Assembly: GCF_022669055.1 (NCBI RefSeq)
Contig: NZ_JAJMLW010000002.1
Span: forward strand, 124,001 to 188,000
DNA: 64,000 nt
Direction of reading: 5' to 3'
From: Adlercreutzia faecimuris
GTDB lineage: Bacteria > Actinomycetota > Coriobacteriia > Coriobacteriales > Eggerthellaceae
Each line of letters starts with the position of its first letter. The first letter of the stretch is position 1. Shown piece after piece: positions 1 through 64,000 of the stretch. Position numbers and translations under genes: made by a program. The notes beneath the pieces were generated by a model. That model had not been told where the DNA came from. It saw only the letters and a program-made list of their open reading frames with translations, and did no database searches.

Positions 1-1
1 G

Positions 2-379
2 GCGGCCCCGCTTGCGGGCGAGCTCGGCGACAACGTCCTCTACGCGCTGCACTTCTACGCGGCCACCCACCAGCAGCCGCTGCGCGACCGCCTGGCCGCG
101 GCCGTGGCGGCGGGGCTGCCCGTGTTCGTGAGCGAGTTCGGCATCTGCGACGCGAGCGGCAGCGGCGCGGTGGACTACGCCTCGGCCGACGCGTGGGTGG
201 CGCTCATGGACGAGCTCGGCGTGAGCTACGTGTGCTGGAACCTGTCGAACAAGGACGAGTCCTCGGCGCTCTTCCTGCCCGGCTGCGAGAAGGAGAGCGG
301 CTTCACCGACGCCGACCTGTCCGCCGAGGGCCGCTGGCTGCGCGCGGTGCTCCGCGGCGAGGCCCCGCCCGCCGCCTAG
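2..379 (+). CDS. Glycoside hydrolase family 5 (cellulase-like), C-terminal part only
   Basis: The 5' end lies outside the window; the frame is open from base 2 to the TAG at 377-379, giving the last 125 residues. The segment carries the end of a GH5 (beta/alpha)8 barrel: a conserved HFYAATH stretch (strand 6-like, His and Tyr of the active site), then VFVSEFG, whose Glu matches the catalytic nucleophile of GH5, then the WNLSNKDES strand 8 with the conserved Trp. GH5 enzymes hydrolyse beta-1,4 glucans or mannans, usually outside the cell; no signal peptide can be judged here. The last 31 codons (from about 287) are duplicated downstream at 1220-1312, on the other side of the hicAB pair. Family assignment is good; substrate unknown. 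Confidence 0.85.
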   Translation, partial: AAPLAGELGDNVLYALHFYAATHQQPLRDRLAAAVAAGLPVFVSEFGICDASGSGAVDYASADAWVALMDELGVSYVCWNLSNKDESSALFLPGCEKESGFTDADLSAEGRWLRAVLRGEAPPAA

Positions 380-397
380 AGCGCCGCGGCTATCGCG
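287..397. repeat. Direct repeat copy 1 (3' end of the GH5 gene)
   Basis: A 111-bp stretch covering the last codons, stop codon and 18 bases beyond the GH5 gene. It recurs at 1220-1330 in the same orientation with six mismatches (105/111 identical) and an exact 65-base core at 315-379. The two copies are offset by exactly 933 bp and bracket hicB and hicA. Confidence 0.9.
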
Positions 398-705
398 GCG
401 GCGACGAACTGGTTGAGGGACTCCCGGCGCTCGGCGGCCGCGAGGGCCGCGCGCCGGTGCAGCTCCGGGTTCACGCGCACGTTGAAGGATCCCTTGAACG
501 GCTTCTCGGGCTCCTTCCCCTTCTCCGCGCAGAAGGAGAGGTAGTCGTCCACGGCCGCGTGGAAGCGCGCCTCGACGTCCGAGGCGCCCTCGGCCTCGAA
601 GAAGATGCCGTCCCGTATGCCCGCGACGGATCCGGTCAGGATCATCCGCTCTCCGTCGAACTCGACCGGGGCGGAATAGCCCTTGTAGCTCAGGACGTTA
701 CTCAT
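376..705 (-). CDS. hicB: HicB-family antitoxin
   Basis: This 109-residue protein is the likely antitoxin of a type II toxin-antitoxin pair: it should bind and silence the HicA RNase and repress the shared promoter. The N-terminal half (residues 1-70) has the HicB partial RNase H-like fold pattern (MSNVLSYKGYSAPVEFDGE, then DVEARFHAAVDDYLSFC). The C-terminal part (about 75-109, VRVNPELHRRAALAAAERR... SLNQFV) looks like a ribbon-helix-helix DNA-binding domain. Its ATG overlaps the end of hicA by 8 nt, so the two are translationally coupled, toxin gene first. The stop codon overlaps the end of the convergent GH5 gene by 4 nt. Confidence 0.85.
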   Translation of the reverse strand: MSNVLSYKGYSAPVEFDGERMILTGSVAGIRDGIFFEAEGASDVEARFHAAVDDYLSFCAEKGKEPEKPFKGSFNVRVNPELHRRAALAAAERRESLNQFVAAAIAAAL

Positions 706-961
706 CGTCGGCCTCCTCGCCGTAGAGGAACCGCGCCGCGTACCGGATGGCGCCGGCGCTCATCTCGTCGCCGGGATGCGGGCTGTGCATGATGAGCATG
801 CGCCCGTCCCGCGGGCGGTAGAACCGGACGCGGGAGCCCGAGGTGCGCCCCTTCTGGTCTATCTCGTAGCCGTAGTGGCCCATGACCCTCGCGAAGTCGC
901 TGAAGCGGAAGGCGCTCGGCTCAGACCTCAGCTTGGCCGCGAGCTTCTCGACGCGCGTCAT
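698..961 (-). CDS. hicA: HicA-family toxin (mRNA interferase)
   Basis: An 87-residue protein with the dsRBD-like HicA fold expected to cleave mRNA when free of HicB. The start at 961 is preceded by a GAGGAAG ribosome-binding site. The strand pattern SGSRVRFYRPRDG followed by MHSPHPGDEM fits HicA. The position of the usual catalytic His in the GSH motif is occupied by Arg (GSRV); many HicA relatives show GSRV, so loss of activity cannot be concluded, and the His residues of MHSPHP may serve. It lies first in a two-gene operon with hicB, between two copies of the GH5 gene end, which suggests arrival as a small cassette. Confidence 0.82.
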   Translation of the reverse strand: MTRVEKLAAKLRSEPSAFRFSDFARVMGHYGYEIDQKGRTSGSRVRFYRPRDGRMLIMHSPHPGDEMSAGAIRYAARFLYGEEADDE

Positions 962-973
962 CCCGGCTTCCTC

Positions 974-1002
974 ATGGTAACTGAAAAACAGTTGCAAATC
1001 AA
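974..1002 (-). promoter_or_regulatory. hicAB promoter with overlapping inverted repeat
   Basis: On the minus strand, TTGATT (1002-997) and TACCAT (979-974) are separated by 17 bp. The spacer contains the inverted repeat AACTG-5-CAGTT at 979-993, well placed to be the HicB/HicAB autoregulatory operator. The stretch is much richer in A+T than its surroundings. The gap 962-1426 otherwise holds the second GH5 repeat copy and no convincing gene. Confidence 0.55.
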
Positions 1003-1204
1003 AGGGGGAGACGCGCGAGGGCGCGTCCGGCATGACGGCGGGAGAGGGGGGTGCTTTGGGAGGTGGGTGGCGCGGGGCATGGCGGCTCCTCTGCGTGTCG
1101 CGGCTCTCATGGCAGAGGATCTTGCGGGGCGGCGAGCGGTGTCGCAGCCGGCGTTCCGGCCCCCGTACTGGCTCTAGGGGCATGATAACACAAAACAAGA
1201 ACAA

Positions 1205-1312
1205 ATGATCGATATTCTTGAGAAGAAAAGCGGCTTCAACGAGGCCAACCTGTCCGCCGAGGGCCGCTGGCTGCGCGCGGTGCTCCGCGGCGAGGCCCCG
1301 CCCGCCGCCTAG
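1205..1312 (+). pseudogene. Chimeric 35-codon remnant of the GH5 gene end
   Basis: An in-frame ATG at 1205 leads into the duplicated GH5 C-terminus: six codons of unrelated A+T-rich sequence (MIDILE) are joined to a copy of the last 29 GH5 codons, which keep the frame and the same stop. There is no clear ribosome-binding site and the product lacks any catalytic part, so this is most likely a by-product of the duplication, not a working gene. Confidence 0.5.
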
Positions 1313-1330
1313 GGCGCCGCGGCTATCGCG
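1220..1330. repeat. Direct repeat copy 2 (downstream of hicAB)
   Basis: Second copy of the 111-bp GH5 gene end (see 287-397). The A+T-rich sequence just left of it (about 1181-1220) and the hicAB pair both belong to the 822 bp lying between the copies, consistent with an inserted segment that restored the gene end. Confidence 0.9.
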
Positions 1331-1426
1331 CCCCCGGCCGCCGCGGAGGCTTACGATTCTGTGAGATAGGGGCGGCGGGGGCCGGGAGATGGTATCGTGG
1401 GCGCAGCCTGAGGGAAGGGGGCTGCC

Positions 1427-2806
1427 GTGGCCATGGGGGCCGTCCGACATACCGCGCGCGTCGTCGCCATCGTCGTCGCCTGCCTCCTGGTGACGGCGCT
1501 TCTGGCCGTGGAGGCGCGCTACGCGGACGCCGCCGGCGTGCGGCGCGGGGCCGCGTCGCACGCGCCGGCGGCCGCGTGGGCCACGGGCGCCGAGGGCCCC
1601 GCGACGGCCGCGACGGCGCCCTCCCGGCGCGTGGTGGCGGCCGAGTACCTCTCCGAGGCGGCCGCCCTGGCGTCCTGGGCGGGCCATCCCGCCGCCCGGG
1701 GCGGCGCCTCGGCGCGCCTGGCGTGGGACGACCGCTGGCTGCTGGCCGACTCCTTCTCCTACAACCACGACCTGGCCCGGGCCTGCGCGGTGCTCTCCGC
1801 CGTGTGCAACGCCGAGTCGTGCTGGTACAGCGGCGCGGCGGGCGGCCGGCCCTTCGCCGAGCGAACGCTCGCGTCGCTGGGGTTCACCGCCATCCGCACC
1901 GACTCCTACGCCTGGCGCAGCAGCCTCCTCGACGAGGTGGGCGCCTTCCTCACCGGGTCGCACGAGGGGGTCGCCTACACCTTCGCGTCCAAGATGGTCG
2001 ACGCGCCCGGGGAGGGGCCGGTCACCCTCGTGTTCGCGGGCGTGCGCGGCAGCTACGGCTTCGAGTGGCTCACCAACCTCAACCTGGGCGAGGGCCCCGA
2101 TCACGACGGCTACCGCGCGGCCAAGGCGGAGCTCGCCCGCGCGCTTTCCGCCTACGTCGCCGACCTGGGCGCCGACCCGGCCTCCACGCGCATCCTGGTG
2201 ACCGGCCACAGCCGCGGCGGGGCCGTGGCCAACCTGCTGGCCGCGGGGCTCGACGACCTGGCCGGGACGTCGCAGGTGCTCGCCCCGGCCTCGGGCGTGT
2301 TCGCCTACACCTTCGCCGCGCCGGCATCCACCCGCGCGGCGGGGAAGGGCTGCCACGGCAACATCTTCAACGTGGTGGGCGAGGGCGACCTGGTGCCGCG
2401 GCTGCCCCTGGCCAGCTGGGGCTACGGCCGCCACGGTGTGACGGTGACCATCCCGCGGGACGGCCGCGCGGCATCGGGCGGCGCGGCCGCCGCGGGAGCC
2501 GGCGACGCGCTCGGGCCGTCCGACGGCGCGCCCGCGGCCATGGCGGCCGCCTTCCGCGCCAACACCGGCGTGGGCTTCGACGCCGGCGGCGCCCGCCGCG
2601 CGGCCGACGCCCTCGACGCCTTCGAGGCCGAGGCGGCGGTCCTCACCGCCGACGACGGCACGCCGCCCGCCCCCGGCGAGCTCGCGTCCGCCCTGGGCGC
2701 CCTGGCCGCGCTCGACCCCGCGGCTGTCCTGGCCTCCCACTACCCCGACGCCTACATCGCCTGGCTCCAGTCCCTCGGCGAGGCCGACCTCGCCTTCGCC
2801 GCCTGA
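1427..2806 (+). CDS. Secreted or anchored class 3 lipase-like hydrolase
   Basis: A 459-residue protein with an N-terminal membrane segment (residues about 9-28, RVVAIVVACLLVTALLAV) that acts as signal peptide or anchor. An alpha/beta hydrolase of the lipase class 3 type follows: VTGHSRGGAVANLLAA contains the nucleophile elbow G-H-S-R-G (Ser262), with a plausible catalytic Asp321 in VVGEGDLVPRLP and His336 in YGRHG. It probably hydrolyses ester lipids outside the membrane. The start is GTG at 1427, chosen because AGGGG lies 6 nt upstream; an ATG two codons on is possible. An extended -10-like TGGTATCGT occurs at 1390-1398. Substrate unknown. Confidence 0.75.
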   Translation: MAMGAVRHTARVVAIVVACLLVTALLAVEARYADAAGVRRGAASHAPAAAWATGAEGPATAATAPSRRVVAAEYLSEAAALASWAGHPAARGGASARLAWDDRWLLADSFSYNHDLARACAVLSAVCNAESCWYSGAAGGRPFAERTLASLGFTAIRTDSYAWRSSLLDEVGAFLTGSHEGVAYTFASKMVDAPGEGPVTLVFAGVRGSYGFEWLTNLNLGEGPDHDGYRAAKAELARALSAYVADLGADPASTRILVTGHSRGGAVANLLAAGLDDLAGTSQVLAPASGVFAYTFAAPASTRAAGKGCHGNIFNVVGEGDLVPRLPLASWGYGRHGVTVTIPRDGRAASGGAAAAGAGDALGPSDGAPAAMAAAFRANTGVGFDAGGARRAADALDAFEAEAAVLTADDGTPPAPGELASALGALAALDPAAVLASHYPDAYIAWLQSLGEADLAFAA

Positions 2807-2842
2807 GGCCGCGTCCCGCCCCGCGCCCCGCTCGCGCGGCGG

Positions 2843-2848
2843 TAGAAT
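2843..2848 (+). promoter_or_regulatory. Candidate -10 box for the DUF2779 gene
   Basis: TAGAAT 46 bp upstream of the TTG start at 2894; no good -35 box is visible. TAGAAT recurs upstream of several other genes here (uvrC, ackA, glf, tRNA-Val, degV), which supports it as a real -10 element. Confidence 0.5.
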
Positions 2849-2893
2849 GGGATCTCACGCCGGCCGCCTGGGGCCCGAGGGATCGGAGAGAGC

Positions 2894-4789
2894 TTGAACC
2901 TGTCGAAGTCGCGCTACACGCGCGGGACGCAGTGCCCGAAGATGCTGTGGATGGAGGCGCACCGCCCCGAGCTGTACGACGCCTCGGTCATGAATCAGGC
3001 CGTGCTCGCCGCGGGCAACGAGGTGGGCGACCTGGCCATGGGCTACTACGGCGCCTTCGTGGAGGTCCCCTTCCTCGAGCACGGGTTCCCCGCGATGGCA
3101 AGGCTCACCGAGCGCCTGATCGCGGCGGCGCTCGTCGCCCGGGCCGACGGGGGAGAGCCGGTGGACTGGGACGCGTGGCCCCTCGACGAGGCGGCGGCGC
3201 GGCAGGCCGCGGCCGAGCTGGCCGCGCAGGCGGCGGGCGCCGCGGGCGGCGAGCGTGCCGCGACTGCCGCCGGCGCGGCTTCCGGCGAGCACGCCCCGGT
3301 CGCCGACCCCCTGGCCGCGGCGGCCGCCCTCGCGGGGCGCCCCGTCATCTGCGAGGCCACCTTCGCGCTCGGCGGCGACCTCTGCATGGCCGACATCCTG
3401 CTCGTCGAGGCCGACGGCGTGCGGATGGTGGAGGTGAAGTCGTCCACCCACGTCCGCGACGTGTACCTGCACGACATGGCCTTCCAGCGCTGGGTGATCG
3501 AGGGCTGCGGCTACCGCGTGAAGTCCACCGCGCTCATGCACGTGGACGGCTCCTACGTGCGCGAGGGCGCCCTCGACGTGCGGGGGCTGTTCGCCGTGGA
3601 GGACCGCACCGAGGAGGTGCGCGCGCTCGCGGCCGGCGTCGCGGGGCGCGCGGCGCTGCTCAAGGCGGTGGCCGACGCGCCCGACGAGCCCGCGCTCGTG
3701 GCGCCCGACCGCGGCGTGCTCCAGCCGCTGCGGTCGTGGGCCGACTTCTGGGACGGCGGGGAGGGCGCGCCCGCGGCGCCGGCCGCGAGCGCGCCGCCCG
3801 ATGCCCCCGCGCCGCTCGGCGGGGACGCGTCGCCCGAGGCCCCCGCGCTGCCGGCGGGCCGCCGGGCCGAGGTGCTCGCCTCCGTCCGCGCGCCGCGCGA
3901 CATCGGCCCCCACTGCACGAGCCCGTATCCCTGCGGCTTTCGGGCCTGGTGCTGGCGCGCGGTGCCGCGCCCCGGCGTGTTCGACCTGGCCGGATGGCAG
4001 GCCGCCCGGCGCTTCCGCCTCTACGACGCCGGCGTGGCCACCCTCGACGACGTGGCCGCCGACGCGGGCCTGCGCCTCTTGGCGCTGCCCGCCCGCCAGC
4101 TCGAGGCGTGGACGACGGGCGCCGAGGTGATCGCCGACGCCCCGGCGCTGCGCCGCTTCCTCGACGGGCTGTGGTACCCGCTCGCCTTCCTCGACTTCGA
4201 GACGTTCCAGCAGGCGGTGCCGCCCTTCGACGGCACGCGCCCCTACGAGCAGATTCCCTCGCAGTTCTCGCTGCATATATATGAGGGGCCGAAGTCCCCG
4301 CTCGTCCACCGCGAGTTCCTGGTCGAGGCCGGCGCCGACCCGCGCCGCGCCGTGGCCGAGGCGCTCGTGGCCGCCGTGCCCGCGGGCGCCTGCGTGCTCG
4401 CCTACAACATGAGCTTCGAGAAGGCGGTCATCCGCGACCTGGCCGCGGCCTTCCCCGACCTGGCGGACGCGCTCGGCGCCATCCGCGGCAACGTGCGCGA
4501 CCTCATGACGCCCTTCAGGTCCGGCGCCTGCTACGCGGCGGCCCAGGGCGGCTCGACGTCGATCAAGGCGGTGCTGCCGGCGCTGTTCCCGGACGACCCG
4601 GAGCTCGACTACCACGCGCTGCCGGGCGTGGCCAACGGCTCGGAGGCCATGGCCGCCTTCGCCGACCTGGTGGGCCTTCCGCCCGAGGAGGCGGCGGCCG
4701 TGCGCGCGGGGCTTCTGGCCTACTGCCGGCTGGACACGCTCGCCATGGTGCGCGTCTGGGAGCGCCTGCGCGAGCTGGCGGGGGAGTAG
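2894..4789 (+). CDS. DUF2779 protein: Cas4-like nuclease fused to a DnaQ-like exonuclease domain
   Basis: A 631-residue protein. Its N-terminal half looks like a PD-(D/E)XK nuclease with a Fe-S cluster, as in Cas4/AddB: Cys14, Asp167 in MADILL, Glu180-Val-Lys182, Gln198, then Cys341, Cys347 and Cys353. An Ala/Pro-rich linker (about 285-325) follows. The C-terminal DUF2779 part has RNase H-like/DEDD features: Asp434 and Glu436 in FLDFETF, Asn505 in YNMSFEK, and Asp614 in YCRLDTLAM. This suggests a nuclease acting on DNA or RNA ends, role unknown. TTG start chosen because GGAGAG lies 4 nt before. The domain reading is inferred from motifs; family membership (DUF2779) is fairly secure. Confidence 0.75.
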   Translation: MNLSKSRYTRGTQCPKMLWMEAHRPELYDASVMNQAVLAAGNEVGDLAMGYYGAFVEVPFLEHGFPAMARLTERLIAAALVARADGGEPVDWDAWPLDEAAARQAAAELAAQAAGAAGGERAATAAGAASGEHAPVADPLAAAAALAGRPVICEATFALGGDLCMADILLVEADGVRMVEVKSSTHVRDVYLHDMAFQRWVIEGCGYRVKSTALMHVDGSYVREGALDVRGLFAVEDRTEEVRALAAGVAGRAALLKAVADAPDEPALVAPDRGVLQPLRSWADFWDGGEGAPAAPAASAPPDAPAPLGGDASPEAPALPAGRRAEVLASVRAPRDIGPHCTSPYPCGFRAWCWRAVPRPGVFDLAGWQAARRFRLYDAGVATLDDVAADAGLRLLALPARQLEAWTTGAEVIADAPALRRFLDGLWYPLAFLDFETFQQAVPPFDGTRPYEQIPSQFSLHIYEGPKSPLVHREFLVEAGADPRRAVAEALVAAVPAGACVLAYNMSFEKAVIRDLAAAFPDLADALGAIRGNVRDLMTPFRSGACYAAAQGGSTSIKAVLPALFPDDPELDYHALPGVANGSEAMAAFADLVGLPPEEAAAVRAGLLAYCRLDTLAMVRVWERLRELAGE

Positions 4790-4912
4790 GGGCGCCGCGC
4801 GCGGCCCGGCGGCGGCCCCGGGGGGGCGGGCCGGCGCCCGCGTGGCGGAAAAACCGCTCTCGCTGTCCCGCCGATGGGACGCCCACGGCGCTTTTTCAGC
4901 GCTACAATGGCC

Positions 4913-4918
4913 AGAACA
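4913..4918 (+). promoter_or_regulatory. Candidate -10 box for the DUF2130 gene
   Basis: TACAAT 50 bp upstream of the ATG at 4968, in the 178-bp gap after the DUF2779 gene; no clear -35 box. It suggests that the DUF2130 gene can be transcribed separately from the gene before it. Confidence 0.45.
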
Positions 4919-4967
4919 CGACGAAGGGCGCGCCCGATGAGCGGCGCGCGGCCGGGAGGATGAGCCC

Positions 4968-6467
4968 ATGAGCGAGATCAAGTGCCCCCACTGCGGGCAG
5001 CTGTTCACCGTCGACGAGGACGGCTACGCGGCGCTGGTGCGCCAGGTGCGCGACGGGGAGTTCCAGCGCGAGCTGGCGGCCCAGGCCGCGCGCATCGAGG
5101 AGGCGGCCGCCGCCCGCGAGCAGGCGGCGCTCGCCCGGGAGCAGGCCGGCGCCGGGGAGCGCCTGGCCGCCAAGGAGCGCGAGATCGCCGAGCTTCGGGC
5201 CAAGGCCCAGGCCGACGGCGCCGCGCGCGACGCGAGGATAGCCGAGCTCGCCGCCACCCTGGAGGGACGCGAGGCCGCCGCGGCCGCCGAGCGCGACCTG
5301 GCCGTGCGCCAGGCGCTCGACGCCCAGCGGGCCGATCTCGCCCGCGCCGAGCAGGAGCGCGACCGCCTGGCCGCGTCCCTCGACGCCCAGGCCGAGCGCG
5401 CCGCCCTCGAGCGCGACCTGGCGCTCGAGCGGGCCTCCGCCGAGGCCGACGAGGTCCGCCGCGCCGTGGAGCGCGAGCGCGACGAGATGGCCGCCGCCCT
5501 CGAGCGCGAGCGGCTCGAGGCCGAGCGCGCCGCCGCGGCCCAGGCCAGCGAGATGGCCGTCCAGCTGCGCGCCAAGGACGAGCTCATCGCCACCCGCGAG
5601 CGCGAGATCGACGACATCCGCCACATGCGCGCCGAGCTGTCGGTGAAGATGGTGGGCGAGAGCCTCGAGCAGTTCTGCGAGAACGAGTTCAACAAGCTGC
5701 GCGCCACCGGCTTCCAGTCCGCCGTCTTCGGCAAGGACAACGACGCGGCCGACGGCTCCAAGGGCGACTACATCTACCGCGAGCTGGACGCCGACGGCGC
5801 CGAGGTGGTCTCCATCATGTTCGAGATGAAGAACGAGGCCGACGACTCCACCCACCGCAAGCGCAACGAGGACCACTTCAAGAAGCTCGACGCCGACCGC
5901 CGTGCCAAGGGCTGCGAGTACGCGGTGCTCGTGTCGCTGCTCGAGCGCGACAGCGACTACTACAACACCGGCATCGTGGACGTGTCCTACGCCTCGGGCT
6001 ACGAGAAGATGTACGTCATCCGCCCGCAGTTCTTCATCCCGATGATCACCCTCATCCGCAACGCGGCGCTGCGCTCGCTCGACTACCGCCGCCAGCTGGC
6101 CGAGGTACGTCAGCAGAACGTCGACGTGACCAACTTCGAGGAGCAGCTCGACACGTTCAAGGCCGGCTTCGGCCGCAACTTCGACCTGGCCCACCGCAAG
6201 TTCGAGGACGCCATCAAGGACATCGACGCCACCATCAAGAAGCTCCAGAAGATTCGCGACGAGCTGACGAGCTCGGACAACAACCTGCGGCTGGCCAACG
6301 ACAAGCTGGGCAGGCTCACGGTCAAGCGCCTCACCCGCAAGAACCCCACGATGAAGGCGGCCTTCGCCGAGGCCGCTGAGCGTCGCGCGGCCGGCGAGCC
6401 CGCCGCCGACGCCTGGGAGGAGGAAGAGGACGACGCCGTCCTGGAGGCGGAGCTCCTGGAGGACTAG
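4968..6467 (+). CDS. DUF2130 coiled-coil protein with a nuclease-like motif
   Basis: A 499-residue protein starting with a small zinc-finger-like CPHC (Cys6, Cys9), followed by a long charged Ala/Glu/Arg coiled coil (about 30-220) and the DUF2130 domain (about 225-380). Inside that domain Asp267 (KGDYIYR) and Glu286-Met-Lys288 (FEMKNE) form a D-ExK pattern typical of PD-(D/E)XK nucleases, preceded by Glu231. A second helical part (about 380-450) and a very acidic tail follow. ATG chosen for a GGGAGGATGAG ribosome-binding region upstream. The protein is probably cytoplasmic and oligomeric; its function is not established, and the nuclease reading is my inference. Confidence 0.75.
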   Translation: MSEIKCPHCGQLFTVDEDGYAALVRQVRDGEFQRELAAQAARIEEAAAAREQAALAREQAGAGERLAAKEREIAELRAKAQADGAARDARIAELAATLEGREAAAAAERDLAVRQALDAQRADLARAEQERDRLAASLDAQAERAALERDLALERASAEADEVRRAVERERDEMAAALERERLEAERAAAAQASEMAVQLRAKDELIATREREIDDIRHMRAELSVKMVGESLEQFCENEFNKLRATGFQSAVFGKDNDAADGSKGDYIYRELDADGAEVVSIMFEMKNEADDSTHRKRNEDHFKKLDADRRAKGCEYAVLVSLLERDSDYYNTGIVDVSYASGYEKMYVIRPQFFIPMITLIRNAALRSLDYRRQLAEVRQQNVDVTNFEEQLDTFKAGFGRNFDLAHRKFEDAIKDIDATIKKLQKIRDELTSSDNNLRLANDKLGRLTVKRLTRKNPTMKAAFAEAAERRAAGEPAADAWEEEEDDAVLEAELLED

Positions 6468-6915
6468 CGCCCGAGCGCGCGCCGCGCCCCCGAGAGCGCT
6501 TCCGCGCCTCCCTCCCGTCTCGAAAGCGCGCCGAGTGCTCCCCGGGGTCGTGGCGGCCGTCGCGCGTATCGGCAGCGCCCCCCGGGCCGTGCGGGTCCCT
6601 TCCCTCCCTTCGGTTTGTGGGCGTTTCGTGAAGGTCGCGGCCGCCTGATCGCCCGCCCGCGCGCCCGCGCCGTACCATCGCCTCCTCACCGCGACGTCGG
6701 CCGCCCCCGGGCGCCCCGACCGCTCCGGCGCATCGAACGAGCCGAGCCGCCGTGCCCCGTGGGGCGCCGCGCGTCTCCTGGGCCGCGTCCCCGCGGGACG
6801 GCCGCCCGCCTCCGGCTCGCGAACTCCCACAGCAGAAGAGAGACGAGGCCATGCCGCGCCCGCCGCGTCCCGGCCGGGGCGCGCGCCAGCATGGGCGGCG
6901 GGGAAGGAGGACGCG
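6468..6915 (+). other. 448-bp intergenic region before helD
   Basis: No gene was recognised on either strand; frames that stay open lack codon bias and ribosome-binding sites. It contains one copy of a 42-bp repeat (6558-6599) found again just after helD, and an AAGGAGG ribosome-binding site for helD at its right end. No clear promoter was seen. Confidence 0.5.
6558..6599. repeat. 42-bp repeat, copy before helD
   Basis: Matches 9126-9167 at 34 of 42 positions in the same orientation; all eight differences are C/T transitions. The two copies bracket helD. Confidence 0.6.
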
Positions 6916-9099
6916 ATGGAGCGGGAAGAGGAGAGGGACGTGGCGCCGGCCGCCCGCGGGGGCGCGATGGGCGGCGGAGGCGGGCTCGCCGGCGGGAGCG
7001 ACCCGCGCCCGTGCGCGGGCGGCCCGGCCGCCGCCGAGGACGCCGTGGCCGAGGAGGAGCGGCGCCTGGCCGCCGTGACGGCCCAGCTGCGCGCGGCCCT
7101 GGCGCGGGCCGAGGGGCTCGCGGGCCGGGTGGGCGCCTCCTGGGCCGAGGCGTCCGCCGACCTCATGGCGTCGCGCGGCGAGCTCGCCCCCGAGGAGGCC
7201 GTCCACGGCAGCCTCGAGCTCGACCGCATGGGGCGCCAGGCGGCGCTCGCCGAGCAGTCGGCCGAGCGCATCGCCCGGCTCCTCGAGTCCCCCTACTTCG
7301 CCCGGGTCGACTTCGCCGCCGACGACGCCCCAGACGGCCCGCCCCTGGTCGCGTCCGTGGGCCGCTTCGCCTTCTCCTGGGAGGGCCGCCCCGTCATCTC
7401 GGACTGGCGCAGCCCGGTGGCCGGCCTGTTCTACGACTACGAGCCGGGGCCGGCGGCCTACGAGGCCCCCGCCGGGCGCCGGGAGGGCGTCCTTGTGCGC
7501 AAGCGCCAGGTCAAGGTGGAGGAGGGCCGCGTCGCCTGGGCCGTCGACACCGCCTCGAGCGTGCGCGACGAGGTGCTTGCCCGCGCGCTCGCCCAGGGCG
7601 GCGGCACGCGCATGCACGACATCGTGGCCTCCATCCAGCGCGAGCAGAACGCCGTCATCCGCGACGAGCGCCCGGGCACCCTCGTCATCCAGGGCGTGGC
7701 CGGCTCGGGCAAGACCTCCGTGGCGCTCCACCGCGTGGCCTACCTGCTCTACCGGCAGAAGGACCGCCTGAGCTCGCGATCGGTCGCCATCGTGTCCCCG
7801 AGCCGCGTGTTCGCCGACTACATCTCGGGCGTGCTGCCCGAGCTCGGCGAGGAGCCGGTGGCCCAGTGGAGCCTCCACGGCCTGGCCGAGCTCGCGCTCG
7901 GGGGCGTCGCGCGCGTCGAGCGGCCCCGCTCCTGGGCTGACGAGGCCGACCCAGCCCGCGCCGCGCGCGCCGCGGCGAAGGGGACCCAGGCCTTCGCCGA
8001 CGGCCTCGTCGCCTGGCTCGCCGCCGTCACGGCGCCCGACGCGGCCGAGCCGCTGCTCGTCCCGCGCGACTTCGACCTGGGTTCCGCGACGGTGCCGGCG
8101 GCCTGGCTCGCCGAGCGCTTCGCCTCCCTCGGCGCCATCCCCGTGGCCGAGCGGCTCGGCATCCTGGCCGGCGACGCCCTCGCCCAGGCGTCCGCGGCCA
8201 GCTTCGGCCGGGCAGCCGCGGCCCTGCCCACCCGCCGCGAGGTGCGCGCCCGGCTGCTGCGGATGCTGCGCGCCCGGGACGCGCGGGCCCTCTACCGGCG
8301 CTTCCTGGCCGACACGGGCCGCAGCGCGCTTCTCCACGAGCCGGCGCGCGGCACGGTGGAGTGGGAGGACGCCTTCCCGCTTCTGCTCTGCCGCCTGGCG
8401 CTGGAGGGGCCGCCCCGCGCGCCGGAGCTCGCCGCCGTGCGCCATCTGGTCGTCGACGAGATGCAGGACCTCACGCCGGTGCAGCACGCCGCCCTGGCGC
8501 GGCTCCTTCCCTGCGACAAGACGCTTCTGGGCGACGTCAGCCAGGTCGTGGACGGGCGCGCGCCCGTGGCGCCCGAGGCCGTGGCCGCCGCCTACCCGGG
8601 CGCGCGGACGGTGCGGCTCACGCGCAGCTACCGGTCGACCTTCGAGATCGCCCAGCTGGCCGCGCGGGTGCGCCCTGACGCGGGGCTCGAGCCGGCCCCG
8701 CGCCACGGCGAGCCGCCGCGCCTCATCCGCTGCGGCGACACGCGCGGGGCCGTGGACGCCGTCGGGCGCGCCGTGGGGGCGTGGCGGGCGGCGGGCGGGC
8801 GCACCCTGGGCGTCGTGTGCAAGTCGGATCTGCTGGCCGCGCGCTACGCCGCGGTGCTGGCCGCGGAGCACCCGGTGACGCTCGTCACCGACGAGACCGA
8901 CGCCTTCCCGGCCGGCATCGCCGTGTGCCCGGTGCGGCTGGCCAAGGGCCTCGAGTTCGACGACGTGGTGATCCTGGACGCCGACGCGCGCCTCTACGCG
9001 ACCGAGGCCGACCGCGGCCTGCTCTACGTCGCCGTCACCCGCGCGATGCACCGGCTCACCGTCCTCTACCGCGACGAGCCCTCGCCGTTTCTGGCTTGA
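6916..9099 (+). CDS. helD: HelD-like superfamily 1 helicase (RNA polymerase recycling factor type)
   Basis: A 727-residue UvrD/Rep-like ATPase. After a Gly/Ala-rich start and a helical N-terminal region (about 40-125), the HelD-typical segment DWRSPVAGLFYDYEPGPAAY appears, then Walker A GVAGSGKTS (about 260-268), a DEMQD motif II in the second half, and a C-terminal motif VAVTRAMHRL. In known family members HelD binds RNA polymerase and frees it from nucleic acid. The start at 6916 has AAGGAGG 7 nt before it. The C-terminal half fits the family well; the N-terminal RNAP-channel arm is not obvious, so a related SF1 helicase remains possible. Confidence 0.78.
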   Translation: MEREEERDVAPAARGGAMGGGGGLAGGSDPRPCAGGPAAAEDAVAEEERRLAAVTAQLRAALARAEGLAGRVGASWAEASADLMASRGELAPEEAVHGSLELDRMGRQAALAEQSAERIARLLESPYFARVDFAADDAPDGPPLVASVGRFAFSWEGRPVISDWRSPVAGLFYDYEPGPAAYEAPAGRREGVLVRKRQVKVEEGRVAWAVDTASSVRDEVLARALAQGGGTRMHDIVASIQREQNAVIRDERPGTLVIQGVAGSGKTSVALHRVAYLLYRQKDRLSSRSVAIVSPSRVFADYISGVLPELGEEPVAQWSLHGLAELALGGVARVERPRSWADEADPARAARAAAKGTQAFADGLVAWLAAVTAPDAAEPLLVPRDFDLGSATVPAAWLAERFASLGAIPVAERLGILAGDALAQASAASFGRAAAALPTRREVRARLLRMLRARDARALYRRFLADTGRSALLHEPARGTVEWEDAFPLLLCRLALEGPPRAPELAAVRHLVVDEMQDLTPVQHAALARLLPCDKTLLGDVSQVVDGRAPVAPEAVAAAYPGARTVRLTRSYRSTFEIAQLAARVRPDAGLEPAPRHGEPPRLIRCGDTRGAVDAVGRAVGAWRAAGGRTLGVVCKSDLLAARYAAVLAAEHPVTLVTDETDAFPAGIAVCPVRLAKGLEFDDVVILDADARLYATEADRGLLYVAVTRAMHRLTVLYRDEPSPFLA

Positions 9100-9125
9100 G
9101 GGAAGGCGCCGGCCCCAAGGCCGCC

Positions 9126-9167
9126 CGTCGCGCGCACCGGTAGTGCCCTCCGGGTCGTGCGGGCCTC
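9126..9167. repeat. 42-bp repeat, copy after helD
   Basis: Second copy of the element at 6558-6599, 26 bp past the helD stop codon. Confidence 0.6.
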
Positions 9168-9223
9168 GCGTTGGGTTCGGCGCGGTCGGCTCACGGGTCG
9201 GGGCCTGCCCGCCGGGGCTCGGG

Positions 9224-9229
9224 TATACT
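9224..9229 (+). promoter_or_regulatory. Candidate -10 box for the 72-residue protein gene
   Basis: TATACT 26 bp upstream of the ATG at 9256; a strong -10 match without a clear -35 box. Confidence 0.55.
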
Positions 9230-9255
9230 GTCCCACCGAGGGGAAGGGAGGCCGC

Positions 9256-9474
9256 ATGGGCGAGACGCTGACCGACGAGCAGGCGCGCGAGCGCCTGGCG
9301 CGCTTCGAGGCGGTGCTGGCCGGGCTCGTGGACGAGCAGGAGCGCACCGCGGCCGAGCTCGAGCGCCTGCGCGCCGCGGGCCGGACGCGCACGGCCACCT
9401 ACCAGCAGCTGGCGGGCCGCAAGCTCGCCCTGCGCACGGCCGCCTCGCTGTTCGAGGCCCAGGGCCTGCTCTGA
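9256..9474 (+). CDS. Small helical protein of unknown function
   Basis: A 72-residue protein, mainly charged amphipathic helix (LTDEQARERLARFEAV..., then AAELERLRAAGRTRTATYQQL). The ATG at 9256 is backed by a GGGAAGGGAGG ribosome-binding site and a TATACT box 26 bp upstream. It is followed 36 bp later by the YjbR-like gene, and the two may be co-transcribed. No family was recognised; the pattern suggests a helical hairpin or dimer. Confidence 0.65.
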   Translation: MGETLTDEQARERLARFEAVLAGLVDEQERTAAELERLRAAGRTRTATYQQLAGRKLALRTAASLFEAQGLL

Positions 9475-9510
9475 GCACACGCCCGCGCCGAGCGGGGGAG
9501 AGGAGGGCCC

Positions 9511-9897
9511 ATGGCCCGCGACTGGATAGACGGCTACCTGATGGGCCTGCCCGGCTGCGAGAAGGACTGGAAGGCCGAGTGGGAGTGGTGGCGCTACCAG
9601 GTGGGCGGGAAGCTCTTCGCCGCCACCATGACGCCGGGCCCGTCCCACGACGCCGCCTACGCGGAGCGCGACCTGATCTCGCTCAAGTGCGACCCGGCCT
9701 GGGCCGAGGCCCTGCGCGCCGAGCACGAGGGCATCCTGCCGGGCTTCTACGCCGACAAGCGCCACTGGATATCGATCGACCTGGCCAGCGCCGTGCCCGA
9801 TGATTTGCTGCGCGAGCTCATCGACCACTCCCACGCGCTCGTCCTCGCCAAGCTGACGAAGCGGGCCCAGCGCGAGATCCTCGGCCAGGACGCCTAG
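9511..9897 (+). CDS. MmcQ/YjbR-family protein
   Basis: A 128-residue protein of the YjbR/CyaY-like double-wing fold. Signature features are the early LPGCEKDW, the YQVGGKLFAAT strand, the DLISLKCDP segment and the KRHWISIDLASAVPDDLLRELIDHS block with a terminal helix KLTKRAQ. Family members are small cytoplasmic proteins annotated as DNA-binding, but their exact role is unknown. GGGGGAGAGGAGG lies upstream of the ATG. It is full length for the family. Confidence 0.85.
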   Translation: MARDWIDGYLMGLPGCEKDWKAEWEWWRYQVGGKLFAATMTPGPSHDAAYAERDLISLKCDPAWAEALRAEHEGILPGFYADKRHWISIDLASAVPDDLLRELIDHSHALVLAKLTKRAQREILGQDA

Positions 9898-9970
9898 GGC
9901 CGCGCGTCAGCCGCCCTCCGCGTTCGCCGCGCCCTCTCGCCCGCCGCGCCCGCCCCGGCGCGGTGGGCCG

Positions 9971-10402
9971 CTACTCCCCGCGCCCGGCGCGGTAGCGGGC
10001 GAGCGCCTCGTCGTAGCTGCCGGCCACGCGGCGGTAGCGGATCGTGTAGCCGGCGGTCGCCGCGGCCAGCACGGCCAGGTAGATGGCGCAGAAGCCCACC
10101 CACGGCCCGATGTCCCCCATGGGGAACCACGCGCCGAGCCACGCGCACAGGACGAGCGCCGGCAGCGCCGTCGCGCCGAAGCCGAGCACGCGGGCGGGGT
10201 AGGCGAGGCGCCGGATGAGGGCGCCCGAGAACCAGAGCATCTGCAGCGCGGCGAGCAGCGCGCAGGCGAGCAGGAGGGTGAGCGCGTAGAGGATGCCCGG
10301 CTCGGGCCCCGCGAAGGCGAGCCCGGCCAGCGACCAGAGCCCCATCGTGACGGTGAACAGGACGCAGAAGGTGACGGCGGCGCGCTTGGCGGCTGATCTC
10401 AT
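9971..10402 (-). CDS. DUF3021 membrane protein
   Basis: A 143-residue integral membrane protein with four predicted helices (about 8-28, 37-58, 72-92, 97-118) and a charged tail with the conserved AxYRAG-like end. DUF3021 genes usually sit directly after a LytTR-domain regulator gene, as here (44-bp gap), and are thought to modulate it. The ATG at 10402 has GAGGAAG upstream. The intercistronic gap contains a run of nine C on the coding strand (10428-10420). Confidence 0.82.
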   Translation of the reverse strand: MRSAAKRAAVTFCVLFTVTMGLWSLAGLAFAGPEPGILYALTLLLACALLAALQMLWFSGALIRRLAYPARVLGFGATALPALVLCAWLGAWFPMGDIGPWVGFCAIYLAVLAAATAGYTIRYRRVAGSYDEALARYRAGRGE

Positions 10403-10446
10403 GGCGCTTCCTCTCTGACGGGGGGGGGCGGACGGGGCGGGCTCGG

Positions 10447-10884
10447 CTACAGGCCGATCTTGGCCCGGAAGGCGGGGGCGAACTGACGCGAGGCGATGAC
10501 CGACTCGCCGTTTCCCAGCACGAGCTCGAGCCGGGCGCCCGGGTAGGGCCTCAGGGCGCGGACGTGGTCGAAGTTCACGAGCAGCGTGCGCGACGCGCGC
10601 AGGAACTCCGTGCCCGCCAGGCGCTCCTCCAGCTCGGCCAGGCGCAAGGGGCACTCGATGACGCCGTCGGCGCCGTAGAGGAAGCAGGCGCCGTCCACCG
10701 ACTCGGCGTAGAGCACCTGGGCGGCGTCGACGATGACGAGCGCCCCGTCGGCGATGCCGGTGAGGCGCCTGTCGAGCGCGCCCACGGCGGCGACGATGGC
10801 CTGGACGCGCCCGTCGACGGCGCGGCAGGTGACGCGCACCTCCACCTCGTCGGCGTCGGGGCGCTCCTCGACGGTGATCCTCAT
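10447..10884 (-). CDS. LytTR-family DNA-binding regulator
   Basis: A 145-residue protein with a short N-terminal region (about 1-45) and a C-terminal LytTR domain (about 50-145): VDAAQVLYAESVDGACFLY, LRLAELEERLAGTEFLRASRTLLVN and VRALRPYPGARLELVLGNGE. LytTR proteins bind direct repeats near promoters. There is no receiver domain, as in the class paired with DUF3021. ATG at 10884 with AAAGGAG upstream; a TTGCGC-17-CACACT promoter lies further up. It probably autoregulates the two-gene operon. Confidence 0.85.
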   Translation of the reverse strand: MRITVEERPDADEVEVRVTCRAVDGRVQAIVAAVGALDRRLTGIADGALVIVDAAQVLYAESVDGACFLYGADGVIECPLRLAELEERLAGTEFLRASRTLLVNFDHVRALRPYPGARLELVLGNGESVIASRQFAPAFRAKIGL

Positions 10885-10913
10885 GGGGCTCCTTTGGGTC
10901 GCGGGGTCGGGCA

Positions 10914-10979
10914 GGGCCGCCCGGCGCGCTCCTCGCCGCCGGGCGGCCCCAGTGTGCCGCGCCCGCCCGCCGCGCGCAA
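10914..10979 (-). promoter_or_regulatory. LytTR operon promoter and leader hairpin
   Basis: On the minus strand, TTGCGC (10979-10974) and CACACT (10956-10951) are 17 bp apart. Just downstream, at 10949-10914, lies a perfect 13-bp inverted repeat with a 10-nt loop (arms 10914-10926 and 10937-10949), in the transcript leader or at the start site. It may be an operator or a stabilising hairpin. Confidence 0.5.
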
Positions 10980-11041
10980 GCGGCCCGCGGCCGACCTGCA
11001 CCAGGCGGCCCCCGAGCTGCATGCCCGCCGCGCCGCGGGCC

Positions 11042-12355
11042 CTAGAGCGCGCCCTCGGGCCCGCGCCCGCCTGCCGCGGCCCGCCCCCGCTCCCGCCGGC
11101 TGGCCGCGGGCGCGCCGTCCCCCTCCCCGTCGAGGTGGCGCAGGCTCGGCGTCGCGAGCGCCCATAGGGTCACGGCCAGCCAGCAGCCGACCAGGACGAG
11201 CGCCGCCAGGGGCGCGCCGCCGGCCTCGGTCACCGCGGAGCTGGCGAACACGGCCGCGGGGGCGGCCGCCAGCGTGAGCGAGTTCTGGGTGCCGAGCGCC
11301 GCGCCGCGGCGGTCGGCGGGGATGCGGTCGAAGGCGAAGAACCCGAGCAGGGCCGACGCTGGCCCGGCGGACAGGCCCACCGCCAGCGCGCCGGCCAGCA
11401 TCACGGGGAAGGAGGCGAGCGAGCCCAGCACGGCCACGCCCACGGCGATGCCGGAGAGCGAGGCGATGAGCCAGGTGCGGCGGCGCAGGCGGTGCGCGAG
11501 CGCGGAGTAGGCGAGCGAGCTCACCAGCATGCCGGCGGACAGGGCCGACAGCACGAAGCCGAGCAGCTCGGGCGTGCCGGCGGCGGTGAAGTGCACGGGC
11601 AGCACGAGCCCCTGGAACGACCCCATCACCATGATGATGCCGAAGGTGAGCAGCGTGGAGCTGCGCAGCAGGGCGTCGTCGCGGAAGAGCACGCGCACGC
11701 CGTCGCGCAGGGCCGCCACGGCGCCGGAGGCGATGCCGCCCCGCCCGCCGGCCGGCGCGGCCGCCCCGTCGCCGACGCGCCCGATGGAGCGGGGCAGCGT
11801 GAGCGTCACGAGCGCCGCGGCCAGCGACAGGGCCGCGGTGAGCCAGAGCGCGCTCACGCCGCCGGTCAGCGTCAGCAGGAAGGCGGCCAGCGCCGGCCCC
11901 GCGATGGCGGTGAGCGACTCGACGGACTGGCTCATCCCCATGAACTTCTGGAGGCTGCGGTAGTCGTGGTCGCACACGGCCGGCAGCAGGGCGTCGCGGG
12001 CGGTCATGCCGGGGATGTCGCCGACGGCGCCGAGCAGGCCGAGCGCCACGAACCAGCCGAAGTCGAGCCCGACCGTCATGTCGACGACGGGCAGCAGCGC
12101 CACGCTCGCCGCCGACAGCACGTCGGAGGCGATGGAGACGTCGCGGCGGTTGAGGCGGTCGATGAGCGCGCCGCCCACCAGGCCGATGAGCATCTGGGGC
12201 AGCGCGCAGATGAGGGCGAGCGTGCCGGCGGCGAGCGCGTCGCCGGTGGTGGCCAGCAGCACCAGCGGCAGGATGACGCCGGCGACGGAGTTGCCCAGCA
12301 GGGAGAGCGCGCAGGAGAGCAGGTAGCGCGGCGATACCTTGGAGCGAAGGGTCAT
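11042..12355 (-). CDS. MFS efflux transporter (macrolide/drug type)
   Basis: A 437-residue 12-helix major facilitator. MFS features include GGALIDRLNRRDVSIASD between helices 2 and 3 and AGPALAAFLL in helix 5; the layout resembles MefA/MFS_3-type drug exporters. The ATG at 12355 has GGGGAGG upstream. It lies downstream of a MerR gene in the same direction, with a textbook MerR-type promoter in the 185-bp gap, so expression is probably induced by a toxic ligand sensed by that MerR. The C-terminal tail (about 395-437) is hydrophilic and GC-driven. Confidence 0.85.
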   Translation of the reverse strand: MTLRSKVSPRYLLSCALSLLGNSVAGVILPLVLLATTGDALAAGTLALICALPQMLIGLVGGALIDRLNRRDVSIASDVLSAASVALLPVVDMTVGLDFGWFVALGLLGAVGDIPGMTARDALLPAVCDHDYRSLQKFMGMSQSVESLTAIAGPALAAFLLTLTGGVSALWLTAALSLAAALVTLTLPRSIGRVGDGAAAPAGGRGGIASGAVAALRDGVRVLFRDDALLRSSTLLTFGIIMVMGSFQGLVLPVHFTAAGTPELLGFVLSALSAGMLVSSLAYSALAHRLRRRTWLIASLSGIAVGVAVLGSLASFPVMLAGALAVGLSAGPASALLGFFAFDRIPADRRGAALGTQNSLTLAAAPAAVFASSAVTEAGGAPLAALVLVGCWLAVTLWALATPSLRHLDGEGDGAPAASRRERGRAAAGGRGPEGAL

Positions 12356-12393
12356 GGTCAGGTTCCTCCCCGATGCGGTTACGTCGGAAGGGG

Positions 12394-12424
12394 AGTTAAG
12401 ACTATGACGCTACGTCGGGGTCAA
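12394..12424 (-). promoter_or_regulatory. MerR-type promoter/operator of the MFS gene
   Basis: On the minus strand, TTGACC (12424-12419) and TTAACT (12399-12394) are separated by an over-long 19-bp spacer, the hallmark of MerR-activated promoters. Filling the spacer is a dyad at 12400-12422 with perfect inner half-sites GACG-TAG-CGTC and outer GAC...GTC. The adjacent merR-like gene is the obvious regulator. Confidence 0.8.
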
Positions 12425-12540
12425 GCGGCTTGTGGCGAGGTTGTGGAGACGCGGCCCCGGCGCAGGGGCCGCCGCGCCCCGCGTCCCGCGCCGGCGTGCG
12501 TGATTCGCCGCGGCCCCGCCGCGATCCGCGCCCCGCCGCG

Positions 12541-13317
12541 CTAGCCGGCCCGCTCGCGCAGGGCGTCCTCGATGGCGCGCTCGATGCGCGCGGCCACGTC
12601 GCGCTGGGCCTCGTTGAGCCCCGCGCTGTCCGCCTCCTCCAGCAGCCGCTCGCCCTCGGTGGCCGGCCGCAGCCAGTTGGCCGGGTCGAAGCAGGCGATG
12701 ACGGGCCCCAGCGCCTCCAGCGCGTCGGCGGCGAGCGCCGCGCGCTCCCACTCGGGCGCGTCGGGGGCCAGCCGCCCCATGCGCGCGTCGAGGGCCTCCA
12801 CGGCGCGGGCCACCTGGGCGTCGGCCAGGGCGGCGCCCACGCGCTCGAGCTCGGCCACGTCGGCGTCCCCGTAGACGTGGCCCGCGATGAGCAGCGCCGC
12901 GCGGTCCTCCTCGGTGAGGCTCTCGAGCGCGGCGTCGCCCGCCAGCAGGCGCACGGCGCGGGCGAAGGGCGGCGGCAGGTCGGGGCGCAGCCGCTCGGCG
13001 CGCAGGGCGGCGATGGTGCGCCGCTGGGCCTCCAGGCGGGATATCTCCTGCTCGAGCTCGCGGTCGAGCTCGGCGAGCGGGTCGTCGGCCGCCTCGGCCC
13101 CGGCGTCCATCTCCTCCATCACCGCGCCCACGCGGGCAAGCGGGAACCCCAGGGACGCGAGTCGCCGGATCCGCAGCACCCGGGCCACGTCGGCTGGCGC
13201 GTAGTCGCGGTAGCCGTTGGCCGCGCGCGGCGGCTCGGGCAGAAGCCCCAGGGCGTGGTAGTGCCGAAGCGTCCGCACGCTCACCCCGGCCATCCGCGCC
13301 ACCTCGTTGCTCCGCAT
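12541..13317 (-). CDS. MerR-family regulator
   Basis: A 258-residue regulator with the MerR winged helix at residues 1-70 (VARMAGVSVRTLRHYHALGLL, then GYRDYAPADVARVLRIRRLASLGFPL), a dimerising coiled coil (about 75-120) and a ligand-binding helical C-terminal domain (about 130-258) like the TipAS group, which bind drugs. No metal-binding Cys pattern is seen. The ATG at 13317 has GGGAGGG upstream. It probably controls the MFS exporter gene that follows, through the dyad at 12400-12422. Confidence 0.88.
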   Translation of the reverse strand: MRSNEVARMAGVSVRTLRHYHALGLLPEPPRAANGYRDYAPADVARVLRIRRLASLGFPLARVGAVMEEMDAGAEAADDPLAELDRELEQEISRLEAQRRTIAALRAERLRPDLPPPFARAVRLLAGDAALESLTEEDRAALLIAGHVYGDADVAELERVGAALADAQVARAVEALDARMGRLAPDAPEWERAALAADALEALGPVIACFDPANWLRPATEGERLLEEADSAGLNEAQRDVAARIERAIEDALRERAG

Positions 13318-13443
13318 GGGCCCTCCCGCCTCCGTCGTCGCCTTCCTCCCCCTATCCTACCCGCTGATGGGCTATGCTGGGGCGAGAAAGGGCGAGGGCG
13401 CGCGGCCGGAGGGCCGAGGCGCGCCGGGAGGGAGGCGCCGGGC

Positions 13444-16400
13444 ATGGGCCGATCTGCGGGGAGGAGGGCGGGCGAGGCGGCCCGCGCGGCGCTGCCCGGG
13501 CTCGCGGGGGAGTGGTTCGCCGGCGCCTTCGAGGCGCCCACGCCGGTGCAGGCCCGGGCGTGGGAGGCCATCGCGCGGGGGGACGACGCGCTGGTCATCG
13601 CCCCGACGGGCTCGGGCAAGACGCTCGCCGCCTTCCTCTTCGCCATCGACCGGCTCATGGGCGAGAAGGCGGCGGCCGCGGCGGCAGGGGAGCGCTGGGC
13701 CCGCGGCGTGCGGGTGCTCTACGTGTCGCCGATGAAGGCGCTCGGCGCCGACGTGGAGAAGAACCTGCGCGGGCCGCTTGACGCCATCGCCGGGCTCGCC
13801 GCCGCCTCGGGCGGCCCCGCGCCCGAGGTGCGCACGGCCATGCGCACGGGCGACACCACGGCCGAGGAGCGCCGCAAGATCGTCCGCAACCCGCCCGACA
13901 TCCTCATCACCACGCCCGAGTCGCTCTACCTCATGCTCACCTCCCAGGCCCGCGAGGCGCTGCGCGCGGTGGAGACGGTCATCGTCGACGAGGTGCACGC
14001 CCTGGCCGGCGACAAGCGCGGGGCGCACCTGGGGATCTCCCTCGAGCGGCTCGACGACCTCCTGCCCGCCCCGGCCCAGCGCGTCGGGCTGTCGGCGACG
14101 GTGCGGCCGCGCGACGAGGTGGCGCGCTTCCTCGGCGGCGCGCGCCCGGTGACGGTGGTGGCCCAGGAGGAGCCGCCCTGCCTCGATATGGAGGTGCGCG
14201 TGCCGGTGCGCGACATGACGGCGGTGCCCGCCCTCGGCCGCGGCGCCGGGCGCGCCCCGCGCCGGGCGCCGGCTGAGGAGGCGTGGAAGTCGGACCGGGC
14301 CCTGCGCGCGGCCCTGGGCGCGGGGCCGGCGGACCACCCCGACAGCCGGCTTGGCTCGTCGTCCATCTGGCCGCACATCGAGGCGGCCATCTTGGACGAG
14401 GTGCTCGCCCACCGCTCGACCATCGTCTTCGTGAACTCCCGCGGCCTGGCCGAGAAGCTGACCGCGCGCCTGAACGAGCTCTACGCCCGCCGCCTGGGCG
14501 CCGACGCGCCGCGCTCGGAGCCGGCGGGCTGGTGGACGGGCACGGGCGGCCAGGACGCCGCCGGCGCCGACGCGGGGCTGCCGGGGCCGGGCATGCGCTC
14601 GGACATGGGCGGGACCACGGGCCAGGCCCAGGGCGCCCCGGCGCTCGTCGCCAAGGCCCACCACGGGTCGGTGTCCAAGGAGAAGCGCCTGGCGGTGGAG
14701 CGCGAGCTCAAGGCGGGCGAGCTGCCCTGCGTGGTGGCCACCGCGAGCCTCGAGCTCGGCATCGACATGGGCTCCATCGACCTGGTCATCCAGGTGGCCG
14801 CGCCGCCGTCGGTGGCGAGCGGGCTGCAGCGGGTGGGCCGCGCCAACCACCAGGTGGGCGGCCGCTCGCGCGGGCTCGTCTACCCGCGCACGCGCACCGA
14901 GGTGGTGGACGCCGCCGTCATGGCCGAGGGCATGCGCGCCGGGGCCATCGAGGCCACGCGCCTGGTGTCGTGCCCGCTCGACGTGCTGGCCCAGCAGACG
15001 GTGGCCGCCGTGGCCATGGCCCCCGAGGGCCTGGCCGCCGACGCGTGGTTCGCCACCGTCACGCGCGCGGCCAACTTCTCCGCCCTGCCGCGGGCGGCCC
15101 TCGACGGGGTGATCGCCATGCTGGCCGGCCGCTACGGGTCGGGGGACGTGGCCGAGTTCGCGCCGCGCATCCTCTGGGACGGCGAGGCGGGGCTCATGCG
15201 GCCGCTGCCCGGGTCCCAGCGCCTGGCCGTCACCGCCGCCGGCACCATCCCCGACCGCGGCATGTTCCCGGTGGTGCTGCCCGAGGGCGACGCGCGCCAG
15301 GGGCGCCGGCGGGTGGGCGAGCTCGACGAGGAGATGGTGATGGAGTCGCGGGTGGGCGACGTGATCGCGCTCGGGACGAGCACCTGGCGCATCCGCGAGA
15401 TCGGCGCCGACCGCGTGATGGTGGAGCCGGCCCCCGGCCGCGCGGCGCGCCTGCCCTTCTGGCACGGCGACGCGCCGGCGCGCCCGGCCGAGGCGGGCCG
15501 GGCGCGCGGGGCCTTCCTGCGCGCCGCCGACGCCGCGCTGCGCCCGGGCGCGGGCGACGAGGCGCCCGCCTTCGACGACGTCTTCGAGCGGCGCCTGGCC
15601 GACGCCGGGCTCGACGGGCACGCCCGCGGCAACCTGGCGGCCCTGCTCGCCGCCCAGCGCGCCGCCACGGGCGCGGTGCCCACCGACCGCGTGCTCGTCG
15701 TCGAGCAGTGCGCCGACGAGACGGGGGACTGGCGCGTCATCCTGCACTCGCCGCTCGGGCGGCGCGTCCACGAGCCCTGGGCGCTCGCCGTGGCGCGGCG
15801 CGCCCGGGCCGAGCTGGGCTTCGACTGCCAGGCGGCCGCGGCCGACGACGGCATCGTGGTGCGCGTGCCGATGACCGCCGAGGCGCTGCCCGGGGCGGAC
15901 CTGTTCCTGTTCGGCCCCGACGAGGCGGAGGCGGTCGTGCGCGAGGCCGTGGGCGACACGGCGCTGTTCGCCGCGCGTTTCCGCGAGTGCGCGGCCCGCG
16001 CGCTGCTCATGACCCCCGCCGCCCCGGGCCGGCGCGCGCCCCTGTGGCAGCAGCGCCTGCGCGGCGGCCAGCTCCTCGAGGCGGCGCGGCGCGAGCCGGG
16101 CTTCCCCCTCATCCTGGAGGCCGCCCGCGAGTGCCTGGCCGAGGCCTTCGACCTGCCGGCCCTGCGCGAGGCCCTGGCGGCCCTGGCCGCCGGCACGGTG
16201 CGCCTGGCCGAGGCCCGCACGGCGGTGCCCTCGCCCTTCGCCGCGCCGCTCGTCTTCGGGTACCTGGCCGAGCACCTCTACGAGGGCGACCTGCCCCATG
16301 CCGAGCGCCGCGCGTCGCTCCTGTCCGTCGACCCCGCGCTTCTGGGCGAGCTCCTCGGCGGCGGGTCGGCCGCCGACGCGCTCGACCCGGAGGCGGTGGC

Positions 16401-18543
16401 CGAGGTGGAGTCCGAGCTGCAGCGCACCGCGCCGCACCGCCGCGCCCGCGGCCCCGAGGGCGCCTCCGAGCTCTTGCGCCAGCTCGGGCCCCTCACCGCC
16501 GAGGAGGTGGCGGCGCGCCTCCGCCCGCCCGCCGGCGAGGCGGCCCCGGTCGGGGCTGACGAGGCCGATCTTCCGGCGGGTGACGCCCCGGCGAGCCTCG
16601 CCGACGCCCTCGGCGCCCTGCGCGCCCTCGAGGACGCGCGCCGCGCGTTCCCCACGCTCATCGGCGGCGAGGAGCGCTGGGCGGCCGCCGACGACGCGGC
16701 GCGCCTGCGGGCGGTCGCGGGCGCCCCCGTCCCCGCCTGGGCCCTCGCCGCGACGCTGCCCGCCGCGGGCCCGCTGGACGCGGACGGCCCCGCCCCCGCC
16801 GAAGCGCCGCGCCCCCTCGACGCCCTCGTCGCCCGCTTCGCCCGCACCCACGCGCTCTTCGGCCCCGACGACGTCGCGGCCGCCCTCGGCCTGGGCCCCG
16901 CTCTCGTCGCCGAGCCCCTCGAGCGCCTCGCCTCCGAGGGGCGCCTCGTGCGCCTGGGCGGCGGCCGCTGGGCCGACGCCGGCGTGCTGCGGCGCCTGCG
17001 CGCCCGCTCGCTCTCCCGCGCGCGGGACGCCGTGCGCCCCGTGCCGGCCGCGGCCTACGCGTCGCTCCTGCTCGACCGCCAGGGCGTCCCGGCCGCCGGC
17101 CAGGCGCCCGCCCTGCGCGGCGTCGACGGCGTGGCCCAGGTGATCGCCCAGTTCGAGGGCGCCTTCCTCCCGATGGCCCTGTGGGAGTCCGAGGTGCTGC
17201 CCGCCCGGGTGCCCGACTACCGCCCCGCTATGCTCGACGAGCTCGTCGCCTCGGGCGAGGTCCTGTGGGCGGCCGAGCTCCCCGCGCAGGCGGCGCCCGC
17301 CCGCCCCGGCCGGGGCGCCTCCGCGGCGCCGGGCCCGGCGCGCATCGCGCTCTTCCCGACGGACTCGCCGCTCGCGCCCCTGGCGGCCGGCTGGGGCGAC
17401 GTCCCTGCCGAGGAGGCCGTCCCCGAGCCCGGCGCCCCCGACTCCGCCGCGCCCACCGTGGCCGGCGCCGTGCGCCGGGTGCTGGCTGCGGAGGGCCCGT
17501 GCCCGCTTGCCCGCGTCGTCGAGGGCGCCCGCCGCGCGCTGGCGCCCGAGGAGCCCTCCGAGCGCGCCGTCGCCGAGGCGCTCGCGGCGCTCGCCTGGGC
17601 AGGGGAGGCCACGGCCGACGGGCTCGCCCTGCCGCGCGCCGGCGGCCTGGCCCCCGAGCCCGCGTCCGCCGCCCGCTCGGGCGGCCAGGAGCCGCCCGCC
17701 CGCCGCCGCGCGTCGAGCCGCCGCGGCCGGGGCGGCGCCTGGGCCGCGGCCAAGGCGCAGGCCCGCTCGGCCGTCGTCGCCCGCCAGGGGGCCCGCGCGG
17801 CCCTCGACGCGGCGCTCGCGGGTCGCTGGTCGCTGCTCGCCCCGGCGCCCGGCGGCGACACCCTGCGCGCCGTGGCGCTCGCCGAGTCGGCTCTCGACCG
17901 CTACGGCGTCGTCACGCGCGACACGGCGCTCCTGGCTGGGGTGCCGGGCGGCCTGCCCTCCCTCATGCCGGTGCTGCGTCGCATGGAGGAGACGGGAGAG
18001 CTCGTGCGCGGCCCCTTCGTCGCGGGCCTGGGCCCGGCCCAGTTCGCCGAGCGCGAGACGGTGGAGGCCCTGCGCGCCCGCGCCGCCGAGCTCGCGGCCG
18101 CCCCGGCGGGCCCCGCCCCCGTCACCGTGCTCGCCGCCGACGACCCGGCCTGCCTCCTCGGCGCCGCCGTCCCCTGGCCCGACCCCGCCGCCCTGCGCGG
18201 GCCCGCCACCCCAGACGCCCCGGCCTTCCCGCGCCCGAGCCGGCGGGAGGGCGCGCTCGTGGCGCTCGCGGCCGGCGAGCCCGTCCTCTGGGCGGCCCCG
18301 CGCCTCAAGTCGCTCATCGCCTTCACGGACGACGCGGGCCTGCTCGCCGCCGCGGCCCGCGCCCTCGTCGGCGCCATGCGCGCCCGGCTCGGGCGCGAGG
18401 GCCCGGCCGCCGCGCGCCGCAAGGTGGTCGTCGAGGCGGTGAACGGCGAGCCCGTCCTCGACACGCCGCTCGCCGCCGCCCTCCAGGACGCCGGCCTCGT
18501 CCGCCTCCCCGAAGGCCTGCGCCTCTACGCCGACCCGTTCTAG
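13444..18543 (+). CDS. lhr: Lhr-type large DEAD/DEAH-box helicase
   Basis: A 1,699-residue superfamily 2 helicase. Residues 30-60 hold the Q-like motif and Walker A (APTGSGKT, 53-60); the DEVH box is at 182-185 (IVDEVHALAGD), followed by LSATVRPRDEVARFL and the second RecA domain with ATASLELGIDMG and QRVGRANHQ. The Lhr core winged helix and beta-barrel domains follow, and the very long C-terminal half matches the bacterial Lhr-CTD architecture. Lhr is a 3'-5' translocase induced by DNA damage in mycobacteria. The ATG at 13444 has GGGAGGGAGG upstream; an earlier frame opening has no ribosome-binding site. Slightly longer than usual (about 1,500-1,600) because of Ala/Pro-rich inserts. Confidence 0.92.
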   Translation: MGRSAGRRAGEAARAALPGLAGEWFAGAFEAPTPVQARAWEAIARGDDALVIAPTGSGKTLAAFLFAIDRLMGEKAAAAAAGERWARGVRVLYVSPMKALGADVEKNLRGPLDAIAGLAAASGGPAPEVRTAMRTGDTTAEERRKIVRNPPDILITTPESLYLMLTSQAREALRAVETVIVDEVHALAGDKRGAHLGISLERLDDLLPAPAQRVGLSATVRPRDEVARFLGGARPVTVVAQEEPPCLDMEVRVPVRDMTAVPALGRGAGRAPRRAPAEEAWKSDRALRAALGAGPADHPDSRLGSSSIWPHIEAAILDEVLAHRSTIVFVNSRGLAEKLTARLNELYARRLGADAPRSEPAGWWTGTGGQDAAGADAGLPGPGMRSDMGGTTGQAQGAPALVAKAHHGSVSKEKRLAVERELKAGELPCVVATASLELGIDMGSIDLVIQVAAPPSVASGLQRVGRANHQVGGRSRGLVYPRTRTEVVDAAVMAEGMRAGAIEATRLVSCPLDVLAQQTVAAVAMAPEGLAADAWFATVTRAANFSALPRAALDGVIAMLAGRYGSGDVAEFAPRILWDGEAGLMRPLPGSQRLAVTAAGTIPDRGMFPVVLPEGDARQGRRRVGELDEEMVMESRVGDVIALGTSTWRIREIGADRVMVEPAPGRAARLPFWHGDAPARPAEAGRARGAFLRAADAALRPGAGDEAPAFDDVFERRLADAGLDGHARGNLAALLAAQRAATGAVPTDRVLVVEQCADETGDWRVILHSPLGRRVHEPWALAVARRARAELGFDCQAAAADDGIVVRVPMTAEALPGADLFLFGPDEAEAVVREAVGDTALFAARFRECAARALLMTPAAPGRRAPLWQQRLRGGQLLEAARREPGFPLILEAARECLAEAFDLPALREALAALAAGTVRLAEARTAVPSPFAAPLVFGYLAEHLYEGDLPHAERRASLLSVDPALLGELLGGGSAADALDPEAVAEVESELQRTAPHRRARGPEGASELLRQLGPLTAEEVAARLRPPAGEAAPVGADEADLPAGDAPASLADALGALRALEDARRAFPTLIGGEERWAAADDAARLRAVAGAPVPAWALAATLPAAGPLDADGPAPAEAPRPLDALVARFARTHALFGPDDVAAALGLGPALVAEPLERLASEGRLVRLGGGRWADAGVLRRLRARSLSRARDAVRPVPAAAYASLLLDRQGVPAAGQAPALRGVDGVAQVIAQFEGAFLPMALWESEVLPARVPDYRPAMLDELVASGEVLWAAELPAQAAPARPGRGASAAPGPARIALFPTDSPLAPLAAGWGDVPAEEAVPEPGAPDSAAPTVAGAVRRVLAAEGPCPLARVVEGARRALAPEEPSERAVAEALAALAWAGEATADGLALPRAGGLAPEPASAARSGGQEPPARRRASSRRGRGGAWAAAKAQARSAVVARQGARAALDAALAGRWSLLAPAPGGDTLRAVALAESALDRYGVVTRDTALLAGVPGGLPSLMPVLRRMEETGELVRGPFVAGLGPAQFAERETVEALRARAAELAAAPAGPAPVTVLAADDPACLLGAAVPWPDPAALRGPATPDAPAFPRPSRREGALVALAAGEPVLWAAPRLKSLIAFTDDAGLLAAAARALVGAMRARLGREGPAAARRKVVVEAVNGEPVLDTPLAAALQDAGLVRLPEGLRLYADPF

Positions 18544-18690
18544 GGGCTACAGGACGAACTCGAGCACGAACTCCACGAGCAGGTAGCCGAGGGCCGCGTG
18601 CGGGGCTGCCGAGTTGCCGTGCCTTCCTGCGGCCTGTGGGGAGGAGGCGATTCGCTTGCGGCGGGGCGTGCCGCTCATCGGGCTTGGGAT

Positions 18691-18850
18691 GCGCCGGAAT
18701 TGCGATTTGGTGCGCTTCCGGCGGGCGCTCGGTCGTCCGCGCCGCCCATCGCGGCCGTTCGCCGGCGTGCGACCAGGGCAAAGGCCATCGTGGGGCGGGG
18801 GGAGGGGCCCTCGGCGCGCCTTCCTGCGCACCAAATCGCAATTCCGGCGC
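18691..18850. repeat. Inverted-repeat element E1
   Basis: Perfect 25-nt inverted arms (18691-18715 and 18826-18850) enclose a 110-nt G+C-rich centre. The arm contains the A+T-richer words GGAATTGCGATTTGG. The centre holds GACCAGGGCAAAGG at 18771-18784, similar to a core in E2 and E3. It lies in the 695-bp gene-free gap 18544-19238 between lhr and uvrC, 48 bp from E2. No open frame with coding character and no transposase is present. Nature unknown. Confidence 0.85.
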
Positions 18851-18898
18851 ACCGGAGGCGTCGCCGCCGGCCGCCGCGGACGGTTTTCCCGGCTTGGC

Positions 18899-19061
18899 TG
18901 GCAATCCATCGAGGTTTGGCATACGAAAAGCCCTGCATTGCGCCCGCCTGGCCGCTCTCGAGGCGCGGAAACGCGTGACTCGCGATGTGCGACCAGGCGA
19001 AACGTCGCAGCGGGGGATCGCAGGCGCCGGCGCGCCTATGCCAAACCTCGATAGATTGCCA
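18899..19061. repeat. Inverted-repeat element E2
   Basis: Inverted arms of 25 nt (18899-18923 and 19037-19061) with one mismatch enclose a 113-nt centre. The arm includes ATCGAGGTTTGGCATA. The centre has a GAAA-tetraloop mini-hairpin CGCGGAAACGCG and the core GACCAGGCGAAACG (18991-19004) inside a TGCGAC...GTCGCA stem. Same family as E1, E3 and E4 by layout and core, but with a different arm sequence. Confidence 0.85.
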
Positions 19062-19226
19062 CTCCGGTGGCGATAAGTGTCCGCGCGGGCTGCCCGAGGC
19101 GCGCTCCGGTTCCGCCGCGCCCGCCGCCACGGGCCCGGCGCCCGCCGGACGGCCCGTCCCACCCGCGGCGGTCGTGGCGAAAGCGTGGGGCGGCGCCTCC
19201 ACGGGGCGGGGCGTGTCCCCCTGCGC

Positions 19227-19232
19227 TAGAAT
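19227..19232 (+). promoter_or_regulatory. -10 box immediately before uvrC (leaderless start likely)
   Basis: TAGAAT ends 6 nt before the uvrC ATG at 19239, so transcription should begin at or next to the A of the start codon. No ribosome-binding sequence precedes the ATG. Leaderless mRNAs are common in actinobacteria. Confidence 0.6.
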
Positions 19233-19238
19233 GGCGCC

Positions 19239-21530
19239 ATGACTGACGACAGCAACGACATCAAGCACCCGCCCGTCCCCGCCGTCCGCGAGGCGGGGGA
19301 GTCCGTCGCGCTCGCGGGGGCGCGCGTGCGCGAGACCCAGGCCGAGAAGATCGCGCGCATCAAGCGCGAGCTGGCCGAGGTGCCGGCGCTGCCGGGCGTC
19401 TATCTCTGGAAGGACGCGTCGGGCCAGGTCATCTACGTGGGCAAGGCCAAGCAGCTGCGCGCGCGCATGCGCCAGTACGTCAACTTCCAGGACGAGCGCG
19501 CCAAGATCCCCCTGCTCGTCGAGCAGATCGACTCCTTCGAGTACCTGGTGGTCGACAACGAGCACGAGTCGCTCGTGCTCGAGAAGAACCTCATCAACCA
19601 GCACGCCCCCTTCTTCAACGCCGACTTCAAGGACGACAAGTCCTACCCCTTCATCGCGCTGACCAAGGGCGATGCGTTCCCCGCCATCAAGTACACCCGC
19701 GAGCGCCACCGCCCCGACACGCGCTACTTCGGCCCCTACACCGACAGCCGCGCCGCGCGCACCATGGTCGACATCGCCCGGCGCGTCGTGCCGCTGTGCG
19801 CCGCGAGCTGCGCCGACTGGCGCGCGCTCACCCGCCGCATCGAGCGCGCCGAGGAGCGCCGCGCCCGCGAGCTGCGCGCCGAGGGCGCCAGCACCGCCGA
19901 CGCCGCCCGCGCCGCGCGGGCCGACGGGGGCTGCGTGGCCGCCGCGCTCGCCGACGCCGCAGCCAAGCCCTGCTTCGACGCCCACGTGGGCTTGGGGCCG
20001 GGGGCCTGCTGCGGCCAGATCACGCCCGAGGAGTACGCGGCCCACGTGGCGCAGATCGAGCGCTTCCTGGCCGGCCACCACGGTGAGTTCGTCGACGAGC
20101 TCACGGCCGAGATGCGCGACGCCGCCGACGAGCTCGACTTCGAGCGCGCCGGGCGCCTCAAGGCCCGCATCGACACCATCAACTCGCTCGCCGACAAGCA
20201 GCACGCGGTGTCGTCGCGCAGCCTCGACGCCGACGTCGTGGGCTTCTTCCGCGAGGAGACGGTGGCTGGCGCCCATGTGCTCATGGTGCGCGAGGGCCGC
20301 ATCATCAACTCCAACGAGTTCGTCCTGAACCGCGGCACCGACGTGCCCGACCAGGACCTCCTCCACAACTTCCTCCTGCGCTACTACGACGCCACCACCT
20401 CCATCCCCCGCGAGGTGATCGTGCGCGAGCTGCCCGAGGACGCCGAGGTCATGGAGGGGTGGCTCACGTCCAAGCTGGCCAGCGCCCACGGCGCGAAGGT
20501 GCGCTTCGCCGCGCCGCGCAAGGGCGAGAAGGCCGACCTCCTGGCCATGGCCGAGAACAACGCGCGCCACACCCTCATGCGCTACAAGGTGCGCACCAAC
20601 TACGACGACAAGCGCATCAACGACGCGCTCCTCCAGCTGGAGAGCGCGCTGGCCCTCGACGCGCCGCCGATGCGCATCGAGTGCTTCGACATCTCCACCA
20701 TCCACGGCTCCTACACGGTGGCCTCGATGGTGGTCTTCACCAACGGCAAGCCGGACAAGAACCAGTACCGCCGCTTCAAGATCAAGACGCCGCTCGACGA
20801 GGCGAACGACTTCCTGTCCATGCAGGAGGTGCTCTCGCGCCGCTACGCGCCCGAGCGCATGGCCGACGAGCGCTTCGGGTCCAAGCCCGACCTCATCATC
20901 CTCGACGGCGGCAAGCCGCAGCTCTCGGCCGCGCTCGCCATGTTCGACGAGCTGGGGATCGACGACATCGCCCTGGCGGGCCTGGCCAAGCGCGACGAGG
21001 AGCTGTTCGTCCCCTGGCAGGACACAGGCCCGGTGGTGCTGCCCGGCGGCAGCGCCAGCCTGTATTTGGTCAAGCAGGTGCGCGACGAGGCGCACCGCTT
21101 CGCCATCACCTTTCACCGCGAGCTGCGCGGCAAGGGGATGACGGCGTCCATCCTCGACGAGGTGGCGGGGATGGGGCCGGTGCGCAAGAAGGCGCTGCTC
21201 AAGCACTTCAAGTCATTCAGGAACCTGAAGGAGGCCACCTTGGAGGAGGTCAAGGCGGCCCGCGTGGTGCCCGACGAGGTGGCCGAGGAGCTCGTGCGGG
21301 TGATCGCGCAGTATACTGTGCACCGCGAGGCGAGCGACGCGGCGCTCAACGCCCGCCCCGGCGACGCGTCGGCGGCCGGCGAGCTCGACGGCCCCGACGC
21401 CGCGCCCGAGCCGCCCGACGGCCCCGACGCGCCCGAGCCGCCCGACCCTGACGGCCCCGCCGCGTTCGACCCCGACGCCGCGCCCGGCCCCAAAGACCCC
21501 GATGCCCAGGAGGCGCCCCATGAGCGATGA
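19239..21530 (+). CDS. uvrC: Excinuclease ABC subunit C
   Basis: A 763-residue protein that makes the dual incision in UvrABC nucleotide excision repair. After a 45-residue extension it has the GIY-YIG nuclease (LPGVYLWKD... VIYVGKAK, about 51-75), a Cys-rich segment (PLCAASC, then PCFDAHVGLGPGACC) interrupted by a roughly 45-residue Ala/Arg insert, a UVR motif (DFERAGRLKARID), the RNase H-like endonuclease domain (ECFDISTIHG, LIILDGGKPQLSA) and the HhH end (VAGMGPVRKKALLKHF). The last 65 residues are a Pro/Asp-rich tail absent from most UvrC. Its end overlaps rapZ by 11 nt, heading the uvrC-rapZ-yvcK-whiA operon. Confidence 0.96.
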   Translation: MTDDSNDIKHPPVPAVREAGESVALAGARVRETQAEKIARIKRELAEVPALPGVYLWKDASGQVIYVGKAKQLRARMRQYVNFQDERAKIPLLVEQIDSFEYLVVDNEHESLVLEKNLINQHAPFFNADFKDDKSYPFIALTKGDAFPAIKYTRERHRPDTRYFGPYTDSRAARTMVDIARRVVPLCAASCADWRALTRRIERAEERRARELRAEGASTADAARAARADGGCVAAALADAAAKPCFDAHVGLGPGACCGQITPEEYAAHVAQIERFLAGHHGEFVDELTAEMRDAADELDFERAGRLKARIDTINSLADKQHAVSSRSLDADVVGFFREETVAGAHVLMVREGRIINSNEFVLNRGTDVPDQDLLHNFLLRYYDATTSIPREVIVRELPEDAEVMEGWLTSKLASAHGAKVRFAAPRKGEKADLLAMAENNARHTLMRYKVRTNYDDKRINDALLQLESALALDAPPMRIECFDISTIHGSYTVASMVVFTNGKPDKNQYRRFKIKTPLDEANDFLSMQEVLSRRYAPERMADERFGSKPDLIILDGGKPQLSAALAMFDELGIDDIALAGLAKRDEELFVPWQDTGPVVLPGGSASLYLVKQVRDEAHRFAITFHRELRGKGMTASILDEVAGMGPVRKKALLKHFKSFRNLKEATLEEVKAARVVPDEVAEELVRVIAQYTVHREASDAALNARPGDASAAGELDGPDAAPEPPDGPDAPEPPDPDGPAAFDPDAAPGPKDPDAQEAPHER

Positions 21531-22440
21531 GACCCAAGACCTCGCGGCCATGCCCCAGCTGGTGATCGTCACCGGCATGAGCGGCGCCGGCCGCACCGAG
21601 GCCATGCACGTGTTCGAGGACCTCGGCTACTTCTGCGTGGACAACCTGCCCTCGAGCCTCATCGGCAGCCTCGTGGACCTCGACGGCGTCATGCGCGAGG
21701 AGGGCCGCACCGCCGAGCGGCGTCTGGCGGTGGTGTGCGACGCGCGCAACCGCGACTTCTTCGGCAGCCTGAACGCGGCTCTGGCCGACCTGCGCGGGCG
21801 CGGGGTGGACTACACCGTGCTCTTCCTCGACGCCGACGACGAGAAGCTCGTCTCGCGCTACAAGTCGAGCCGCCGGCGCCACCCCATGTGCGAGGAGGGC
21901 ACCACCATCGGCCAGGGCATCCAGCGTGAGCGCCAGCTGCTCATGGAGCTGCGCGACGCGGCCGACTACGTCATCGACACCACCGACATGCTGCCCCAGA
22001 AGCTGCGCTCCACCATCCGGTCGCTGTTCGCCACGGGCAACGAGCGCAAGGGCCTGGCGGTGACGGTGTACTCCTTCGGCTTCAAGCACGGCGCGCCCCT
22101 CGACGCCGACGTGGTGATGGACGTGCGCTTCCTGCCCAACCCCTACTACGACCCCGACCTGCGCCCGCTCACCGGGCTGGACGCCCCCGTGCGCGACTTC
22201 GTCATGTTCCGCGACGAGACGACGGAGTTCCTCAAGCGCTGGAAGGGCCTGCTCGACGTCGTGATGCCCGGCTACGTGGCCGAGGGCAAGCAGCAGCTGG
22301 CCATCGCCGTGGGCTGCACGGGCGGCCAGCACCGCTCGGTGGCGCTGGCCGAGGCGACGGGCGACTACCTCAAGTCGAAGGGCTACCGCGTGAGCGTCGC
22401 CCACCGCGACCTGCGCCTGGCCGAGAAGGCGGGGAAGTGA
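21520..22440 (+). CDS. rapZ: RapZ/YvcJ-family nucleotide-binding protein
   Basis: A 306-residue P-loop protein with Walker A GMSGAGRT (about 19-26), CVDNLPSSL, a Walker B-like LFLDADDE and the conserved C-terminal VGCTGGQHRSVALAE. In Escherichia coli RapZ delivers small RNAs to RNase E; in Gram-positives the YvcJ homologue binds nucleotides, with a less clear role. ATG at 21520 chosen over one at 21502 because AGGAGG lies 6 nt upstream. It overlaps uvrC by 11 nt, and its TGA overlaps the next gene's GTG. Confidence 0.94.
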   Translation: MSDETQDLAAMPQLVIVTGMSGAGRTEAMHVFEDLGYFCVDNLPSSLIGSLVDLDGVMREEGRTAERRLAVVCDARNRDFFGSLNAALADLRGRGVDYTVLFLDADDEKLVSRYKSSRRRHPMCEEGTTIGQGIQRERQLLMELRDAADYVIDTTDMLPQKLRSTIRSLFATGNERKGLAVTVYSFGFKHGAPLDADVVMDVRFLPNPYYDPDLRPLTGLDAPVRDFVMFRDETTEFLKRWKGLLDVVMPGYVAEGKQQLAIAVGCTGGQHRSVALAEATGDYLKSKGYRVSVAHRDLRLAEKAGK

Positions 22441-23579
22441 GCCCGGTGAGGAGGCGCCAGCCCTTCCGCGTGGACCCGTCGGCCACCGCCGCCTTCTCGG
22501 CGCTGCGCGACGCGCTGCCGCAGCTCGACCGCGCGCGGCCGGCCGAGGGCGGTCTGCGCGCGGTCGTCATCGGCGGGGGCACCGGCGCGCCCATGTCCAT
22601 CCGCACCCTGCTCTCGCTCGGGGCCGAGACGAGCGCCGTGGTGGCCATGGCCGACGACGGCGGGTCCACCGGCATCCTGCGCGAGGAGGCCGACGTCACG
22701 CCGCCCGGCGACATCCGCAAGTGCATCGCCGCCTTCGCCCGCGACCCCTCCGACCCGCTCGTGCGCGTGTTCAAGTACCGCTTCGCCGTCGCCCGCGACC
22801 ACGCGCTGGGGAACCTCCTCCTGGCCGGGCTCGAGGACGCCTGCGGGTCGTTCCCCGAGGCCATCGCCATCTGTGAGCGGCTCGTGGACGCCCAGGGGCA
22901 CGTCTACCCCTCGACCCTCGACCACGTCACGCTCGAGGCGCGCACCCGCGACGGGCGCTACCTCGACGGCCAGGCCGTGGCCTGCCACTCCAAGACGGCG
23001 CTCGACTGGGTGGCCCTGCGCGGCGAGCGCGGCGTCATCGAGCCCTACGCCCCGGCGCTCGAGGCCATCCGCCAGGCCGACCTGGTGGTGCTCGGGCCCG
23101 GGTCGCTGTTCACCTCCATCATCCCCAACCTGCTAGTGCCCGGCGTGGTCGACGCCATCCGCGCCTCGCGGGGCCGCGTGCTGTTCGTGTGCTCGCTGGC
23201 CGACGTGCAGGGCGAGACGTGGGGGCTCACGGCCCGCGAGCACCTGGAGGCCCTGTTCGACCACGGCATGGCCGGGCTCGTCGACTACATGCTCGTCCAC
23301 GCCCCCGAGCCCCTGCGGGCGTCGAGCCCCGCTGACGCCCGGGCGAGCCGCGCCATCGGCGCCGACGCCGCGCCCGCCCCGCTCGAGGATCGCCAGCTCG
23401 CCGCCGGCGTGCGCCCCGTGTCCATCACCTACCAGGACCTGGTGGCCATCCAGGCGGCCGGGCCGGTCGTGCTCGCCCGTGACCTGGCCGACCCTGAGCG
23501 CCCCACCTGGCACGCCCCGGCCGCCCTGCGCGAGGCCCTCGGCGACGTCATCAAGATGACCCGCGCCCGGCGGCGCTGA
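22437..23579 (+). CDS. yvcK: YvcK-family (gluconeogenesis factor, CofD-like) protein
   Basis: A 380-residue protein with the CofD-like Rossmann fold: AVVIGGGTGAP near residue 45, ADDGGSTGILREE, PPGDIRKC, and GPGSLFTSIIPNLLVPG. YvcK/CuvA proteins bind UDP-sugars and link central carbon use to cell-wall synthesis and shape. GTG start in a GTGA overlap with the rapZ stop codon. Position between rapZ and whiA is the conserved Gram-positive order. Confidence 0.93.
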   Translation: MSPVRRRQPFRVDPSATAAFSALRDALPQLDRARPAEGGLRAVVIGGGTGAPMSIRTLLSLGAETSAVVAMADDGGSTGILREEADVTPPGDIRKCIAAFARDPSDPLVRVFKYRFAVARDHALGNLLLAGLEDACGSFPEAIAICERLVDAQGHVYPSTLDHVTLEARTRDGRYLDGQAVACHSKTALDWVALRGERGVIEPYAPALEAIRQADLVVLGPGSLFTSIIPNLLVPGVVDAIRASRGRVLFVCSLADVQGETWGLTAREHLEALFDHGMAGLVDYMLVHAPEPLRASSPADARASRAIGADAAPAPLEDRQLAAGVRPVSITYQDLVAIQAAGPVVLARDLADPERPTWHAPAALREALGDVIKMTRARRR

Positions 23580-23614
23580 GCCGGCCCGCGCGAACCCCAG
23601 AGAGCAGGTAGCCC

Positions 23615-24547
23615 ATGTCGTTCACCGCCGAGGTCAAAGACGAGCTGGCCCACGTGCCCCCGGAGTGCTCCCACTGCGAGAAGGCGACGCTGGCGGCCCT
23701 CGTGCGCATCGAGGGCACCCTGTTCGTGAGCGGGCCGGGGCACTACCGCATGGAGGTGGCCACCGACACCCCCAGCGTCGCGCGCCTGGTCATCCGCCTG
23801 CTCCACACGCTCTACCGCCTCAAGACCGAGCTCACCGTGCGCCGCAGCGTCCTGCACAAGACGCCGAACTACCTCATCGAGGTGGTGGCCCAGCCGGGCC
23901 TGGCCGACGCCCTGCGCGACATGGGGGTGCTCTCGGCCGACGGCGGGCTGGAGATGGGGGTGAGCCCCGACCTGGTGCGCAAGAAGTGCTGCGCGGCGGC
24001 CTACCTGCGTGGCGCCTTCCTCGGCAGCGGGTTCATCTCGAGCCCCAAGAGCGACTTCCACTTCGAGGTGACCGTCGAGTCCGAGCCCCTGGCCCAGGGC
24101 ATCGTCGAGGTGCTCGCGCGGGCCGGCATCGAGGCGCGCGTCATGCAGCGGCGCAGCTCGTACATGGTGTATTTGAAGAGCGGCAACGCCATCCTCGAGT
24201 TCCTCGCCTTCGCCGGCGCCCACCAGGCGGCGCTGCTCATGGAGCAGGAGCGCGTGGTCAAGAGCGTCCGCAACGACGTGAACCGCCAGATCAACGCCGA
24301 GATGGCCAACCAGAACAAGGCCGCCTCGGCCGCCGTCGACCAGATCTTCGCCATCCGCCAGGTGGTGGAGCGCCACGGCATGGAGAACCTGCCCCCCGCG
24401 CTCCAGGAGTTCATCCGCCTGCGGGTCACCTACCCGGACGCCTCCCTGAAGGAGCTCGGCGAGCGGGCCAACCCGCCGCTGTCCAAGTCCGCCGTCTACC
24501 ACCGCGTCCGCCGCATCGAGCAGCTCGCCCGCGAGGCGGCCGACTAG
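23615..24547 (+). CDS. whiA: DNA-binding regulator WhiA
   Basis: A 310-residue protein with a degenerate LAGLIDADG homing-endonuclease-like N-terminal domain (CAAAYLRGAFLGSGFIS) and a C-terminal helix-turn-helix (YPDASLKELGERANPPLSKSAVYHRVRRI). WhiA is a transcription factor for division and sporulation in Streptomyces and affects division in non-sporulating Gram-positives. Here it ends the uvrC-rapZ-yvcK-whiA operon. ATG at 23615, with GAGAGCAGG upstream. Full length. Confidence 0.96.
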   Translation: MSFTAEVKDELAHVPPECSHCEKATLAALVRIEGTLFVSGPGHYRMEVATDTPSVARLVIRLLHTLYRLKTELTVRRSVLHKTPNYLIEVVAQPGLADALRDMGVLSADGGLEMGVSPDLVRKKCCAAAYLRGAFLGSGFISSPKSDFHFEVTVESEPLAQGIVEVLARAGIEARVMQRRSSYMVYLKSGNAILEFLAFAGAHQAALLMEQERVVKSVRNDVNRQINAEMANQNKAASAAVDQIFAIRQVVERHGMENLPPALQEFIRLRVTYPDASLKELGERANPPLSKSAVYHRVRRIEQLAREAAD

Positions 24548-24703
24548 CGCCCGCGCCGGCGCCCGCCGCGCCCCGGCGCGCCGCCACCGCGCCTCCACAA
24601 CGCGCCTTGCCGCGTCCTCCCACGTCGCGTCGCGCCACGCCCCCGCGCGTGCGCCCCCTCGGGCGACGAGCGACCCATTTCTCCCCGCGCGCGGCCCGCG
24701 ATG

Positions 24704-24712
24704 TGGCACAAT
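24704..24712 (+). promoter_or_regulatory. Extended -10 promoter of gap
   Basis: TGG directly before CACAAT, about 46 bp upstream of the gap ATG; no clear -35 box, as usual for extended -10 promoters. The 210-bp gap separates the repair/regulator operon from the glycolytic genes. Confidence 0.5.
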
Positions 24713-24730
24713 AGACGGCGTTCCGCTTAG

Positions 24731-25762
<1,032 letters not shown>

Positions 25763-25779
25763 CACCGCGCGCCATCTGG

Positions 25780-25809
25780 AAAGCGGCTCCCGCCCGGGGG
25801 CCGCTTTTC
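25780..25809 (+). terminator. Rho-independent terminator after gap
   Basis: AAGCGGC and GCCGCTT (25781-25787, 25800-25806) form a stem ending in TTTTCT. It should separate gap from pgk, at least partly. Confidence 0.75.
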
Positions 25810-25877
25810 TCATAGGGGAGGGGCGCCCCTCCCGCCGGGCGCGGGTTCGCGCCCGGCCTCCCGAGAAAGGAACGAAC

Positions 25878-27065
<1,188 letters not shown>

Positions 27066-27155
27066 GGCCGCCCGTCCCGGCCCCGCCCGGCGCGGGGCGC
27101 GGGGTCGCGGCCGACGCGTCCCCATCCCACCCACCTAACGACCAAGGAGCCACCC

Positions 27156-27929
27156 ATGACCAACCGCAAGCCCCTCATCGCGGGCAACTGGAAGATGAAC
27201 AACACCGTCAGCGAGGCGGTGGTCCTCGCCCAGGAGATCTCCAACGGCTTCGAGAAGGACTGGGCCGAGCTCGTCGACGTGTGCGTCTGCCCGCCCTCCG
27301 TCGACCTCAAGGCCGTCCGTGGGGTCTTCCTCTTCGACCACACGAAGGTGGCCGTGGGCGCCCAGAACGTCTACTTCGAGCCCAAGGGCGCCTTCACCGG
27401 CGAGATTTCCGTGGACATGCTCGTCGAGATCGGCTGCGAGTACTGCATCATCGGCCACTCCGAGCGCCGCGAGCTGTTCGGCGAGACGAACGAGGGCGTC
27501 AACCTCAAGGCGAAGGCCCTCATCGCCGGCCACGTCAAGCCCATCGTGTGCGTGGGCGAGTCGCTCGCCGTGCGCGACGAGGGCACCTACCTCGACTTCG
27601 TGCGCGCCCAGGTGCGCGCCGCCTTCGCCGGCATCGGGGCCGCCGAGGCCGCCGACGCCGTGGTGGCCTACGAGCCTATCTGGGCCATCGGCACCGGGCG
27701 CACCGCCACCCCCGAGCAGGCCGAGGAGGTGTGCGCCGCCATCCGCGCAACCTTGGCCGAGCTCTTCGGCGAGGAAGTGGCCGAGGGCATGCGCGTGCTC
27801 TACGGCGGGTCGATGAACGAGGGCAACGCCGCGCTTCTGCTGGCCATGCCCGACATCGACGGCGGCCTCATCGGCGGGGCGTCGCTCAAGGCGGTCTCGT
27901 TCCTCGACATCGTGAAGGCCGCGCTGTAA
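27156..27929 (+). CDS. tpiA: Triose-phosphate isomerase
   Basis: A 257-residue TIM barrel interconverting dihydroxyacetone phosphate and glyceraldehyde 3-phosphate. Catalytic pieces: GNWKMN (Lys), IIGHSERRE (His), YEPIWAIGTG (Glu) and the phosphate-binding YGGS and LIGGASL. ATG with AAGGAGC upstream. Its TAA overlaps the gpmI ATG (TAATG), giving tight coupling. Confidence 0.98.
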   Translation: MTNRKPLIAGNWKMNNTVSEAVVLAQEISNGFEKDWAELVDVCVCPPSVDLKAVRGVFLFDHTKVAVGAQNVYFEPKGAFTGEISVDMLVEIGCEYCIIGHSERRELFGETNEGVNLKAKALIAGHVKPIVCVGESLAVRDEGTYLDFVRAQVRAAFAGIGAAEAADAVVAYEPIWAIGTGRTATPEQAEEVCAAIRATLAELFGEEVAEGMRVLYGGSMNEGNAALLLAMPDIDGGLIGGASLKAVSFLDIVKAAL

Positions 27930-29497
27930 TGGCCGAGCGGGACGGGGCGCGCGCCGGCCTGCGCACGCCGGCGTGCCTCATCATCATGGACGGCTTCGGC
28001 CTGGCCGAGCCGGGCCCGGGCAACGCCATATCCCTGGCCGCCACCCCGGTGCTCGACGAGCTCATGGCGACCCGCCCCTGGGTGCGCCTCGAGGCGTCCG
28101 GCCAGGCCGTGGGCCTGCCCGACGGGCAGATGGGCAACTCCGAGGTGGGGCACCTCAACATCGGGGCGGGGCGCGTGGTCTTCCAGGAGCTCACGCGCAT
28201 CAACAACGCCTGCGTCGACGGGTCGCTCGCGGCCAACCCCGCCATCCAGGCGGCCTTCGAGGCCGCCAAGGCGCCCGGCGCCGCCCTGCACCTCATGGGG
28301 CTGCTCTCCGACGGCGGCGTCCACTCCTCCCAAGACCACCTCTACGCGCTTCTGCGCGCGGCGCGCGACGCCGGCGTGCCCACGGTGCGCGTCCACTGCC
28401 TCATGGACGGCCGCGACGTGCCGCCCGCCTCGGGCGCCGGCTACGTCCAGCAGCTGCTCGACGTCATCGGGGACTTGCGCGACACGGCCGAGGGCCCCTT
28501 CGACGCGGCCATCGCCAGCATCTCCGGGCGCTACTACGCCATGGACCGCGACAGCCGCTGGGAGCGGGTGGAGCAGGCCTACGCCACCATCGCCAACGCC
28601 GCCAACCTGCGCGAGTACGGCGCCGTGGCGGCCATGGAATCCTCCTACGAGGCGGGCGTCACCGACGAGTTCGTCGTGCCCGTGGCCCTCGACGGCCGCG
28701 GCATGCGCGACGGCGACGCGGTCATCTTCTTCAACTTCCGCCCCGACCGCGCCCGCGAGATCACGCGCGCGCTCGTCGACCCGGGTTTCGCCGGCTTCGA
28801 GCGCGGCCGCTGGCCCCAGGTGGCCCTCACGTGCCTGACCGAGTACGACCCGGACATCCCGGCGCCGGTGGCCTTCCCCAAGGAGTTCCCGGAAAACGTG
28901 CTCGCCGACGTGCTCGCCGACGCGGGGCTGCGCCAGTACCACATCGCCGAGACCGAGAAGTACGCCCACGTGACGTTCTTCCTCAACGGCGGCCGCGAGG
29001 AGGAGAAGGCGGGGGAGGCCCGCTCGCTCGTGCCGAGCCCGAAGGTGGCCACCTACGACCTCCAGCCCGAGATGAGCGAGCCGGAGGTGGCCCGCCGCCT
29101 GGCCGCGGCCATCGCCGCCGACGAGGCCGACGTCTACATCGTCAACTTCGCCAACTGCGACATGGTGGGCCACACCGGCTCGATCCCGGCCGCCGTGGCG
29201 GCGGTCGAGGCCGTCGACGCGGGCGTGGGGGAGGTGCTCGCGGCGGTAGAGGCTGCCGGGGGCGTGGCGCTCGTGACGGCCGACCACGGCAACGCCGACA
29301 AGATGGTCGCCGCCGACGGCACGCCGCACACGGCCCACACCACCGCGCCGGTGCCGCTCATCCTGGTGGACGAGACGGGCGCGGGCCTCGGCCTGGCGGG
29401 TGACGACGGCCGGCTGGCCGACATCGCCCCCACGCTGCTCGAGGCCCTCGGCCTGCCGGTGCCCCCCGAGATGACGGGAAAGAGCCTCCTTGCCTGA
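27929..29497 (+). CDS. gpmI: 2,3-bisphosphoglycerate-independent phosphoglycerate mutase
   Basis: A 522-residue metal-dependent mutase of the alkaline phosphatase superfamily: MDGFG (metal Asp21), GQMGNSEVGH with the phosphoserine Ser71, DGRDVPP, NFRPDRARE and the C-terminal TADHGNADKM. Mn or Zn dependent. ATG overlaps the tpiA stop codon. The secG promoter lies at its 3' end. Confidence 0.97.
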   Translation: MAERDGARAGLRTPACLIIMDGFGLAEPGPGNAISLAATPVLDELMATRPWVRLEASGQAVGLPDGQMGNSEVGHLNIGAGRVVFQELTRINNACVDGSLAANPAIQAAFEAAKAPGAALHLMGLLSDGGVHSSQDHLYALLRAARDAGVPTVRVHCLMDGRDVPPASGAGYVQQLLDVIGDLRDTAEGPFDAAIASISGRYYAMDRDSRWERVEQAYATIANAANLREYGAVAAMESSYEAGVTDEFVVPVALDGRGMRDGDAVIFFNFRPDRAREITRALVDPGFAGFERGRWPQVALTCLTEYDPDIPAPVAFPKEFPENVLADVLADAGLRQYHIAETEKYAHVTFFLNGGREEEKAGEARSLVPSPKVATYDLQPEMSEPEVARRLAAAIAADEADVYIVNFANCDMVGHTGSIPAAVAAVEAVDAGVGEVLAAVEAAGGVALVTADHGNADKMVAADGTPHTAHTTAPVPLILVDETGAGLGLAGDDGRLADIAPTLLEALGLPVPPEMTGKSLLA

Positions 29498-29518
29498 GGC
29501 GGCCCGTTTGGCTATAAT
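29490..29518 (+). promoter_or_regulatory. secG promoter
   Basis: TTGCCT (29490-29495) and TATAAT (29513-29518) with a 17-bp spacer, overlapping the end of gpmI. Confidence 0.75.
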
Positions 29519-29567
29519 CAGCTACTTGCGTATTGATTGTTAGAACCGCGAAGAGAAGAGTGAAGCC

Positions 29568-29822
29568 TTGAGTCCGCTGCTTATCATCATGCTCGTCCTG
29601 CTCGTCGTCTCCGGCGTCGGGCTGGTCATCTTCATCCTGCTGCACTCCGGCAAGGGAACCGGCATCTCCGATGCCATCGCCAGCTCGATGTACTCCACCC
29701 AAACGGGCACGAGCATCGTCGAGAAGAACCTCGACCGCATCACCATCATCCTGGCCGTGGTGTTCATGGTCTCGCTGCTGGTGCTGATGATCATCTACCC
29801 GCACGGCGCCATCGCCGCCTAG
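29568..29822 (+). CDS. secG: Preprotein translocase subunit SecG
   Basis: An 84-residue membrane protein with two helices (about 3-25 and 56-78) joined by the conserved loop HSGKGTGISDAI. SecG assists SecYE in protein export. TTG start at 29568 gives the right length and a hydrophobic first helix; the ribosome-binding site (AAGAGAAGAG) is modest. It follows the glycolytic cluster, as in many actinobacteria. Confidence 0.93.
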   Translation: MSPLLIIMLVLLVVSGVGLVIFILLHSGKGTGISDAIASSMYSTQTGTSIVEKNLDRITIILAVVFMVSLLVLMIIYPHGAIAA

Positions 29823-29852
29823 GGAGGCGGCCGAGGAGTTTCAAAATTCCTG

Positions 29853-29880
29853 TTGCATGAGACGGGGGTTCTGGTAAACT
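29853..29880 (+). promoter_or_regulatory. tRNA-Leu promoter
   Basis: TTGCAT (29853-29858) and TAAACT (29875-29880) with a 16-bp spacer, 21 bp before the mature tRNA. Confidence 0.7.
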
Positions 29881-29901
29881 AATCGTCGCTGTTTGAAGCA
29901 T

Positions 29902-29989
29902 GTCAGAGTGGTGGAACGGCAGACACGCTAGCTTGAGGTGCTAGTGCCCTTTATCGGGTGTGCGGGTTCAAATCCCGCCTCTGACACCA
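29902..29989 (+). tRNA. tRNA-Leu (GAG)
   Basis: 88 nt including encoded CCA. Acceptor GTCAGAG pairs with CTCTGAC; anticodon loop TTGAGGT gives GAG; a long variable arm typical of tRNA-Leu (GTGCCCTTTATCGGGTGT) and the T loop GGTTCAAATCC are present. Confidence 0.96.
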
Positions 29990-30001
29990 TCGAAACACCG
30001 G

Positions 30002-30032
30002 GAGGGCCCCTTTCAGGGGCCCTCTTCTTTAT
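30002..30032 (+). terminator. Terminator after tRNA-Leu
   Basis: Perfect 9-bp stem (30002-30010 with 30016-30024) and a T-rich tail. Confidence 0.85.
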
Positions 30033-30082
30033 TAAGGGTTCGGCCCAGCCCGCCGGGCGGGCCCCGCCGGAAGGAGGCCGCC

Positions 30083-31003
30083 GTGACCGTCGAGAGCGCC
30101 GCCGGAACGTCGCACGCCCACCGCGTCGAGCGGGTGCTGTGGATCGTCTTCGTCCTCAACCTGGCCGTGGCGGCGGCCAAGTACTTCTACGGCCTGGCGT
30201 CGGGGTCGGCCTCGATGCAGGCCGACGGCATCCACTCGGTGTTCGACTCGGTGGGCAACATCGTGGGGCTCGTGAGCATCGCGCTGGCCGCCCGCCCAGC
30301 CGACGCGGGGCACCCCTACGGCCACTCGAAGTTCGAGACCTACGGCTCGCTCGTCATCGGCGTCCTGCTTCTGGCGGCGGCCTTCGAGGTGGGCAGCGGC
30401 GCGGTGGAGAAGCTGGCCACGGGCACCTACACCGCCGTGGTGACGCCGGCGTCCTTCGCCGTCATGGTGGGCACCCTCGCCGTCAACCTGGGCGTCACTA
30501 CCTACGAGCGCCGCGCCGGGCGGCGCCTCAAGAGCGAGATCATCATGGCCGACGCGGCCCACACGCTCTCGGACGTGTTCGTGTCGCTGGGCGTCATCGC
30601 GGGCCTGGCGCTGGTGGCCCTCGGGTTCCCGCAGGCCGACCCCGTGATGGCGCTCGTCGTGACCGTCGCCATCCTCTTCTCGGCCTGGGGCGTCTTCCGC
30701 GCCGCCTTCCGGACGCTGTCGGACACGGCCCAGCTGCCCGAGGCCGACGTGCGGGCCGTGGCGTCGGCGGTGGAGGGCATCCGCGGGGTGCACCGGGTGC
30801 GCACCCGCGGCACCGAGGCCGAGGTCTACTGCGACCTGCACATCTGGGTGGACCCGGCCATGAGCGTGCGCGACGCCCACGCCCTGGGAGATGCGGTGGA
30901 GGCAGCCGTGAAGGGGCGGTTCCCGGCGGTCAAGGAGGTGCTCGTGCACATCGAGCCCGAGGGCGACGCCGGCGACGACGAGGGCGGCCCGGCGGGGGAG
31001 TAA
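30083..31003 (+). CDS. Cation diffusion facilitator (CDF) efflux protein
   Basis: A 306-residue six-helix metal exporter (Zn, Fe, Co or Mn) using proton antiport. Metal-site motifs: HSVFDSVGNIVGL in helix 2 and AAHTLSDVFVS in helix 5 (HxxxD), plus the cytoplasmic ferredoxin-like domain (about 215-295) with VEGIRGVHRVRTR and DLHIWVDPAMS. GTG at 30083 is chosen because AAGGAGG lies 5 nt upstream; the frame runs further up but only over the tRNA and terminator. Metal specificity not readable. Confidence 0.9.
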   Translation: MTVESAAGTSHAHRVERVLWIVFVLNLAVAAAKYFYGLASGSASMQADGIHSVFDSVGNIVGLVSIALAARPADAGHPYGHSKFETYGSLVIGVLLLAAAFEVGSGAVEKLATGTYTAVVTPASFAVMVGTLAVNLGVTTYERRAGRRLKSEIIMADAAHTLSDVFVSLGVIAGLALVALGFPQADPVMALVVTVAILFSAWGVFRAAFRTLSDTAQLPEADVRAVASAVEGIRGVHRVRTRGTEAEVYCDLHIWVDPAMSVRDAHALGDAVEAAVKGRFPAVKEVLVHIEPEGDAGDDEGGPAGE

Positions 31004-31094
31004 GGCGCTCGCGCGGCCCCGGGGGCGGGCGGCCGCTGCCTTCGGCGGGCGCGTGCTGGCGTAGTGCCGGGGCGCCGACTGCCCCCAAACGCAA

Positions 31095-31120
31095 AAGACG
31101 GCGACCGAGGTCGCCGTCTT
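31095..31120 (-). terminator. Terminator of tRNA-Val
   Basis: Perfect 11-bp stem (31095-31105 with 31110-31120, loop CGAG) followed on the minus strand by TTTT. It lies between the converging CDF gene and tRNA-Val and may also end the CDF message. Confidence 0.8.
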
Positions 31121-31129
31121 GAGGGATTC

Positions 31130-31206
<77 letters not shown>

Positions 31207-31247
31207 ACTTCTTGGTGAGCGACGCGTTTCCGCGTCAGCAAGAGAGT

Positions 31248-31275
31248 ATTCTATCAGAACCGGCGGTGCTGGCAA
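31248..31275 (-). promoter_or_regulatory. tRNA-Val promoter
   Basis: On the minus strand TTGCCA (31275-31270) and TAGAAT (31253-31248), 16-bp spacer. The leader contains a GACGCG-GAAA-CGCGTC hairpin (31236-31221). Confidence 0.7.
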
Positions 31276-31332
31276 GACCCATTTTCCGAAATTCAGCGAG
31301 CGGGCGCCGGCGGATTTTTTTCGAAAACATCC

Positions 31333-31361
31333 TTGCGCCGCCGTCGCGCTTCTACTATCAT
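31333..31361 (+). promoter_or_regulatory. Promoter of the tRNA-Gly/Cys/Gly cluster
   Basis: TTGCGC (31333-31338) and TATCAT (31356-31361), 17-bp spacer, 13 bp before the first tRNA-Gly. Confidence 0.7.
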
Positions 31362-31374
31362 ATCTCCTCGCGAC

Positions 31375-31450
31375 GCGGACATGGCTCAGCTGGTAGAGCA
31401 CCACCTTGCCAAGGTGGGGGTCGCGGGTTCGAATCCCGTTGTCCGCTCCA
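31375..31450 (+). tRNA. tRNA-Gly (GCC), copy 1
   Basis: 76 nt with encoded CCA. Acceptor GCGGACA pairs with TGTCCGC; anticodon loop TTGCCAA gives GCC. Identical to the copy at 31616. Confidence 0.96.
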
Positions 31451-31462
31451 TCGTCATCGAGA

Positions 31463-31496
31463 GGCCGGCCCGAGCAACGCCCTGGCCGGCCCTTTT
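31463..31496 (+). terminator. Terminator-like hairpin after tRNA-Gly copy 1
   Basis: GGCCGGCC at 31463-31470 pairs with 31484-31491, followed by CTTTTC. Confidence 0.6.
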
Positions 31497-31518
31497 CATG
31501 ACGGATGCCGCATGAAGG

Positions 31519-31592
31519 GGCGACGTGGCCAAGTGGTAAGGCAGAGGCCTGCAAAGCCTTCACCCCCGGTTCAAATCCGGGCGTCGCCTCCA
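31519..31592 (+). tRNA. tRNA-Cys (GCA)
   Basis: 74 nt with encoded CCA. Acceptor GGCGACG pairs with CGTCGCC; anticodon loop CTGCAAA gives GCA; T arm with GTTCAAATC. Confidence 0.96.
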
Positions 31593-31615
31593 ACTTCCCG
31601 GCATCGACGCCAAAC

Positions 31616-31691
31616 GCGGACATGGCTCAGCTGGTAGAGCACCACCTTGCCAAGGTGGGGGTCGCGGGTTCGAATCCCGTTGTCCGCTCCA
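31616..31691 (+). tRNA. tRNA-Gly (GCC), copy 2
   Basis: Exact 76-nt copy of the tRNA at 31375-31450, 23 bp after tRNA-Cys, with CCA encoded. Probably processed from one transcript with tRNA-Cys. Confidence 0.96.
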
Positions 31692-31700
31692 GAGACGCCA

Positions 31701-31728
31701 GGGGCTCCCGAGAGGGAGCCCCTTTTTC
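31701..31728 (+). terminator. Terminator of the tRNA cluster
   Basis: Perfect 9-bp stem (31701-31709 with 31714-31722) and TTTTT. Confidence 0.9.
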
Positions 31729-31784
31729 GTGCATTGCTGCCCGCCTCCTTAGGGGGCGGGCAGCGTCGGCCGACGCGCCGTGCG

Positions 31785-32693
31785 CTAGCTGACGCGCTCG
31801 GCCGACGTGATGGCGGCGTCCACGCGCTCGCGGGCGTGCTCGCCCACCGCGGCCGGCTCCGCGCCCGCCTCGGCCTCGGCCACCGCGTCGGCGATGGCCT
31901 CGTCGGCCAGCTGGCGCTTCCAGCGGGTCAGGTTCGAGTTGAACCGCATCTGGATGAGCTCGAGCACCACGGCGAAGATCATGGCGAAGTACACCATCAG
32001 CTTCTCCATGTGCATGTCGAGCACCTCGATGGAGGTGTGGATGCCGGCGGAGTCGAGCACGAGCAGCACGCCGATGGCGCAGATGAACACGAGCGCGAGG
32101 ATCTTCATCTCGGGGTGCGCGTTGATGAAGTCGGAGATGGCGTCGATGAACACCATCATGATGACGACGGCGATCATGACGGCCAGGATCATGATGATGA
32201 GGTGCTGGGCCAGGCCCACCGCCGTGATGACCGAGTCGATGGAGAAGACGAGGTCCATCACCATGATGGTGCCCACGGCCTGGGGCAGCGAGATGAGGTG
32301 GGCGGCCTTGTGCTCCTCGGACGTCTCGGCCTTGATCTCGGTGAGGGCGAGCACGTCGACGAGCTCCTTGATGCCCTTGTAGATGAGGTAGCCGCCGCCG
32401 ACGAGCATCACGATGTCGCGCACCGAGAACCCGTGGCTGAAGAAGCCCACGTCGATGGTGAACAGGGGTGTCGTCATGTGCACCAGGTAGGAGGCGAAGC
32501 AGAGGAACAGGATGCGCATGAGCAGCGCGCCGGCCAGGCCCAGCTTGCGGCCGATGTGCTGCTTCTCCGGGGGCAGCCGGTTGGTGGTGATGGAGATGAA
32601 GACCAGGTTGTCCACGCCCAGGACGATCTCGAGGAATATCAGCGTCAGCAGGCTGATCCACGCCTCGGGGGTCAGGAAGATCGACAGATCCAC
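31785..32693 (-). CDS. TerC-family integral membrane protein (probable Mn exporter)
   Basis: A 302-residue membrane protein of the TerC/Alx family with about seven helices. The signature acidic helix segments EIVLGVDNLVFIS (Asp in helix 1-2) and MDLVFSIDSVITAVG (Asp in helix 5-6) are intact. Several relatives export manganese. GTG start at 32693 chosen because GAGGAGG lies 5 nt upstream; earlier in-frame codons fall inside the riboswitch terminator. A yybP-ykoY manganese aptamer and an intrinsic terminator precede it, so high manganese should switch it on. Confidence 0.92.
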   Translation of the reverse strand: MDLSIFLTPEAWISLLTLIFLEIVLGVDNLVFISITTNRLPPEKQHIGRKLGLAGALLMRILFLCFASYLVHMTTPLFTIDVGFFSHGFSVRDIVMLVGGGYLIYKGIKELVDVLALTEIKAETSEEHKAAHLISLPQAVGTIMVMDLVFSIDSVITAVGLAQHLIIMILAVMIAVVIMMVFIDAISDFINAHPEMKILALVFICAIGVLLVLDSAGIHTSIEVLDMHMEKLMVYFAMIFAVVLELIQMRFNSNLTRWKRQLADEAIADAVAEAEAGAEPAAVGEHARERVDAAITSAERVS

Positions 32694-32730
32694 AGGTTCC
32701 TCCTCTGCTCGGGGGCCGCGCGCGGCCCGG

Positions 32731-32788
32731 AAAAACAAAAGACCCACGGTGCACGCCGGGCGTGGCACGGGCCATCCCAGCATGCACC
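32731..32788 (-). terminator. Riboswitch expression platform: intrinsic terminator
   Basis: On the minus strand a 13-bp stem with two G-U pairs (32788-32776 with 32760-32748) is followed by a T-rich run, TCTTTTGTTTTT (32742-32731). It lies between the aptamer and the TerC start codon, the position expected for metal-controlled termination. Confidence 0.75.
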
Positions 32789-32803
32789 ATGAGTCTCGCT
32801 AAT

Positions 32804-32896
32804 TAAGGCTCGCCAGGCCGGTTGTGGCCGCCGAAGCGGGAAACCGTCGCCATGATGTTGAACGAGCCGCGCCCGCGGGCGCCAACTACTCCCTCA
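32804..32896 (-). ncRNA. yybP-ykoY manganese riboswitch
   Basis: The minus strand carries the conserved blocks of this aptamer in order: GAGGGAGTAG at the 5' side, then TTCAACATCATGGC, then GGCCACAACCGGCC and GGCGAGCCTTA closing the P1 stem (TGAGG 32896-32892 with CCTTA 32808-32804). Known members bind Mn(II) and precede TerC-like or P-type ATPase exporters, as here. The fit was read by eye; a covariance-model hit would settle it. Confidence 0.85.
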
Positions 32897-32909
32897 TGGG
32901 ATGCGACCC

Positions 32910-32938
32910 ATGCTAACAAAGGGCCCCGCCCCGCGCAA
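32910..32938 (-). promoter_or_regulatory. Promoter of the riboswitch-TerC transcript
   Basis: On the minus strand TTGCGC (32938-32933) and TAGCAT (32915-32910) with a 17-bp spacer, and TG before the -10 box. It is nearly back-to-back with the rightward promoter at 32939-32947. Confidence 0.7.
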
Positions 32939-32947
32939 TGGTATAAT
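32939..32947 (+). promoter_or_regulatory. Extended -10 promoter of the 308-residue membrane protein
   Basis: TGGTATAAT, a perfect extended -10 element, 33 bp before the ATG at 32981. Confidence 0.7.
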
Positions 32948-32980
32948 CGGCGAGTTCATCAACCCGTCAGGAGCAGCCCC

Positions 32981-33907
32981 ATGGAAGCCAAGCACAGCAA
33001 GCACGCCGCCGGCAAGCACGCCGGGGGCGCCACCGCCCCGGAGGCCGCCGAGGAGCCCCGCGAGGGCGCGCCGGGCGCCGAGGAGCCGCCCGCCGGCGAG
33101 GAGCCCCCGGCCGCGGCGCACGAGCGCCGCATGGGCCGCCCGGGCCGCCGTCACGGCGCCGCCTGGCAGGCCGCCCCCGGCGAGCCGGTCCGCCACCTGG
33201 ACGGCAAGGGGCTCGCGCGCCCCCTCGACCCGCCCCTGCTCGTGCGCCGCGGCATGCTCGTCTTCGCCGCCGTGGCCGTGGCCGTCGGCGGCGTCATGCT
33301 CTTCCAGTGGGTCGACCGCGTGTACCTGAGCCCGGCCGACGAGCAGCAGGCGCTCCAGCAGAGCCTCACCCGCGAGGTGTCGCTCGACCTGCCCGTGCTC
33401 GCGGCGCTCGCCCCCCTCGACGATGCCGCCATCATGCAGTCCCTCGCCGACGCCGGCAACGTCCTCTACGAGCGCACCCCGGTGGGCCAGAACCCCGACG
33501 GCGGCTTCGACGTGGTGAAGCTGCCCGCCGACGTGCCGCTGGAGGAGGCCGGGCTGCTCTACCTCCAGGGCATCAACAACATCTCGCCGGCGAGCGCCGC
33601 CAAGCTGCTCAACGGCTCGTGGGACCTCGAGGTGTCCCGCAAGGCGGGCACGGTGCTGCGCCTGCACTACGCCGACTTCGCATCCGGCGACGCCGACGGC
33701 GCCATCTTCGCCGCCATGGAGTCCCAGGGGCTCGACTCCACCATGGTCACCGACTCCGGCGTCGACGACGCCGGCAACACCTACCAGGCCGGCACCACGC
33801 CGGAGGGCTACGGCTGGCGCGTGTCGGTCATCGGGCTGTCGGAGGTCTACAAGCTAAGCGGCCTGCCCGCCACGGCCCAGTACGTCGGCATCCGCCTCAC
33901 CGCCTAG
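32981..33907 (+). CDS. Single-pass membrane protein of unknown function
   Basis: A 308-residue protein that I do not recognise. Residues 1-85 are a low-complexity Ala/Glu/Pro-rich and His/Lys-rich cytoplasmic region; one membrane helix (about 88-107, RGMLVFAAVAVAVGGVMLFQW) follows, then an extracytoplasmic domain of about 200 residues with no Cys. The ATG has CAGGAG upstream. Its stop codon overlaps the stop of the converging lipid kinase gene in a shared CTAG. The topology suggests a cell-surface protein. Confidence 0.75.
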   Translation: MEAKHSKHAAGKHAGGATAPEAAEEPREGAPGAEEPPAGEEPPAAAHERRMGRPGRRHGAAWQAAPGEPVRHLDGKGLARPLDPPLLVRRGMLVFAAVAVAVGGVMLFQWVDRVYLSPADEQQALQQSLTREVSLDLPVLAALAPLDDAAIMQSLADAGNVLYERTPVGQNPDGGFDVVKLPADVPLEEAGLLYLQGINNISPASAAKLLNGSWDLEVSRKAGTVLRLHYADFASGDADGAIFAAMESQGLDSTMVTDSGVDDAGNTYQAGTTPEGYGWRVSVIGLSEVYKLSGLPATAQYVGIRLTA

Positions 33908-34836
33908 GCGGCAGGGCCCTCGGGGTCGGGGCCGTAGAGGCGCACGCACTCCTCCGACACGATGAAGCGGGCCGCCTCGGGCAGCATCCGCACGGTGAAG
34001 GGGGTGGTGAGCTCGGTCACCTCGCCGTCGTACTGCACCTGCAGCGGCGGGTCGGCGCTGACCGCGATGGTGCGCCCGCGGTGCAGCTCGAGGGCGTCGG
34101 TGCGGTCGGGGAAGTCGCCCGTGCGGTCGAGCATGCTCGCCAGGAGCGCCGGGATGAGCCCGAAGGCGTCGCGGGTGTGCAGGATGGCCACGTCGAACAC
34201 GCCGTCGCGCGGCAGGTTCTGGTGCACCACGGGCAGGTCGAACTGGATCTTCGAGAAGTTGACGATGAGCACGCCCACCCCCTCGCTCTCGATGACCTCC
34301 CCGTCGATGTCGATGGTGAAGCGCGAGAACTGCGGCAGCGGGTTGGTGAGCGCCGAGGTGAAGTAGGCCATGGGCCCGAGCAGGCGCTTGGCGGGCTTGG
34401 CCCCCTGCATGATGAGGGCGTCGTAGCCGGCGCCGGCCATGATGGAGAACCCGAAGCGCTCGCCGGAGGCCAGCTCGATCTCGCCCAGGTCGAAGTCCAT
34501 GATCTCGCCCTCGCGGGTGAGCTTGGCCAGCGCATGGGGCTCGCTGGGCGAGGCGAGGTTCATGGCCAGAAGGTTGGCGGTGCCGGCGGGGAAGGGGAGC
34601 ACCGGGATGCCCGTGTCGGCCAGCAGGTAGGTGACCGCCGCCACGGTGCCGTCGCCGCCGCTGGCCACCACCACGTCGAACTCCCCGGCGTCGGCCAGGA
34701 AGCGGCGCAGGTCGGTGGAGCCGTCGGTGGAGCGGATGACCACCTCGTCGCCGTCGGCCGCCAGGGCGCGGATGTAGTCGTAGATCGCACCCTCACCGTA
34801 GCCGGAGACCAGGTTGTTCACGATCAGCAGTTTCAC
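33904..34836 (-). CDS. Diacylglycerol kinase-family lipid kinase
   Basis: A 310-residue kinase of the DagK/YegS family. Motifs: IVNNLVSGYGEG at the start, the catalytic SGGDGTVAAV (Gly60-Thr64), PFPAGTANLLAMNL, and the C-terminal beta domain with FDLGEIELASGERFGFSIMAGAGYD. It probably phosphorylates diacylglycerol or a related lipid at the membrane. GTG start at 34836 with AAAGGA upstream. Divergent from rnd. Confidence 0.88.
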   Translation of the reverse strand: MKLLIVNNLVSGYGEGAIYDYIRALAADGDEVVIRSTDGSTDLRRFLADAGEFDVVVASGGDGTVAAVTYLLADTGIPVLPFPAGTANLLAMNLASPSEPHALAKLTREGEIMDFDLGEIELASGERFGFSIMAGAGYDALIMQGAKPAKRLLGPMAYFTSALTNPLPQFSRFTIDIDGEVIESEGVGVLIVNFSKIQFDLPVVHQNLPRDGVFDVAILHTRDAFGLIPALLASMLDRTGDFPDRTDALELHRGRTIAVSADPPLQVQYDGEVTELTTPFTVRMLPEAARFIVSEECVRLYGPDPEGPAA

Positions 34837-34926
34837 AGGAGTCCTTTCCCTTGGTATGATGGGGATGGTACTACAATCGCGCGCCGTCCTTCGGCGGCGG
34901 GCATCCGTTTGTGAGGAAACGACCCG

Positions 34927-36072
34927 GTGTACATCGACAACCAAGAGAGCCTCGAGGCCTTCGTCGAGCGCGCGCGCAGCTCGTCGGTGCTGGCCATCGA
35001 CACGGAGTTCCTGCGTGAGAAGACCTACTACGCGCGCCTGTGCCTGCTGCAGCTGGCCACCGACGAGGAGGTGGCCATCGTCGACCCCTTCGCCGTCGAC
35101 GACCTCCACGTGCTGGTGCCGCTTCTGTCCGACCCCGGCATCGTCAAGCTGTTCCACGCCGGCGGCCAGGACCTCGAGATCCTCTACCGCGAGGTGGGCA
35201 TGCTGCCCGAGCCCATCTTCGACACCCAGGTGGCCGCGGCGCTCCTCGGCCACACCCAGCAGATCGGCTACGGCGCCCTCGTCCACTCGATCTGCGGCGT
35301 CAACCTGAAGAAGGTGGACTCCTACACCGACTGGTCGCGCCGGCCGCTGTCCGAGTCGCAGCTCGACTACGCGGCCGACGACGTGGCCTACCTGCCGGGC
35401 ATCTACCGCGAGATGTGCGCCATGCTCGACGAGCGCGGGCGGCGTGACTGGCTGGCCCCCGACTTCGCCGAGCTGTCCGACCCGGCCCGCTACGAGGCCG
35501 ACCCGCGCCAGCGCTTCCGCCGCCTCAAGCGCGTGTCGTCCCTGTCGCGTCGCCAGCTCTCGGCCGCCCGCGAGGTGGCGGCCTGGCGCGAGGAGCAGGC
35601 CGCCCGCCGCGACGTGCCGCGCAAGTGGGTCATCACCGACGAGCAGATCGTCGAGGCCTGCAAGCGCGAGGCGCGCACCATCGACGAGCTGTTCATGGTG
35701 CGCGGCATGCGCGAGAAGCTGCCCACCCGCGACGCGCGGGCCGTGGCGGCGCTCGTGGCCCGGGGCCTCGACGCCCCTCAGGACGAGTGGCCCGTGCTCG
35801 ACCGCGCGTCGAAGAGCGAGCCCAACGTGGACGCCCAGCTCGACCTCATGGAGGCGGTGGTGCGCCTGCGCGCGCGGGAGAACGGCATCGCGCTCCAGAC
35901 GCTCGCGAGCCGCGACGACCTGGCGCGGCTGGCCCGCGGCTACCGCGACGACGTGGACGTGCTGCGCGGCTGGCGCCGGTCCATGGTGGGCGAGGAGCTG
36001 CTGGAGCTTCTGGCCGGGCGGCTCGCGCTGCGCCTGGACGGGGCCGAGCTTCGGGTGGAGCCCGTGGCCTAG
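34927..36072 (+). CDS. rnd: Ribonuclease D
   Basis: A 381-residue 3'-5' exoribonuclease of the DEDDy family: Asp25 and Glu27 in LAIDTEFL, Asp in AGGQDLEIL, and Tyr/Asp in LDYAADDVAYL. The HRDC domain(s) follow (about 205-290 and the C-terminal part). It trims stable RNAs such as tRNA 3' ends. GTG start at 34927 with GAGGAAA upstream; TACAAT at 34872-34877 is a likely -10 box. Confidence 0.94.
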   Translation: MYIDNQESLEAFVERARSSSVLAIDTEFLREKTYYARLCLLQLATDEEVAIVDPFAVDDLHVLVPLLSDPGIVKLFHAGGQDLEILYREVGMLPEPIFDTQVAAALLGHTQQIGYGALVHSICGVNLKKVDSYTDWSRRPLSESQLDYAADDVAYLPGIYREMCAMLDERGRRDWLAPDFAELSDPARYEADPRQRFRRLKRVSSLSRRQLSAAREVAAWREEQAARRDVPRKWVITDEQIVEACKREARTIDELFMVRGMREKLPTRDARAVAALVARGLDAPQDEWPVLDRASKSEPNVDAQLDLMEAVVRLRARENGIALQTLASRDDLARLARGYRDDVDVLRGWRRSMVGEELLELLAGRLALRLDGAELRVEPVA

Positions 36073-36238
36073 GGCTCCGGCGGGCCCCGGCGCGCGCCGC
36101 GCCGTTCGCCTGGCGCCTCCCACGCCCGTCGGCGGGCGCACCCGATGCGCGCCGCCCCTCGCGCGCCGCGCCCCGGCGCCAAGTTACGTAGGTTTGACGC
36201 TCTTCGCCCCGCGGGGGCGGGGGCGTACGTCTGTTGGC

Positions 36239-36244
36239 TATAAT
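36239..36244 (+). promoter_or_regulatory. -10 box of the membrane zinc protease gene
   Basis: Consensus TATAAT 45 bp before the ATG at 36289; no good -35 box. The 216-bp gap before the gene holds a G+C-rich hairpin but nothing else recognisable. Confidence 0.55.
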
Positions 36245-36288
36245 GGCCCGCAAGCAAGAGACACGCCCCCGAAGGAGTGATGGAACCC

Positions 36289-36951
36289 ATGAACATGAGC
36301 TACCTCATGCTGGTCGCGGTGACCCTGGTCATCGGCCTGGGCGCCCAGTGGTACGTGAACAGCCAGCTCAAGAAGTACACCCACGTCGCCATCGGCAACG
36401 GGATGACCGGCGCCGAGTGCGCCCGGCGGATGCTGGCCTACTACGGCATCCACGACGTGCAGGTGTTCCGCGGCGGCCCGGGGCAGGACTACTTCGACCC
36501 GCGCAGCAACTCGGTGACGCTGTCGCCGGAGGCCTTCGACGGGCGCTCCATCACGGCGACGGCCACGGCCTGCCACGAGGTGGGCCACGCCTGCCAGTAC
36601 GCCCAGGACTACGCCCCCATGAAGATCCGCGGCGCCATCGTGCCGGCGGTGAACCTGGCCTCCAACGCCTGGATCTTCGTCCTCATGCTCGGCATCGTCC
36701 TGGTCAGCAACAACCTCATCCTGGCGGCCATCGTCATGTACGCGGTGGTGGTGCTCTTCCAGCTGGTCACGCTGCCGGTCGAGTTCAACGCGTCGCGGCG
36801 CGCCATGGTCTACATGGGCGAGATCGGCCTGCCCGCCCAGGAGCAGTCCGGCGCCTGGAGCGTGCTGCGCGCCTGCGCCCTCACCTACGTGGCGGCGGCG
36901 CTCACCTCGGTGCTGCAGCTGCTCTGGCTGCTCAACCAGCGCCAGGACTAG
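36289..36951 (+). CDS. Membrane zinc metallopeptidase (YugP family)
   Basis: A 220-residue membrane protein with N-terminal helix (about 4-20), the zinc site HEVGHACQYA (HExxH), then three more helices (about 110-155, 190-212). YugP-type neutral zinc proteases are widespread in Gram-positives with unknown substrates. ATG at 36289 is favoured; GAAGGAG lies 11 nt before it, while GTG/ATG codons at 36277 and 36280 sit on the ribosome-binding site itself. xseA begins 4 bp downstream, so it may share the transcript. Confidence 0.88.
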   Translation: MNMSYLMLVAVTLVIGLGAQWYVNSQLKKYTHVAIGNGMTGAECARRMLAYYGIHDVQVFRGGPGQDYFDPRSNSVTLSPEAFDGRSITATATACHEVGHACQYAQDYAPMKIRGAIVPAVNLASNAWIFVLMLGIVLVSNNLILAAIVMYAVVVLFQLVTLPVEFNASRRAMVYMGEIGLPAQEQSGAWSVLRACALTYVAAALTSVLQLLWLLNQRQD

Positions 36952-36955
36952 GCCC

Positions 36956-38407
36956 GTGGCCGGCAGGGCCCCCGAGGCGCGGGGGGAGGACGCGGGCGCG
37001 CTGTCGGTGTCGGCGGCCATGGCGCTCGCGAAGGGCGCGCTCGAGGGCGTGACCGTGCGGCTGGTGGGCGAGGTGTCGGAGGTGTCGGCCAAGCCCGGCT
37101 ACAAGGCCGTCTACTTCACTGTCAAGGACACAGCGGCGTCGCTGCCGTGCATGATGTGGAACAACCGCTACCAGGCCTCGGGCGTCACGCTGCGCGTGGG
37201 CGCGCTCGTGGAGCTCACGGGCCGCTTCACCCTGTACGCGGCCAAGGGCCGCATGAACTTCGACGTCTTCTCGGTGGCGCTCGCCGGCGAGGGCAACCTG
37301 CGCATGCAGGTGGCCGACCGGGCGCGCCGCCTGGCCGCCGAGGGGCTCACCGACGCGGCGCGCAAGCGGTCGGTTCCGGAGTTTCCCCAGGTCATCGGCT
37401 TGGTAACCTCGCCGCGTGGCGCGGCCGTCCACGACGTGCTGCGCACCCTGCGCCGCCGCTGGCCCGCGGCGCGGGTGGTGCTCTCCGGCGTGCCGGTGGA
37501 GGGCCCGGGCGCGCCCGCGGCCCTCGTCGAGGGCATGCAGCGGGCCGTCATGGCCGGCGCCGAGGTGGTGCTGCTCGTCCGCGGCGGCGGCAGCTTCGAG
37601 GACCTCATGCCCTTCAACGACGAGGGGCTCGCCCGGGCCATCGCCGCCATGCCCGTGCCCGTGGTGACCGGCATCGGCCACGAGCCGGACAACTCCATCG
37701 CCGACATGGTGGCCGACGTGCGCGCCTCCAACCCTACCGGCGCCGCCTCGGCGGCGAGCCCCGACGCCGCCGCGCTCGCCGCCGCGCTCGACGCGCGCGG
37801 CCGGGCCCTGGCCGACGCGGTGCGCCGCCGCCTCGAGCGCACGCGCCTCGCCCTCGACCGCATGGCCATGCGGCCGCTGTTCAGCGAGCCGGAGCGCCTC
37901 CTGGCCGCCGACGCCCAGGCCCTCGACGACCTGGCGGGGCGCCTGGCCGCGGCGCTGCCCGACGCGCTCGCCGCCGACGGCGCGCGCCTGGCCGACCTGC
38001 GCGCCGCGCTCGCCCGCTCGCTGCCGCAGCTCACGGCGCCCCAGGCCCGCCGCGCCGATGACGCGCGCGCGGCCCTCGCGCGCCTGGGCCCCGCCCTCGC
38101 CGCGCGCCCCGCCGCGCGCGCCGAGGCCCTGCGCGGGCGCCTCGCCTACCAGGGCGAGGTGTTCGGGCGCCGGTTCCGCACCGAGGTGGCGCTCGCCGCC
38201 GCCCGGCTGGACGACCTCTCGCCGCTCGCCGTGCTCGCCCGCGGCTACGCCATCGCCCGCGGCCCGGACGGCGCCGTGGTGCGCTCGGTCGCCCAGGCGT
38301 CCGCCGGCGACGCGCTCACCGTCGCCGTGGCGGACGGCGAGCTGGACTGCACCGTCCGCGCCGCCCGCAGGATAGAGACCGCCATCGAACCATGGAAGGA
38401 AGCCTAG
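36956..38407 (+). CDS. xseA: Exodeoxyribonuclease VII large subunit
   Basis: A 483-residue subunit of the single-strand DNA exonuclease. N-terminal OB fold (about 15-110, VRLVGEVSEVSAKPGYKAVYFTVKD), the catalytic core (GLVTSPRGAAVHD, LVRGGGSFEDLMPFNDE, PVVTGIGHEPDNSIADMVAD) and a long coiled coil (about 260-420) before the conserved C-terminal LARGYAI. GTG start, 4 bp after the protease gene. The small subunit gene follows without a gap. Confidence 0.96.
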   Translation: MAGRAPEARGEDAGALSVSAAMALAKGALEGVTVRLVGEVSEVSAKPGYKAVYFTVKDTAASLPCMMWNNRYQASGVTLRVGALVELTGRFTLYAAKGRMNFDVFSVALAGEGNLRMQVADRARRLAAEGLTDAARKRSVPEFPQVIGLVTSPRGAAVHDVLRTLRRRWPAARVVLSGVPVEGPGAPAALVEGMQRAVMAGAEVVLLVRGGGSFEDLMPFNDEGLARAIAAMPVPVVTGIGHEPDNSIADMVADVRASNPTGAASAASPDAAALAAALDARGRALADAVRRRLERTRLALDRMAMRPLFSEPERLLAADAQALDDLAGRLAAALPDALAADGARLADLRAALARSLPQLTAPQARRADDARAALARLGPALAARPAARAEALRGRLAYQGEVFGRRFRTEVALAAARLDDLSPLAVLARGYAIARGPDGAVVRSVAQASAGDALTVAVADGELDCTVRAARRIETAIEPWKEA

Positions 38408-38665
38408 ATGAGCGATACCCCGAGACCCGTCGACGAGCTCACGTTCCGCGAGGCCATGTCCGAGCTGGAGGGCATCGTCGGCGTGCTGGAGAGCAACACC
38501 CTCGAGCTGGAGGACAGCCTCGTCAGCTACGAGCGGGGCGTGGCCCTGCTCGCGTCGCTGCAGCGCAGGCTCGACGCCGCCGAGCAGCAGGTGGACGTGC
38601 TGATGGGCGAGCTGGTGGCCGCCCCGGACGACGACGTCCAGGACACCACCCTCACCAAGGCCTAG
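38408..38665 (+). CDS. xseB: Exodeoxyribonuclease VII small subunit
   Basis: An 85-residue helical hairpin protein with the family pattern LTFREAMSELEGIVGVLESN, LEDSLVSYERGVALL and LDAAEQQV. Several copies wrap the XseA coiled coil. Start codon directly abuts the xseA stop. Confidence 0.96.
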   Translation: MSDTPRPVDELTFREAMSELEGIVGVLESNTLELEDSLVSYERGVALLASLQRRLDAAEQQVDVLMGELVAAPDDDVQDTTLTKA

Positions 38666-38681
38666 GAGAAGGAGAGAAGCC

Positions 38682-39038
38682 ATGCGAAGGGACGACTGCG
38701 TGTTCTGCAAGATCGCCGCGGGTGAGATCCCCGCGACGAAGGTCTACGAGGACGAGTCCGTGCTCGCCTTCGAGGATCTGAGCCCGATGATGCCGGTGCA
38801 CACCCTCATCATCCCCAAGGACCACTACGACAGCATCGCCGACGGCGTGCCCGAGGACGTGCTGGGGCACGTGTTCGCCACGGTGGGCGAGGTGGCGCGT
38901 CTGAAGGGCGTCGATGAGGGCGGCTTCCGCGTGGTGGTGAACACCGGCGACGACGCCTGCCAGTCGGTCCACCACCTCCACGTCCACGTGCTCGGCGGCG
39001 GCCAGATGAACGACGGGAGCCCGGCCCTGGCCGACTAG
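38682..39038 (+). CDS. HIT-family nucleotide hydrolase (HINT/PKCI type)
   Basis: A 118-residue protein. CVFCKIAAGEIPATKVYED at the N-terminus and the histidine triad HHLHVHVLGGGQM at the C-terminus identify the HINT group, which hydrolyses phosphoramidates of AMP. The ATG has AGGAGAAGGAG upstream and follows xseB by 16 bp. Confidence 0.95.
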   Translation: MRRDDCVFCKIAAGEIPATKVYEDESVLAFEDLSPMMPVHTLIIPKDHYDSIADGVPEDVLGHVFATVGEVARLKGVDEGGFRVVVNTGDDACQSVHHLHVHVLGGGQMNDGSPALAD

Positions 39039-39115
39039 CCCCGCCCCGCCTCGCCACGGGCGCCCCGCTTGCCGAAAGGGGGCGTCCCGCGGCGGCGCGG
39101 CGCCGGCCGCTCCCC

Positions 39116-39121
39116 CTAGAA
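39116..39121 (+). promoter_or_regulatory. Candidate -10 box of ackA
   Basis: TAGAAT 37 bp upstream of the TTG start; a second weaker TACACT lies at 39132-39137. No clear -35 box. Confidence 0.45.
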
Positions 39122-39158
39122 TTTCCCCTCGTACACTCGATTCAAAGGGGGCAGGTCG

Positions 39159-40400
39159 TTGAACGTACTCGTCATCAATGCAGGATCTTCGTCTCTCAAG
39201 TACCAGCTCGTGAACGTCGAGACCCAGCAGGTCCTCGCCAAGGGCATCTGCGAGCGCGTGGGCTCGGCCGAGGCCTTCCACAAGCACGGCATCGATGACA
39301 ACGAGGTGGTCATCGACGCGAAGATGGCCGACCACACCGACGCCATGGCCCTCGTGCTGGAGTCGCTCACCTCCGGCCCCACCAAGGCCATCGACTCCCT
39401 CGACGAGATCGACGCCGTCGGCCACCGCATCGTGCAGGGCGGCAAGTACTTCGATCGCTCCGTCCTCATCGACGATGACGTCATCGCCAAGATCGACGAG
39501 CTGGCCGAGCTGGCCCCGCTCCACAACAAGGCCGCCCTCATGGGCATCAATGCCTGCCTCGCCGAGCTGCCGGGCAAGCCCATGGTGGCCGTGTTCGACA
39601 CCTCGTTCTTCCACACCATGCCGCCGAAGGCCTACATGTACCCGCTGCCCTACGAGCTCTACGAGAAGTACGGCATCCGCAAGTATGGGGCCCACGGCAC
39701 CTCGCACCGCTACATCGCCGAGCGCGCCGCCGCCTTCCTCGACGAGCCGCTCGCCGACCTCAAGCTCATCACGTGCCACCTGGGCAACGGCTGCTCGATG
39801 TCGGCCATCGACCACGGCGTGGCGGTGGACACCTCCATGGGCCTCACCCCGCTCGACGGCCTCATGATGGGCACGCGCTGCGGCGCCGTCGACCCGGCCA
39901 TCGTGCCGTTCATCATGGAGCACGAGGGGCTCACCACCCAGGAGGTCAACGACCTCATGAACAAGCAGAGCGGCCTTCTGGGCATCTCCGGCATCTCCAA
40001 CGACCTGCGCAGCGTGCGCGACGCCTCCGAGGCGGGCAACGAGCGCGCCCAGCTGGCCTACGACATGTACTCCAACTCCGTGAAGAAGTACATCGGCCAG
40101 TACATCGCCGTCATGGGCGGCGTGGACGCCATCGTGCTGACGGCGGGCGTGGGGGAGAACTGCGAGAAGATGCGCCGCATGATCTTCGCCGGCCTCCAGC
40201 CCCTCGGCATCGTGCTCGACCTGGAGAAGAACAAGGCCCGCGGCTTCGAGCGCGAGATATCGGCGGACTCCTCCCAGGTGCGCATCGTCGTCATCCCCAC
40301 CAACGAGGAGCTCATGATCGCCCGCGACACCTTCTACATCATCCAGGAGCGCCAGACGGCCGAGGCCGCCGGCGTCGACATCCACACTGAGATGCTCTAG
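39159..40400 (+). CDS. ackA: Acetate kinase
   Basis: A 413-residue ASKHA-fold kinase making ATP from acetyl phosphate. VLVINAGSSSLKYQL at the start (Asn, Ser/Thr loop), VGHRIVQGG, the catalytic FDTSFFHTMP, GAHGTSHRYI and the DTSMGLTPLDG loop. TTG start at 39159 fits the conserved beginning, with AAAGGGGG upstream. Unusually, the partner gene pta is not in the same operon but faces it. Confidence 0.97.
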   Translation: MNVLVINAGSSSLKYQLVNVETQQVLAKGICERVGSAEAFHKHGIDDNEVVIDAKMADHTDAMALVLESLTSGPTKAIDSLDEIDAVGHRIVQGGKYFDRSVLIDDDVIAKIDELAELAPLHNKAALMGINACLAELPGKPMVAVFDTSFFHTMPPKAYMYPLPYELYEKYGIRKYGAHGTSHRYIAERAAAFLDEPLADLKLITCHLGNGCSMSAIDHGVAVDTSMGLTPLDGLMMGTRCGAVDPAIVPFIMEHEGLTTQEVNDLMNKQSGLLGISGISNDLRSVRDASEAGNERAQLAYDMYSNSVKKYIGQYIAVMGGVDAIVLTAGVGENCEKMRRMIFAGLQPLGIVLDLEKNKARGFEREISADSSQVRIVVIPTNEELMIARDTFYIIQERQTAEAAGVDIHTEML

Positions 40401-40425
40401 CTCCCGCACCGGGGGAATCAGCGAG

Positions 40426-40459
40426 GGGCCCGGCACGTGGCGTGCCGGGCCCTTTTTTT
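40426..40459 (+). terminator. Terminator of ackA
   Basis: Perfect 12-bp stem (40426-40437 with 40441-40452, loop TGG) followed by seven T. Confidence 0.92.
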
Positions 40460-40556
40460 GGAGTAGGTGCCGCACTGGCGTGGCTCGTCACCGGGGATCC
40501 TCCTCGGCGGCGCCGCTAGCGCCCGGCAGCGGCGTTGCCGACACCGCGAGAGGCGA

Positions 40557-40716
40557 TTCATATCCATTTCGTCGAGTTTTCCGAGGCTCGCAGCCCCTTT
40601 CGGCGGCTCTGCGAGGGCCCATGGCCGTCTTGGGAAAATCTGACCTGGGGAAACGGCGGCGTCGCTGCTGCGCGCTACTCGATATGCCTCAGAAAACTCA
40701 ACGAAATGGATATGAA
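40557..40716. repeat. Inverted-repeat element E3
   Basis: Inverted arms of 30 nt (40557-40586 and 40687-40716) with two mismatches enclose a 100-nt centre. The arm includes CATATCCATTTCGT. The centre has a CTCGCAG/CTGCGAG hairpin and the core GACCTGGGGAAACGG at 40642-40656. It sits between the ends of ackA and pta, flanked on each side by almost the same G+C-rich hairpin. Same family as E1, E2 and E4. Confidence 0.85.
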
Positions 40717-40741
40717 AGGCACTTTCTGCTGCAGCGTGACG

Positions 40742-40778
40742 CGGAGGGGCCCGGCACGTCATGTGCCGGGCCCCTCCG
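40742..40778. terminator. Hairpin between E3 and pta
   Basis: A 16-bp perfect stem with a 5-nt loop (arms 40742-40757 and 40763-40778). Its core repeats the ackA terminator stem (GGGGCCCGGCAC and its complement) but no T run follows on either strand, so it is a weak terminator for pta at best. Confidence 0.5.
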
Positions 40779-40818
40779 GTTCTCGGCGCGTGCCCCGCGG
40801 AGGGCGCGCGACGGCCCC

Positions 40819-41811
40819 TTAGGCCTCGCGGGCCTGGGCCTGGACGCAGGTGATGGCGATGACGCCCACGATGTCGGCGGCGGAGCAGCCGCGGGACAGG
40901 TCGTTCACCGGGGCGGCGATGCCCTGGGTGATGGGGCCGTAGGCCTCGGCCCTGGCCAGGCGCTGCACGAGCTTATAGCCGATGTTGCCGGCGTCGAGGT
41001 CGGGGAACACGAGCACGTTGGCGCGCCCGGCCACCGGCGAGTCCGGCGCCTTCGACGCGCCCACCTCGGGCACGATGGCGGCGTCGAGCTGCAGCTCGCC
41101 GTCGAGGGCGAGCCCCGGCGCCAGCTCGCGCGCGAGCGCCGTGGCCTCGACCACCTTGGCCGCGTCGTCGTTTCTGGCCGACCCGTGGGAGGAGTGCGAC
41201 AGCAGCGCCACGGCCGGCTCGGTGCCGATGAGGGTCTGCCAGCTTCGGGCCGAGTTCACGGCGATGTGCGCCAGGCGCTCGGCGTCGGGCTGCACCTCCA
41301 GCCCGCAGTCGGAGAAGATGAACGTGCCGTCCTGGCCCAGGTCGCAGTCGGGCACCACCATGACGAAGAACGAGCTCACCAGCTTCACGCCCGGGGCGGT
41401 CTTGAGGATCTGCAGGCACGGGCGCAGCACGTCGCCGGTGGCGTGGCAGGCGCCGGCGACCATGCCGTCGGCCCGCCCGGTCTTCACCATCATGACGCCG
41501 AAGTACAGCACGTCGTCCATGAGGGCCATCGCCTGCTCGGGGGTCATCCCCTTGGCGCGGCGCAGCTCGCAGAGCTCGGCGGCCAAAGGCTCGCGCAGCT
41601 CGGAGGCCCGCGGGTCGATCACCTGGGCGCCGGCGAGGTCGTAGCCGGAGGCGGCGATGGCGTCGGCGTCGCCCAGGATGATGAGGTCGGCCACGTCGCG
41701 GGCGAGGATCTCGCTGGCGGCCTCGAGGGTGCGCGCGTCGTCGCCCTCGGGCAGCACGATGACCTTGCGGTCGGCCCGGGCGCGCTCGATCATGGATTCC
41801 AGGAACGTCAT
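40819..41811 (-). CDS. pta: Phosphate acetyltransferase
   Basis: A 330-residue short-type Pta converting acetyl-CoA and phosphate to acetyl phosphate. Features: VIVLPEGDDARTLEAA, MVKTGRADGMVAGACHATGDVLRP, FFVMVVPD, FSDCGLEVQPDAERLA and the end GIAAPVNDLSRGCSAADIVGVIAIT. ATG at 41811 with GAAAGGAC upstream and TACACT (41849-41844, minus strand) as -10 box. Convergent with ackA; together they form the acetate-producing ATP step. Confidence 0.96.
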   Translation of the reverse strand: MTFLESMIERARADRKVIVLPEGDDARTLEAASEILARDVADLIILGDADAIAASGYDLAGAQVIDPRASELREPLAAELCELRRAKGMTPEQAMALMDDVLYFGVMMVKTGRADGMVAGACHATGDVLRPCLQILKTAPGVKLVSSFFVMVVPDCDLGQDGTFIFSDCGLEVQPDAERLAHIAVNSARSWQTLIGTEPAVALLSHSSHGSARNDDAAKVVEATALARELAPGLALDGELQLDAAIVPEVGASKAPDSPVAGRANVLVFPDLDAGNIGYKLVQRLARAEAYGPITQGIAAPVNDLSRGCSAADIVGVIAITCVQAQAREA

Positions 41812-41934
41812 GGTCAGGTCCTTTCTCGCGGTCAGCTCGCCCCAGTGTAGCGGCCCCGGGCGCGCGGGCGGGCGCCTATTCGGCGGTTTGTATGGTTTGC
41901 CTGGGGTTTATGCCGTCCGGGCGCGCGCACCCGC

Positions 41935-41940
41935 TAGAAT
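41935..41940 (+). promoter_or_regulatory. Candidate -10 box of glf
   Basis: TAGAAT 71 bp before the glf ATG in the 200-bp divergent gap with pta; no good -35 box. Confidence 0.45.
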
Positions 41941-42011
41941 AGGTGGGGTTTTGCCCTGCAAGCGCATGACGCCCGCCGCGCGGGACGTCCACGAGAGAGG
42001 ACTCGAACGCC

Positions 42012-43253
42012 ATGGGAGTGCAGTACTCCGCCTTCAAGGACATCGACATCAACGACTTCGACGCGGTGGTCGTGGGCAGCGGCTTCGCCGGCTCCGTCAC
42101 CGCCCGCCAGCTGGCCGAGCGCGCCGGCATGCGCGTGCTCATCATAGAGAAGCGCCCCCACATCGGCGGCAACATGTACGACGAGAAGGACGAGGCCGGC
42201 ATCCTCGTCCACCGTTACGGCCCGCACATCTTCCACACCAACGATCAGCGCGCCTTCAACTACCTGCGCCAGTTCAGCGGCTGGCGCGCCTACCAGCACC
42301 ACGTGCTGGCCGACTGGTTCGGCACCTACCTGCCCGTGCCGTTCAACAAGAACTCCATGGAGATCGCCTTCGGCGAGGAGCGGGCGGCCCACCTCAACCA
42401 GAAGCTGGTGGACACTTTCGGCGACGAGCGCAAGGTGACCATCAACGCCCTGCGCGAGCAGGACGACCCGGAGCTGGCCGAGATCGCCGACTTCGTCTAC
42501 AAGAACGTCTTCCTCTTCTACACCCAGAAGCAGTGGGGCCTCACGCCGGAGGAGGTCGACCCGTCGGTCACCGCCCGCGTGCCCGTGTTCATCTCCCGCG
42601 ACGACCGCTACTTCCAGGACGCCTACCAGGGCATGCCGATGGAGGGCTACACGGCGCTGTTCGAGAACATGCTCGACTTCCCGGGCATCGAGGTGTGCCT
42701 GAACACCGAGGCCGAGTCGGTCTTCGAGCTGGAGTTCGCCGACGACGCCGAGGACGCGCCCCTCACGGCCATCAAGCTGCACGGGGTGCCCTTCGAGGGC
42801 CCCATCGTCTACACCGGCCCGCTCGACGAGCTGTTCCTGGCCCGCTTCGGCCGCCTGCCCTACCGCAGCCTCGACTTCGTCTACGAGACCTACGACGAGG
42901 AGTACAAGCTGCCCTGCGGCACCGTCAACTTCACGGTGACCGAGGACTACACCCGCATCACGGAGTTCAAGCACCTGACCGGCCAGAAGTCCGACAAGAC
43001 CACCATCATGAAGGAGTACTCGCGGGCCTACGAGAACCCCGAGGAGCAGATCCCCTACTACGCCATCATCAACCCGGCCAACCACGCGCACTACGAGCGC
43101 TACCGCAAGCTGACCGAGGCGCTGCCCAACTTCCACCCGCTGGGGCGTTTGGCCGAGTACCGCTACTACAACATGGACAACATCGTGGGCCTGGCCCTCG
43201 ACCTGTCCGACAAGCTGATCGCCGAGGCGACGGCCGCCGAGGGAGCGGAGTAG
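42012..43253 (+). CDS. glf: UDP-galactopyranose mutase
   Basis: A 413-residue FAD enzyme converting UDP-galactopyranose to UDP-galactofuranose for surface glycans. FAD-binding GSGFAG (22-27) and EKRPHIGGNMYDE, YGPHIFHTN, FLFYTQKQWG, the substrate arginine segment RVPVFISRDDRYFQD, and the C-terminal LAEYRYYNMDNIV. ATG with GAGAGAGGA upstream. A glycosyltransferase follows 6 bp later. Confidence 0.97.
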   Translation: MGVQYSAFKDIDINDFDAVVVGSGFAGSVTARQLAERAGMRVLIIEKRPHIGGNMYDEKDEAGILVHRYGPHIFHTNDQRAFNYLRQFSGWRAYQHHVLADWFGTYLPVPFNKNSMEIAFGEERAAHLNQKLVDTFGDERKVTINALREQDDPELAEIADFVYKNVFLFYTQKQWGLTPEEVDPSVTARVPVFISRDDRYFQDAYQGMPMEGYTALFENMLDFPGIEVCLNTEAESVFELEFADDAEDAPLTAIKLHGVPFEGPIVYTGPLDELFLARFGRLPYRSLDFVYETYDEEYKLPCGTVNFTVTEDYTRITEFKHLTGQKSDKTTIMKEYSRAYENPEEQIPYYAIINPANHAHYERYRKLTEALPNFHPLGRLAEYRYYNMDNIVGLALDLSDKLIAEATAAEGAE

Positions 43254-43259
43254 GGCCCC

Positions 43260-44279
43260 ATGAAGACCGTCAGCTTCGCCGTCCCCTGCTACAACTCGGC
43301 CGACTACATGGACAAGTGCATCGCCTCGCTCGTCGCCCTCGGCGACGACATCGAGGTGATCATCGTCGACGACGGCTCGACCAAGGACGACACCCCCGCC
43401 AAGGCCGACGAGTGGGCCGCGCGCCATCCCGGCATCGTGCGGGCCGTCCACCAGGAGAACGGCGGCCACGGCGCCGCCGTGAACGCGGGCCTGGCCGCCG
43501 CGGCGGGCCGCTACTTCAAGGTGGTCGACTCCGACGACTGGCTCGACGAGCGCGCCATGGAGCCCATCATGCGCTACCTGCGCCGCCAGGCCGAGCTCAA
43601 GGAGCCCACCGACCTGGTCATCGCCAACTACGTCTACGAGAAGGTGCACGAGGGCGCGCGCACCGTCATGCACTACAAGAGCGTCTTCCCCGAGGGCCGC
43701 GAGTTCGGCTGGGCCGACGTGGGGCGCTTCGGGCCGAGCCAGTACCTGCTCATGCACTCGGTCATCTACCGCACCGAGCTTCTGCGCGACATGGGGCTCG
43801 AGCTGCCTCGCCACTGCTTCTACGTCGACAACATCTTCGTCTACGAGCCGCTGCCGCACGTGCGCACCATGCGCTACTTCGACGAGGACATGTACCGCTA
43901 CTTCATCGGCCGCGAGGACCAGTCGGTCAACGAGTCGGTGATGATGGGCCGCATCGACCAGCACTTGCGCGTGACGCGCCAGATGATCGACTCGGTGGAC
44001 GTGATGGCGGTCGAGGAGCGCCACCTGCGCCACTACCTGCGCAACTACCTGTCCATGATGATGTGCATCTGCTCGGTGTTCCTGCGCATGCGCAACACCC
44101 CCGAGGACGAGGAGAAGCTGGCCGGCATCTGGGCCTACCTGAAGGCCGCCGACCCGGCGCTCTACTCGCGGGTGCGCGCCAACGCCCTCAACGTGGGGAC
44201 GAACCTGCCCACCGAGCTGGGCCGCCGCGTGGGCCTGGGCGGCTACCACCTGGCCCAGAAGCTCTTCAAGTTCAACTAG
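43260..44279 (+). CDS. Family 2 glycosyltransferase
   Basis: A 339-residue GT-A enzyme. SFAVPCYNSADYMDKCIASL, the nucleotide-binding IIVDDGSTKDD, NGGHGAAVNAGL and the metal DxD motif VDSDDWLD (Asp90-Asp93) are typical. There is no membrane segment, so it acts on the cytoplasmic side. Its place right behind glf suggests transfer of galactofuranose or a neighbouring sugar, but the acceptor is unknown. Confidence 0.92.
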   Translation: MKTVSFAVPCYNSADYMDKCIASLVALGDDIEVIIVDDGSTKDDTPAKADEWAARHPGIVRAVHQENGGHGAAVNAGLAAAAGRYFKVVDSDDWLDERAMEPIMRYLRRQAELKEPTDLVIANYVYEKVHEGARTVMHYKSVFPEGREFGWADVGRFGPSQYLLMHSVIYRTELLRDMGLELPRHCFYVDNIFVYEPLPHVRTMRYFDEDMYRYFIGREDQSVNESVMMGRIDQHLRVTRQMIDSVDVMAVEERHLRHYLRNYLSMMMCICSVFLRMRNTPEDEEKLAGIWAYLKAADPALYSRVRANALNVGTNLPTELGRRVGLGGYHLAQKLFKFN

Positions 44280-44294
44280 GCGCCTCCTGGCATG

Positions 44295-44325
44295 CGAGGG
44301 CCCCGGTCGTTGGCCGGGGCCCTCG
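44295..44325 (+). terminator. Hairpin after the glycosyltransferase gene
   Basis: Perfect 12-bp stem (44295-44306 with 44314-44325); only scattered T follow, so termination strength is uncertain. Confidence 0.55.
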
Positions 44326-44418
44326 TGCGTTGCGGGGGGGGCGGGGCCTGCGCGTGTGCCGGCGGGGCGCCGGCTCACGGTCGCTCGATCCCCGAACCTC
44401 GCTTTTTCAGCCTTATCC

Positions 44419-44557
44419 TGCAAATTCGTTCGGTTATGCACTTCGAGATGCGACGGAGCGGCGCCTTATCGGCTTGAGAAGGCGCTCCGGGGAGGCTTAT
44501 TGCGGGAAAAGGGCGCCTTGCTCGGCAAGGGAGAGTGCATAACCGAACGAATTTGCA
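44419..44557. repeat. Inverted-repeat element E4
   Basis: Perfect 24-nt inverted arms (44419-44442 and 44534-44557) enclose a 91-nt centre with two nested hairpins (GCGCCTT...AAGGCGC and CCTTG...CAAGG). The arm includes ATTCGTTCGGTTATGCA. The GCGGGAAAAGGG at about 44502 partly resembles the core of E1-E3. It lies in the 522-bp gene-free gap 44280-44801 between the converging glycosyltransferase and coaX genes. Confidence 0.85.
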
Positions 44558-44609
44558 AATGGGGGCGCGAAAAGCATGGCGCCGACGACGGCGCGCCGGA
44601 CGGCGGGGC

Positions 44610-44770
44610 GCGTCGGGGGGGCGTGGCGCCGGCGCGCCGGGCGGCGGGGGGCCGACGGCGCGTGCGTGCCGGTGGGGCGCTTGGCGAGGAGGATATGCCG
44701 GGGGGTGTGGCGTCGGGGCGCCTGGCGGAGTGCGTCGGGGGGGCGTGGCGCCGGCGCGCCGGGCGGCGGG
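44610..44770. repeat. Two exact 39-bp direct repeats in a G-rich gap
   Basis: 44610-44648 and 44732-44770 are identical; similarity continues about 15 bp further (CGGCGCGTGC in both). The stretch is strongly G-rich on the plus strand with runs of six or seven G. Frames across it have no ribosome-binding site or known family. It lies just past the coaX stop codon. Confidence 0.8.
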
Positions 44771-44801
44771 CCGGCGGCGCGTGCAGGTCGTCGTCAGGCG
44801 C

Positions 44802-45647
44802 CTAGCGGGGGCGGCGGTTGAGGGCGTGGAGGCGCACGAGGCCACGCAGGCCGAGGGAGGCGTCGGCCGTGGCCTCGTGGCGCAGCAGCCCGGCGATGAG
44901 CGCGGCGCCCTCGCCGGACACGACGAGCGGCGCGCCCTTGCCCAGCTCGCCCTCGATCAGGTCGGCGAGCCCGTCGAGGCGCGCCACCTCGCCCCAGACG
45001 ATGCCCGCGCGCATGGCCTCCTCGGTGGAGCGGCCGATGAGCGCGTCGGGGGCGCGCAGCTCCACCTCGGGCAGGCGCGCGGCGCGGACGGCGAGCCCCC
45101 GGGCGCCGAGCCCCACGCCCGGCAGGATGAGGCCGCCGGCGAAGGCGCCCTCGCCGTCGATGACCTCGACGGTGGTGGCGGTGCCCAGGTCCACGACGAT
45201 GAGGGGGAACCCGTAGTCAGCCCGGGCGGCCACCACGTCGGCGATGCGGTCGGCGCCCACCTCGCCGGGATCCTTGTAGGCCATGCGCAGGCCCGTCTTG
45301 ACGCCGGGGCCCACCACGAGGGGGCGCCGACCGCAGAGGCGCCGCGCCGCGCCGGCCCAGACGGGGGTGAGGGCGGGCACCACCGAGGCGAGCGCGGCGT
45401 CGTCGGGCCGCCCGCCGCCCGCCTCCGCGGGCTCCTCCGCACCGCCCGCACCCTCCGGCGTCGCGGGTGCCTGGGCCAGGCCCGCCTCCGCGGCGCGCAG
45501 GAACCCCTCGAGGGCCAGCAGCGCCTCGTCCTCGGTGGCGGCGGGGTTGGCGGCCACCTCCCAGCACGCGGTGAGCGCGCCGTCGCGGGCGAGCCCCATC
45601 CGCACGACGGCGTTGCCGATGTCTGCCACGAGGAGGGTGTGGGCCAT
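44802..45647 (-). CDS. coaX: Type III pantothenate kinase
   Basis: A 281-residue ASKHA-fold kinase for the first step of coenzyme A synthesis. ATP-binding VADIGNAVVRMG (Asp9), the substrate motif GADRIAD (131-137) and VVDLGTATTVEVID (catalytic Asp153). A Pro/Gly/Glu-rich insert at about 58-83 is not part of the usual family. ATG at 45647 with GGAAAGGA upstream. coaBC, later in the same pathway, is also in this window. Confidence 0.93.
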   Translation of the reverse strand: MAHTLLVADIGNAVVRMGLARDGALTACWEVAANPAATEDEALLALEGFLRAAEAGLAQAPATPEGAGGAEEPAEAGGGRPDDAALASVVPALTPVWAGAARRLCGRRPLVVGPGVKTGLRMAYKDPGEVGADRIADVVAARADYGFPLIVVDLGTATTVEVIDGEGAFAGGLILPGVGLGARGLAVRAARLPEVELRAPDALIGRSTEEAMRAGIVWGEVARLDGLADLIEGELGKGAPLVVSGEGAALIAGLLRHEATADASLGLRGLVRLHALNRRPR

Positions 45648-45748
45648 GGTGTCCGTCCTTTCCGCCCGATGCGCGCCCACAGGGCGCCTTCCCGCCTGAT
45701 TTTCGCACATCTTCGCCCCGCGGGCGCCCACATGCGGCCCGGGCGCCC

Positions 45749-45754
45749 TATAAT
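45749..45754 (+). promoter_or_regulatory. -10 box of the OPT transporter gene
   Basis: Consensus TATAAT, 70 bp before the ATG; no clear -35 box. The leader can form a short CTCCCC/GGGGGAG hairpin. Confidence 0.55.
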
Positions 45755-45824
45755 GGTGGCCGTCCTGAGGTAACCCGACTCCCCGAACCCGAGGGGGAGC
45801 GGATATACGGAACGGAGAAAACCT

Positions 45825-47543
45825 ATGAGCGACCTCAAGGGTCAGCTGACCCTGCGGGGCGTCGTCGTCGGCTGCGTCGGCTGCGTCGTCATCACCGCGT
45901 CTTCCGTCTACACGGCCCTGCGCATGGGCGCGCTGCCGTGGCCCATCATCTTCGCGGCCATCGTGTCGCTGTTCTTCCTGCGGGCCGTGAGCCGCGGCAG
46001 GTCCACCTTGAACGAGGCGAACGTCACCCACACCGTCATGTCGTCGGGCGCCATGGTGGCGGGCGGCCTGGCCTTCACCATCCCCGGCGCGTGGATGCTG
46101 GGGCTCGCCGACGAGATATCCGCCCTCGATTTGGCCGTCATCGCCGTGGGCGGGGTGGTGCTGGGGCTCGTCGGCTCGGTGCTGCTGCGCCGCCACTTCA
46201 TCGAGGAGGAGGGGCTCGAGTACCCCATCGGCCAGGCGGCCGCCCAGACGCTCAAGGCGGGGGACGCCGGCGGCGCCACGGGGCGGCGGCTGTTCGGCGC
46301 CATGGGCGCGGCCGGCCTCTACGCGCTTCTGCGCGACGGGCTGGGCGTCATCCCGTCCATGCTGGCGGCGCTGCCCGTGCCGGGCGTGGCCTTCGGCATC
46401 TACAACTCGCCGCTGTCGCTGGCGGTGGGCTTCCTGGTGGGCACGGGCGCGGTCCTGGTGTGGTTCGCCGGCGCGCTCATCGCCAACTTCGGCATCATCG
46501 TCGGCGCGCCGGCGCTGGGGCTGTGCGACGTGGCCACGGCCCAGGCGGTCGTGTCCAGCCTGGGCATGGGGCTCATGATGGGCTGCGGCGTGGCCGTCAT
46601 CGCCCGTGACATCCTGCCCCGCGGCCTCGCCGGCGCCCGCCGCGCCTGGGCCGCCCGGCGCGACGCGGCCGGCGTGGTGGGCCTGACGGCGGCGAGCGCG
46701 GCGTCCGCCCGCCCGGCGCCCGGGCACGCTCGCCGCCGCTCCGCCGGCGTGGCGGCGCTCGCGGTGGCCGCCGTGGCGCTCGCGGCGGCCACGGTGCTGG
46801 GCCTGCCGCCGGCCGTGGCCGCGGCCGTGGTGCTGCTCGCCTTCGTGGCGGCGGCCATGGCGGCCCAGTCGGTGGGGCAGACCGGCATCGACCCGCTCGA
46901 GATATTCGGCCTCATCGTGATGCTCCTGATAGCCGCCTTCGCCGACGTGGCGCCGGCGCGGCTGTTCTTCATCGCGGCGCTCGTGGCCGTGGCGGCGGGG
47001 CTCGCCGGCGACGTGATGAACGACTTCAAGGCCGGGCACGTCCTGGGCACGAGCCCGCGCGCCCAGTGGGTGGGCCAGGCCATCGGCGGCGTGGTGGGCG
47101 CTCTCGTGGCCGTGGCGGCCCTGGAGGCGCTGCTGGCCGGCTACGGCCCCGACGCCTTCGGGCCCGGACGCGACTTCGTGGCCGCCCAGGCCTCGGTGGT
47201 GGCCACCATGGTGGGCGGCATCCCGCACGTGCCCGCCTTCGCCGTGGGGCTCGCCGCCGGGTTCGCGCTGTATCTGGCGGGGTTCCCCGCCATGATGCTC
47301 GGGCTCGGCGTGTACCTGCCCTTCTACCTGTCGTTCACGGGCTTCCTCGGGGCCATGGCCAAGGTGGCGTGGGGGCGCGTGGGCGCGTGGCGCCGGCGCG
47401 GGATGGCGCCGGAGGAGCGCGCGGCGGCCGAGGCGGCCGACGAGGAGCGCGGCCTCATCGTGGCCTCGGGCCTCATGGGCGGCGAGTCCATCATGGGCAT
47501 CGTGCTGGCGATGATCGTGGCCGGCGGGGCGCTTCTGTCCTAG
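45825..47543 (+). CDS. OPT/YSL-family transporter
   Basis: A 572-residue protein with about 14 membrane helices of the oligopeptide/metal-chelate transporter superfamily: NEANVTHTVMSSGAMVAGGLAFTIPG in the first third, LEYPIGQAAAQTLKAGD, DVATAQAVVSSLGMG, MNDFKAGHVLGTSPRAQW and the end GLIVASGLMGGESIMGI are OPT signatures. Likely imports peptides or metal chelates with protons. Near residue 275-315 a hydrophilic Arg/Ala linker separates the two halves. ATG with CGGAGAAA upstream. Confidence 0.88.
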   Translation: MSDLKGQLTLRGVVVGCVGCVVITASSVYTALRMGALPWPIIFAAIVSLFFLRAVSRGRSTLNEANVTHTVMSSGAMVAGGLAFTIPGAWMLGLADEISALDLAVIAVGGVVLGLVGSVLLRRHFIEEEGLEYPIGQAAAQTLKAGDAGGATGRRLFGAMGAAGLYALLRDGLGVIPSMLAALPVPGVAFGIYNSPLSLAVGFLVGTGAVLVWFAGALIANFGIIVGAPALGLCDVATAQAVVSSLGMGLMMGCGVAVIARDILPRGLAGARRAWAARRDAAGVVGLTAASAASARPAPGHARRRSAGVAALAVAAVALAAATVLGLPPAVAAAVVLLAFVAAAMAAQSVGQTGIDPLEIFGLIVMLLIAAFADVAPARLFFIAALVAVAAGLAGDVMNDFKAGHVLGTSPRAQWVGQAIGGVVGALVAVAALEALLAGYGPDAFGPGRDFVAAQASVVATMVGGIPHVPAFAVGLAAGFALYLAGFPAMMLGLGVYLPFYLSFTGFLGAMAKVAWGRVGAWRRRGMAPEERAAAEAADEERGLIVASGLMGGESIMGIVLAMIVAGGALLS

Positions 47544-47705
47544 GCGCCGCGCCGCGGCTGCCCGCAGGCGCCCCGCCCGGCGGGGGAGGGCGGCGGCCCG
47601 GCGGGGAGGCACTGGATCGGCGGAGGAGGGTGGCGGCCCCCCGGCCGCGGGCGCCCGTCCGCGCCGGGCCGCCCGCCGGCGCCGCGGGACGCCCCGCCCG
47701 TCGCG

Positions 47706-49031
47706 CTACTTGTAGTCGGCGGGGTTCTTCGTGGACGAGCCGGTGGTGTTCGTCTCGTTGCGCAGCTCGTGGCCGAAGCGCACGGCCGATTCGCCGAAGC
47801 GGTCCTTGAGCGCGTCGGTGGCGGCCAAGAGGCCCCGGCGGCGGCCCTCGTCGCGCAGGGCGGGCCGCCCGTCGCGGGCGCGGCCCGCCGGCGGCCCGCC
47901 GCCGAGCTCCTCGTCGGAGAAGAGCGCCTCCTGCACCGCGTCCTCGGGCTTGAACCCGGCCATGCCCACGCCGAGCAGGCGCACCTTGATGCCGGGGCTC
48001 CACACGTCGTCGAGCATCTCGTAGAGCACGGGCGTGTAGGCCAGCTCGTCGTCGGTGGGCCGGTCCAGCCGCCGCTGGACGGAGCGGGTGGTGCGGTCGT
48101 CGTAGCGGATGCGGACGGACAGCGTCCGCCCGGCGAGCCCCTTGCGCCGCAGCCGGCGCCCCACCTTGGCCCCCATGGTGGCCAGCGCCGCCTCGATGTC
48201 GGCGCGCTCGGTGAGGTCGCGGGCGAAGGTCATCTCGTTGGACACCGACTTCACCTCGTCGTCCACCTCCACGGGCGACTCGTCGGCGCCGGCGGCCCGG
48301 GCGCGCATCATGGGCCCGTTCTTGCCGAACACGCGGCGCAAGAGCCCCTCGTCGGCGGCGGCCATCTCGCCTAAGGTGCGCACGCCGCGGGCCGTGAGGG
48401 CCGCCTCGGCCGCCGGCCCCACGCCGCTCAAGGTGCGCACGGGCAGAGGGCCCAGGAACGCCGCCTCGCCGCCGGGGTAGCACACGGTCAGCCCGCGCGG
48501 CTTGTCCATGTCCGAGGCGATCTTGGCCACCGACTTGGTGGTGCCCACGCCGATGGAGCAGGTGACGCCGAGCTCCTCGACGCGCCCCTGGATGCGCTGG
48601 GCGATCGCCACGGGGTGCTCGGCGTTCACGCGGGTGGGGGACACGTCCATGAAGGCCTCGTCGATGGACACCTGCTGGACGTGGGGCGTCTCGTCGCGCA
48701 GGATGGCCATGATGGCGCGCGACACCTGCCGGTAGCGGTCGTGGCTCCCGCCCGTCCAGATGGCGTCGGGGCACAGGCGACGGGCCATCGACGCGGGCAT
48801 GGCGCTGCGCACGCCGAAGGCGCGCGCCTCGTAGGAGCAGGTGGACACCACGCCGTGCTTGTCGGCGTCGCCGCCCACGATGACGGGCTTGCCGCGCCAG
48901 CCGGGGTGGTCGAGCTGCTCGACCGACGCGAAGAAGGCGTCGAGGTCCACCAGCAGGATGGCCGGCCCCTCCCAGGGGGCCAGCAGGGCGTCGAGGCCGG
49001 GTATGTCAGCGCGCTCGTCCATGGGGGACAT
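47706..49031 (-). CDS. dinB: DNA polymerase IV
   Basis: A 441-residue Y-family translesion polymerase: LVDLDAFFASVEQ (metal Asp), KPVIVGGDADKHGVVSTCSYEARAFGVRSAMP, VSIDEAFMDVSPT (metal Asp-Glu), SIGVGTTKSVAKIASD and the little finger domain (about 240-360). Past residue 365 the tail is Gly/Arg-rich. No ribosome-binding site is visible before the ATG at 49031, and a second ATG lies at 49022. No beta-clamp motif was confirmed at the end. Confidence 0.95.
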   Translation of the reverse strand: MSPMDERADIPGLDALLAPWEGPAILLVDLDAFFASVEQLDHPGWRGKPVIVGGDADKHGVVSTCSYEARAFGVRSAMPASMARRLCPDAIWTGGSHDRYRQVSRAIMAILRDETPHVQQVSIDEAFMDVSPTRVNAEHPVAIAQRIQGRVEELGVTCSIGVGTTKSVAKIASDMDKPRGLTVCYPGGEAAFLGPLPVRTLSGVGPAAEAALTARGVRTLGEMAAADEGLLRRVFGKNGPMMRARAAGADESPVEVDDEVKSVSNEMTFARDLTERADIEAALATMGAKVGRRLRRKGLAGRTLSVRIRYDDRTTRSVQRRLDRPTDDELAYTPVLYEMLDDVWSPGIKVRLLGVGMAGFKPEDAVQEALFSDEELGGGPPAGRARDGRPALRDEGRRRGLLAATDALKDRFGESAVRFGHELRNETNTTGSSTKNPADYK

Positions 49032-49134
49032 GGTACGCCATCGCCGCCCGGTTGGGAACAGACGTTCCGGGTGATTTTCGAGGGCCTGCGGGCGCGGTGC
49101 GGGGGATCACGGCGTGCGGGACCCGGCACGAAAG

Positions 49135-49159
49135 AGGCCCCCCGCGGAGCGAGGGGCCT
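49135..49159 (-). terminator. Terminator of degV
   Basis: AGGCCCC (minus, 49159-49153) pairs with 49141-49135, followed on the minus strand by CTTTC. Confidence 0.65.
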
Positions 49160-49176
49160 GGGGCTTGCGAGGGGGG

Positions 49177-50049
49177 CTAGCGGTGGTCGGCGAGGAAGAA
49201 CAGGGCCATGGTGCCGGGGCCGGAGTGCGCGCCGATGACCGGGTCGACGTAGTTGATGACCACGTCGCGCACGCCGAAGCGCTCCCGCACCATGGCGGCC
49301 ACGTACTCGGCGTCCTCCCGGCAGTCGCCGTGGGTGATGAACACCGTCTGCTCGGAGACGGGCTGGATGGCCGTGGCCTCCATGTGGTCGACGAGCGCCT
49401 TGAGTGACTTCTTGCGGCCGCGCACCTTCTCGAGCGGGATGAGGTGTCCCTCGTCGTCGACGTGCATGACCGGCTTGATGTTGAGCAGCGTCCCGGCCCA
49501 GGCGCTCGTCTTGGACACGCGCCCGCCGCGGAACAGGAACATGAGGTCGTCCACCGTGAACCAGTGGGCCAGGTTGAGCTTGTGGTCCTCGAGCCAGCGG
49601 TGCACCTCCTCGATGGGGGCGCCGTCGCGGGCCATGCGCGCCGCGTACCACACCAGAAGGCCCTCGCCGCCCGAGGCGGCCAGGGTGTCGACGGTCAGCA
49701 CCGTGCGCTCCGGGAACTCCTGGGCGAGCTGGCCCAGCAGCAGGTCGATCTCCTGGTAGGTGCCCGACAGCCCGCTCGAGAAGCCGATGTAGAGGATGTC
49801 GCGCCCGTCGGCGAGCAGCCCGCGCAGCAGGGCCTCGGAGTCGGCCATGCTCGGCAGCGACGTGGTGAAGACCTTCCCCTCGCGCATCATGGCGTAGAAC
49901 TGGGACAGGTCGGTGTGCTCGCCCTTCAGGTAGCTGTGGTACTGCTCGCCGTCGGCCATGAACGACAGGGGGAGTATGTGCAGGCCGAACTCGTCGATCA
50001 TGTCCTCGACGAGGTTCGAGCTGGAGTCGGTGACGATCTCGAATGCCAT
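49177..50049 (-). CDS. DegV-family fatty-acid-binding protein
   Basis: A 290-residue protein: IVTDSSSNLVEDMIDEFGLHILPLSF at the start, FTTSLPSMADSEALLRG, ILYIGFSSGLSGTYQ, and VVINYVDPVIGAHSGPGTMALFF at the end. DegV/FakB proteins hold a fatty acid for phosphorylation by FakA in host-lipid use; no fakA is in the window. ATG at 50049 with AGAGGAG upstream and TAGAAT at 50127-50122 as -10. Confidence 0.95.
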   Translation of the reverse strand: MAFEIVTDSSSNLVEDMIDEFGLHILPLSFMADGEQYHSYLKGEHTDLSQFYAMMREGKVFTTSLPSMADSEALLRGLLADGRDILYIGFSSGLSGTYQEIDLLLGQLAQEFPERTVLTVDTLAASGGEGLLVWYAARMARDGAPIEEVHRWLEDHKLNLAHWFTVDDLMFLFRGGRVSKTSAWAGTLLNIKPVMHVDDEGHLIPLEKVRGRKKSLKALVDHMEATAIQPVSEQTVFITHGDCREDAEYVAAMVRERFGVRDVVINYVDPVIGAHSGPGTMALFFLADHR

Positions 50050-50121
50050 GGGGCGAATCTCCTCTCGCGCAGGGCGCGCGACCCCGCGGTGCCTGGCGCG
50101 TCCTAGTTTCTCCGAGGGGCC

Positions 50122-50127
50122 ATTCTA
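50122..50127 (-). promoter_or_regulatory. -10 box of degV
   Basis: TAGAAT on the minus strand 72 bp before the degV ATG; no strong -35 box. Confidence 0.45.
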
Positions 50128-50363
50128 CCCCAACGATGCCCGGGGCGGGTGACGGATGATCCACATTCACCCCCTCGGGTGTGGCGTAAGGGGCCCGGCC
50201 CGCCGGGAGGGGTGGTGGGCCGGGCCGGCCCCTCGGGGACGCTCCCCGCCGGATGCCGGCCCCGCGCGGCCGGCATCCGGCGCCTCGTGGCCGCGCCTGC
50301 GGCCGGCCGCGGTTTTTCCGCGCAGGGGGCGCCCGCGCCGTGGCGGGCGCGGCGCCGTTCGCC

Positions 50364-50369
50364 TATACT
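50364..50369 (+). promoter_or_regulatory. -10 box of the ileS operon
   Basis: TATACT about 93 bp before the ileS start; -35 region G+C-rich without a match. Confidence 0.5.
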
Positions 50370-50462
50370 GTTCGGGTTTGAGACCCCCGGGGGCCCGGCG
50401 CCGTGCGCCCCGCCCCCTTCCCAAGGCAGGCACGCGACAGCAAGAGAAGGATGGGACGAACG

Positions 50463-53303
50463 GTGGGCAACAGCTACAAGGAGACGATGAACCTCCCGCA
50501 GACCGACTTCGCCATGCGGGGCAACCTCCCCCAGAAGGAGCCGGATCGCCTGGCGCGGTGGCAGGAGATGGACCTGTACCACCAGGTGCTCGAGAAGAAC
50601 CGCGACGGCAGGCCGTTCGTGCTGCATGACGGCCCCCCCTACGCCAACGGCCCCATCCACATCGGGCATGCCTTCAACAAGATCCTCAAGGACTTCGTGG
50701 TCAAGAGCCACGCCCAGCGCGGCTTCTTCACCCCCTACGTCCCCGGCTGGGACTGCCACGGCCAGCCCATCGAGCATATGGTGGAGGTGACGCTCGGCAA
50801 GGAGAAGATGGCCGAGATCGACCAGCCCACCCTGCGCCGGCTCTGCCGCGAGTGGGCCGAGCGCTACGTCGGCGTGCAGCGCGAGGGCTTCAAGCGCCTG
50901 GGCGTCAACGCCGAGTGGGACAACCCCTACCTCACCTTCACCCCCGACTACGAGGCCGGCAACGTCGAGCTGTTCCGCGACATGTACCTGCGCGGCTCCA
51001 TCTACCGCGGCCGCAAGCCCATCCACTGGTGCAAGCGGTGCCACACCGCGCTCGCCGAGGCCGAGATCGAGTACGGCGACGAGGTGTCGCCCTCCATCTT
51101 CGTGAAGTTCAGGCTCGACCTCATGCCGGGCGTCTTCGAGGCCGCCGGCGCCGAGGGCGACGCCTACGTGCTCATCTGGACCACCACCCCCTGGACGCTG
51201 CCGGCCAACACGGCCGTGTCGCTGGCCCCCGACGCCGACTACGTGATGGTGCGCGTGGACGGCGACAACCTGCTCATGGCGCGCGACCTGGTGGAGTCGG
51301 TGGCCGAGGTGGCCGGCTGGGACGGCTGGGAGCTCGTCGCGGGCGACGACGGCGAGCCGGTCACGCTCAAGGGCAAGCAGCTCTACGGCCTCACCTACAC
51401 CTGCCCCATCCGCCAGGACCTCAAGGGCACCGTCATCTACGGCGACCACGTCACGCTCGACACCGGCACCGGCGCCGTGCACACGGCCCCCGGCCACGGC
51501 CAGGACGACTACCTCGTGGCGCTCGAGTTCGACATCCCGCTGCTCATGCCCGTGGACGACGACGGCCGCCTCACCGACGAGGCGGGCCGCTTCGCCGGGC
51601 TCGACACCGACGAGGCCAACCCGGTCATCATCGACTGGCTGCGCGAGCAGGGCACGCTCGTGGCCGAGAAGAAGATCAGCCACTCCTACCCGCACTGCTG
51701 GCGCTGCCACCAGCCGGTCATCTTCCGCGCCACCGACCAGTGGTTCGTGTCGATGGACGAGAACGCCCTGCGCGAGGACGCCCTGCGCGCCATCACGTCG
51801 GAGGTGCGCTTCGTGCCCGACTGGGCGAAGAACCGCATCGGGTCCATGGTGGCCGACCGCCCCGACTGGTGCATCTCGCGCCAGCGCTCCTGGGGCGTGC
51901 CCATCCCCGTGTTCAAGTGCGCCAAGTGCGGCTCCACCGTAGCCGACGAGGACACCTTCGACGCCGTCATCCGGCTGTTCGAGGAGGAGGGCGCCGACGC
52001 CTGGTTCACCCGCGAGCCGTCCGAGTACCTGCCCCGCACCACGCGCTGCCCGAAGTGCGGCGGGACTGAGCTCGTGCCCGAGAAGGACATCCTCGACGTG
52101 TGGTGGGAATCGGGCGTGTCGCACACGAGCGTGCTCAAGCACCGCGCCGGCGAGGGCCTGCGCTTCCCGGCCGACCTGTACCTGGAGGGCTCCGACCAGC
52201 ACCGCGGCTGGTTCCAGAGCTCGCTGCTCACCTCGGTGGGCGCCTACGGCGTGCCGCCCTACAAGTCGGTCATGCACTGCGGCTTCACCGTCGACGAGGA
52301 GGGGCGCAAGATGTCCAAGTCCCTCGGCAACGGCGTGGACCCAGCCGAGGTCATGGACAAGTTCGGCGCCGACGTGCTGCGCCTGTGGGTGTCGTCGGTG
52401 GACTACTCCCAGGACGTGTCCATCTCCGACGGCATCCTGAAGCAGGTGTCGGACGCCTACCGCCGCTTCCGCAACACCTTCCGCTTCCTGCTGGGCAACC
52501 TGGACGACTTCTCCAACGACGACGCGGTGACCGACTGGGACGCGCTCGAGCCCATCGACCAGTGGCAGCTGGTGCGCACCGTGCGCCTGCTCGCCGAGGT
52601 GGAGGCCGCCTACGAGGCCCTGCGCTTCAACGCCGTGTACCGCGCGCTCTACGAGTACGTCAACGAGCTGTCGGCCGTGTACATGGACGTGACGAAGGAC
52701 CGCCTGTACTCCGAGGCGCCCGCCTCCCCGCGCCGGCGCGCCGTGCAGACGGTGCTCATGGACATCCTGGAGGTGCTCGTCCGCGTGATGGCGCCCATCC
52801 TGTCGTTCACCGTGGACGAGGTGTGGGACCACTACCCGCCGGCCCTGCGCGGCGAGGAGGGCCGCCCGGCCTCCGTCCAGCTGGCCGGCTGGCCCGTGCG
52901 CTCCGACTTCGCGCCGGCGCTGCCGGCCGACGCCGAGGCCCAGGTGGCCGCGTTCGGCGAGATGATGGCCGTGCGCGACGTGGTGACCAAGGCGCTCGAG
53001 GACGCGCGCACCGCCAAGGTGATCGGCAAGAGCCAGGAGGCCGCCGTCACCGTCGTGGCGCCCGCCGCCCTGGTCGAGGTCGCCCGCGGGTTCGACCCGG
53101 CCGTGTTCGAGGAGCTGTTCATCGTGGCGTCGGCGGCCTTCGAGGAGGGCGACGGCGAGGAGGCGACCGCGCGCGTGGCCGTGGCCGAGGGCGAGAAGTG
53201 CCCGCGCTGCTGGAACATCCGCGCGCTCGGCGGCGACCCCGCGCACCCGGACGTGTGCGCGCGCTGCGCGGAGGCCCTGGACGCCATCGGGTACGAGGGG
53301 TAG
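50463..53303 (+). CDS. ileS: Isoleucyl-tRNA synthetase
   Basis: A 946-residue class I synthetase: [10 protein letters not shown] (HIGH motif), the editing domain with [11 protein letters not shown] and the [15 protein letters not shown] strand, KMSKSLGNG (KMSKS motif) and a C-terminal zinc finger CPRC...CARC. GTG at 50463 gives the family-like start [16 protein letters not shown] and has AGAAGG 12 nt before it; the ATG at 50451 directly abuts that sequence and is less likely. It heads a run of six genes with gaps of at most 6 bp. Confidence 0.96.
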
Positions 53304-53309
53304 GCGCCC

Positions 53310-53894
53310 GTGGCCGACGCAGGCGAGAGGCCCGTGGGCGGCGCGCCCGCCCCGGGCGCCGGCGGCGAGCGCCCGGGGCGGGCGCTCGCGCGCAACGCCG
53401 TCGTCCTCACGGCGGTGGGGACCCTGTGGATCGCGCTCGACCTGGCCACGAAGGCGTGGTTCAACCAGTTCCCGCCCGGCACCGTGGTGGGCGGGCCCCT
53501 CCTCGGCCTCGTCCGCCTCCGCGTCGTGCACAACACCGGCGGCGCGTGGGGGGTGCTCGACGGCGCCACCGTCCTTCTGGGCATCCTCGCCGTCATCGTG
53601 TGCTCGGCGCTGCTCGTCTACGTGCTCGTCTTCGCGCGGCGCGCGACGCTCGCCGAGGTGATCGGGGCGACGCTCGTGTTCGCCGGCGGCGTCGGCAACG
53701 CCGTCGACCGCTTCACGCTGGGCTACGTGGTGGACTTCATCGACCCGGTGTTCATCGACTTCCCGACGTTCAACATCGCCGACATCGGCGTGACCTGCGG
53801 GTTCGTCATCTTCATCGTCGCTCTGGCCCGCCGTTGGCGCCGCGAGGAGCGCGCCCAGGCCGCCGCGGCCGGCGACGGCGCGGGGAGGTCCTAG
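53310..53894 (+). CDS. lspA: Lipoprotein signal peptidase
   Basis: A 194-residue membrane aspartyl protease that removes lipoprotein signal peptides. Four helices; catalytic Asp pair in GNAVDRFTLGYVVDF and FNIADIGV; VVHNTGGAWG in loop 1. GTG start 6 bp after ileS. The first 28 residues are Gly/Pro/Ala-rich and extra. Confidence 0.95.
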   Translation: MADAGERPVGGAPAPGAGGERPGRALARNAVVLTAVGTLWIALDLATKAWFNQFPPGTVVGGPLLGLVRLRVVHNTGGAWGVLDGATVLLGILAVIVCSALLVYVLVFARRATLAEVIGATLVFAGGVGNAVDRFTLGYVVDFIDPVFIDFPTFNIADIGVTCGFVIFIVALARRWRREERAQAAAAGDGAGRS

Positions 53895-53896
53895 CC

Positions 53897-54955
53897 ATGG
53901 CCCGGTCGCTCTGCCACATCGTCGGCGCCGCCGACGCGGGCAGCCGCCTGGACGCGCTCTGCGCCGCGCGCGGGCTCTACGCCAGCCGCTCGGCGGCGGC
54001 GCGTGCCATCGAGGAGGGGCGCGTCTTCGTGAACGGCGCGACGGCGACGAAGCGCCACGCCGTGGCCGCGGGCGACACCGTGGTCTACGAGGCCGACGAG
54101 GAGCAGGCGCCCCCCGTCGTCTACGGCGAGCCCATCGACTTGGACATCCGCTTCGAGGACGGCGACATGATCGTGCTGTCCAAGCAGGTGGGGCTCGTGT
54201 GCCACCCGTCGGCCGACCACGCCCACGGCACCCTCGTCAACGCGCTCATCTGGCACTGCGGCGAGGAGAACCTCTGCAACGTTCAGGGCGAGGACGACCG
54301 CCTGGGCATCGTGCACCGGCTCGACCGCGACACGAGCGGCCTCATGCTGGCCGCCAAGTCCGACGAGGCGGGGCGCCGGCTCATGGAGGACATCCAGTCG
54401 CGCATGATCGACCGGCGCTACCTGGCCCTCGTCCACGGGATCATGGCCCACGACACCGGCATGATCGACGCGCCCATCGCGCGCTCTGCCAGCGAGCGCA
54501 CCCGCATGGCCGTGCGCGACGTGCCGAGCGCCCGGGAGGCCATCACCACCTTCCGCGTGCTCGAGCGCTTCGAGGCCGGCCCCCACGACGACGGCTACTC
54601 GCTCATCGAGTGCAAGCTGTTCACCGGGCGCACCCACCAGATACGCGTGCACATGCAGTACACGCGCCACCCCATCGTGGGCGACCCGTGCTACACGGCC
54701 AACGGGCCCAAGGACGCCCGCGCCCAGCTGGGGCTCGAGCGGCAGTTCCTCCACTCCTATCGCCTGTCCCTCGAGCACCCCATGACCGGCGAGGTGCTCT
54801 CGTTCGCCGACAACCTGCCGCGCGATTTGCGCGGGGCGCTCGAGGCGCTCGCGCCGCGCAGCCGCGGCGTGACCGAGGCCGGCCGCGAGGTAGCCGAGGT
54901 CCTGGCCGCGTCGCCCGTGCCGAGCGTGGAGGGAGACGTCCATGGGGCTGCGTAG
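53897..54955 (+). CDS. RluA/RluD-family pseudouridine synthase
   Basis: A 352-residue enzyme with an N-terminal S4 RNA-binding domain (about 15-75, SRLDALCAARGLYASRSAAARAIEEGRVFVNG) and the catalytic domain with HRLDRDTSGLML (catalytic Asp) and TGRTHQIRVHM. It probably modifies uridines of 23S rRNA. The lspA-RluD neighbour pair is conserved in Gram-positives. ATG 2 bp after the lspA stop; it overlaps hemH by 14 nt. Confidence 0.95.
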   Translation: MARSLCHIVGAADAGSRLDALCAARGLYASRSAAARAIEEGRVFVNGATATKRHAVAAGDTVVYEADEEQAPPVVYGEPIDLDIRFEDGDMIVLSKQVGLVCHPSADHAHGTLVNALIWHCGEENLCNVQGEDDRLGIVHRLDRDTSGLMLAAKSDEAGRRLMEDIQSRMIDRRYLALVHGIMAHDTGMIDAPIARSASERTRMAVRDVPSAREAITTFRVLERFEAGPHDDGYSLIECKLFTGRTHQIRVHMQYTRHPIVGDPCYTANGPKDARAQLGLERQFLHSYRLSLEHPMTGEVLSFADNLPRDLRGALEALAPRSRGVTEAGREVAEVLAASPVPSVEGDVHGAA

Positions 54956-55994
54956 GAAGGCATCGCCCGTCCCCGGGCGCGTGGGCGTGCTGCTGGTGAA
55001 CACGGGCACCCCCGACGAGCCCACGCCGCGGGCGGTGGCGCGCTACCTCGCGCGCTTCCTGATGGACCGCCGCATCCGCCCCATGAACCGGGTGGGCTGG
55101 TGGCTCATCCTGCACGTGGGGATCATCCCGCGCCGCAAGCGCGCCTCGGCCGAGAAGTACGCGGCCATCTGGACGGAGGAGGGGTCCCCGCTCGCGGTGA
55201 CCCAGGCCCGGCTGGCCCGCGGGCTCGACGGCTGGTACCGCGAGGCCGGCGCCGACGTGGTGGTGCGCCAGGCCATGAGCTACGGCGCGCCCTCCATCGC
55301 GAGCGCCCTGCGCGAGCTGCGCGAGGCCGGCTGCGCGCGGCTGGTGGCCCTGCCGCTCTACCCCCAGGCCGCCTTCTCGACCACGGGCGCCGCGGGCGAC
55401 GGCGTGGCGCGGGCCCTGCGCCGGCTGCGCTGGGACGTGCCCTGCCAGGTGGTGCCGGACTACCACGACGACGCCCTCTACGTGCGGGCGCTGGCGGCCG
55501 CCATCCGCAACGCCGGCTTCGACCCGTCGCCGGACGCCGGCGATAGGCTGCTGTTCTCGTTCCACTCCATCCCGCTTGCCGACATCGAGGCCGGCGACGT
55601 CTACGAGCTGCAGGCCGGCGCCACGGCGCTCGCGGTGGCCGGCGAGCTGGGCATCGATCGGCGCCGCTGGACCATCGGCTACCAGTGCCGCTTCGACAAG
55701 GGGCGCGCGTGGCTGGCGCCCTTCACGAGCGCGACGCTGGCCACCTGGGCCCACGCCGCGCCCGAGCCGCGCACCTTCGTCGTGTGCCCCGGGTTCTCCA
55801 TCGACTGCCTCGAGACGCTCTACGACGTGAAGTGCGAGCTGCGCCCCGCCTACCTGGAGTCCGGCGGGCGGCGCCTGGCCTACGTCCCGTGCCTCAACGC
55901 CACCCGGGCGCACCTGCGGGTGCTCGCCCACGTGCTCGCGCCCTACGTGGGCGCGCCCGATTCCCCGACCGAGAGGAGCCCTCATGAGCGCTGA
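54942..55994 (+). CDS. hemH: Ferrochelatase
   Basis: A 350-residue class II chelatase inserting iron into (copro)porphyrin. GVLLVNTGTPDEPTP at the start, GSPLAVTQ, FSFHSIPL with the metal-site His, and the conserved Glu in CPGFSIDCLETLYD. In actinobacteria this enzyme usually acts on coproporphyrin III. No other haem genes are here. It overlaps coaBC by 11 nt. Confidence 0.94.
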   Translation: MGLRRKASPVPGRVGVLLVNTGTPDEPTPRAVARYLARFLMDRRIRPMNRVGWWLILHVGIIPRRKRASAEKYAAIWTEEGSPLAVTQARLARGLDGWYREAGADVVVRQAMSYGAPSIASALRELREAGCARLVALPLYPQAAFSTTGAAGDGVARALRRLRWDVPCQVVPDYHDDALYVRALAAAIRNAGFDPSPDAGDRLLFSFHSIPLADIEAGDVYELQAGATALAVAGELGIDRRRWTIGYQCRFDKGRAWLAPFTSATLATWAHAAPEPRTFVVCPGFSIDCLETLYDVKCELRPAYLESGGRRLAYVPCLNATRAHLRVLAHVLAPYVGAPDSPTERSPHER

Positions 55995-57261
55995 CGCGAG
56001 CGCGCCCACGGTGCTGGTGGGCGTCACCGGCTGCATCGCCGCCTACAAGGCCTGCGAGGTGGTGCGCGGCCTGCAGAGGGCCGGCTGCCGCGTGAAGGTG
56101 GTCATGACCGAGCACGCCACGCGCTTCGTCGACCCGGTGACCTTCCGCGCGCTCACCCACGAGAAGGCGGCGGTCGGCCTGTTCGACGACCCGTCCGACC
56201 CCATCCACCACATCTCGCTGGCCGAGGAGTGCGACCTCATGCTCATCGCGCCGTGCACGGCCAACGTGGCGGCGAAGCTCGCCTGCGGCATCGCCGACGA
56301 CCTGCTGACCACGACGGCGCTCGCGTGCCCGGCGCCGGTGATGGTGTGCCCGGCCATGAACGTGCACATGTACGAGGCGCCCGCCACCCAGGACAACCTG
56401 GAGGCGCTGCGCCGCCGCGGCGTGGTGGTGATGGAGGCCGACGCGGGCTACCAGGCCTGCGGGGACGTGGGGCGCGGGCGGCTGCCCGAGCCGGACGCCA
56501 TCGTCGAGCGGGCGCTCCGGGTGCTGGCCGCGCCGCCCCTGCGCCCGGCCGCGGCCATCCGCCCGGCGGGCGACGACGAGGCGACGGCGTCGTTTCCGCC
56601 GGTGCCCGAGCAGGACATGGCGGGGCTCGAGGTGCTGGTGACGGCGGGGCCCACGGTGGAGCCCATCGATGCGGTGCGCTTCATCTCCAACTACTCGAGC
56701 GGCAAGATGGGCTACGCGCTCGCCGCCGACGCCGCGGCGCGCGGGGCGGCCGTGACCCTCGTGTCGGGGCCGGTGGCGCTCGAGCCGCCCGCGCGGGTGC
56801 GCGTGGTGCCGGTCAAGACGGCGCGCGAGATGCTCGCCGCCGCCGAGGAGGCCGCCCCCCGGGCCGCCATCGCCGTGTTCTCCGCCGCCGTGGCCGACTA
56901 CCGGCCGGCGCGCCCGGCCGACCGCAAGCTCAAGAAGGGTGTCGACGACGCGGCGCTCGCCGCCGTCGAGCTCACGCCCAACCCCGACATCCTGGCGACC
57001 GTCGGCGCGGCCAAGCGTCCCGGCCAGGTGGTGGTGGGCTTCGCCGCTGAGACCGACGACGTGGCGGCCAACGCGCGGGCGAAGCTCGCGTCCAAGCACG
57101 CCGACATGATCGTCGCTAACCAGGTGGGGGAGGGCCGCGCCTTCGGTACCGACGACGACCAGGTCGTCCTCGTCACCGCCGCCGGCGACGAGGAGCTGCC
57201 CCTCATGCCCAAGCGCGAGCTCGCCCATGCCATCTGGACCCGCGCCCTGGAGATGCGCTAG
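55984..57261 (+). CDS. coaBC: Bifunctional CoaBC (phosphopantothenoylcysteine synthetase/decarboxylase)
   Basis: A 425-residue fusion for steps 2 and 3 of coenzyme A synthesis. CoaC flavoprotein part (about 1-185): VGVTGCIAAYKACEVVR, IHHISLAEECDLMLIAPCTANVAAKLACGIADDLL, PAMNVHMYEAPA. CoaB part (about 215-425): VLVTAGPTVEPIDAVRFISNYSSGKMG, AVADYRP, KLKK. ATG with GAGAGGAG upstream. Confidence 0.96.
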   Translation: MSADASAPTVLVGVTGCIAAYKACEVVRGLQRAGCRVKVVMTEHATRFVDPVTFRALTHEKAAVGLFDDPSDPIHHISLAEECDLMLIAPCTANVAAKLACGIADDLLTTTALACPAPVMVCPAMNVHMYEAPATQDNLEALRRRGVVVMEADAGYQACGDVGRGRLPEPDAIVERALRVLAAPPLRPAAAIRPAGDDEATASFPPVPEQDMAGLEVLVTAGPTVEPIDAVRFISNYSSGKMGYALAADAAARGAAVTLVSGPVALEPPARVRVVPVKTAREMLAAAEEAAPRAAIAVFSAAVADYRPARPADRKLKKGVDDAALAAVELTPNPDILATVGAAKRPGQVVVGFAAETDDVAANARAKLASKHADMIVANQVGEGRAFGTDDDQVVLVTAAGDEELPLMPKRELAHAIWTRALEMR

Positions 57262-57263
57262 CC

Positions 57264-57839
57264 ATGGCCGAGGGGGCTGCGAGGAGTAAGGAGGAGGCGA
57301 CCCCCGAGGCGCCCGCGTCGCCCTTCGGCGAGGTGAGCGCCGCCACCCGCAAGTGCATGCAGGGCAACAAGCGCCGCGACACCACGCCCGAGCTCAAGGT
57401 GCGCCGCATGCTGCGCGACCTGGGCTTCCCGGGCTACCGGCTCGACTGGAAGAAGGCGCCCGGGCACCCGGACATCGCGTACCCCGGCCGCAAGATCGCC
57501 CTGTTCATCCACGGATGTTACTGGCATCATTGCCCCACCTGCAACCTGCCGATCCCCAAGAAGAACCCGGAGTACTGGGAGGAGAAGTTCCGCCGTAACC
57601 GGGAGCGCGACGAGCGCACCCGCGCGGCGCTCGAGGCCGACGGCTGGAAGGTGCACGTCATCTGGGAGCACCAGCTCAAGAAGTCCGAGCTGGCCGCCAC
57701 CGAGCGCTACCTCTACGAGATCGTCCGCTGGGACCACGACGAGGACGACGGCCCCGCCGAGGATCCGCGCACCTACGACGAGGGCGCGGTCGGCGAGGGT
57801 GCGGGCGCCGCAGACGCGAACGCGGGCGCGGGCGCCTGA
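57264..57839 (+). CDS. vsr: Very short patch repair endonuclease
   Basis: A 191-residue Vsr-family nickase that repairs T:G mismatches left by deamination of 5-methylcytosine. MQGNKRRDTTPELKVRRMLRDLGF, the catalytic Asp70 in GHPDIAYPGRKIALFIHGCYWHHCP, zinc-binding Cys/His (85, 89, 90, 93) and VIWEHQL are intact. Extra tails: 30 residues in front, an Ala/Gly/Asp-rich end. ATG 2 bp after coaBC. No cytosine methyltransferase gene, the usual partner, lies in the window. Confidence 0.93.
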   Translation: MAEGAARSKEEATPEAPASPFGEVSAATRKCMQGNKRRDTTPELKVRRMLRDLGFPGYRLDWKKAPGHPDIAYPGRKIALFIHGCYWHHCPTCNLPIPKKNPEYWEEKFRRNRERDERTRAALEADGWKVHVIWEHQLKKSELAATERYLYEIVRWDHDEDDGPAEDPRTYDEGAVGEGAGAADANAGAGA

Positions 57840-57844
57840 GGCGG

Positions 57845-59173
57845 CTACCCGATCGGCGAGCCCTCGGCTTCCACGGCCTTCTCGACGGGGGCGTCCAGGA
57901 GGTCGCGGGCGCGCCCGGCCGGCTTCGCCGCGAGCCAGCCGATGACGCCGCCGGCCACGGCGAAGGGCAGCCAGCTGAACCCGAACTCGTAGAGCGGCAG
58001 GGCCGTGACGAACGGCGCCAGGCCGAAGCTGTCGTGGGCCACGATCACCAGGCTCGCCAGGAGCGCGCCCAGGGCCGCGCCCTTGTAGGCCCAGGTGGTG
58101 TGGATGCGGCGCAGGAACAGGATGAGCACCACCGTCGTCATGAACGGCGGGCACACCACCGACAGGATCGGCGTCGCCAGCGCGATGATGGCCTCGAGCC
58201 CGAGGTTGCAGATGAGCAGCCCGCAGCCGATGACGATGAGCACGCCGGCGCGGTAGGGGAGCCGCCCGCGGGTCACGCGCTCGAAGTAGGCGGCCGTGGC
58301 GCCCGTCAGCCCGATGGCGGTGGTCAGGCACGCGAGCCCCACCACCACGCCGAGCACCACCACGCCCGCCTCGCCCATGAGGTGCTTGGTGATCTCCACG
58401 ATGAGCTGGGCCTGGTTGAGCTCGGGCCCGAAGGAGAGCCCCGTCATGGCGCCCAGGTAGGTGAGTCCCCCGTAGATGAGGGCCAGAAGCACGCCGGCCA
58501 CGCAGCTGGCGAGCGCCATCACCTTCATCTGGGAGCGGCGGGCCGTGTAGCCGTCGGCGCGGATGGCGTCCTGGACGACGATGGCGAAGCCCACGCAGGC
58601 GATGATGTCCATGGCCTGGTAGCCGGCGAGGATGCCGTCCTGGGCGACGTGGACCGATCGCGGCGCGCCGATGTCGCCGATGGGGCTCACGATGCCGGCC
58701 ACCACCAGCACGATGATGCCGAGCACGAGCAGCGGCGTGAGCACCTTGCCGATGATGCCCACCACCCGCGACTGGCGGAAGGTGAGCGCGAGCACGAGCG
58801 CGAAGAACAGGACGGAGAACAGCGCGAGGCCCATCCCGTCGCCGAACAGGGGCATCACCGCCATCTCGTAGGTGGTGGCGGCGGTGCGCGGCGTGGCGAT
58901 GAGCACGCCGGTGCACAGGATGGCGGCCGTGTTCATGATGAGCCCTGGCACGCGCCCGAGCGTCCCCTCTATGGCGGCGTTGGCCCCGCCCGCGGCGTTG
59001 AGGGCGAAGATGCCCACGCAGGAGAGCACCACGTCGACGAAGATGAAGCACGCGAACCCGACGAGCCACTCGCTGCCGCTGGTCATGCCCAGGTAGGGCG
59101 GGAATATGAGGTTGCCCGCGCCGAAGAACATGGCGAACAGGGCAAGCCCCGTGACCAGCGCGTCTTTTCTCAC
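57845..59173 (-). CDS. brnQ: BrnQ branched-chain amino acid:cation symporter
   Basis: A 442-residue, 12-helix LIVCS transporter importing Leu, Ile or Val with sodium. MFFGAGNLIFPPYLG at the start is the family signature, followed by ATPRTAATTYEMAV, GYQAMDIIACVGFAIVV and TYLGAMTG. GTG start at 59173 with GAGGAGG 7 nt upstream; promoter TTTCGC-17-GATAAT at 59234-59206. Confidence 0.94.
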   Translation of the reverse strand: MRKDALVTGLALFAMFFGAGNLIFPPYLGMTSGSEWLVGFACFIFVDVVLSCVGIFALNAAGGANAAIEGTLGRVPGLIMNTAAILCTGVLIATPRTAATTYEMAVMPLFGDGMGLALFSVLFFALVLALTFRQSRVVGIIGKVLTPLLVLGIIVLVVAGIVSPIGDIGAPRSVHVAQDGILAGYQAMDIIACVGFAIVVQDAIRADGYTARRSQMKVMALASCVAGVLLALIYGGLTYLGAMTGLSFGPELNQAQLIVEITKHLMGEAGVVVLGVVVGLACLTTAIGLTGATAAYFERVTRGRLPYRAGVLIVIGCGLLICNLGLEAIIALATPILSVVCPPFMTTVVLILFLRRIHTTWAYKGAALGALLASLVIVAHDSFGLAPFVTALPLYEFGFSWLPFAVAGGVIGWLAAKPAGRARDLLDAPVEKAVEAEGSPIG

Positions 59174-59205
59174 CGTGCGTCCTCCTCGTGTCGGCCTATG
59201 GGGCG

Positions 59206-59234
59206 ATTATCCCCGCGTCCCCGTTCGGGCGAAA
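59206..59234 (-). promoter_or_regulatory. brnQ promoter
   Basis: On the minus strand TTTCGC (59234-59229) and GATAAT (59211-59206), 17-bp spacer. Confidence 0.55.
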
Positions 59235-59278
59235 CTGCCCGCGCCCACCGGTAGCCCAATCGAAAGCGCCCCGTAAAC

Positions 59279-59467
59279 GTCGGCCGCGCCCTGCGCCGGG
59301 GGGCGGCCGACGCGGCTGCCGGGCAGCGCGGCGGGCACGCAGGGGAAGCATGATACCCGTTGCGGGCCGGATGGGTGTCCTGCGCGCCGGTTCTCCAGAA
59401 AAGAAAGAGGGGCGCCCGCGGGGGAGAGGCGATCGTCCGGGCGGGAAAACCGCGGTTTTCCCGCCCG
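59279..59467. other. Hairpins and a 30-bp palindrome between brnQ and tRNA-Pro
   Basis: The 479-bp gap 59174-59652 holds no gene. It has a 9-bp-stem hairpin (59279-59287 with 59303-59311) and a perfect loop-free 30-bp palindrome at 59438-59467 whose inner part reads GGGAAAACCG and its complement. The tRNA-Pro promoter is at the right end. Confidence 0.7.
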
Positions 59468-59579
59468 CTCCGCGATCCGCCGCGCTCGGCCGGCGGCGGG
59501 GGCGGCGCTTCGCCCCTGTGCCATCCAGACGCAGAACCACTTCTGATCCGCGGGGTCGTCGGCTTCTGGAAAAATCTTC

Positions 59580-59608
59580 TTGAAATGCCGTTGAAGTAAC
59601 GCTAAGAT
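59580..59608 (+). promoter_or_regulatory. tRNA-Pro promoter
   Basis: TTGAAA (59580-59585) and TAAGAT (59603-59608), 17-bp spacer; the region is A+T-rich. Confidence 0.8.
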
Positions 59609-59652
59609 AAGCAAGCTGTCTGATCGGGGCGTGGCCCCGGGAAGACGCGCAA

Positions 59653-59729
<77 letters not shown>

Positions 59730-59737
59730 GCTTCTTC

Positions 59738-59777
59738 GGGGAGCCGGCGGCGAGAGCCGCCGGCTCCCCTTGCTTTT
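59738..59777 (+). terminator. Terminator of tRNA-Pro
   Basis: Perfect 14-bp stem (59738-59751 with 59756-59769, loop GAGA) followed by TTGCTTTT. Confidence 0.9.
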
Positions 59778-59808
59778 GCGGCGCCGGACGCCCGCCCGCG
59801 CGGTGCCC

Positions 59809-59814
59809 TATAAT
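59809..59814 (+). promoter_or_regulatory. -10 box of the HipA-like kinase gene
   Basis: Consensus TATAAT 29 bp before the ATG at 59843; no clear -35 box. Confidence 0.6.
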
Positions 59815-59842
59815 AGGGGGATGACCGGAAGGGAGGTGCGGG

Positions 59843-60928
59843 ATGCTCTACCAGCTGATGAACAAGGACGTCGTGGTGGCGACCTACGAGGAGCAGGTGC
59901 AGCTCGGCCTGTACGTGTACGCGGAGGTCGAGCGGTCGGACGCCTACTTCCCCTACGGCTTCGTCAACATCAACGACTGGATCGACGGCCGCCAGATCGC
60001 GAAGCACCGCGTGTCCATCGAGCGGCTCATGCGCGAGCTCGGGCTGACGACGCGCCACGACTTCATCGCCATGGCCCGCTGCCTGTCGCTCACCGACACC
60101 TTCTGGATGAGGAGGGCCGACGAGGACATCGCCTGGGACGACGTGTCGTTGTACCGCAACCCCTTCGACGACGTGATCGCGCGGATCGCCTTCGACGGCA
60201 CGGGCAGGTACGGCCGCCAGAACTCGCCGACCTCCCCCGAGTACGCCACCTCCGGCTCGTTCGCCAAGTGCTGGGTGCGCGAGGGCGACCAGATCTCGCT
60301 CCTGAAGCGGGGGAGCACCGGGTACGCCAACGCGGGGTTCGAGCCCTACTCGGAGGCTTTGGCCTCCCAGATCCTGGATGCGGCCGGCGTCGAGCACGTC
60401 CCCTACGAGGTGGTGACGTACCACGGCTCGCTCGCGAGCAAGTGCCCGCTGTTCACGTCCGAGCAGGTGGGGTTCGTCTCGGCCCACCGCTTCTTCGACG
60501 GGCCCTTCGACGTGCCGGACATGCTCGCGTTCTGCCGCGAGCACGGCGGGGAGGAGCGCTTCCGCGAGATGGTGGCCATGGACGCCGTCACGGCCAACGT
60601 CGACCGCCACGCGGGCAACTACGGCTTCCTCGTGGACAACGACACCGGCGAGGTGCTCGGCCAGGCGCCGCTCTTCGACCAGAACATGGCCTGCCTGCCC
60701 ATGATGATGGAGCAGGACGACTTCGACACCTACCTCAGCATGATCGGTCCGAAGATCGGCGACGACTTCGTCCGCATGGCCCGCGCGCTCATCACCTCGG
60801 ACATCCGCGCCAAGCTGATCGCGCTCAAGGACTTCTCCTACGACGACCCGGGCCTGGGCTACCCCGCCTGGAAGCTCGACGCGGCCAACCGCCTGAAGGA
60901 CCGCATGATCGCCGACATCCTGGCCTAG
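59843..60928 (+). CDS. HipA-like kinase-fold protein
   Basis: A 361-residue protein resembling the HipA/CtkA kinase fold. Lys155 (QISLLKRG) and Glu171 (YSEALASQIL) fit the ATP site; Asp254-Arg-His...Asn259 (ANVDRHAGNYGF) fits the catalytic loop, and Asp279 in APLFDQN the metal Asp. Residues 1-110 form an N-terminal domain without a known match. HipA proteins phosphorylate proteins such as GltX, but no HipB-like regulator is present here. GGGAGG precedes the ATG. A tRNA-Pro gene is just upstream and an efflux gene starts 7 bp downstream. Target unknown. Confidence 0.65.
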   Translation: MLYQLMNKDVVVATYEEQVQLGLYVYAEVERSDAYFPYGFVNINDWIDGRQIAKHRVSIERLMRELGLTTRHDFIAMARCLSLTDTFWMRRADEDIAWDDVSLYRNPFDDVIARIAFDGTGRYGRQNSPTSPEYATSGSFAKCWVREGDQISLLKRGSTGYANAGFEPYSEALASQILDAAGVEHVPYEVVTYHGSLASKCPLFTSEQVGFVSAHRFFDGPFDVPDMLAFCREHGGEERFREMVAMDAVTANVDRHAGNYGFLVDNDTGEVLGQAPLFDQNMACLPMMMEQDDFDTYLSMIGPKIGDDFVRMARALITSDIRAKLIALKDFSYDDPGLGYPAWKLDAANRLKDRMIADILA

Positions 60929-60935
60929 CCGCCCG

Positions 60936-62321
60936 ATGAGACGCGGATCCCTCGCGCCGCTTTTGGCGGTGCTCTACGGCAGCGGCTTTCTGGCCGGGTT
61001 CAACGAGAACCTGGTGAACATGGCCCTCGTGCCCATCATGGAGGCCTACGGCGTCGGGTCGGTCACGGCCCAGTGGCTCGTCACCGGCTACATGATCGCG
61101 GTCACCGTGGTGGTGGCCTGCATGGCCTTCCTCTACCGCCGCTTCGCCGTGCGCCGGCTGTTCCTGGCCGCGGCGGCCCTGAGCCTGGCCGGCTCGCTCG
61201 GCGGCCTCGTCGCGCCGGGGTTCTGGGCGCTCGTGGCCGCCCGGCTCGTGCAGGCCGTGGGCACCGGCATCTTCATCCCGCTGATGATGAACGTGATCGT
61301 GGCGCGCCTGCCGCGCGAGTCGTTGGGCACCTACCTGGCCGTCGGCAGCTGCATGATCACGCTCGGCCCCGCCTTCGCCCCGGTGGCGACGGGCTTTCTG
61401 GTGAGCGGGCTGGGGTGGCGCAGCGTCTTCCTCGTGCCGCTCGCCGGCGCGGCCGTGCTGGCCGCGGCCGGCTGGGCGGTGGTGCGCGAGGGCGGCGGCT
61501 CGCGCGAGGTGCGCCTGGACGCCCCCTCGGCGGCGCTCGCGGCCACGGGCCTCACGGCGCTGTCGCTCGGGCTCTCGGAGGTGGCCGCCGCCCCGGCGCG
61601 CGGGGCGGTCGCCCTCGCCCTGGCCGCGGCGCTGCTGGCCGGCTTCGTGGCGCGCACGCGCCGCTGCGCGCACCCGCTCGTGAGCCTGGAGCCCCTGGCG
61701 AGCCCGGCGTTCTGGCCGGCGGCGGTGCTCGTCGTCGTGGCGATGATGACGTCGTTCTCGCTGAGCGTGATGGTGCCGCTCTACCTGGAGGGCGCCTGCG
61801 GGATGGCGGCGTCGGCCGCCGGCGGGCTGCTGCTGGGGCCGGTGCTCGCCAACGCGCTCGCCGCCGTGGCGGGCGGCCGCGCGATGGACCGCCGCGGCGA
61901 GTGGCCGCTTCTGCCCGCCGGGTTCGCCGTGGCCGTCGCGGGGCTGGCCGTGACGGCCGCCGGCGCGCTCGCCTTTTCACTCGCGGCGGTCATGGCCGGG
62001 GTCTTCCTCGGCTACGCGGGGTCGGGGCTTCTGCTGTCGCCCTCGCAGACGGCCGGGCTGCGCACCCTGCCCGACGACCAGAACCCCCACGGCGTGGCGC
62101 TCATGTCCACGGCCGTGCAGCTGGCGGCCTGCATCGGGCCGGCGGCCTACATCGGCGTGATGGCGGCGGTGGAGGCTCGCGCCGCGGCCGCAGGCCCTTT
62201 GGCCGGCCCCGGCGCCGAGGCGGCCGGGTTCGCCGCTGCCATGGCCGCCGCCGCGCTCGTGGCGCTCGCCGGCCTGGCCGTCGCCTGGCGCTACGCCCGC
62301 CGCATGCGCCGCGCCCGCTAG
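60936..62321 (+). CDS. DHA2-family MFS efflux transporter
   Basis: A 461-residue, 14-helix drug/proton antiporter of the EmrB/QacA type: AQWLVTGYMIAVTVVVACMAFLYRRFAVRRLF (motif A region), ARLVQAVGTGIFIPLMMNV, and motif C-like GPAFAPVATGFL. Exports hydrophobic toxicants. Starts 7 bp after the HipA-like gene and probably shares its transcript. Substrate not readable. Confidence 0.88.
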   Translation: MRRGSLAPLLAVLYGSGFLAGFNENLVNMALVPIMEAYGVGSVTAQWLVTGYMIAVTVVVACMAFLYRRFAVRRLFLAAAALSLAGSLGGLVAPGFWALVAARLVQAVGTGIFIPLMMNVIVARLPRESLGTYLAVGSCMITLGPAFAPVATGFLVSGLGWRSVFLVPLAGAAVLAAAGWAVVREGGGSREVRLDAPSAALAATGLTALSLGLSEVAAAPARGAVALALAAALLAGFVARTRRCAHPLVSLEPLASPAFWPAAVLVVVAMMTSFSLSVMVPLYLEGACGMAASAAGGLLLGPVLANALAAVAGGRAMDRRGEWPLLPAGFAVAVAGLAVTAAGALAFSLAAVMAGVFLGYAGSGLLLSPSQTAGLRTLPDDQNPHGVALMSTAVQLAACIGPAAYIGVMAAVEARAAAAGPLAGPGAEAAGFAAAMAAAALVALAGLAVAWRYARRMRRAR

Positions 62322-62334
62322 CCCCGACTCGCGC

Positions 62335-63321
62335 CTACAGCTCGACCGCGTAGACCCGCCCGGCGCCGTAGAGGCGGCCGAACAGGTACTTCGCGCTCGC
62401 GGACTCCTCGCTCACCATCACGCGGCCCTCGAACGACTCGATGCCCTCGGTCATGGGCGGCGCGGCCAGGTCCACGGCGAGGGAGCGGCCGTCCAGGCAG
62501 TAGAGCGGCACGTCGAGCCCGCCGTCGGGGAAGGTGCCGTCGCGGGTGAGGCGCGCCCCGTCGTAGGCGTAGAGGTGCGAGGGGGCCAGCCCGAACGACT
62601 GCGACAGCACGACGGCGCCGTCCGACACGCACACGCCCTGGATCATCCCGGGGATGGAGAAGGCGGCCGCCGGCTGCACCGAGAACCCGGCGGGGGAGTC
62701 GGCGTCGGCGGGGAAGGCGAACATCATCGAGGGGTTCTCGGTGCCGTCGGGCGTCGTCAGGCGCCACGCCTCGGGCGTCTCGTAGTCGCCGGGGTGGTAG
62801 AACACGCCCGCGAGCAGGTAGCCGTCCTCGGCGTTCATGAACGAGGGGGAGAACCCGAGGTCGACCTGGCCGAGCACGCCCACCGCCGCGCCGTCGGCCG
62901 CCCCGGCGACGGCGGCCTCGTCGAGGACGAGGTAGCCGCCCTCCCGTGCGACCAGGACGCGCCCGCCGGCGCTCGTGACGGCCGAGCCGTGGTCGTCGTA
63001 GAGGCCGCCGCCCGGCAGCTCCAGGAAGACGCGGGACACCGCGCCGTCGGGCCCCACCCGGTACAGCGGCGAGGCCGACCCGTCGGCCATGTACCCGCTG
63101 AACAGCCACGACCCGCCCACGTCGAGGCGGTCGAGGTCCTGGCAGACGAACCCCTCGCCGATGCCCGGGATGGCCAGGGACGGCTCGGCATGCTCGTAGA
63201 AGGGGGCGAAGGCGACGCGGACGACGACGTTGGCGAGGGCGACGACGGCCACGGCCGCGCCGAGGAGGGCGGCCATCACGATGAGGGCGATCCGCGCGGG
63301 GCGGCGGGGCGTGGCGGCCAT
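62335..63321 (-). CDS. Membrane-anchored extracytoplasmic protein of unknown function
   Basis: A 328-residue protein with one N-terminal membrane helix (about 10-32, RIALIVMAALLGAAVAVVALANVVV) and a large outer domain rich in short beta-strand repeats (GSWLFSGYMADGS, RVLVAREGGYLVLDE, GDGAVVLSQSF-like turns), suggesting a beta-propeller. No family was recognised. ATG at 63321 with AAGGAGG upstream. Convergent with the DHA2 gene and divergent from the YhgE-like gene. Confidence 0.7.
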   Translation of the reverse strand: MAATPRRPARIALIVMAALLGAAVAVVALANVVVRVAFAPFYEHAEPSLAIPGIGEGFVCQDLDRLDVGGSWLFSGYMADGSASPLYRVGPDGAVSRVFLELPGGGLYDDHGSAVTSAGGRVLVAREGGYLVLDEAAVAGAADGAAVGVLGQVDLGFSPSFMNAEDGYLLAGVFYHPGDYETPEAWRLTTPDGTENPSMMFAFPADADSPAGFSVQPAAAFSIPGMIQGVCVSDGAVVLSQSFGLAPSHLYAYDGARLTRDGTFPDGGLDVPLYCLDGRSLAVDLAAPPMTEGIESFEGRVMVSEESASAKYLFGRLYGAGRVYAVEL

Positions 63322-63415
63322 GGCGGCCTCCTTCCGACAGGGGCGTGACGGGGCCAGCGTAGCACCGGGCGCGCCGGCCCTGGCGGGTGCGCCCCAACGG
63401 TCAGGGAACCGTGAC

Positions 63416-63444
63416 TTGCCTGCCCGGCGGGGCGCGTCGATAAT
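63416..63444 (+). promoter_or_regulatory. Upstream promoter candidate for the YhgE-like gene
   Basis: TTGCCT (63416-63421) and GATAAT (63439-63444), 17-bp spacer, about 125 bp before the ATG. Confidence 0.5.
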
Positions 63445-63492
63445 CAGGAGGGGAGGGACGGCCGCGCACCGCCGCCCCAGCGAACTACCCGG

Positions 63493-63522
63493 TTGCGTTT
63501 TACACCCCATGTGGGGTATTAT
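63493..63522 (+). promoter_or_regulatory. Promoter with operator for the YhgE-like gene
   Basis: TTGCGT (63493-63498) and TATTAT (63517-63522) with an 18-bp spacer. The perfect inverted repeat ACCCCA-TG-TGGGGT at 63504-63517 lies in the spacer and touches the -10 box, the place of a repressor site. TetR genes often accompany YhgE/Pip genes; none is visible inside the window. Confidence 0.65.
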
Positions 63523-63568
63523 TCCGCACCGACAGGAAGCCGAGCGAGAGGAGAGGAGGCCGCAACCT

Positions 63569-64000
63569 ATGGGCAACGCCCTGCGCGTGCTTCGGCGCGA
63601 CGTCCTGCGCCTGCTCAAGGTGCCCCCGGCGCTCGTGGTGGTCGTGGCGCTGCTGGTGCTTCCCTCCATCTACACCTGGTACAACGTCATCGGCTTCTGG
63701 AACCCCTACGACAACACGGGCAACCTGCGCGTGTGCGTGGTGAACCAGGATGAGGGCGGCTCCTCCGAGCTCACCGGCGAGCTCCACGTGGGCGACATGA
63801 TCGTGGACAAGCTGCACGAGAACGACCAGCTCAAGTGGGAGTTCACCGACTACGACGACGCCATGGCCCAGCTGGACGCGGGCGAGGCCTACGCCGCCTT
63901 CGTCATCCCGCCCGACTTCACCGCCGACCTCCTGACGCTCACCACCGGCGACTTCACCCAGCCGGCGCTCACCTATTACGTCAACGAGAAGGCGGGCCCG
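63569..64000 (+). CDS. YhgE/Pip-family membrane protein, N-terminal part
   Basis: The first 144 codons of a gene cut by the window end. A helix at about 20-40 (PPALVVVVALLVLPSIYTWYN) with the family signature LPSIYTWYNVIGFWNPYDNTGNLRVCVVNQDEGG is followed by the outer domain (GDMIVDKLHENDQLKWEF). YhgE/Pip proteins are phage receptors in lactococci and include EsaA-like type VII secretion parts. ATG at 63569 with GGAGAGGAGG upstream. Confidence 0.88.
   Translation, partial: MGNALRVLRRDVLRLLKVPPALVVVVALLVLPSIYTWYNVIGFWNPYDNTGNLRVCVVNQDEGGSSELTGELHVGDMIVDKLHENDQLKWEFTDYDDAMAQLDAGEAYAAFVIPPDFTADLLTLTTGDFTQPALTYYVNEKAGP

Follow-up and report, generated by a model that had tools for sequence, protein, structure and literature searches.

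RESULTS

A hicBA operon enclosed by two copies of a cellulase gene end

At the beginning of the window (the whole 64-kb stretch of DNA that was analysed), a GH5 cellulase gene, represented by its 3′ part, runs towards a toxin–antitoxin gene pair, hicB and hicA, beyond which lies a class 3 lipase-like gene (Table 1). The HicA- and HicB-domain genes overlap on one strand and form a single operon; by their domains the two are a HicAB toxin–antitoxin system, with toxicity and neutralisation as the predicted activities. hicAB owes its name to the hif (pilus) region in Haemophilus influenzae. As in HicAB type II systems generally, the toxin gene comes first and hicB second, with a palindrome 5′ of hicA that is the probable HicB operator; at the level of the family there is nothing unusual about the pair. 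Characterised HicA toxins carry a GSH motif; in the window, and in all of the relatives that we read, it is GSR. A search of the PDB with HicA returned no HicA relative, PADLOC gave no match to defence families at the locus, and searches of plasmids and phages found distant hicB only.

Table 1. Features at the start of the window, listed by position
Feature	Position	Strand	Remarks
GH5 cellulase gene, 3′ part	2..379	+	Pfam Cellulase; gene start lies upstream of the window
Repeat copy 1	287..397		Last 93 bp of GH5 including its stop TAG (377–379) and the terminal 22 bp of hicB (376–397), CTAG being common to both
hicB antitoxin, 109 aa, intact	376..705	-	Pfam HicB PF05534, E 1.2e-23; C-terminus AIAAAL
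hicA toxin, 87 aa, intact	698..961	-	Pfam HicA_toxin PF07927, E 2.1e-8; overlaps hicB by a few bases
Inverted repeat GTAACTG-AAAAA-CAGTTGC, candidate HicB operator	977..995		Similar palindrome 5′ of hicA in relatives
Degenerate leader RNA copy, read towards hicA	1110..1176	-	Covariance model 35 bits, E 1.6e-7
A+T-rich promoter side of the leader	1177..1219	-	TTATCAT, -10-like
Repeat copy 2	1220..1330		GH5 tail fragment, stop at 1310–1312, 18 nt of the hicB end (1313–1330)
Ancestral intergenic flank, CTTACGATTCTGTGAGA	1348..1366		Common to congener G001, 5′ of its lipase gene
Class 3 lipase-like gene	1427..2806	+	Pfam Lipase_3; directly follows GH5 in G001

The operon is bounded on both sides by a direct repeat of 111 bp, the copies of which are 95% identical, contain the GH5 stop codon, share an exact stretch of 65 bp between substitutions and are spaced by 933 bp; in all of these respects our repeat search agrees with the preliminary description of the locus. 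Apart from an identical tRNA pair and a local repeat rich in G+C, the window has no further direct repeats of at least 50 bp within 5 kb. The 933-bp unit thus delimited was also described as 0.9 kb long and lacking a recombinase, and this too is borne out: by open reading frames and Pfam, it contains intact hicB and hicA only, with no recombinase or integrase gene, and its neighbours are the GH5 and lipase genes. Two details are new, namely that the repeat takes in 22 bp from the 3′ end of hicB and that the unit holds a structured leader on the minus strand.

The repeat spans the junction between GH5 and hicB

The convergent GH5 and hicB genes overlap at their stop codons, within the palindrome CTAG. 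In copy 2, what comes after the GH5 stop is once more the 3′ end of hicB, in the same register, with 17 of 18 nucleotides identical and coding for AIAAAP*; for a fixed register, the probability of such a match by chance is about 2e-8. Since hicB proteins of other genera have identical or similar final residues (AIAAAL, AIAAAV), the conservation of this C-terminus indicates that the 3′ tract of the repeat is hicB-derived. Copy 2, which is presumably non-functional, runs 18 nt into hicB past the GH5 stop and then ends, as a remnant of a tandem duplication would; the hicB end being in register, copy 2 derives from a pre-formed GH5–hicB junction and, as the duplicated tract spans that junction, is something other than the original GH5 end merely pushed aside.

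The copies differ by six substitutions. Five fall within the 28 nt at the 5′ end, and the remaining 83 nt have a single one (Fisher p = 0.004 for this clustering). At the five variant sites of the 5′ part, copy 2 matches the congener G001 at three, and G094 likewise at three; with variants held in common with these genomes, copy 2 is more than a decayed copy 1, and recombination between alleles or partial homogenisation would fit the observed divergence better than simple decay.

Two other origins for this tract were considered and rejected: a terminator hairpin as the source of the sequence common behind both stops, which folds no better than shuffles, and an integron gene cassette, the attC core heptamers (GTTRRRY / RYYYAAC) being absent from 287–397 on reading the sequence. 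The GH5–hicB junction has no match in viral contigs.

The cellulase gene is shorter than in congeners, which lack hicBA

The complete GH5 frame (L021, 3198–4379) encodes 393 amino acids and no CBM2 domain, as against 578–656 aa in the three closest relatives having GH5; those of the two congeners with the gene, G001 and G003, measure 588 and 656 aa. Pfam recognises CBM2 in the G001 protein, and by reading, the C-terminal regions of G003 and of G094 (the next closest GH5 after the congeners) are of the same kind. Alignments of the closest relatives to the GH5 of the window end at its residues 385–391. Judged from these comparisons, GH5 at this locus is cut short, its CBM2-coding end absent and its stop shared with hicB. 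A GH5 without CBM2 is also found in the more distant genomes G112 and G038, so that loss of the domain could predate the insertion of hicBA; against this, the relatives nearest to the window have the C-terminal extension.

Within our comparison set of one genome per species, the congeners G001, G002 and G003 (the latter two being incomplete genomes) are without hicBA. Immediately behind GH5-CBM2, G001 has the flank and lipase gene that follow the unit in the window, and both G001 and G003 have a single GH5 end, that end bearing the CBM2 region. The comparison supports the view that hicBA at the GH5–lipase locus is an insertion and, given its absence from congeners, a recent one; the inserted DNA extends from the operon’s promoter side as far as the stop codon of hicB and is thus operon-sized. 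The preliminary description had likened the unit to an element that enters a gene end and restores it; the entry holds, whereas the restoration is contradicted by the missing CBM2 region, the stop common to hicB and a repeat that spans the junction of the two genes.

A structured leader RNA precedes hicA

The A+T-rich interior near copy 2, noted previously, is present (about 1181–1235) but represents the promoter side of the operon’s leader rather than the end of an element. Within it, GAACAAATGATC at 1199–1210 is one mismatch from a LexA-type box, a similarity that is not significant alone. The leader copy in the window has lost the third of the helices that typify its family, a structured RNA of about 95 nt with three helices, for which 20 distinct copies were compared: 94.4% of cells are paired and 11 of 18 pairs have both-side changes, with none of 500 shuffles as high. 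No Rfam family matches it. From this alignment, the leader is an RNA family, as yet without a name and outside Rfam, whose helices covary strongly. Matches occur in 29 of the 249 genomes searched, all but one of the 29 belonging to the window’s own bacterial family, with up to nine copies per genome; most copies have a LexA-type GAAC-N4-GTTC box and TATACT upstream. A second match to the leader model in the window (49589–49670), without promoter features, was dropped.

The genes found behind leader copies are hicA, Bro-N/dinD, KilA-N, DUF4160, PDDEXK_2, YhcG and a gene for a protein of ~270 aa of no assigned family. Besides that in the window, copies are located in L026 (one around 1677–1757 and a second), in L033–L050, in L062 and at G000:C4:267777–267869.

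Repeat-bounded toxin–antitoxin operons recur

In a small survey, prompted by the case in the window and yielding exploratory numbers, flanking direct repeats were found at 8 of 79 hicB loci of other species and, for placements made at random within those loci, at 6 of 618. Under strict criteria (at least 40 bp and at least 80% identity), 8 of 114 non-redundant hicBA loci are repeat-bounded against 2 of 645 control placements (p = 7e-6), with the qualification that L141, counted among the eight, is a locus rich in repeats and the source of both control matches too; leaving out the window, the count is 7 of 113 (p about 4e-5). In a scan of the phylum for which the window and G006 served as positive controls, 3 of 30 hicB loci (both controls included) and 1 of 28 brnT loci (L256, a 113-bp gene end) were repeat-bounded; acetyltransferase loci gave 0 of 27. 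An integrase family sought in genomes with repeat-bounded hicBA was also matched in 14 of 14 control genomes.

The duplicated part at repeat-bounded hicBA loci is often the 3′ end of a gene or tRNA. In G142 (L079) a 45-bp tRNA 3′ part stands on both sides of hicAB, 1078 bp apart. Three loci of other species stand out as clear cases: L175 (Nitrosomonadales) has a duplicated tRNA-Met 3′ part, L181 (Gallionella) has hicAB between two 85% identical copies, 112 bp in length, of a regulator-like gene end, and the repeat at L137 (Clostridiales) comprises 57 bp that begin at a stop codon. L175 and L181 have 642 bp in common at 89% identity, with the operator region and the hicB stop codon as its limits and with unrelated flanks; as a parallel case, this supports operon-sized insertion. 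At L256 and L327 it is brnTA that lies between two about 80% identical 3′ ends, here of a membrane-protein gene (in L256, reverse complement 1280–1392 and 2051–2163); G211 and G212 have two such ends each, and their relative G213 has one, with no brnTA behind it. The arrangement sought elsewhere recurs in unrelated bacteria as hicBA flanked by duplicates of the 3′ end of a gene or tRNA. A second GH5-end unit was found neither in the genome nor in relatives.

In G006, hicBA is placed between two leader copies, 150 nt at 93% identity extending to 214 nt at 88% (L026, 1608–1757 and 2530–2679). We rejected this as a second identical case because the repeat there consists of the leader element and the start of dinD; the arrangement is thus related to that of the window but different. 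The leader copy on the hicA side in G006 retains an ATGGAG start and ribosome-binding site of the dinD type, as though derived from the dinD on the other side, and in G105 dinD lies directly 5′ of hicA; leader, dinD and hicBA thus seem to have been shuffled.

Two further loci are set down here as observations. In L229 (G688), two modules that by eye are of toxin–antitoxin-like families are parted by repeated putative hsdS 3′ ends at a contig end; in L078 (G019), two apparently damaged hicB copies (3711–4038 and 7285–7488) lie 3.4 kb apart within repeated segments.

DISCUSSION

The locus presents directly a repeat, a junction shared by two genes, a GH5 shorter than those of congeners, congeners lacking hicBA and intact operon genes. 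The order of events, the type of recombination, excision and addiction we infer. Our preferred reading, which we put only a little above an even chance, is that the unit is an operon-sized islet that arose by illegitimate recombination and the duplication of one junction, and that can be removed by homologous recombination. The leader-hicA-hicB operon (about 835 bp from promoter side to hicB stop) would have entered the GH5–lipase intergenic region by illegitimate (non-homologous) recombination, replacing the CBM2-coding end of GH5 and leaving its frame to stop at the CTAG held in common with hicB. The 111-bp junction tract would then have been copied across the operon, either by a tandem duplication of the unit, the second copy of which was then largely lost, or by a single template switch, the outcome being a toxin–antitoxin islet with direct repeats at its two ends. 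Recombination of the RecA type between these could delete the 933-bp unit or free it as a circle, the C-terminus of GH5 unchanged, and the toxin–antitoxin pair would select against loss of the unit. A nearly identical 3′ part beside a diverged 28-nt 5′ part is expected after recombination between copies or alleles. Saying this, the two-step route has a weak point, in that it requires a large second deletion that has left no other trace; nor, among the genomes compared, one per species, was its intermediate seen, a GH5–hicB junction lacking copy 2.

The main rival is homology-driven re-integration of a circle, in which one copy of the GH5-tail/hicB-end tract together with hicBA would have entered an excision-scarred GH5 end by a single homologous crossover of the Campbell type, the circle being the 933-bp unit as excised in a related strain and the islet cycling between strains by homology alone. 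The mosaic divergence of the copies with its sharp boundary, and the variants that copy 2 shares with the GH5 of other lineages, suit this account; the present locus, once the unit had been excised, would be precisely the recipient required, and repeat-bounded hicBA units of like size recur. It nevertheless demands an earlier hicBA insertion at the same site, and the two copies hardly differ in their 83-nt 3′ part, where a foreign donor should differ also; with one genome per species compared, neither a circle nor a route of transfer nor a scarred strain came to light. We hold it to be rather unlikely.

Homology-facilitated illegitimate recombination has been documented in bacteria capable of transformation. 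A further rival is homology-facilitated insertion with a long target duplication, in which one-sided homology at a gene 3′ end would import a donor end together with a toxin–antitoxin pair and leave the host end behind. The brnTA of L256 between 80% identical ends of one gene (with G213 having a single end and no brnTA), the hicAB of L181 between 85% identical regulator-like gene ends, and the duplicated tRNA 3′ parts of L175 and G142 all agree well with such a process. Restriction–modification (RM) systems, for which such insertion has been proposed, provide the precedent: PMC3874152 (citing Nobusato et al. 2000 and Furuta et al. 2010) reports that they insert with target duplications that are long, vary in length and measure around 100 bp, and this kind of insertion is cited in PMC1643837 and PMC3031569 as well. 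Like these, the window has a small addiction-type module, lacking a recombinase, between long direct repeats of that size, with close relatives that are without the module; unlike them, the module is hicBA and the repeat takes in part of the inserted antitoxin gene. It is because the repeat contains hicB (its last 22 bp) that a strict target duplication does not describe it: the duplicated tract is more than target alone, and we disfavour this explanation, which we consider less probable than the re-integration of a circle.

Integrative elements insert into the 3′ ends of genes or tRNAs and bring a replacement end, and tRNA 3′ parts are the usual attachment sites of tyrosine recombinases. The preliminary description likened the unit to such elements; the corresponding reaction here, site-specific integration into the GH5 end with restoration of the gene, would call for a tyrosine recombinase acting in trans. 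A direct repeat holding a gene end and stop codon resembles the product of such an element, and the repeats around hicAB in L175 and G142 are tRNA 3′ parts; at 0.9 kb, however, the unit has a recombinase neither inside nor beside it, the host gene is shortened instead of being brought to full length, the repeat reaches into the coding sequence of the cargo gene hicB, and neither the genome nor the relatives compared have a second GH5-end unit. At this locus, site-specific integration is unlikely, and to our minds very much so, although the tRNA-located cases elsewhere keep it possible for the class. An assembly artefact or chance we discount almost wholly, since nothing specific favours it beyond a draft assembly of 6 contigs, whereas the copies show six differences, usual reads are longer than the repeat, the contig extends over 618 kb and a 111-bp match at 95% is not credible as coincidence.

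A further counterpart in the literature concerns Microcystis aeruginosa, in which a ParDE-like pair lies between two identical 152-bp direct repeats beside an orthocaspase gene (PMC7935541). Both are chromosomal type II toxin–antitoxin pairs between direct repeats just past a gene end; the Microcystis repeats are identical, intergenic and furnished with a 16-bp inverted repeat, whereas those in the window are 95% alike and consist of coding sequence of two genes.

For the movement of chromosomal toxin–antitoxin systems in the absence of a transposase or integrase, the excess of repeat-bounded hicBA (8/114 against 2/645) suggests a testable route, namely recombination between duplicated ends. 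We would extend this, tentatively and with considerable doubt, to the idea that hicBA and brnTA spread as recombinase-less, operon-sized islets at gene and tRNA 3′ ends, duplicating about 45–215 bp and being excised and re-integrated by homologous recombination alone; were that general route true, the window would be one case of it, with a junction-spanning repeat. The locus also suggests that a hicBA unit may remodel its neighbour gene, here by removing the cellulose-binding domain from a cellulase.
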